Source of the DNA: a virus
Virus record (IMG/VR): IMGVR_UViG_3300021961_000568
Span: 1-25,732 of that record
Direction: 5' to 3' (one strand)
Length of the DNA stretch: 25,732 nucleotides
In this document: one piece after another, positions 1 through 25,732 of the stretch
How the letters are laid out: every line of letters begins with the position of its first letter
How positions within the stretch are numbered: the stretch's first letter is position 1
Made by a program: the position numbers and the translations under genes
Notes under the pieces: generated by a model
What the model saw: the letters and a program-made list of their open reading frames with translations, nothing else
Told to the model about the DNA's origin: nothing
Database searches by the model: none

Positions 1-1
1 T

Positions 2-28
2 GGTATCGGCGGCGGGTCAAGTATGTAA
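2..28 (+). CDS. C-terminal tail of an upstream gene (partial)
   Basis: The first bases read in one frame as a Gly/Ser-rich tail (GIGGGSSM) ending in TAA at 26-28, just ahead of the portal ribosome binding site. T7-like phages commonly carry a small virion protein with a glycine-rich C-terminus directly upstream of the portal, so this could be its end. Only eight codons are visible, so the assignment rests on position and composition alone. Confidence 0.35.
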   Translation, partial: GIGGGSSM

Positions 29-40
29 GTAAGGAGCGAT

Positions 41-1669
41 ATGGACTACAATGAACGGACTTGTGAAGCCCGTTACGAAGCCCTAGAGTCGGATCGCCTT
101 ACGTTCTTGGATCGCGCTCGCAGATGTAGTGAGCTAACCATTCCAACACTTGTGCCTCCACAGGCACACTCTAAGTCCACGATTTATTACACACCGTGGC
201 AAGGCATCGGCGCTAGGGGCGTTAATAACCTAGCTTCCAAACTCTTGCTCTCGCTGCTTCCGCCAAACAGTCCGTTCTTCCGTCTAGTCGTAGATGACTT
301 TACTCGTGACGAACTTACCGGCCAGCCCGGTTCTAAGGCGATTGTTGACGAGGGTCTTTCTAAAATTGAGCGAGCAGTGCAGACTGAAATTGAAGGCTCT
401 GGTCTTCGCAGTCCTGTCTTCCTCGCATTAAAACATTTGATTGTAGCAGGTAATGTCCTGCTCTATCTTCCCAAGGAAGGTATTCGCATCTGGCGCTTGG
501 ACAATTATGTCGTTAAGCGTGATGTGCTGGGCAACGTCCTTGACGTTATTGCAAAGGATGAAGTTAGCCCTTACTCACTCTCCAAAACTGAAATCGAACT
601 GCTTGATGACTCGTCAGCAGATGAAAACGAAAACGAAGAACTGGAACGTACAGTAAAGGTCTACACTCGCTGGTATCGCTGTGACGATGAAAACGAGCGT
701 GTACATTGGAAGATGTACCAAGAGATCAACGGCAAGCGTGTTCCAGGTTCTGAAGGCCGTTTCCCTGTAGACAAACCCCCGTTTATGGCACTCCGTTGGA
801 ATGCTGTCGATGGGGAAGACTACGGTCGATCTTACGTTGAAGAGTACCTTGGTGATCTTATCTCTCTTGAAGGCTTGTCAAAGGCGATTGTAGATGCGTC
901 TGCGGTAGCTGCGAAAGTGGTCTACCTACTCAACCCAAACGGGCTGACTCGTATCAAGGATGTTACCAAAGCTGAAAGCGGTGACGTGATCCTTGGTAAG
1001 GCAGATGACATCTCTTCACTCAAGTCTGACAAACAGGCTGACATGCGTATTGCCTATGAGGCATCTAAGACAATCACTGACAGACTGGCTATGGCGTTCT
1101 TGATGAACTCTGCTGTCCAGCGTCAGGCTGAGCGTGTTACTGCTGAAGAGATACGCTTCATGTCTGCTGAGCTTGAGCAGATTCTTGGTGGTGTTTACTC
1201 TGTGCTTAGTCAAGAGTTCCAGCTTCCGCTGGTCAACCGCCTCATGGATCGCATGACTCGTTCCAAGCGTCTACCCGCCCTGCCGAAGGGTGTTGTCAAG
1301 CCTGCAATCGTTACAGGGCTTGAGGCGCTAGGACGTGGACACGACCTGAATAAATACATTTCATTGTTGCAGGCTCTCCAGCCGCTAGGCCCAGAGATAC
1401 TTATGCAATTCATGAACCCCGGCGACTACATCAGTCGAGTGGCTACGTCACTTGGCATCGATTCTGCCGGTCTTGTTAAATCGCAAGAGGAAATCCAAGC
1501 AATGCAGCAGCAGCAAATGCAGCAGCAAATGCAGCAGCAGATGATGCAGATGGGTGGCGATCTTGCAGGTAAACTTGGCCCTAACGTTGTTAAGGGTCTT
1601 TCTGACAGGGCAGCACGAGAAGATCAGGCACCGCCGGATCAAGAACAGGCTGCACCTCCACAAGGATAA
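41..1669 (+). CDS. Portal (head-tail connector) protein, T7 gp8-like
   Basis: The 542-residue product matches the podoviral head-tail connector family in length (T7 gp8 is 536 residues) and in sequence style. It forms the dodecameric ring at the unique capsid vertex through which DNA is packaged and ejected. The N-terminus has the family-like stretch TPWQGIGARGVNNLASKLLLSL (split here only for reading), followed by the acidic clip region around residues 190-210. The C-terminal ~65 residues are rich in Gln and Met and then turn Pro/Glu-rich. The ATG at 41 has a good AAGGAG Shine-Dalgarno. The scaffold gene follows after 9 bases, as in T7. Identification is firm; C-terminal details are low complexity. 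Confidence 0.95.
   Translation: MDYNERTCEARYEALESDRLTFLDRARRCSELTIPTLVPPQAHSKSTIYYTPWQGIGARGVNNLASKLLLSLLPPNSPFFRLVVDDFTRDELTGQPGSKAIVDEGLSKIERAVQTEIEGSGLRSPVFLALKHLIVAGNVLLYLPKEGIRIWRLDNYVVKRDVLGNVLDVIAKDEVSPYSLSKTEIELLDDSSADENENEELERTVKVYTRWYRCDDENERVHWKMYQEINGKRVPGSEGRFPVDKPPFMALRWNAVDGEDYGRSYVEEYLGDLISLEGLSKAIVDASAVAAKVVYLLNPNGLTRIKDVTKAESGDVILGKADDISSLKSDKQADMRIAYEASKTITDRLAMAFLMNSAVQRQAERVTAEEIRFMSAELEQILGGVYSVLSQEFQLPLVNRLMDRMTRSKRLPALPKGVVKPAIVTGLEALGRGHDLNKYISLLQALQPLGPEILMQFMNPGDYISRVATSLGIDSAGLVKSQEEIQAMQQQQMQQQMQQQMMQMGGDLAGKLGPNVVKGLSDRAAREDQAPPDQEQAAPPQG
1501..1552 (+). repeat. CAG/ATG-rich low-complexity tract in the portal gene
   Basis: Tandem CAG codons interspersed with ATG and CAA encode a Gln/Met-rich stretch near the portal C-terminus, made of QQQ blocks separated by M. 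The tract is simple-sequence DNA and could change length by slippage without breaking the frame. Confidence 0.8.
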
Positions 1670-1678
1670 TTTTGATAC

Positions 1679-2518
1679 ATGGGTGAGACTCTATCTGTGT
1701 CTATTGACACGTCTAAGGATGTTGCTGAACCGACGCTCGAAGAAGAAGCCGCAAAGTATGAGAGCGATAACTTTGAATCTTCCGCTGACGACCGTCCTGA
1801 GTGGCTACCCGAAAAATTCAAAAGTGCAGAGGATATGGCTAAAGCCTACTCTGAGCTTGAGAAGAAGTTAGGTTCCCGCAGTAATACCAATACGGAGGAA
1901 AATGTTGAGCAGACGTTGGAAGAACCAGAGGGGCAGAATGCTAATGATGCCGACGAAGGAGAAGACAACAGTGAAGAGACCGAAACGGTTGAACAAAAAG
2001 CTCGACAGGTTACTGAGAAAGCTGGATTGGACTTTGATGAGCTTTCTGCCTCCTACTGGGAGAACGGGGAACTAAACGAAAGCCAGTATAAAAAGCTGGA
2101 AGAAGCTGGCATTCCAAAAACGCTTGTTGACCAGTTTATCTCTGGTCAGGAGGCGCTTATCGACTCAACACGTAATACCGTGTTTGCGTCTGTTGGCGGT
2201 GAGGATTCGTACAATTCGATTACCTCATGGGCCGCTGACAATTTCTCTGAGGATGAAATCTCCGCTTATAATGCGGCAGTTAACAGTGGCAACACTGCAT
2301 CCGCAATGATGGCCGTCAAAGGTTTGAAGGCTCGTTATGATGCAGAGGTTGGCTTTGAGCCTTCTCGTGAAGTTCGTGGACAGACTGCTAAGGCAGGTGC
2401 GAGCGTGTATCGCTCCGTTGCAGAACTAGAGAAGGACATGAGCGATCCTCGTTATAGAGAAGACCCAGCATTCCGCAGGGACGTTGAGCGAAAGCTTGGA
2501 CGCTCTGACATTTTCTAA
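1679..2518 (+). CDS. Capsid assembly scaffolding protein, T7 gp9-like
   Basis: This 279-residue, strongly acidic protein has the hallmark of T7-type scaffolds: the WLPEKFKSAEDMAKAYSELE segment around residues 40-60, followed by a long Glu/Asp/Asn-rich linker and a helical C-terminal half. T7 gp9 is 307 residues. It directs assembly of the major capsid protein into the procapsid and then leaves. The ATG at 1679 lies 13 bases after an AAGGA that overlaps the end of the portal gene. Position between portal and major capsid is canonical for the group. Confidence 0.92.
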   Translation: MGETLSVSIDTSKDVAEPTLEEEAAKYESDNFESSADDRPEWLPEKFKSAEDMAKAYSELEKKLGSRSNTNTEENVEQTLEEPEGQNANDADEGEDNSEETETVEQKARQVTEKAGLDFDELSASYWENGELNESQYKKLEEAGIPKTLVDQFISGQEALIDSTRNTVFASVGGEDSYNSITSWAADNFSEDEISAYNAAVNSGNTASAMMAVKGLKARYDAEVGFEPSREVRGQTAKAGASVYRSVAELEKDMSDPRYREDPAFRRDVERKLGRSDIF

Positions 2519-2528
2519 GGATCATTTT

Positions 2529-2759
2529 ATGGCTCGTGATTATGCAAAAGAATATTCTGCATCACGGACGCCAGAGCGCCGACGCGCTAACATAATGCGT
2601 AAACGCGCTAGGCGTTTGATGATCAAAAGACACGGAGAGGCTGCTGTTAATGGCAAGGAAGTGGATCACAACAACTTAAATCCAACTGACAATAGACCTA
2701 GCAATCTCTCTATTAAGTCTAAGTCTGCTAACAGACGTAAGCAGCCTAGACACAAGTAG
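2529..2759 (+). CDS. Small HNH-motif protein
   Basis: The 76-residue product is very basic and carries an HNH-like core at residues 45-60 (VDHNNLNPTDNRPSNL), with the Asp-His pair at 46-47 and the Asn of the NRPSNL element at 59. HNH nucleases bind a metal and nick or cut DNA. I chose the ATG at 2529 over an upstream start inside the scaffold gene because it has an AAGGAT Shine-Dalgarno at 2517-2522 and because MARDYAKEY resembles the start of other small phage HNH proteins. The protein is short for a full homing endonuclease. It sits between scaffold and capsid genes, where T7 has no gene. It may be a free-standing homing-type insertion or a helper nuclease. Confidence 0.75.
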   Translation: MARDYAKEYSASRTPERRRANIMRKRARRLMIKRHGEAAVNGKEVDHNNLNPTDNRPSNLSIKSKSANRRKQPRHK

Positions 2760-2882
2760 ATACAACTAAACCTTCCGGCCCAACGATAAGCTTTGCGGAG
2801 CTACAATAGGACAACTGGTACGGTGATTGGGTTCTACACTTTTTCAACTCAACTCACATAATTTTCGGAAGGAAAATATATT
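2760..2882 (+). promoter_or_regulatory. Leader and possible promoter of the major capsid gene
   Basis: This 123-base gap is one of the largest inside the virion gene cluster and precedes the most highly expressed virion gene. It contains ACTCACATAAT at 2852-2862, which could serve as a -10 element (CATAAT) or as a degenerate phage-polymerase site, since T7 promoters contain ACTCACTATAG. A strong GGAAGGA Shine-Dalgarno stands just before the ATG. I see no convincing -35 box and no second copy of the motif, so the promoter is inferred mainly from position. Confidence 0.35.
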
Positions 2883-3848
2883 ATGGCAAATGCTACTCCC
2901 TCGCGTATTGGTCAGCAGCTTGGTGCTGGTGACGCACGCGCACTCTTTCTCAAGGTCTTCAGCGGCGAAGTTCTGACTACGTTTAACGCTGCTACCATTA
3001 TGAAAGACAAGACTCGCGTTCGTAACATTTCGAGCGGTAAGTCGGCTCAGTTCCCCGCAATCGGTAAGACCATTGCAGAGTACCACACTCCGGGTGCTGA
3101 AATCACTGGCAACATTATCCAGCAGGACGAGAAGGTCATCACCATCGATGATCTGCTCATCGCTAACACCTTTGTTGCTCGCATAGATGAGGCTATCTCT
3201 CACTTCGATGTTCGCAGCGAATACTCCGTACAGATGGGTCAGGCTCTGGCTCAGACCTACGACCGCAACCTCCTGTCGCTTGGCGTTAAGGCTGCTCGCG
3301 ACACTGGTGCTGGTGGTATCGGTGTTGGTGCTGTTGGTCAGGGCAACGCTGTATCGTCTTCGATTGGCGCTACTCCCTCTGTTACTGACATTATTGATGC
3401 TGCGTTCGCTGCTGCCCAGAACTTCGATGAGAAGAACATTCCGGCTGAACAGCGCTACCTGATCGTCTCTCCTGCGACTTATTACTCGCTGGTATCGAGC
3501 GACAAGCTGCTCAACATGTTCTACAACCCCGGCAACAACGGTTCTTACTCTGACGGTGAGGTGCAGACGGTTGCTGGCTTCACCATCGTGAAGTCTAACA
3601 ACCTCGCTGTTGATCACACCGCTGCTACCGGCACGTACCCGGACTACTCGTCCAAGTACACTGTCAATGCCTCGGACACGGTGGGTCTGTTCATGCACCC
3701 ACAGGCTATGGGTACTGTTAAGCTGCTCGATCTGTCGAGCGAAATGGAATACGACATGCGGCGTCAGGGTACGCTCATGGTTTCCAAGATGGCTGTCGGT
3801 CACGGCGTTCTGCGCCCCGAATGCCTCTACGAAATTCGCGCTGCGTAA
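2883..3848 (+). CDS. Major capsid protein, T7 gp10-like
   Basis: The 321-residue product has the features of T7-like HK97-fold capsid proteins (T7 gp10A is 345 residues). It begins with a short N-arm, then LKVFSGEVLTTFNAATIMKD, and later has SSGKSAQFPAIG, a ligand-like FDVRSEYS segment and the C-terminal GVLRPECLYEIRAA. It builds the icosahedral shell together with the scaffold upstream. Codon use is visibly richer in G/C third positions (CTG, CTC, CGC, AAC) than in neighbouring genes, as expected for a very abundant protein. The gene is bracketed by its own leader and a strong terminator. Confidence 0.96.
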   Translation: MANATPSRIGQQLGAGDARALFLKVFSGEVLTTFNAATIMKDKTRVRNISSGKSAQFPAIGKTIAEYHTPGAEITGNIIQQDEKVITIDDLLIANTFVARIDEAISHFDVRSEYSVQMGQALAQTYDRNLLSLGVKAARDTGAGGIGVGAVGQGNAVSSSIGATPSVTDIIDAAFAAAQNFDEKNIPAEQRYLIVSPATYYSLVSSDKLLNMFYNPGNNGSYSDGEVQTVAGFTIVKSNNLAVDHTAATGTYPDYSSKYTVNASDTVGLFMHPQAMGTVKLLDLSSEMEYDMRRQGTLMVSKMAVGHGVLRPECLYEIRAA

Positions 3849-3857
3849 TTTCAATTT

Positions 3858-3887
3858 GGGGAGGGAGAAATCTCTCCCCCTTTTTTT
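3858..3887 (+). terminator. Intrinsic terminator after the major capsid gene
   Basis: A 9-bp stem (3858-3866 with 3871-3879, one G-U pair) closes a GAAA tetraloop and is followed by CTTTTTTT. It starts 10 bases after the capsid stop codon. T7 has its main late terminator, T-phi, at the same place, so partial termination here would set capsid mRNA above tail mRNA. Confidence 0.93.
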
Positions 3888-3913
3888 CTTTTAACATATA
3901 TTGGAGGTTTGAT

Positions 3914-4519
3914 TTGGCCTACTACGACACTCCGATGACGAAGCTGGAAGCAGTTAATATCTGCTTGTCATCTATGGGCGAGCCGGTTGTCAACACGCTT
4001 GACGGTGCTGCCATCGATGCACAGATGGCTTCAGACCTCATCGATGAGACAAGCCGCTCTGTTCAAGGCATGGGCTGGCACTGGAATCGCGAGAAGCATA
4101 CGCTTCAGCCTAACGTAAGTAACGAGATTGTTCTCCCTGCTAACACCATTCGCGTCGATACGATTGAAGACAATCGCGACGTAAATGTTGTTTACCGAAA
4201 TGGTAAGCTGTTTGACGTGGAGAACGCAACATATCAGTTCGATCAGACTGAGCTTAAACTAGAGATTTATGTAGTCCTTCCTTTTGAGCATCTGCCGTTT
4301 GCGGCTAAGCAGTTCATCACTGCTCGCGCATCCCGTTTGCTCCAAACCCGTTTGCTTGGTTCAGAGACGCTGAACAAGTTTAACACTGCTGACGAACAGC
4401 GAGCATGGGTAGCGCTTATGCAGGAAGAGGCTGAAACTTATGACGGCAATATGCTGTATGACTCTTGGTCTACACGTTCTATTCTAACTCGTGGAAACTT
4501 TGCTAGAGGAGTGTACTAA
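3914..4519 (+). CDS. Tail tubular protein A, T7 gp11-like
   Basis: The segment MTKLEAVNICLSSMGEPVVN matches the start region of T7 gp11-type tail tubular proteins, which form the dodecameric adaptor between portal and nozzle. With a TTG start at 3914 the product is 201 residues; T7 gp11 is 196. The TTG is preferred because GGAGG at 3903-3907 lies seven bases upstream. An ATG at 3935, within the conserved segment, is the alternative and has no comparable Shine-Dalgarno. The stop codon overlaps the ATG of the next gene (TAATG), indicating translational coupling with its tail-tube partner. Confidence 0.92.
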   Translation: MAYYDTPMTKLEAVNICLSSMGEPVVNTLDGAAIDAQMASDLIDETSRSVQGMGWHWNREKHTLQPNVSNEIVLPANTIRVDTIEDNRDVNVVYRNGKLFDVENATYQFDQTELKLEIYVVLPFEHLPFAAKQFITARASRLLQTRLLGSETLNKFNTADEQRAWVALMQEEAETYDGNMLYDSWSTRSILTRGNFARGVY

Positions 4520-6873
4520 TGTCTCTCCTTGCAGGCACGATCCCTAATCTTGTTGGCGGTATCTCTCAACAGCCTCCTGCGCTCCGTCTAACGACTGCTT
4601 GCGAGGCAACGGAAAACACTTGGCCGTCGATTGTTAGCGGTCTACAAAAACGACCGCCTACAGAACACGTAGCTAGTCTTGGCGTATCGCTATCCGATAG
4701 CGCTAGTTCCTACATGATCGAACGAAACGATGACTACCGCTACCTTGCGATTGTTGAGAATGGCGACCTTAGAGTTCTAAATCTTAATACAGGACTGTTT
4801 GAGACGGTTAGCTTTCCTGACGGTAAGTCTTACCTGTCTGCCGCATCTCCTGTAGACTCTTTTCGTTTTGTCACATTTGGTGACTACACATTCATTGCTA
4901 ATAGAAATATAGAAACATCCACGAGTGCTGTAGCTGAACCTGTTGGAGGTGCTACCCGTCTTGATCCTACAAATATGGGTACGGTCTATGTGACGGCAGC
5001 CGCCTACAACACCTATTACTCTGTCTATGTAAACAATGTGTTGAAGGCCAGTTGGCTATCTCCTAATGGAGCAAGCGGTAGTCACGCTATTCAAGACACT
5101 AGCCAGATTGCTACCGAAGTAAATAACGACTTGATTGCATCTGGTTATACGACCATTAAGACTGGTTCAACGATTACCATTACCAACCTTGGAGCTAATG
5201 ATACTCTGCAAGCTCAGGGCGGAACTGGTGATAAATCAATTCGCGTTTTCAAGCGTGATGTCCAGTCTTTCTCTGATCTCCCTCCTACATCTCCTGAAGG
5301 ACGCATTGTGCGTGTGGCTGGTGATTTGGAAGCCCTTGGCGACGATTATTACGTCGTATACGAAAATGGCATCTGGAGAGAGACGTTGGACTGGGGACAA
5401 GGTGAGCAGCTCGATGTCGCGACGATGCCCCACGTTCTTATCAACAATGGGGGCGGCTCATGGACTTTCCAACAACATACATGGGACGGTCGTACCGTAG
5501 GTGATACCGAAAGCTCTCGTAACCCTTCGTTTGCTGGAACTACAATCAACGACATCTTTGTCTACAGTAACCGTCTTGGTATGCTATCCGACGAAAACGT
5601 CATTCTTTCTGAAGCTGACAACTTTGAAAATTTCTATCGAACAACGGCTGCTCAGGTTCTAGATGGCGATCCTATCGATGTGGCTGTGCTACACAACAAC
5701 GTAGACATACTGTATCACGCGATACCTTACAATCGCGACTTGCTTCTAATGTCGCAGAAGAACCAGTTCAGGCTAACATACCAGAACTATCTTGGTCCTA
5801 CGACAGTAAGCATACAATACCGTACAGCGTTTAATGTGACGACTCGCGTCAAGCCGATGAACGTAGGTAACTCTGTTTACTTTGTTGACGATAGAGCTGA
5901 CAAGCCTTTCTGTGGATTGTACGAATACTTCCCAACAGACAATGCTACACAGGATGACGCTGAGAACGTAGCTTCCGCAGTGCCTGAGCTTATTCCTAGA
6001 GATATTCAGTTCACTACAGCTTCAAACAGCTCAGATGTTGTTGCCCTTTTCAGTCACACTGATCCTACGTCTCTCTATCTTTACAAGTTCTTTTGGGCTG
6101 GAAACAAGAAAGTTCAAAGCGCGTGGACTAAGTGGACATTCCCAGACGCTGAACACATTCACTGGGCTGGCTTCTCTGGAACGATCTTATACATGTTGAT
6201 TCGCCGGTCTTACGGTTTGTATCTGGAAAAGATCAACATAGAAGAAGATGTGTTTGACACTGAGACTAACTACACGCTCCTTCTGGATCGTTACGTCACC
6301 TTGTCGGCAGGTAGCTACGACGCTGTGAATGACAGAACAACGTTCACGCTTCCCTACTCTACCGACGCTACGGTTGACATTGTTAGCAACGACGCTCCAA
6401 ACGGTATCTACGGTATTAGACAGGTGGTGACACGCATCAACGCTTCTGAAGTTTCTATTCCCGGTGATTACACGGGTTATACAAACTACGCAGGCGTAGC
6501 TTACGAGAAGCTATACGAGTTCTCAACCATCTACGCGAAGCAAGCTCAGGGCGAAGGACAGGTAGCCATCCTCGATGGTCGCTTGCAGCTCCGTTATCTG
6601 ACGCTTGAACATCACGACTCAGCATACTTCACAACTGAAGTTATAACACCCGGACGTGATCCTGCTGTGTCAACATATGTTGGAACAATCCTTGGTTCAG
6701 AAGACTCTGAGCTAGGTCGTGTTCACTTTGCTTCAGGTCGCTTCCGTGTTCCTGTAATGTCGGAGAACTTGAAAGCTCGTATCTTGATACGTAATGATAG
6801 TCCATTTCCTTCAGCTATAGGTTCCGCTGAGTGGAGTGGGATTATGTCACCTAAAGCAGTTAGACGAATTTAA
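4519..6873 (+). CDS. Tail tubular protein B (nozzle), T7 gp12-like
   Basis: At 784 residues this matches T7 gp12 (794) in length. The start MSLLAGTIPNLVGGISQQPP is the signature of the family. The protein forms the hexameric nozzle of the short tail, a beta-propeller-rich tube that DNA passes through on ejection. AGAGGAG precedes the ATG, which overlaps the preceding stop. Central stretches such as YSNRLGMLSDENVILSEA and SVYFVDDRADKP are characteristic. Confidence is high. Confidence 0.96.
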   Translation: MSLLAGTIPNLVGGISQQPPALRLTTACEATENTWPSIVSGLQKRPPTEHVASLGVSLSDSASSYMIERNDDYRYLAIVENGDLRVLNLNTGLFETVSFPDGKSYLSAASPVDSFRFVTFGDYTFIANRNIETSTSAVAEPVGGATRLDPTNMGTVYVTAAAYNTYYSVYVNNVLKASWLSPNGASGSHAIQDTSQIATEVNNDLIASGYTTIKTGSTITITNLGANDTLQAQGGTGDKSIRVFKRDVQSFSDLPPTSPEGRIVRVAGDLEALGDDYYVVYENGIWRETLDWGQGEQLDVATMPHVLINNGGGSWTFQQHTWDGRTVGDTESSRNPSFAGTTINDIFVYSNRLGMLSDENVILSEADNFENFYRTTAAQVLDGDPIDVAVLHNNVDILYHAIPYNRDLLLMSQKNQFRLTYQNYLGPTTVSIQYRTAFNVTTRVKPMNVGNSVYFVDDRADKPFCGLYEYFPTDNATQDDAENVASAVPELIPRDIQFTTASNSSDVVALFSHTDPTSLYLYKFFWAGNKKVQSAWTKWTFPDAEHIHWAGFSGTILYMLIRRSYGLYLEKINIEEDVFDTETNYTLLLDRYVTLSAGSYDAVNDRTTFTLPYSTDATVDIVSNDAPNGIYGIRQVVTRINASEVSIPGDYTGYTNYAGVAYEKLYEFSTIYAKQAQGEGQVAILDGRLQLRYLTLEHHDSAYFTTEVITPGRDPAVSTYVGTILGSEDSELGRVHFASGRFRVPVMSENLKARILIRNDSPFPSAIGSAEWSGIMSPKAVRRI

Positions 6874-6876
6874 CAC

Positions 6877-7341
6877 ATGCTATACCGACAAGCTCTGCGG
6901 AGCGATGTTGGCTATGTTGCAGACAATATGCGGAAAGAGGATCAAGAGGAGTGTCTCGCAGGAGGCTTAAACCCTTATGATGCTCTTTCCACGAGTTTCA
7001 CCAACTGTCCCTTTTGCTACACCTTAGTCAACCCTGTTAACTTCAAGCCATCCGGGATACTAGGTGTTAGCGATAGTCCTCTTGGACCTGCATTCGGTAT
7101 TATCTGGATGCTAGGGACTGATGACATAGCTAAACACAAGTTTGCTTTCCTTCGCAAGTGTACGCAAGGCGTCAACGACCTGTTCACAGTGTCGCAGAAG
7201 GAATGTCTTTACAATTACTCATATTCGCAGAACGATCTGCACCACGCTTGGCTCAAGTGGCTAGGCTTTAAGTTTTTAAGAGAGGTACGAATGCCTCCAC
7301 ACGGAAATTCATTTTTAGAATTTGTTAGACTAAAGGGATAA
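6877..7341 (+). CDS. gp13-like protein (GNAT-related fold)
   Basis: The 154-residue product sits where T7 gene 13 lies (T7 gp13 is 138 residues) and shares its style, including the final LKWLGFKFLREVRMPPHGN and FLEFVRL elements. Members of this family look like degenerate GNAT acetyltransferases. In T7, gp13 is needed for correct assembly of the ejection proteins. Translation probably depends on coupling, because there is no good Shine-Dalgarno and the start comes three bases after the gp12 stop. Whether it binds acetyl-CoA cannot be judged from the sequence. Confidence 0.82.
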   Translation: MLYRQALRSDVGYVADNMRKEDQEECLAGGLNPYDALSTSFTNCPFCYTLVNPVNFKPSGILGVSDSPLGPAFGIIWMLGTDDIAKHKFAFLRKCTQGVNDLFTVSQKECLYNYSYSQNDLHHAWLKWLGFKFLREVRMPPHGNSFLEFVRLKG

Positions 7342-7347
7342 AACAAA

Positions 7348-7854
7348 ATGTGTACACTGACAGCAGCCATGATGGCTGTAACTTCAGTTGCTAGCGGAAT
7401 GCAGCAGATGGCTGCAACCAACGCTTACAACGCAAATGCGGCTGCTGCTCACCAACAGGAACGCATTGCAGCCACTCAGAACTATACGAGACTTCAGCAG
7501 AAGGCTCAGTTTGATAATCAGTCTTTGAACCGGCAAGCTCTACAGCAGGCATTCAAGGGACGTGCAGCTCGTAGTCGATTAGCCGCCTCAGCAGGAGCTT
7601 CTGGTATTGCATTTGGGTCGAGGACACTCGATGAGCTTGAGATGGCATCTTATGCTGTGTCTGCTGAAAATCAAGGATTAGTTGACACCAAGCGTGATGA
7701 TCTAAAGTCCGCCACTCAATACGCAGGGCTAGACGCCTATAACAGAGCGTCGGCAAACATCGCAAGTCTTCCTTTCAAGGATGAGAATGCTCCCCTTATC
7801 AACATGGGCCTTGGTATCGCCAACGCTGCGGTAAAAGGATATGGAAAAGCCTAA
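7348..7854 (+). CDS. Internal virion protein, gp14-like
   Basis: This 168-residue Ala/Gln-rich protein occupies the T7 gene 14 position (T7 gp14 is 196 residues). It begins with an MC dipeptide and a short hydrophobic, alanine-rich segment (about residues 4-20), followed by a long helix-prone region. T7 gp14 is ejected first and forms the pore in the outer membrane. The C-terminal INMGLGIANAAVKGYGKA is compatible with the family. The assignment rests on position, length and composition more than on any single motif. Confidence 0.85.
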   Translation: MCTLTAAMMAVTSVASGMQQMAATNAYNANAAAAHQQERIAATQNYTRLQQKAQFDNQSLNRQALQQAFKGRAARSRLAASAGASGIAFGSRTLDELEMASYAVSAENQGLVDTKRDDLKSATQYAGLDAYNRASANIASLPFKDENAPLINMGLGIANAAVKGYGKA

Positions 7855-7866
7855 CTAGGAGTAAAA

Positions 7867-10800
7867 ATGGCATTATTGATTAACGACCCTTACGGGGGTG
7901 GCGAGAACCTGATGGATCAGGGACAGTCTCGCATTACAGCCAGTGCTACTTCTGGCGCAAGCGCAAAAGGCGTTGTTGCACAATACAACGATGCAATGTC
8001 AAACGCAGCAAAACTGACGCAGGCATTAAGCTCTCTGACAGGAACTATTTCTTCTCAAGAACAAAAAAATCAAGCGCTAACTGACCAAGCGTATCGTCTT
8101 ACAGAAAACGAAAACGTAAACGCCCTACGAAAAGGGAACGACACTGGCGGTATTACCGGAGCATTACGTTCTGTATTTGGAGGAAATAAACCTAGTCCTT
8201 CCGCTTTCATGGCTGTGGCAGCATCGCAAGGCCGTAAAGTTGTTACTGAAGGTATCGAAACACATAAGTTATGGAAAGATTTTCAAGACCAAGCTTCTAA
8301 GCTTATCGTAGATAATCCTGCTGAGTACAAAAAACAATATGAAGCGACGATTGAAGCTATACGTGCTGACTTGTTGCAACGTAATAAAAACTTTGCTGAC
8401 AGTCCGTATCGTTCCATATTTGAAGCTCAGTTAAATGAAGCAGTAAAAGAGATTAAGTCTAAGCAAAATATTGACGCCGCTAAAACGCAAATCCAAGCAA
8501 TGCGTAAAGCTCAGCTAGAAAAGGCTAACGCAGATTTTGTTTCTCGAAGTAAAGAAGTAAACTTTTTCGATCTTTTTGGTAGGACTACTGGAAGCAGTGG
8601 TACCAACCTTCCTTATGAAGCTGCTCAAGTAGCTCGTCTAGAAAGTGGCTTTGATGGTACACGACCTCACCGCTCTTCGGATGGGTCTCCTGTTACAGCT
8701 AAGGGTTTGTTTGGCATAAACGACGCTCGCTATGCTACCATCATTGCGAGTATGAAACGAGATGGACTGGATGTAAGTCAACTCACAGATCGCAACAGTG
8801 ATGCTGTGAACATGAAGCTCTTTCAGTACGAGTGGCAACAAATATCTGAAACTGCTGCAAAAGATTTGGGCCGACCAGCTACTACTGCTGAAAAGTATTT
8901 GTATTGGCAGCTACCGAGTATTGCCGGAGGAATACTGAAAGCTAAGCCGGACACTCCAATAAAAGATATTGTAGCAGACCGGTATATCAAAGCGAATCAA
9001 TCTATTTATGGAGACGGTAATATCTCTGTAAAACAGGTGCTGAATAACATCAATGACAAAATGAAAAGTGGGAGCGTTACTTATGGACAATTACGTCCTG
9101 TCGCTTCTCTGTCTGACAATTACATTACTGCTGATACATGGGATAATGCATCTACAAAATGGGGATATAAGTGGACAGAACTTAACCCTCGTAAGATGAA
9201 AGGTGAAGATGCCACGCTCCGTATTCATGCAGGTGTTGTCCAAGCCTTAGATCAGTTATCTTCTGCGCTTGGTCGAAAAATACCTGTATACAGCAGCCAT
9301 CGTACCCACGAATATAACCAAACCCTAAAAGGTTCTGCTAAACGGGTTTACGATGCTCAAGGTAATATAGTCAAGCGTGGTTCAGCGCATATTGAAGGCG
9401 CTGCTATGGATGTTGGTATTACAAATCCTGATGAACAGCGTAGAGCAATCCGTATGCTTGGGGCAATGGGCGTAAAGTCGATTGGTGTGTACGGTAGTCA
9501 TCTTCATTTCGACATTAGAGGCAGCGGAACATGGTCTCGTTCAGGGGGTAAAATTCCTGTAGACGAAATCAAAACTCTTCTGAAAGAAGGTCAGGAGCTT
9601 GCTAGCAAGGGAGGGTTTTACCGTGTTCAGGGCTTTAACGGCTCTCCGCTAACGTCTCGTGAAATCGCTATCAAGAAGTATTCTGAAACTGCTGGCGTTC
9701 CTCTTGCTGTAGCTAAAGATAATGTTAACAAACTCACGGTTACGCAAGCCGACACGGCTGTTGCGGCTGGTGATTTCAACAATGCTCGCGAAGTATTATC
9801 TGTTCAGCTTGCTGATCCTAACTTGTCTGCTACTGAGAAATTAAACTTTCAGAAAAAGTTAACTGAAGTTGATGCAAAAGAGAATCAGCGTTTCAATGTT
9901 GAAAAGGCTACAATTGCTCGGCAAAACAGCCAAGCGACAGACGCTTATCATTCACAAGTACAGGCTGAACAAAATGAAGGTAAGCCGCTTACTGCTCCTG
10001 ACCGTAAAAAGTGGTCTGCTGACGTCGCTGGACAGAACGCATATGAGAATGCTCAGAAGTTCTACGAGCTGAATCCGACTGCATCTTTCGCTGATAGACG
10101 CAAACGACTTGATACTTTAAGTCAATCAATCACAGCAGACAGACCCGCTTTCCTACGTTTGATAGGTCTTGATCCCGATAGCACTCCTACACCTGCACAA
10201 GTGAGGGATGCTTTGATTGCTACACAGCGTGATTATTTAAAGCATACAGATGTTGCTAAACTTCAGGAAGCATATTCTAATGAAATATTAGCCGCTCCTT
10301 TTACGGAACGAGTTGCTAACGCTGCTGTAAAATCTTCGGTTGGGACATTATCAAATCTACGAAAGGAAGCGACTCTTGCTGTTCCACAGGAAACGTTTAC
10401 TAACGCATCTGATAAAAACCTAGCGGCTCAGGATGAGGTCCGCCTTCAACAGGCCATTGATGCACATTTCAAAACTACTTATGGAAGCTTGTATAGAGCA
10501 AAGCAAGAAGCATTAGGTCTAACACCTACGCAGTACCTAAACGGAGCAGACGAAGCAACTGTTCGAAAAGAAGCCTTATCAGACACTCAAAAGTTTACAC
10601 AAGCGGAATCAGTGCAGCTTCGTAGAAAGTGGATTGATAGGACCGCTGAAGGAGTTGGTAAAGAAGTAATACGGTCTAACTCTTTCTTGGAAATGCGTAA
10701 ACAAGGTTTACTTAATCTTGATATGTTAAGAGTATTGAAGACGGGATCGGGAAAGCTGCTATTTGGCGCTTACACAGCAGAGCAACACGCTCAATATGTA

Positions 10801-11700
10801 GGAGTAGGGGCGCAGTCTGTAGCAGAAGCCATTGCTTCCCGTATGACAAAGGAAGCTGCTGCCAACAATCCAAAGGGAATTGTAGACAAAGATACCTCTG
10901 ACAAGATACGCGCTGCGGCTATTAAAGGTGCTAAAGAATATATTGATAGCACTAACAAACCATTCGCGCCAATACTTAAACGAGATGCTCAGACTAAGGA
11001 GATTGTTCGCGATAAAAATGGTAACCCAGTATACGAAACTCCTACTGCTAAGGCTATCTTAGCAAGACTCTCTGTCATAAGAGACCCAGCTCTTGTACTC
11101 ACAGCGCAATACAATAAATTTGTGAAAAAGCAGTTACACGGTTTAGATCGTCAGATTATAAATACTTACATGCAAAGTGCAACAGGGTTTTTCAAAAGAG
11201 GCGATTACATAGTCACTAATCAAGACGGTTCTCCTCAAGCGGTGCAAGATGATAGTGGTGATTTTATTTACACCATTATGCGAGGAGGAAAACCTATTAA
11301 CTTCAGCATGGGTCAGTTTATGAAAGAACAAGCTGAACAACCTGATTTGACAGAACTTGTTACCCCTGAGCAAGCTGGAATTAAACAGACTAAGCCTGAG
11401 ACTTCTCCTGTGAATAGAGATGGATCAGTAAATCCTGACGCTTACCGAAAGCCTACAGATGTTCCGCAAAGGCGAACTAAATTGGATGACATTGCTGAAG
11501 GCATTTCAACAGGTATTGCATCCTTCTTCCGTAACAACGTAGGTAAAGTAACTCCTACTGAACAACAGCAGAAATTCTACACATACTTTGATGAACAGAA
11601 GAAAACTAATCCGCAATTGAGAAACTTTGATACTTTTACGCCTGATGAACAAAATCGTATTTATACTCAAATGTGGGAACAGTTTTCAAAACAAAAATAG
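7867..11700 (+). CDS. Large internal virion protein (gp15 position) with lytic transglycosylase and M15-type peptidase
   Basis: At 1277 residues this is far longer than T7 gp15 (747). Residues ~250-400 look like a lytic transglycosylase: VARLESGFD with the probable catalytic Glu259, then TAKGLFGIND, the equivalent of the usual GLFQI motif. Residues ~440-555 look like an M15 (VanY/DD-carboxypeptidase-like) metallopeptidase, with YSSHR, then H508 and D515 in SAHIEGAAMDV, and H545/H547 in HLHFD as zinc ligands. The remainder is a long helical ejection-protein body. In T7 the transglycosylase is on gp16 instead. The likely job is to open the peptidoglycan so that the periplasmic DNA conduit can form. 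An AGGAG precedes the ATG. Confidence 0.9.
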   Translation: MALLINDPYGGGENLMDQGQSRITASATSGASAKGVVAQYNDAMSNAAKLTQALSSLTGTISSQEQKNQALTDQAYRLTENENVNALRKGNDTGGITGALRSVFGGNKPSPSAFMAVAASQGRKVVTEGIETHKLWKDFQDQASKLIVDNPAEYKKQYEATIEAIRADLLQRNKNFADSPYRSIFEAQLNEAVKEIKSKQNIDAAKTQIQAMRKAQLEKANADFVSRSKEVNFFDLFGRTTGSSGTNLPYEAAQVARLESGFDGTRPHRSSDGSPVTAKGLFGINDARYATIIASMKRDGLDVSQLTDRNSDAVNMKLFQYEWQQISETAAKDLGRPATTAEKYLYWQLPSIAGGILKAKPDTPIKDIVADRYIKANQSIYGDGNISVKQVLNNINDKMKSGSVTYGQLRPVASLSDNYITADTWDNASTKWGYKWTELNPRKMKGEDATLRIHAGVVQALDQLSSALGRKIPVYSSHRTHEYNQTLKGSAKRVYDAQGNIVKRGSAHIEGAAMDVGITNPDEQRRAIRMLGAMGVKSIGVYGSHLHFDIRGSGTWSRSGGKIPVDEIKTLLKEGQELASKGGFYRVQGFNGSPLTSREIAIKKYSETAGVPLAVAKDNVNKLTVTQADTAVAAGDFNNAREVLSVQLADPNLSATEKLNFQKKLTEVDAKENQRFNVEKATIARQNSQATDAYHSQVQAEQNEGKPLTAPDRKKWSADVAGQNAYENAQKFYELNPTASFADRRKRLDTLSQSITADRPAFLRLIGLDPDSTPTPAQVRDALIATQRDYLKHTDVAKLQEAYSNEILAAPFTERVANAAVKSSVGTLSNLRKEATLAVPQETFTNASDKNLAAQDEVRLQQAIDAHFKTTYGSLYRAKQEALGLTPTQYLNGADEATVRKEALSDTQKFTQAESVQLRRKWIDRTAEGVGKEVIRSNSFLEMRKQGLLNLDMLRVLKTGSGKLLFGAYTAEQHAQYVGVGAQSVAEAIASRMTKEAAANNPKGIVDKDTSDKIRAAAIKGAKEYIDSTNKPFAPILKRDAQTKEIVRDKNGNPVYETPTAKAILARLSVIRDPALVLTAQYNKFVKKQLHGLDRQIINTYMQSATGFFKRGDYIVTNQDGSPQAVQDDSGDFIYTIMRGGKPINFSMGQFMKEQAEQPDLTELVTPEQAGIKQTKPETSPVNRDGSVNPDAYRKPTDVPQRRTKLDDIAEGISTGIASFFRNNVGKVTPTEQQQKFYTYFDEQKKTNPQLRNFDTFTPDEQNRIYTQMWEQFSKQK

Positions 11701-11713
11701 AAAGGAATGAGAT

Positions 11714-14700
11714 TTGTCCGTTACTATTTTAGTAAACGGTGAACCTGTTACGTATACGGATATTGATGACCCTCAGGAAGCTTACCGGCGTGCTACTGGC
11801 GCAGGTATTCCTCGTGGATTGGAAAGCAGTTTCACGTATTCTCCTGACACCAAAAGCGAAAGGAGTACGGACACATTTGATTCTAGCAAAATCCAAAAAG
11901 GTATCCGAAAAGAAGTGCTGACGGCTGATCCTGACTGGTTAGCCGCCAGCTCTAACATGTACAGGTACACCACTGGTAAAGATTGGAAAGGTACTGACGC
12001 TGACCTTGGTAAGTGGGGGTTGGACCGTATGTCTGCCTTTAACTACAATATGCCAAGGATGACTCTTGATGCTGTCAGGTTAAAATCTGCTCCAGAAGAT
12101 GTTAAGAAAAGCTTCTTGTACCTCATGGATGGGTTTGATAAGGCAGCGTGGTCTTGGGGAGGTGTTCAAAACTTCTTCTACTACGCTGCCATCGATCCTA
12201 CAACATGGGTTGGTCTTGGTACTCTTGGTATAGGTACAGCAGCCGGTAAAGCTCTTGGTGAAGGAGCTAAGCTTGGTGTAAAAGAACTACTCAAAGCAGG
12301 GACGAAAGTCGGGGCGATTGGTGCTATCGAAGGAGGTGTCTTAGGCGCCACTTCAGAGTACCTAACGCAAACGGCTAAAGTAAATGCTGGTGGTCAGGAA
12401 GAAAAAGATTATGGTAAGATTGCTCAGACCGGAGCTATAGGCGCAGCGGCTGGCGCTGTACTTGCGCCTGCTCTTACCATGGGCATCAACAAACTGTTGG
12501 GTAAAAAGGCTTCTGATCTACATCTGAAATCTCCTGACGAGACGCCTGCTGATCCGCTTATTCCTGATCAAATCGGTCCTGAACCAACAACGCTGAGTTT
12601 AGATTTACGTCAGCCTGACTACACCACGCAGACTCAGCTACCGGGTATAGCTGATGTTACGCAAACACGGCCACTCAACACCGTAGCAGAGTGGCAGCAG
12701 CGCTATAGCAATAATATAGAACCACCTCCAGTTCGTGATCCTGTATTCGATAAAGAAGGCGCTATCGTAAAAGATGATTTCGGTATTCCACAGACTCAGC
12801 CCAGCGCTCCTCGCGTTGGCGACAGGGCGCAGGGAAGCTTAGACCTTCCCATGCCTGAGCAGCAGCTAGACCTTTTCGGAAACATGCCAACACAGTTTGG
12901 TATTGGAGGAAGAGAGCGTAGAGCTGCGGAAGAGTTGCGTAGACAGGCTGATTTAATTGATCCTGTCTCAACCCCCAAGGTGGGTGGACGTGAAACGTTT
13001 ATTGATCCTGCAACAGGGCAGTTGGCTAAAGACACGCAAGGCGTTCTTGAAACAAAGCCGTTGCCTGATCAGCAGCCCGGCCTTTTCGGAAACATGCCAA
13101 AAGGTGAAGATACTGTTCTCACACGTAGGCAGCGTAGGCAGGCAGAAGCTGACTCTCTTCGTAGAAAAGCTGACGAGATGGAAGCCAAGGCGCAAGAGGC
13201 GCAGTTTGAAGCTTCTCGCGCTCGTCAAGAAGCACTTATAGAAGGTGTGCAGGAAGTACGTAACCCTGACGCTCGTATCACCAAGCGTCTTCCTGAAGAC
13301 CGTCTTGATGTCAACAACAACACTCGCGATCTTGTCGCTCTCGTTCGTCAACTTGGTTCACAGAACCTAAAAGAGCAGATAACAGCTCTCAGAAGGCTTA
13401 CCAAGTTTACTGATCCTTTGACTCGTGCTTTGAAGCATACTACTCCTAGAGAAGCGTCTCAATTTGTACGAGAAATGTTAGAAAGTCCCTTATATCAGCG
13501 TGAAGCTGGCGTTCTTCAAAACGCTTTGGACAACGCTGTTAACATGATGGCATCAGAAACCAAAGTTTTGTCCAAGGCTGCTGACGATATTAAGCCTATC
13601 AATACACAAGAGTATGAAAAACTACGCGATGCAGCAAACGAATTACGCATGGCGTTTGATCCTCTTCGACTTATGTCAAAAGAGTTGAAATCTCAAAGTG
13701 GACGTAACCTTCGTTTTGCTCAGCAGGCGTGGTTCAAGGGGGACAAACGACACGCTGATGTCGATGATTTTCTTCGTCAAATGGGAATTGATCCTGCCAA
13801 AGCAACACCAGATCAGCAGTTTGCAGCTACTAAGATGCTTGTTGAAGGTGCTGTAGACATTAAAGACAAGGTTGCTAAAGACACACGTTTGCTTGATGCT
13901 AAACGAGCGTTGACCGACATTGATGCTCTAGCCGATCCTGACGGATACATACGCGCTCTTAATAATTATGCAGCTCTTGAAAAGAATATTGAAGATGAGC
14001 TTTATGCGTCTCTGAATATTCTTCAAAAAGGTCAGAAGACAATGAAGAATGCCATGCAGAGTGCGGCAAACTACATAGCGCTAACCGTGCTAGGTCCATC
14101 TTCAGTTACAGTCAACGCTGCTTCTAACTTCTTCCGTACAGTCTCGCGACCAATGTTAGACTTTCTTGGAAAAGGTCCACTTGAAGCTGGAGCCTTTAAG
14201 GAGATGATGGTTGCGTATGGAGCAATGAGACGTTCAACGTCCGCTGCTTTCCGTGCAGCAGCAGAATCATTTCGTATCTCTGACAGTATTCTCCTTGGAC
14301 ACTCAACCAAGTGGGAATCTGATATGACCAATCACCTTGCGAGGGAAGGTCAAAACGCTGTTGCAGGTTTCCTTGGTAGGAATTATGTCAAACTGTGGAT
14401 GCGTATGCTTAACTCTACAGATGAGTTCTTTGCACACTGGGCTTATGCCGGTGCTGTAGAAGGTAGAGCATATGCTGAGGCAGTTGAGAGGGCGTTAAAA
14501 GAAAACGTTAAAGGCGCAGCAAGAAACAAGCTTATTAAAGACGCTATTGAAGAAGCGCAAAAGAAAGCTTACACGTCTCCTGACTCTACCATGGTCGCTC
14601 AGCTACGTGACGCTGCTATTGATCAAGGTTACCGTGGCGAAGAGATAAACATGTGGGTAAAGAAGCGACTACAAGAAAAGCCTGAGCTGTACAAGCGTGC

Positions 14701-16075
14701 TGCTAACGAGGAAGGCATTTCTTACGCTAACGACTTGCTGTTTAAGACAGAGTTCTCAGGGACTGGTCTTTTGTCAGGGGCTGCTAAAGGGTATGAAAGT
14801 GCCGTTAGACAGTTTCCGATACTTCGTCTTGCGGGTCAGCTCTTCTTCCGTACTCCTGTTCGCGTGTTTGAAGCTGGTGTACGCCTGACACCTCTGGTAC
14901 AGTTTACACCCGGAACCAAGATGCTCAGTGATCTTTTCGGCTATAATGGTGTAGCTAAGCAGATCAAAGCACAAGGAGAAGTCATGTTCTCTTACGGTGT
15001 GATGATGGCGACGTTTACGGCCTACGCTAACGGAAACATTACAGGATCAGGAGCGGGTCTTAACTATCAAGAACGTCGTAGACTTGAGGAAACAGAAGGG
15101 TGGCAACCCTATAGCATTAAATGGAACGGACAATACGTCAGCTTCCGTAATTTTGATCCTTTCTCAACGCCGTTGAAGATAATGGTAAACGCTCTTGAAC
15201 GTTATGAGCGTATGGATATGGAACGCGCACAAGGCGTCTACGATAACACAGATAGACATAAGGAAGTTCTTGCTATCATGTCCACTGCATTTGGATCGAC
15301 TATCCAAGCAGTAAAGGATGCTAACTTGGCAGCAGGTGCTGCTGAGTGGATTGATCTGTTTGAAGCGTTTAGCGATGTTGAACGAAGCGAAGGTAAGTTT
15401 GTTCGTATGTTCAAGAACAAAGCTCAGCTTCTTGTTCCTAATTCGTTACGCAAAGGTATCAAAGCGTTTGGAGAAGATCAGAACGTGTTAACTGACCCTG
15501 TGACTATTGAGCAGTCGATAGAGTCAATAATCAACCCGTCTAGCCCATCTGTTACACACGCTTACGACGCGCTAGGAAATAAAACAAACACCATTAAACA
15601 GGGTTTCTTATATTACTTAGGTATCGAGGTGTTGTCTAAAGGTCAACGCAAGCTAGAAAACGAACAACTCTGGGCGTTGAAAGAGATTGCTAAGATGACT
15701 ATTCAGACTGGAAGTAAATTCATACCTCCGTTTAAGTCTGAGAAGTTTTACCCCGGAAGTGACCTTCGTGGTGTCATGATTAGTGGTTCAAACGAAACCG
15801 TTTATAATGCTGCTATGAAAGTCTACTCTGAGCTGATGAAAAATGATGCTATCTGGTATCTTAAAAACTCAAAAGACCTTTCTACAGGGCGTAGAGGTTC
15901 TAAAGGAACACGTGTAACTGGTTTTGAAAACCTTGTTAAAAGTAAGTGGGAACAAGCTTTAGCAACAGTTGTAGGTGATGATCCTAAAGCTACGGCGGCT
16001 GTTAGTAACAAGCTTACGGACACGTACAACGTCAAAACTGGTCAGCGTGACTCGTTCACTGCGCTATTTAATTAA
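11714..16075 (+). CDS. Large internal virion protein, gp16-like
   Basis: The 1453-residue product lies at the T7 gene 16 position (T7 gp16 is 1318 residues). It starts at a TTG preceded by AAAGGA; the nearby ATG at 11707 opens a different frame that stops after 11 codons. No transglycosylase motif is visible at the N-terminus, unlike T7 gp16. Residues ~160-260 contain Gly/Ala-rich hydrophobic helices (around 165-182, 198-212 and 238-258) suited to membrane insertion. A duplicated LFGNMP element with a charged helix occurs near residues 386 and 456. The C-terminal half is long and helical. It probably forms the inner-membrane end of the DNA ejection tube with the two preceding proteins. Confidence 0.9.
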   Translation: MSVTILVNGEPVTYTDIDDPQEAYRRATGAGIPRGLESSFTYSPDTKSERSTDTFDSSKIQKGIRKEVLTADPDWLAASSNMYRYTTGKDWKGTDADLGKWGLDRMSAFNYNMPRMTLDAVRLKSAPEDVKKSFLYLMDGFDKAAWSWGGVQNFFYYAAIDPTTWVGLGTLGIGTAAGKALGEGAKLGVKELLKAGTKVGAIGAIEGGVLGATSEYLTQTAKVNAGGQEEKDYGKIAQTGAIGAAAGAVLAPALTMGINKLLGKKASDLHLKSPDETPADPLIPDQIGPEPTTLSLDLRQPDYTTQTQLPGIADVTQTRPLNTVAEWQQRYSNNIEPPPVRDPVFDKEGAIVKDDFGIPQTQPSAPRVGDRAQGSLDLPMPEQQLDLFGNMPTQFGIGGRERRAAEELRRQADLIDPVSTPKVGGRETFIDPATGQLAKDTQGVLETKPLPDQQPGLFGNMPKGEDTVLTRRQRRQAEADSLRRKADEMEAKAQEAQFEASRARQEALIEGVQEVRNPDARITKRLPEDRLDVNNNTRDLVALVRQLGSQNLKEQITALRRLTKFTDPLTRALKHTTPREASQFVREMLESPLYQREAGVLQNALDNAVNMMASETKVLSKAADDIKPINTQEYEKLRDAANELRMAFDPLRLMSKELKSQSGRNLRFAQQAWFKGDKRHADVDDFLRQMGIDPAKATPDQQFAATKMLVEGAVDIKDKVAKDTRLLDAKRALTDIDALADPDGYIRALNNYAALEKNIEDELYASLNILQKGQKTMKNAMQSAANYIALTVLGPSSVTVNAASNFFRTVSRPMLDFLGKGPLEAGAFKEMMVAYGAMRRSTSAAFRAAAESFRISDSILLGHSTKWESDMTNHLAREGQNAVAGFLGRNYVKLWMRMLNSTDEFFAHWAYAGAVEGRAYAEAVERALKENVKGAARNKLIKDAIEEAQKKAYTSPDSTMVAQLRDAAIDQGYRGEEINMWVKKRLQEKPELYKRAANEEGISYANDLLFKTEFSGTGLLSGAAKGYESAVRQFPILRLAGQLFFRTPVRVFEAGVRLTPLVQFTPGTKMLSDLFGYNGVAKQIKAQGEVMFSYGVMMATFTAYANGNITGSGAGLNYQERRRLEETEGWQPYSIKWNGQYVSFRNFDPFSTPLKIMVNALERYERMDMERAQGVYDNTDRHKEVLAIMSTAFGSTIQAVKDANLAAGAAEWIDLFEAFSDVERSEGKFVRMFKNKAQLLVPNSLRKGIKAFGEDQNVLTDPVTIEQSIESIINPSSPSVTHAYDALGNKTNTIKQGFLYYLGIEVLSKGQRKLENEQLWALKEIAKMTIQTGSKFIPPFKSEKFYPGSDLRGVMISGSNETVYNAAMKVYSELMKNDAIWYLKNSKDLSTGRRGSKGTRVTGFENLVKSKWEQALATVVGDDPKATAAVSNKLTDTYNVKTGQRDSFTALFN
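12871..13100 (+). repeat. Internal duplication in the gp16-like gene
   Basis: The 20-base sequence CCTTTTCGGAAACATGCCAA occurs at 12871-12890 and again at 13081-13100, exactly 210 bases (70 codons) apart. The protein repeat covers a Pro/Gln lead-in, LFGNMP, and a following Arg/Glu-rich helix. The bases just upstream are also similar, which points to a small tandem duplication. Confidence 0.85.
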
Positions 16076-16084
16076 AGGAAAACA

Positions 16085-18898
16085 ATGGCTTTTTATAATA
16101 CTTACATTAACTACTCAGGTAATGGAGCCACTACCGACTTTAGCGTCCCGTTCTCATATCAGAACGAGGATGAAGTCATTGTAACTTTTGCAGGTAGTGG
16201 TTCATACACATATGTGTTTATCACATCGTCTACAATCAGAGTAACTCCGGCCCTAGCGGTCGGAGACTCAGTTGAAATTCAGCGTGAGACAGACCTCGCA
16301 TCCGCTAAGGTAACGTATGCTAACGGCTCTCCTGTAACTGGCGGGCAGCTCAACACCACGGTAAACCAGCTCTTGTATGGTATGCAGGAAGCTAACGACG
16401 TTGCTGGTCAGTCTATGGGACGTGACGCAGCGTTGAACTGGGATGCTGAAGGTAACAAGATCAGCAATGTAGACACGCCTACGCTTGCTACAGATGCTGC
16501 TAACAAGGATTACGTAGATACAGTAGCTTCCACTCCCGGTCCTACCGGTCCAGCGGGCGCTACGGGTGCTACTGGACCAATTGGTTTGACAGGTCCGGCA
16601 GGTCCAATAGGATTGACTGGTCCTACTGGTCCGCAAGGTCCGGCTGGCCCTACTGGTAACCAAGGTCCACAAGGCGCACAAGGTCCACAGGGTATCCAAG
16701 GAGCTACAGGCTCTACGGGTGCTACAGGACCGGTTGGTCCACAAGGCTCTACTGGCCCTACAGGATCAACTGGGCCGACAGGTCCACAGGGCATACAAGG
16801 ACCAACGGGAAGCACAGGTGCTGACTTTCAGCCTGACGCTGTAGGCTTGTATTCAAACAGGTCAACATATGATGCGGAAGCTGCTGGCTTCGCTTATCTA
16901 GCTACTGACTACGAGCAGATTTACTTCAAGTTGTCTGCCACGTCTGGGGACTGGTCGAACGGTATTACATTTGGTGTTGGTCCTCAAGGTCCAGCAGGTA
17001 CGCAAGGAGCAACTGGTCCAACCGGTGCTACTGGTCCTACCGGTCCGCAAGGTCCCGCTGGCCCTATCGGTCCTACTGGTCCAACAGGCGCAGACGGTCC
17101 TCAAGGGCCACAGGGTATCCAAGGTCCGCAGGGTGTACAGGGTGTAGATGGTGAAAAGGGCGCTCAGTGGCGTGGTTCATACTCTTCCGGTACTACCTAC
17201 GTTGTAGATGATATCGTTCAGGACAGTGGATCGTCTTGGATAGCAATTCAGGGCGGAACTGGTAATGCACCACCGACGCTTCCTACTGTAGCAAATGCTT
17301 ACTGGGAGCTGGTGGCTGAGAAGGGTACGTCCATTGCGTACACTCCAGTAAACAGGGCTGGCGACACGATGACAGGCACGCTCAACCTGCCTAGCAATGG
17401 GCTGACGGTTGGCACGGATCAGTTGCTAGTGAGTGGCGGCAACGTAGGTATTGGGACGGGTTCGCCAACGGAAAAACTGGAAGTAGCCGGAAACTTAATT
17501 CTTGATGCTACAGATGCTAACATTAAGCTGAAGGCTGGGGTGACTGGGGCAGCTGGTTCAGTCAATTGGACTTTCGACACTGACAGCACAGTCTATGGTT
17601 CAGTTTCTTTACCTTATGACACAAGAACAACTGTTGGGTTAAAAATAGAAAGCAACCCTTCCTATCCAATCACAATAAATTCCGGCAATGGTGTGATCTT
17701 CCAAGAGGATGGCACTACGGAAACAATGCGTATCGACAGCGCGGGCAACGTAGGTATTGGGACGGGTTCGCCTGCCCAAAAACTATCGGTCGCTGGTACC
17801 GTAGAAAGCACTACCGGAGGCTTTAAGTTCCCCGACGGGACAACGCAGGCAACTGCTGCATCCGGCGGGATTGAGCCGGGGGATACGCTGATTACTGCGC
17901 GTACACTTAGCTCACCAGAGTTTATTACTGAGTCTGGCAGGTACTTAAAAACAGACTATCCTCTGATTGGCTCAATGTCTGCGTTCAATGAAAGCGGAAC
18001 TAATTGGTCAGATACATCGGTAACATCAGCTACCTCTTACGGACTTGGACTTGGGTACGGAAATGGGACTTGGCTTGCTTGCTCAGGCACTGCTTATAAC
18101 TTACAAAGATCAACAGATGGTGGCAATACTTGGTCCACTGTGACAACTCCATCTACTTTTGGTGATGTTGCTTATGGTAACGGTGTCTGGATAGCTCGTT
18201 TTTACACGGTTGGTAGCTCTACTCTTTATAGGTCTACAGACGACGGATTAAATTGGTCAGCTGTTGGGGCTTCCATAAGTTATTACACAGCCATGCACTA
18301 TGCTAATGGAGTTTGGATCGCTACTACCTCCGGCGGAGGAATATACCGGTCTACGAACGACGGTGCTACTTGGTCAGCAGTAACATCAGGGACTACAAAT
18401 AGCCTTATTTCAGTGCAGTATGGAAACGGGGTTTGGATTGCTGTTGGACTGAGTTCAACCGTCTTAAGGTCAACTGATAATGGTGTTTCTTGGACGACTA
18501 GTCCTCCTAGTGCTAACGCTAACTTTTATGGGGTTTCCTATGGAAACGGTGTATGGATAGTAAATTCTAATAATGATACTTTCTGGCGATCAACAGACGA
18601 TGGCTTGACTTGGGAATCACAACCGTTTTTTACGGATTTCAGAAATACGGCATATGGCAATGGTACTTGGTTAGTAGGTGGAGCTTATTCCCTCTTTAAA
18701 TCAAATGATAACGGGAAAACTTTTGACCTAGCAGGCGGCGCTGTTGGTTCCCTTAGTTACAGAACAATTGCTTATGGTGGTGGCGTTTGGATGTCTCGCG
18801 CATATACAGGCTCCACTCAAAAAGTAATACGTTCCCCTGACGACGCCACTAAATTCTGGGTGCCGCCAACCCGTATCAACCTATATACAGGAGAGTAA
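16085..18898 (+). CDS. Modular tail fibre: gp17 N-terminus, collagen-like rods, CBM-like module, Asp-box propeller
   Basis: This 937-residue protein begins with a clear T7 gp17-type attachment domain (residues 1-150, from [12 protein letters not shown] to AANKDYVD). Collagen-like G-X-Y repeats follow at ~151-246 and ~299-357, separated by a small globular module ([19 protein letters not shown]). Residues ~360-412 resemble a CBM5/12-like carbohydrate module ([12 protein letters not shown] and YWELVAEKG). Two copies of [10 protein letters not shown] with an EKLEVAG-like tail follow at 452 and 554. Residues ~657-929 hold seven repeats of YGNGVWIA plus an Asp-box (RSTDDGLTW type), predicting a seven-bladed beta-propeller. 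It is probably the receptor-binding fibre, with a glycan as the likely ligand. AAAGGAAAAC precedes the ATG. Confidence 0.93.
16535..17155 (+). repeat. Two collagen-like G-X-Y repeat tracts
   Basis: Triplets such as [12 protein letters not shown] and GIQ run at 16535-16822 and 16979-17155. The 156-base gap between them encodes a non-collagen module. Phage collagen-like tracts form triple-helical rods, consistent with a trimeric fibre shaft. Confidence 0.93.
17438..17772 (+). repeat. 29-bp direct repeat in the fibre gene
   Basis: An identical 29-base stretch starting GGCAACGTAGGTATTGGGAC occurs at 17438-17466 and 17744-17772. It encodes [10 protein letters not shown] at the start of two fibre modules. 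Exact nucleotide identity suggests recent duplication or recombination between modules. Confidence 0.9.
18053..18871 (+). repeat. Seven Asp-box repeats in the fibre C-terminus
   Basis: Seven units of about 35-45 codons each pair a YGNG(V/T)W strand with a later S-T/N-D-x-G-x-(T/S/N)-W Asp-box. The sixth and seventh boxes are degenerate (SNDNGKTF and SPDDATKFW). Asp-box repeats normally mark the turn between beta-strands of a propeller blade. Confidence 0.88.
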
Positions 18899-18900
18899 TT

Positions 18901-19233
18901 ATGACAACAATGTATCTTTACGACTCTCTCGGAAACTACACTGGTTCTCAAGAGCACATTAAATACTCTAGGCTGCCAAATAATTATACTGAGATTGCTC
19001 CACCAGACGGTCAGTTTGCAGTGTGGGTTGGCAACCAGTGGGAACTTCGTGACGCCCCAGTAGTACCTCCTCCTCCAAGTCCACCAGTCGAGACCATTGA
19101 GAGTCTAAAGGAGAAACTGGTAGAGACTGACTATGTTGGGCTAACGGATTACGACAAGCAGAAGCCAGAACTGCTAGCGCAACGTCAGCAGTGGCGTGAA
19201 GCAATTCGTGCATTAGACAATCAAGGAATCTAA
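18901..19233 (+). CDS. Tail-fibre-assembly-like protein
   Basis: The 110-residue product lies directly after the fibre gene with an AGGAGAG Shine-Dalgarno. It has the style of phage tail-fibre assembly proteins: an aromatic-rich N-terminal half with WVGNQWELRD, a proline hinge (VVPPPPSPP, about residues 55-63) and a helical C-terminus with DYVGLTDYDKQKP and a QQWREAIRAL tail. Such proteins act as chaperones for fibre folding or become part of the fibre tip. The family match is by pattern only, and a structural tail protein is an alternative. Confidence 0.65.
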   Translation: MTTMYLYDSLGNYTGSQEHIKYSRLPNNYTEIAPPDGQFAVWVGNQWELRDAPVVPPPPSPPVETIESLKEKLVETDYVGLTDYDKQKPELLAQRQQWREAIRALDNQGI

Positions 19234-19236
19234 CAA

Positions 19237-19335
19237 ATGGCGACTATATACACTTGGTCGCTTCCCCAGTTCGACGTAGCACCGTTCTAGGAGTACCTAT
19301 GCAAAACAGCTTATCAAAGGATTGACAAACAATGA
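19237..19335 (+). pseudogene. Small reading frame interrupted by TAG
   Basis: An ATG at 19237 with an AAGGA Shine-Dalgarno at 19223-19227 opens a frame beginning MATIYTWSLPQFDV that meets TAG at 19288-19290. The same frame then continues for 14 codons and ends in a TGA overlapping the next gene's ATG (ATGA at 19332-19335), exactly the coupling used elsewhere in this operon. The start resembles a family of small phage proteins beginning with a YTW-x-x-x-Q-x-D-x-x-P motif. It may be a decayed remnant, a 17-residue peptide, or an amber-readthrough gene. TAG is used as a normal stop by several neighbours. Confidence 0.4.
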
Positions 19336-19466
19336 TTACTAAGTTCAAAAAAGCTTACGCTATTGCAATGACTTTTTATGACGTAGTGATTGAAAAGGTT
19401 GTTCGCTACCCTGACTTTGCGCTAGCTCTTGCTATCGTAGCAGTCGCAGGAGCATTGATGGTCTAA
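19332..19466 (+). CDS. Small single-TM protein in the lysis cassette
   Basis: The 44-residue product has a basic N-terminus (MITKFKKAY), a central amphipathic stretch and a hydrophobic C-terminal helix (FALALAIVAVAGALMV, residues ~29-44). AAAGGA at 19316-19321 serves as Shine-Dalgarno. Its stop overlaps the endolysin ATG (TAATG), so the two are probably co-translated. Size, single membrane segment and position directly before the endolysin suggest a holin- or antiholin-like role. There is no family signature to confirm this. Confidence 0.65.
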   Translation: MITKFKKAYAIAMTFYDVVIEKVVRYPDFALALAIVAVAGALMV

Positions 19467-20110
19467 TGAACATCAGCTCAGACGGTCTTGCCATCGTAAA
19501 GGCATTTGAAGGTTGTCACAAAGCTGTTAAAGGTCGCCCCGGCTTCTTCACCACATATGATGATGGAGTCGGGGTATTGACCATAGGCTATGGACATACC
19601 AATCACCACGAACCTCACTTCGTTAAAGGAGATGTATGGGAGCAAGCAAAGTGTGACGAGGTGCTAGCACTCGATATGCGTACCTTTGAACACCACGTAT
19701 CCCGTATGTCACAAGTTCCACTGGAGCAGCACGAGTTTGACGCTCTTGTTAGTTGGGCTTTCAACACTGGTGGACCTGCGTCAGCTACTCTGTGGAAGAA
19801 ACTCAACGCAGGTAACAAGGCTGCTGTACCTAAAGAGCTGCTGAAGTGGAATAAAGGCGGTGGACGGGTGTTGAGAGGGCTAACACGACGTAGAAAAAGT
19901 GAAGCTGCGTTGTTCCAAGCTGACTTTGAGGATGCTTTTGGACACGCTGGTGTTAAAAGACCTAAAACAGATGAGCCTACGTCTACTGTCCGAATCCCCT
20001 CCACTAACAAGGAAGACGAAAGTCCTACCTCCGGTAAATTTATTCCTATTCTCCTTAAACTATTTAACATACTCGTAACTGCATTTACTAAAAGGACCAG
20101 TCTTAAATGA
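19466..20110 (+). CDS. Endolysin, T4-lysozyme-type muramidase (GH24)
   Basis: The N-terminal ~165 residues form a GH24 domain. Glu15 in KAFEGC is the likely catalytic acid, and D33 with T39 in YDDGVGVLTIGYGHT match the T4 Asp20 and Thr26, with the same spacing of six. The Glu-to-Asp distance (18) is longer than in T4 (9), as in many phage members. The remaining ~50 residues are a Pro/Ser/Thr linker and a hydrophobic segment (FIPILLKLFNILVTAF) followed by basic residues, which is unusual. T7 instead uses an amidase as its lysozyme. The stop overlaps the holin ATG (ATGA). Confidence 0.93.
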   Translation: MNISSDGLAIVKAFEGCHKAVKGRPGFFTTYDDGVGVLTIGYGHTNHHEPHFVKGDVWEQAKCDEVLALDMRTFEHHVSRMSQVPLEQHEFDALVSWAFNTGGPASATLWKKLNAGNKAAVPKELLKWNKGGGRVLRGLTRRRKSEAALFQADFEDAFGHAGVKRPKTDEPTSTVRIPSTNKEDESPTSGKFIPILLKLFNILVTAFTKRTSLK

Positions 20111-20493
20111 TACTTGACATCATCAAGCTTGTCCTTCCAGTGTTCGACAAGCTGATACCTGATGTCAACGCCCGTGAAAAGGCTAAAGAAGAGCTGACAA
20201 AGACTCTTCTAGAGAATCAGACAGCGATTATGGGCGCTATGAAGGATACTATGGCAGCGGATGCTGCCTCTGAGAGTTGGCTAACACGGTCAGCTAGGCC
20301 AATCGTCGTTATGTGGTCTCTTGCTATGATCACTTGGGTTGTTCTCTCCCCTATATTTAACTTACAGACTGCAACACTGACTGCCCTTAGCGGAGTTCCA
20401 GATAGTCTGTGGAACTTGGTCAGCGTCGGTATTGGTGGGTATATGCTCGCTCGCACCGTCGAGAAGGGTATGGCAAATTGGAAAAAGAAGTAG
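20107..20493 (+). CDS. Holin, GTA three-TM type
   Basis: The 128-residue product fits the family of three-TM holins first recognised in gene transfer agents. It has an N-terminal amphipathic segment (MILDIIKLVLPVFDKLIP), a charged helical region, the conserved SWLTRSARP element (residues 57-65), then hydrophobic segments at ~65-84 and ~100-117 with the GGYMLARTVEKG ending. Such proteins permeabilise the inner membrane so the endolysin can reach the wall. The ATG overlaps the endolysin stop and has AAAGGA 10 bases upstream. The family is common in alphaproteobacterial elements, which is one hint about the host. Confidence 0.88.
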   Translation: MILDIIKLVLPVFDKLIPDVNAREKAKEELTKTLLENQTAIMGAMKDTMAADAASESWLTRSARPIVVMWSLAMITWVVLSPIFNLQTATLTALSGVPDSLWNLVSVGIGGYMLARTVEKGMANWKKK

Positions 20494-20699
20494 CAATTGA
20501 AGTTGCTGTCCTTGAGGCAGAGTTAAACCACGTTAGGAAAGACCTAGATCAGGTCAAAGACGATTTGAAGATTATTAGAGATACGCTAGCACAAGCTAAA
20601 GGCGGTTGGAAAACCCTTATGCTTGTAGCAGGCATATCCTCAACCGTTGGAGCGATGATCGCTAAAGCAGCTCCGTGGTTTATGATTGGACCAAGATAA
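20478..20699 (+). CDS. XhlA-like coiled-coil membrane protein
   Basis: The 73-residue product has a heptad-rich N-terminal coiled coil (EKEVAIEVAVLEAELNHVRK onwards, residues 2-42), a Gly-Gly-Trp hinge and one membrane helix (LMLVAGISSTVGAMIAKAA, ~46-64). This is the layout of XhlA/hemolysin-type holin accessory proteins. The start is a TTG at 20478 inside the end of the holin gene, supported by GAAGGG about 10 bases upstream; a longer frame upstream would overlap the holin by 85 bases and has an unlikely N-terminus. It probably assists holin timing or membrane anchoring. A spanin-like role is less likely because no lipobox or periplasmic domain is visible. Confidence 0.75.
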   Translation: MEKEVAIEVAVLEAELNHVRKDLDQVKDDLKIIRDTLAQAKGGWKTLMLVAGISSTVGAMIAKAAPWFMIGPR

Positions 20700-20700
20700 C

Positions 20701-20931
20701 ATGAGTAAGACCAGAGCTAGCGAAGAGCTACTTGGTCAGCTTCATGAAGCAGTAACGCTAGACCTCCTTAGACGTGTTAAATCAGGGGAGGCTAGCCCTG
20801 CTGAACTGAATGCTGCCATTAAGCTCCTCCAGAACAACGGTATTGAGGCAATATTGACTGATGAGTCTCCGCTCAAGGCGTTGATGGACAGCCTGCCTAA
20901 GTTCGACGATGAAGGGGAGTATACGAACTGA
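20701..20931 (+). CDS. Terminase small subunit, T7 gp18-like
   Basis: The 76-residue product directly precedes the packaging genes and resembles T7 gp18-type small terminases (T7 gp18 is 89 residues), with LLGQLHEAVTLDLLRRVKSG and ELNAAIKLLQNNGIEA. It recognises concatemeric phage DNA and stimulates the large subunit. The ATG at 20701 begins one base after the previous stop. A TTG at 20686 in frame is possible, but neither has a strong Shine-Dalgarno, so reinitiation is likely. The C-terminus is acidic (KFDDEGEY), as is usual for portal or large-subunit contact. Confidence 0.86.
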   Translation: MSKTRASEELLGQLHEAVTLDLLRRVKSGEASPAELNAAIKLLQNNGIEAILTDESPLKALMDSLPKFDDEGEYTN

Positions 20932-21173
20932 CAAGCCTCTCTATTAAACGAGGAGAAAAACTCCCAACCAAACAAGGAGCAGGGCTGACTGCTAAAGGCC
21001 GAGCAAAGTACAACAGAGAGACTGGTTCTAACCTCAAGCCTCCCGCTCCTAATCCTAAGACAAAAGCTGACAAGGGTCGCAAGCGCTCCTTCTGCAAACG
21101 TATGCTTGGCATAGTTAAGAAGTCTAAGAACGCTGAGCGTGCCATAGCATCAATGAGAAGGTGGAAATGCTAA
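20928..21173 (+). CDS. Small basic phage protein, probable CTG start
   Basis: An 81-residue basic product carries GAGLTAKGRAKYNRETGSN, then RSFCKRM and a terminal RRWKC. I recognise this as a widespread small phage family usually found beside terminase genes (possibly DUF6321, not verified). No ATG, GTG or TTG precedes the conserved region: the frame opens after a TGA at 20909. A CTG at 20928 overlaps the small-terminase stop and lies about 10 bases after AAGGGGAG, so I take it as the start. Two Cys residues (56 and 81) could pair or bind metal. Function is unknown; packaging or DNA binding would fit the context. Confidence 0.72.
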   Translation: MTSLSIKRGEKLPTKQGAGLTAKGRAKYNRETGSNLKPPAPNPKTKADKGRKRSFCKRMLGIVKKSKNAERAIASMRRWKC

Positions 21174-21514
21174 TGTGTTTTGCATCCACAAAAGAGCAAC
21201 CTAACCTAATTCCTTTCGATACGAACTTACACGTTCCGCAAGACGTTGGTTTAGGAGGTAAATCTACTGAGTACCTCACATCAGATTACACAAGATCGTC
21301 AGGTAGTGAGACAACGAATTACCCTAGAATTTGGTGGGATAAAAACTTACAGCCTCACGTTTTAGATGAGTCTAGTGCCTACGATGCTCACATTACTTAC
21401 GAAGGTCTAACAGGTAAGCGTTCTCCACGTTATACAAGCATGGATTTAGCTATCGATGCAGCTAAATCACGTTCAGCGTCAGGAGGAGGAGAGTCAGGTT
21501 CATTATATGAGTGA
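21173..21514 (+). CDS. Unknown protein upstream of large terminase
   Basis: The 113-residue product (MCFASTKEQPN) is not one I recognise. It is hydrophilic, with Trp-Trp (RIWWDKN), several Tyr residues, and a Ser/Gly-rich C-terminus (SASGGGESGS). The ATG at 21173 overlaps the previous stop (TAATG); an ATG at 21167 and a GTG at 21161 in frame are alternatives. It ends 8 bases inside the large terminase gene, so translation is coupled. The MC start recalls the gp14-type virion proteins, but nothing else does. It may be a minor structural or packaging protein. Confidence 0.75.
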   Translation: MCFASTKEQPNLIPFDTNLHVPQDVGLGGKSTEYLTSDYTRSSGSETTNYPRIWWDKNLQPHVLDESSAYDAHITYEGLTGKRSPRYTSMDLAIDAAKSRSASGGGESGSLYE

Positions 21515-23198
21515 AGACCCTCTTAAAAAAGACTTCCGTCTATTCCTTTACCTAGTCTGGAAGCATATCAACCTGCCAGACCCTACCCCTATCCAGTACG
21601 ACATAGCTACCTTCCTTCAACGTGGTCCTAACAAGATCGCCATCCAAGCTTTTCGAGGCGTAGGCAAGAGTTTCATTACTGCTGCCTACGTCCTTTGGAG
21701 GCTCTATTGTGACCCTCAGTTAAAGTTCCTTGTTGTCTCTGCGTCTAAGTCACGAGCAGATGCCTTCTCTACGTTCACCATGCGGTTGATACAGGAGATG
21801 GACATCCTAGCTCACCTTAGACCAAGGGAAGAACAACGTAACAGTCGTATCGAGTTTGACGTAGGCCCAGCTAAAGCTGACCAGTCACCATCAGTTAAGT
21901 CTGTTGGCATCACTGGACAGATCACTGGTTCACGTGCTGACGAGATCATCGCTGATGACGTAGAGGTGCTGAACAATGCAGCTACTGCTGACATGCGTGA
22001 GAAGCTGTTAGAACGGACTAAAGAGTTCTCTGCTGTCCTTAAGCCTCTCGAACACGCTCGTATCATCTACCTTGGCACTCCCCAGACTGAAGATTCAATA
22101 TACTCTAAGCTGCCTGAGACATTCTCTACGCAGATTTGGCCTGCACTCATTCCTAGCAAGGAAGAGTCAGAGAAGTATGGGGATGATCTAGCTCCTTACA
22201 TCCGTAAGCTCATGGCTAACAAGCCTGAAGGGACTACAGCAGACCCTGAACGCTTCTCCGACATGGACCTAGCAGGTAGGCAAGCTGAATACGGTAGAGC
22301 AGGTTTCTCTCTACAGTTTATGCTCAACACTCAGCTATCTGATGAGGATCGTTATCCTCTGAAGATCAAAGACCTGATTGTCATGGATATAGACAAAGAG
22401 AAAGCTCCTATGAAGATCAATTGGCTACCCGATTACAAACGGGAGCTAAAGGAGCTACCTAACCTAGCCATGTCAGGGGATCGTTTCTACATGCCAGCAT
22501 CTGTTGACGATACGTTTGCATCGTATACAGGCAGTGTAATGTCCATTGACCCTAGTGGACGAGGTAAAGACGAAACTGGCTATGCTGTTGTCAAGATGCT
22601 CAATGGCTTCTTGTTTGTTACTCGTGCAGGTGGTCTACCGGGTGGTTACGATATGCCAACTCTCCAGAAGCTAGCTAAGATAGCCAAGGAAGAGATGGTA
22701 AACCACATCATCATCGAAGCTAACTTTGGTGACGGTATGTACCAAGCCTTGTTTGAGCCTGTTGTCTCCAAGGTACACCCTTGTATGATCGAGGAAGTAA
22801 GACACTCTACACAAAAGGAAAGACGCATAATTGACACCCTTGAGCCTGTGATTAGCAGACACAAGCTAATCGTAGACAAGAAGGTGATCGAGGATGACTA
22901 TAAGACAGCTCAGTCTTACGAGGCTGACGCAAAGTTTAACAAAACCCTAATCTACCAGATGACACGTATCACGTTTGATCGTGGTGCATTAAAACACGAT
23001 GACCGATTGGATGCTCTAGCCATAGCTGTAGGCTACTGGAGCGAACAAATGGCAAGGGATGCTGACAAGGGCATAGCTACAGAGAAGTCTGAAGCCCTAG
23101 ACAGAGAACTACAGAAGTTCATAGACCACGCTAGCGGTCGTAAACATCAATCTAACAGTGGCGCTGCCTTCCGTGGTCAAAGCGCTAGGATGATCTAA
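21507..23198 (+). CDS. Terminase large subunit, T7 gp19-like
   Basis: The 563-residue product is close to T7 gp19 (586). The ATPase half has a Walker A at residues 48-55 (AFRGVGKS) and a Walker B at 146-151 (EIIADD). The nuclease half shows the acidic residues of the RNase H-like fold: D348 in MSIDPSG, E404 in IIIEANFGDG, and the HDDRLDALA motif around 497-502. It pumps DNA through the portal and cuts the concatemer. I chose the ATG at 21507 because the homologous region starts there; a GGAGGAGGAGAG tract lies ~14 bases upstream. Confidence 0.96.
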   Translation: MSEDPLKKDFRLFLYLVWKHINLPDPTPIQYDIATFLQRGPNKIAIQAFRGVGKSFITAAYVLWRLYCDPQLKFLVVSASKSRADAFSTFTMRLIQEMDILAHLRPREEQRNSRIEFDVGPAKADQSPSVKSVGITGQITGSRADEIIADDVEVLNNAATADMREKLLERTKEFSAVLKPLEHARIIYLGTPQTEDSIYSKLPETFSTQIWPALIPSKEESEKYGDDLAPYIRKLMANKPEGTTADPERFSDMDLAGRQAEYGRAGFSLQFMLNTQLSDEDRYPLKIKDLIVMDIDKEKAPMKINWLPDYKRELKELPNLAMSGDRFYMPASVDDTFASYTGSVMSIDPSGRGKDETGYAVVKMLNGFLFVTRAGGLPGGYDMPTLQKLAKIAKEEMVNHIIIEANFGDGMYQALFEPVVSKVHPCMIEEVRHSTQKERRIIDTLEPVISRHKLIVDKKVIEDDYKTAQSYEADAKFNKTLIYQMTRITFDRGALKHDDRLDALAIAVGYWSEQMARDADKGIATEKSEALDRELQKFIDHASGRKHQSNSGAAFRGQSARMI

Positions 23199-23199
23199 C

Positions 23200-23619
23200 A
23201 TGACATACACTTGGGGATGGCACCTTTCGCTCGATATGGGCGGGTGTGACAAAGAAAAGATTACCAGCAAAGACAACATCATTGCTTTTGTCAAAGAGCT
23301 TGTAGAAAAAATAGGCATGAAAGCCTATGGAGAGCCAGCGTGTGTTCACTTTGCTGAACACGATGCCAGCAAGGCAGGCTTTACGCTAACTCAGCTTATA
23401 GAAACTTCTAACATCTGTGCACATTTCGTTGACGCTACAGGGGAGGTTTATCTGGACGTGTTCAGTTGTAAACCTTTTAACGAGGAAATTGTCGTTGAAG
23501 TGGCTGGTAACTACTTTAACCCTACGTTTGGGGAAGTCTACATGCGTGAACGGGGTGTTAGCGCTGCCGATTACGAAGAAGTAGACACATATAAAAAGGA
23601 GAATACATGCCTGCACTAG
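23200..23619 (+). CDS. SpeD-like (S-adenosylmethionine decarboxylase family) protein, divergent
   Basis: The 139-residue product has the length and layout of bacterial SpeD proenzymes: GWHLSLDMGGCD near the N-terminus, H54 and G60 in the middle, S70, H75, and DVFSC with C90, and a late ERG. Against the Thermotoga SpeD as I remember it, S70, H75 and C90 match the pyruvoyl-forming Ser63, His68 and Cys83 with no gap. The residue before the cleavage serine is Thr, not Glu. The family members' adenosine contacts (Phe49, Trp70, Glu72) are Ala56, Val77 and Ala79 here. It should self-cleave into two chains and act as a pyruvoyl decarboxylase, but perhaps not on AdoMet. It follows large terminase after one base. 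Confidence 0.82.
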   Translation: MTYTWGWHLSLDMGGCDKEKITSKDNIIAFVKELVEKIGMKAYGEPACVHFAEHDASKAGFTLTQLIETSNICAHFVDATGEVYLDVFSCKPFNEEIVVEVAGNYFNPTFGEVYMRERGVSAADYEEVDTYKKENTCLH

Positions 23620-23789
23620 AAGATAACAATGCCCAGCCCAAGTACGAGATGTCGGTAACCATCCGTTCGCTTGAAGATGACATCGCTGGAGAGACTGATC
23701 CCGGCGCTAAGGCTACAATGGAAGCTTTGTTGACGGTCCTTAAGCGAAAATTTGGCGAAGGTCAGGTCTGGTCGAACAACAATTATTAA
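23607..23789 (+). CDS. Small unknown protein after SpeD-like gene
   Basis: The 60-residue product overlaps the end of the SpeD-like gene by 13 bases and has an AAAAAGGAG Shine-Dalgarno seven bases before its ATG. It is acidic in the first half (ALEDNNAQPKYEM, SLEDDIAGETD) with a helical second half ending in QVWSNNNY. I do not recognise it. The coupling suggests it is co-expressed with the SpeD-like protein. It is the last gene before the long non-coding region. Confidence 0.65.
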   Translation: MPALEDNNAQPKYEMSVTIRSLEDDIAGETDPGAKATMEALLTVLKRKFGEGQVWSNNNY

Positions 23790-24077
23790 GTAGGCTCTAG
23801 GAGCGTCTAGGAAGCCCGTGGACGGGAGTTTACATACCCTTGGCTACTACCCTAGCCGGGAGAGTAAACGCCTGTCAGCGGGCGTTCAGCAACGCTAAGG
23901 AGCGTTAGAGAGGGTTTGAGGGGGGTTGACAGAATTTTGAGCAAAAATCTGAAAGCCCTAACGTTATCTACGAGTGGTCGCTACCCCCCATGGCCCTCCC
24001 GCAACAGCCACGCTACAGCTTGCATACGGCCAAGCACACGCTTATTCACGTTAAACGATTGATTCTAAACGTTATTT
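23790..24077. other. Non-coding, GC-rich hairpin region after the late genes
   Basis: No gene is evident. Small hairpins are visible: CCCG/CGGG at 23815-23826, ACGCC/GGCGT near 23869-23886, and a perfect 6-bp stem AACGCT/AGCGTT with loop AAGG at 23891-23906. A TTGACA at 23926-23931 has no good -10 partner. Composition shifts from GC-rich to AT-rich around 24030. A genome terminus or packaging site would be expected near here in a T7-like phage. Confidence 0.5.
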
Positions 24078-24100
24078 AACGGATCATTCATCCGTTTTTT
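24078..24100 (+). terminator. Intrinsic terminator at the end of the late transcript
   Basis: AACGGAT and ATCCGTT (24078-24084 and 24090-24096) form a 7-bp stem around a 5-base loop, followed by a run of six T (24095-24100). It is the first T-tailed hairpin after the late genes. A competing stem between CGTTAAA and TTTAACG just upstream could overlap it. Confidence 0.75.
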
Positions 24101-24107
24101 GCACCTA

Positions 24108-24404
24108 AAGCTTGAACGCAAGCATAAGCCGACACAATACAGCCAAGCTTCGACCTAATAGTTAAGCTTGTCTGCTTTTTGTCAGGTATTTTTTACAGTC
24201 AAGCTAACGGTCACGTTTACTTGCACAAGCTTAAGCATACCTAGCAAGCTTAAGCATACCGAGGAAACAGTATAGGTTTCTTATAGTTTAGCTTAAGCTG
24301 CTATATATAAGGAACGCGCGTTCATATATTAGATCAACGATCTTATAGTTAAGCTTACTTTTTTTTATTTTTTTTATAGCTAAGCTTACTACACTGCTAA
24401 GCTT
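24108..24404. repeat. Cluster of AAGCTT-core repeats (iteron-like)
   Basis: AAGCTT occurs at 24108, 24145, 24164, 24227, 24246, 24351, 24382 and 24399, eight times in about 300 bp, often as (TATAG)TTAAGCTTA. A 16-base unit CAAGCTTAAGCATACC is present twice (24226-24241 and 24245-24260). Two neighbouring pairs are spaced exactly 19 bp. The tract is AT-rich, with T-runs at 24359-24376 and palindromes at 24312-24323 (GAACGCGCGTTC) and 24331-24343 (AGATC/GATCT). Confidence 0.85.
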
Positions 24405-24529
24405 CTGAAAAACCTGCATCTTGCACTATAACATACTGAAAACAAACGATTCACAATGACGAATCACCCGTGAAAATAAACTTAACAATAAACACTAACC
24501 TACTGATTTTATTGGTATAAAAAAACAGT
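24405..24529. other. AT-rich non-coding spacer
   Basis: No gene is seen. It contains GCACTATAACAT at 24423-24434, which partly resembles a T7-type promoter core, and a GATTC/GAATC inverted repeat near 24449-24466. Neither is strong enough to name. Confidence 0.45.
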
Positions 24530-24557
24530 TTGACGGGGAAAAAATAATAGATATTCT
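24530..24557 (+). promoter_or_regulatory. Candidate sigma70 promoter
   Basis: TTGACG at 24530-24535 and TATTCT at 24552-24557 are separated by 16 bases in an A-rich context. It is the best host-type promoter I can find in the intergenic region and points toward the rightward genes, matching the place of early promoters in T7-like phages. A start near 24564 would give a leader of about 450 bases. Confidence 0.5.
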
Positions 24558-24563
24558 GTATAC

Positions 24564-25022
24564 ATCGGACGAAACAAGAGCGCCTCGCGGCGGTACCCGG
24601 ACGGGCTTGCACGTCAGAGCTGTTTGACAATCGAAACTGATGCTAGCGCCCATTGGCGCAAGGTCACTGCCTAGCCGTGAAAGCGTGTTAGGTAAGGTGC
24701 GGCGATACGCTAGCTAGAATGTTTCGTATATCTGGAAACTTGAGAAACACTGTGTGTTTTGGGCTGTCGATTTGCGCCTAGTCGCCGACATTGTATGGGT
24801 CACAGTCCATTAACTAGCATAAGCGCGAAAGCGGTTGCCGTATGGCTATGTTAGACGCAATGTAAAGTATCAAGCGGCGTGCGAGAAGACGCTGTAGAAA
24901 TATCTCTCGCCCAAGTTCTCACTTTGCTAGGGTCATTGTGCCGTTGCTGGATAGCAGCAAAGTGTGGGCTTTCAGCATGTCGGTATTGTGCCGATATGTC
25001 CAAAGCTCATAGGAGAATAGTC
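24564..25022 (+). ncRNA. Long structured leader or non-coding RNA region
   Basis: This ~450-base stretch has no convincing gene; a frame open from a GTG at 24879 lacks a Shine-Dalgarno and has a Cys-rich, atypical N-terminus. It holds many inverted repeats: GCGCC/GGCGC at 24645-24658, TGTCG...CGACA with an inner GCG/CGC at 24765-24790, CGC-GAAA-GCG near 24824-24833, TTGCTG/CAGCAA at 24944-24960, CACTTTGCT/AGCAAAGTG at 24920-24964, and CATGTCGG/CCGATATG (one G-U) at 24976-24998. The last lies 12 bases before the Shine-Dalgarno of the next gene. Whether it is a cis leader, a separate RNA or an origin is not decided. Confidence 0.45.
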
Positions 25023-25217
25023 ATGTTTAAGTCTGCAAAGCCTATCCATGTTAAGCTTCCGTTTGTCCGTGTTATGATCCGCAAGCGGTCTGTTGTTTCT
25101 AAGTGGGAAACACACGCTGGCAAGGTTGGCCGTGTGTTTAACGCTGGCAAATTTATGATTGCCACATATCCCAAAAAGTCGGCACGTTGTCCGTCTGTTA
25201 ACTTTCGCTTGTCCTGA
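25023..25217 (+). CDS. Small basic unknown protein
   Basis: The 64-residue product (MFKSAKPIHVKLPFVRVMIR) is very basic, with a VGRVFNAGKFMIATYPKK segment and a C-terminal SVNFRLS. I do not recognise it. The ATG at 25023 has AGGAG at 25011-25015 and shares the leader AGGAGAATAGTxATG with the next gene. I prefer it over the upstream GTG at 24879. A small basic protein at the start of the early region could be a host-takeover factor in T7-like phages, but that is inference from position. Confidence 0.65.
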   Translation: MFKSAKPIHVKLPFVRVMIRKRSVVSKWETHAGKVGRVFNAGKFMIATYPKKSARCPSVNFRLS

Positions 25218-25221
25218 TCAT

Positions 25222-25256
25222 TGCGCTAGCGTATATAGTGCGCTAGCGTGTTTGTC
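25222..25256 (+). terminator. Hairpin between the two early genes
   Basis: TGCGCTAGCGT appears twice (25222-25232 and 25239-25249). Its core CGCTAGCG is itself palindromic, so the copies form an 8-bp stem with a 9-base loop, followed by the moderately T-rich GTTTGTCCCTTTT. It could be a weak intrinsic terminator or an RNA processing site. Confidence 0.5.
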
Positions 25257-25285
25257 CCTTTTCCAAATGTACTAGGAGAATAGTT

Positions 25286-25732
25286 ATGGTTGCGCTTTCT
25301 AATACCAGCAAGCTGAATGCTAAGTCATGGTCGTTAAACGCTGGCGAAACGTGTCCCGGCAGTATTGATCCAGAAACCAAACAAGTGTTGCCAGTCTGCG
25401 GCGGATGCTATGCCAAGGGCGGTAACTATCGCTTTGCCAATGTACGAAACCCACGTGATCACAATAGGGAGGATTGGAAACGCCCAGAATGGGTAGATGA
25501 TATGGTCGAGCGACTGGATAGCGAACGTTATTTCCGCTGGTTCGACAGCGGCGATGTGTACCATCCTGCGCTTGCCTTCAAGATATTTCTTGTGATCCAA
25601 CGCACGCCATGGGTTAAGCATTGGTTGCCAACCAAGAGCTACAACATCCCAAAAATACGTGCGGTTCTTGATCGCATTGCTACACTGCCTAATGTTGCAT
25701 TGCGGTTTTCATCGCCTAACATCGATGGAACC
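25286..25732 (+). CDS. Phage gp88-like protein (partial, runs off the window)
   Basis: At least 149 residues are encoded and the frame is open at the window edge. The N-terminus has a Cys cluster, C23 in ETCPGS and C38/C41 in PVCGGCYAKGG, followed by aromatic-rich segments RWFDSGDVYHP and HWLPTKSYNIP, and later LRFSSPNIDG. I recognise this as the family named after mycobacteriophage L5 gene product 88, found in many phages and plasmids with no established function. The conserved cysteines suggest metal or Fe-S binding. AGGAG precedes the ATG, with the same leader as the gene before. No C-terminal part can be assessed. Confidence 0.75.
   Translation, partial: MVALSNTSKLNAKSWSLNAGETCPGSIDPETKQVLPVCGGCYAKGGNYRFANVRNPRDHNREDWKRPEWVDDMVERLDSERYFRWFDSGDVYHPALAFKIFLVIQRTPWVKHWLPTKSYNIPKIRAVLDRIATLPNVALRFSSPNIDGT

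Follow-up and report, generated by a model that had tools for sequence, protein, structure and literature searches.

An AAGCTT short-repeat array at the predicted concatemer junction of a T7-like marine virus

Eight exact copies of AAGCTT lie within 297 bp of a 25.7-kb linear fragment of a T7-like marine virus, the whole of which was analysed and is called the window here. The anatomy of this region is very likely that of a concatemer junction with an SRL-type array, and we consider the array itself to be probably the short-repeat array of a T7-like phage, putatively acting in concatemer processing. It would be a newly found, lineage-specific addition to the SRL-type arrays. That the individual units are binding sites for a protein is a more tentative proposal.

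The gene order of the window is T7-like, running through portal, scaffold, capsid, tail tubular proteins, internal virion proteins, a collagen-like fibre, endolysin, holin, TerS and TerL. Next come a SpeD-like protein and a 60-aa ORF; a stretch of about 1.2 kb in which no gene is evident then separates them from a 64-aa ORF and a GP88-family gene (Table 1). TerS was identified by a match to profile PF11123, and the names of genes other than TerS, TerL, SpeD-like and GP88 come from reading the ORFs beside annotated Roseobacter phages. TerL matched 2548 phage records by tblastn, the best of them annotated as DNA maturase B, with identities of about 62% to Roseobacter phages, the nearest GenBank relatives, and 51–55% to many other T7-like phages. 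Seven IMG/VR contigs matched full-length or nearly so, with a TerL identity of 90–91%. Searches of GenBank phages and plasmids gave no close relative, a scan of the genome collection gave no relative of TerL, and Rfam gave no match. The SpeD-like gene directly behind TerL is a predicted S-adenosylmethionine decarboxylase (23200–23619; PF02675, E = 1.4e-18) with relatives at at least 80 virus loci.

Table 1. Coordinates of the features at and around the predicted junction.
Feature	Position	Strand	Remarks
TerL (T7 gp19-like), 580 aa	21456–23198	+	tblastn; anchors the right genome end
Long imperfect hairpin left of predicted DTR	23811–23887	.	z = -4.5; 0/200 shuffles fold as well
DTR left-edge signature, ATTTTG..AAAAATCTGA-N31-CCCCC	23934–23988	+	Predicted cut after about 23959
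Predicted DTR, about 200–225 bp	23960–24175	.	From signature and T/G-rich/T-run element; right edge uncertain, 24160–24185
AAGCTT array, eight cores	24108–24404	.	First three left of T-run element (in or on edge of predicted DTR), five right
Candidate right-edge element, T/G-rich then GGTATTTTTT	24166–24194	+	GGTATTTTTT at 24185–24194; resembles class II phage-RNA-polymerase pause signal
Degenerate array unit TTATAGTTTAGCTTAAG	24281–24297	+	Full AAGCTT at the matching place in relatives
Perfect 12-bp palindrome GAACGCGCGTTC	24312–24323	.	Opens the most conserved noncoding block (about 24300–24525)
Sigma-70-like promoter candidate TTGACG-16-TATTCT	24530–24557	+	Presumed early promoter; count not above chance in shuffles
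First left-end gene, 64 aa	25023–25217	+	ORF with homologues
GP88-family gene	from 25286		PF17338, E = 1.4e-29

The junction was located by the signature at its left edge. T7 carries AAAAATCTGAGTGACTA immediately before its terminal repeat (DTR), and in the window AAAAATCTGA-N31/32-CCCCC has a single exact forward match in the record (23943–23988), 745 nt past the end of TerL and on the same strand. AAAAATCTGA followed by CCCC or more at 41–42 nt from its start was found in the window, T7, CRP-125 and most of the environmental relatives tested, and T3 fits the pattern. Variants with one or two bases changed occur in LUZ100 (AAAAATGCGA) and in a Limnohabitans phage (AAAAATCCGA), the latter form also being carried at the left edge of Rhizobium phage Pasto. 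In each of T7, T3 and Pasto, 17 nt separate the beginning of the A-run from the cut; the annotated start of LUZ100 is 29 nt after the A-run, 12 nt off this rule. At the DTR starts of P-SSP7, Syn5, phiKMV and SP6 the signature is increasingly degenerate, the P-SSP7 variant being ATTTTGGCAGAAATGTCTGAGGTCATA directly at the left edge of a genome whose ends were mapped experimentally (PMC3350473).

A pattern search of IMG/VR with GAAAAATCTGAG-N30-CCCCC returned 87 contigs versus 3 for the reversed control. Two scans yielded at least 188 signature loci, and among the 188 listed a T7-like TerL lies upstream on the same strand in 160, at a median distance of 574 nt. TerL is on the other strand in 13, and 12 of the 15 others are too short upstream to tell. 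In the 13 opposite-strand loci (L314, L321, L323, L338, L349, L351, L219, L242, L267, L275, L291, L296 and L301) TerL stands at recurring distances of about 450–550, 1145 or 1640 nt, a pattern that looks like an inversion of the terminase gene with respect to the ends. The exact pattern was absent from CRP-804, CRP-118, L013, L014, L016–L021 and L043, some of which are short, and the records of CRP-118, CRP-125 and CRP-804 contain no terminal repeats and have ends that look arbitrary. The sequence GGTCGCTACCCC, found near 23977 and 19257, was considered as a phage RNA polymerase promoter and rejected, since the first copy coincides with the CCCCC element of the DTR signature; a 20-mer search of the rest of the window revealed no repeats resembling promoters.

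The DTR itself is a prediction from the left-edge signature and a T/G-rich plus T-run element, rather than a repeat seen in the linear record. ATCTGTT stands at the DTR end in T7, T3, SP6, Syn5 and Pasto. Published work reports it as the class II sequence of concatemer junctions (PMC11617373) and describes maturation and packaging as being set off when the polymerase–lysozyme complex pauses there (PMC3276506). Of 91 distinct signature loci, 16 have ATCTGTT within 500 nt (1.9 expected), 13 of these at 147–215 nt past the cut. At the expected right edge the window has no exact ATCTGTT, and GTCTGCTTTTT then GGTATTTTTT is found there instead. Similar GTGT..GGTATTTTTT sequences are present in L002, L006, L007, L008, L010–L012 and L039, and LUZ100 has such an element just right of its annotated DTR end. 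Since the clade of the window shares the T/G-rich element ending in GGTATTTTTT, and this element is similarly placed in LUZ100, we set the predicted right edge at 24160–24185.

The hairpin lies 70–150 nt left of the predicted DTR and is kept in L002, L005, L006, L007, L008, L010, L012 and L045, with changes on both sides in 6 of 18 consensus pairs. Stem-loops are also found in the corresponding stretch of most relatives and of T7 and T3. A hairpin intermediate has been reported for T7 concatemers, and the hairpin of the window may correspond to it.

The eight AAGCTT cores, first noticed in an earlier note, start at 24108, 24145, 24164, 24227, 24246, 24351, 24382 and 24399. The remaining 25.4 kb contains 19 copies, or one per 1.3 kb, within the one per 1–2 kb that the note had estimated. 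The enrichment test against the whole genome that it proposed, run on the window, bore out the density: the maximum per 300 bp was 8, versus 4 in 300 dinucleotide shuffles of the window, and 2000 shuffles of the array alone gave a maximum of 5 and a mean of 0.72. No 6-mer in the window occurs at more than eight per 300 bp, and only GCAGCA, which is coding, and TTTTTT tie with AAGCTT. The described 16-base exact repeat is indeed present, as CAAGCTTAAGCATACC at 24226 and 24245. The statement that several units read TATAGTTAAGCTTA was too generous, as there is one exact copy (24344) and otherwise two with one mismatch (24282 and 24375). Both pairs spaced 19 bp exist, one of them being the 19-bp duplication that carries CAAGCTTAAGCATACC itself. 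The suggested helical phasing did not hold: spacing is irregular (37, 19, 63, 19, 105, 31 and 17), and the eight positions are not periodic anywhere in the range 9.5–13.5 bp (P = 0.74). The 16-mer TATAGYYAAGCTTACT matched 77 contigs, but a double copy was confined to the two array relatives already known, so single matches elsewhere were taken as chance.

Measured from the predicted cut, AAGCTT occurs at +148, 185 and 204, left of the T-run element, and at +267, 286, 391, 422 and 439 to its right. The array spans +149 to +445, beginning in the right third of the predicted DTR and extending about 240 bp beyond it, with the third unit on the edge. The earlier note had likened the array to the SRL of T7, and this analogy gained support, since the left-edge signature puts the array across and right of the predicted DTR right edge. 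In T7, CCTAAAG units (SRL/SRR) surround a terminal repeat of 160 bp; the SRL units lie 175 to 338 from the cut, with CCTAAAG at 175–332 there and also inside the DTR (17, 41 and 60), as the window units are in the predicted DTR, and early promoters follow rightward. In contrast to T7, the unit of the window is AAGCTT with a palindromic core, its spacing is irregular rather than about 13 bp, and CCTAAAG is present in the array stretch as a single copy (24104–24110). The window also differs in having no match to SRR left of the DTR, where the one AAGCTT within about 500 bp (23722) lies in a gene.

Arrays of other sequence occupy comparable positions elsewhere. The DTR of Pasto is 271 bp as determined by PhageTerm (PMC8407765), and CACCCATC recurs in its right part (188 and 200) and beyond (290, 300 and 325), next to the AAAAATCCGA form of the signature; the unit sequence differs from that of the window, which also lacks the perfect ATCTGTT found at the right edge of Pasto. 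SP6 has CCTTAGT short repeats right of its DTR (12 CTTAGT in 600 nt), with a different unit and a degenerate A-run signature at the left edge. The sister locus L008 (TerL 85% identical) resembles the window in gene order, signature, T-run element and an AAGCT core common to both units, and its array of about 10 copies of the 13-bp CACAAAGCTATCT starts just right of the T-run element. Unlike those of the window, the L008 units are tandem and not palindromic, and 22-bp and 20-bp repeats lie inside the predicted DTR. The left end of L008 (13230–13460 and 13830–14147) also codes for a protein with an Arm-DNA-binding domain of integrase type and for a regulator of the MarR family, a feature shared with LUZ100 and the CRP phages, which are temperate-like T7 relatives. 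No comparable array was seen in P-SSP7, Syn5, LUZ100, L007, L012 or L024, and arrays are therefore not required for packaging. No relative with sequenced ends carries the AAGCTT array.

Tandem arrays detected by TRF lie within 900 nt at 31 of 81 distinct junctions versus 23 of 557 other windows (P = 7e-17), a contrast that may be inflated because the control windows are mostly coding. Most start 200–400 nt past the cut. A serious rival to the binding-site reading, albeit one we rate as rather unlikely, is that such arrays are by-products without a specific role, in which repeats of arbitrary sequence would arise at the junction through slippage, gene conversion or strand switching as the DTR is duplicated and concatemers are processed. 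This would fit the finding that the unit differs in every lineage (AAGCTT in the window, CACAAAGCTATCT in L008, TGCCCAACTTCC in L037 and L002, CACCAG in the Limnohabitans phage and CACCCATC in Pasto), as well as the 50 of 81 junctions without a TRF array and L007, which manages without one. However, most units of the window are dispersed with differing flanks, an arrangement that tandem slippage does not produce.

The comparison of the same interval in relatives, also proposed in the earlier note, gave a divided answer. The array is kept at four loci (L002, L004, L006 and L034), and L003 ends inside it. It is absent from L007 (TerL 90% and TerS 84% identical), which keeps the signature and left flank and has a different left end and right flank; the array is therefore not indispensable. 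Identity of the window to L002 and L006 is 26–47% at 24056–24255 and 75–90% at 24356–24555, with AAGCTT units in both parts. Despite the low identity of the first part, both relatives keep AAGCTT there with different flanks, and this persistence of the core argues against the by-product explanation. In the three right-hand units that align, AAGCTT follows a T in the window; in L002 those three, like all seven units of that locus, have C before it. This unit-wide difference looks like concerted change, judged from few sequences.

Two further elements were observed in relatives. L002, L004, L006, L034 and L037 have 11–13-bp TGCCCA... tandem repeats inside the predicted DTR, left of AAGCTT, that are absent in the window. 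An element around GCGC(N)CGTTCAT(A/C)ATA (24310–24330 in the window) was found by eye right of the T-run element in L008, L010, L011, L024, L039 and L045; its carriers include sister phages that have the AAGCTT array as well as others that lack it.

The palindromic AAGCTT core could also bind a phage regulator, such as the MarR-type protein of the clade, and so form an operator controlling the presumed early promoter near 24530. The promoter candidate, which follows the array, is kept in L002 and reads TTTACA-16-TATTCT in L006, and the left-end region of L008 includes a gene for a MarR_2 protein (PF12802). We nevertheless regard an operator as improbable: the units stop 126 bp upstream of the -35 element without overlapping the promoter, and three of them fall within the predicted DTR or at its edge, so that copies would sit at both genome ends. 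L008 has the MarR gene, yet its 13-bp units are not palindromic. In LUZ100, moreover, MarR sites have been proposed near the RNA polymerase promoter and not at the genome end (PMC10134795). Motifs of the CGAATCACCC and TAACCTACTGATTT types occur near the presumed early promoter (24460–24515 in the window) and, by eye, recur right of the junction in L012, L045 and L186.

A replication origin, with iterons beside an AT-rich unwinding element, is the least probable of the readings considered and in our view very unlikely. Direct repeats and a palindrome are close together here, and an AT-rich stretch with two T-tracts (24358–24378) lies between units. Against this, T7-type phages initiate replication at phage RNA polymerase promoters, with the primary origin internal near gene 1; the units lack helical phasing, a look through the ORFs of the window, which is part of a genome, turned up no initiator gene, and the array sits where T7, SP6 and Pasto have their junction repeats. 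The earlier note had offered an origin or an operator as further possibilities, and nothing was found that points specifically to either.

Returning to an SRL-type array acting at the junction, we read the window as running from TerL at the right genome end through the hairpin and the DTR left-edge cut to a DTR of about 200 bp, and on to the left end with its presumed early promoter and early genes. RNA polymerase would pause at the DTR right edge, where terminase would be recruited. The AAGCTT units would provide multi-copy sites for a phage protein working at the junction during concatemer cutting and DTR duplication. Sequence comparison supports the junction, the left-edge signature, the array position and the recurrence of arrays in other T7-like phages; the exact right edge of the DTR, protein binding and any processing role are steps that we infer. 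A further conjecture, which we think unlikely to hold as it stands, is that the unit of each T7-like lineage is read by its own junction-binding protein, with the array co-evolving while the AAAAATCTGAG-N30-CCCCC cut signature stays fixed across the family.

The terminal short repeats of T7 have been familiar ever since its genome sequence became available, and no stated function for SRL/SRR was found in the literature searched. Lineage-specific recognition, if true, would give the T7 SRL repeats a testable function. With short arrays near or right of the terminal repeat at 31 of 81 junctions, the T7 repeats appear as one case of a common, lineage-specific feature. Since physical ends are usually hidden in circular or fragmentary assemblies, the left-edge signature may also offer a route to predicting those of uncultured T7-like phages from sequence alone.
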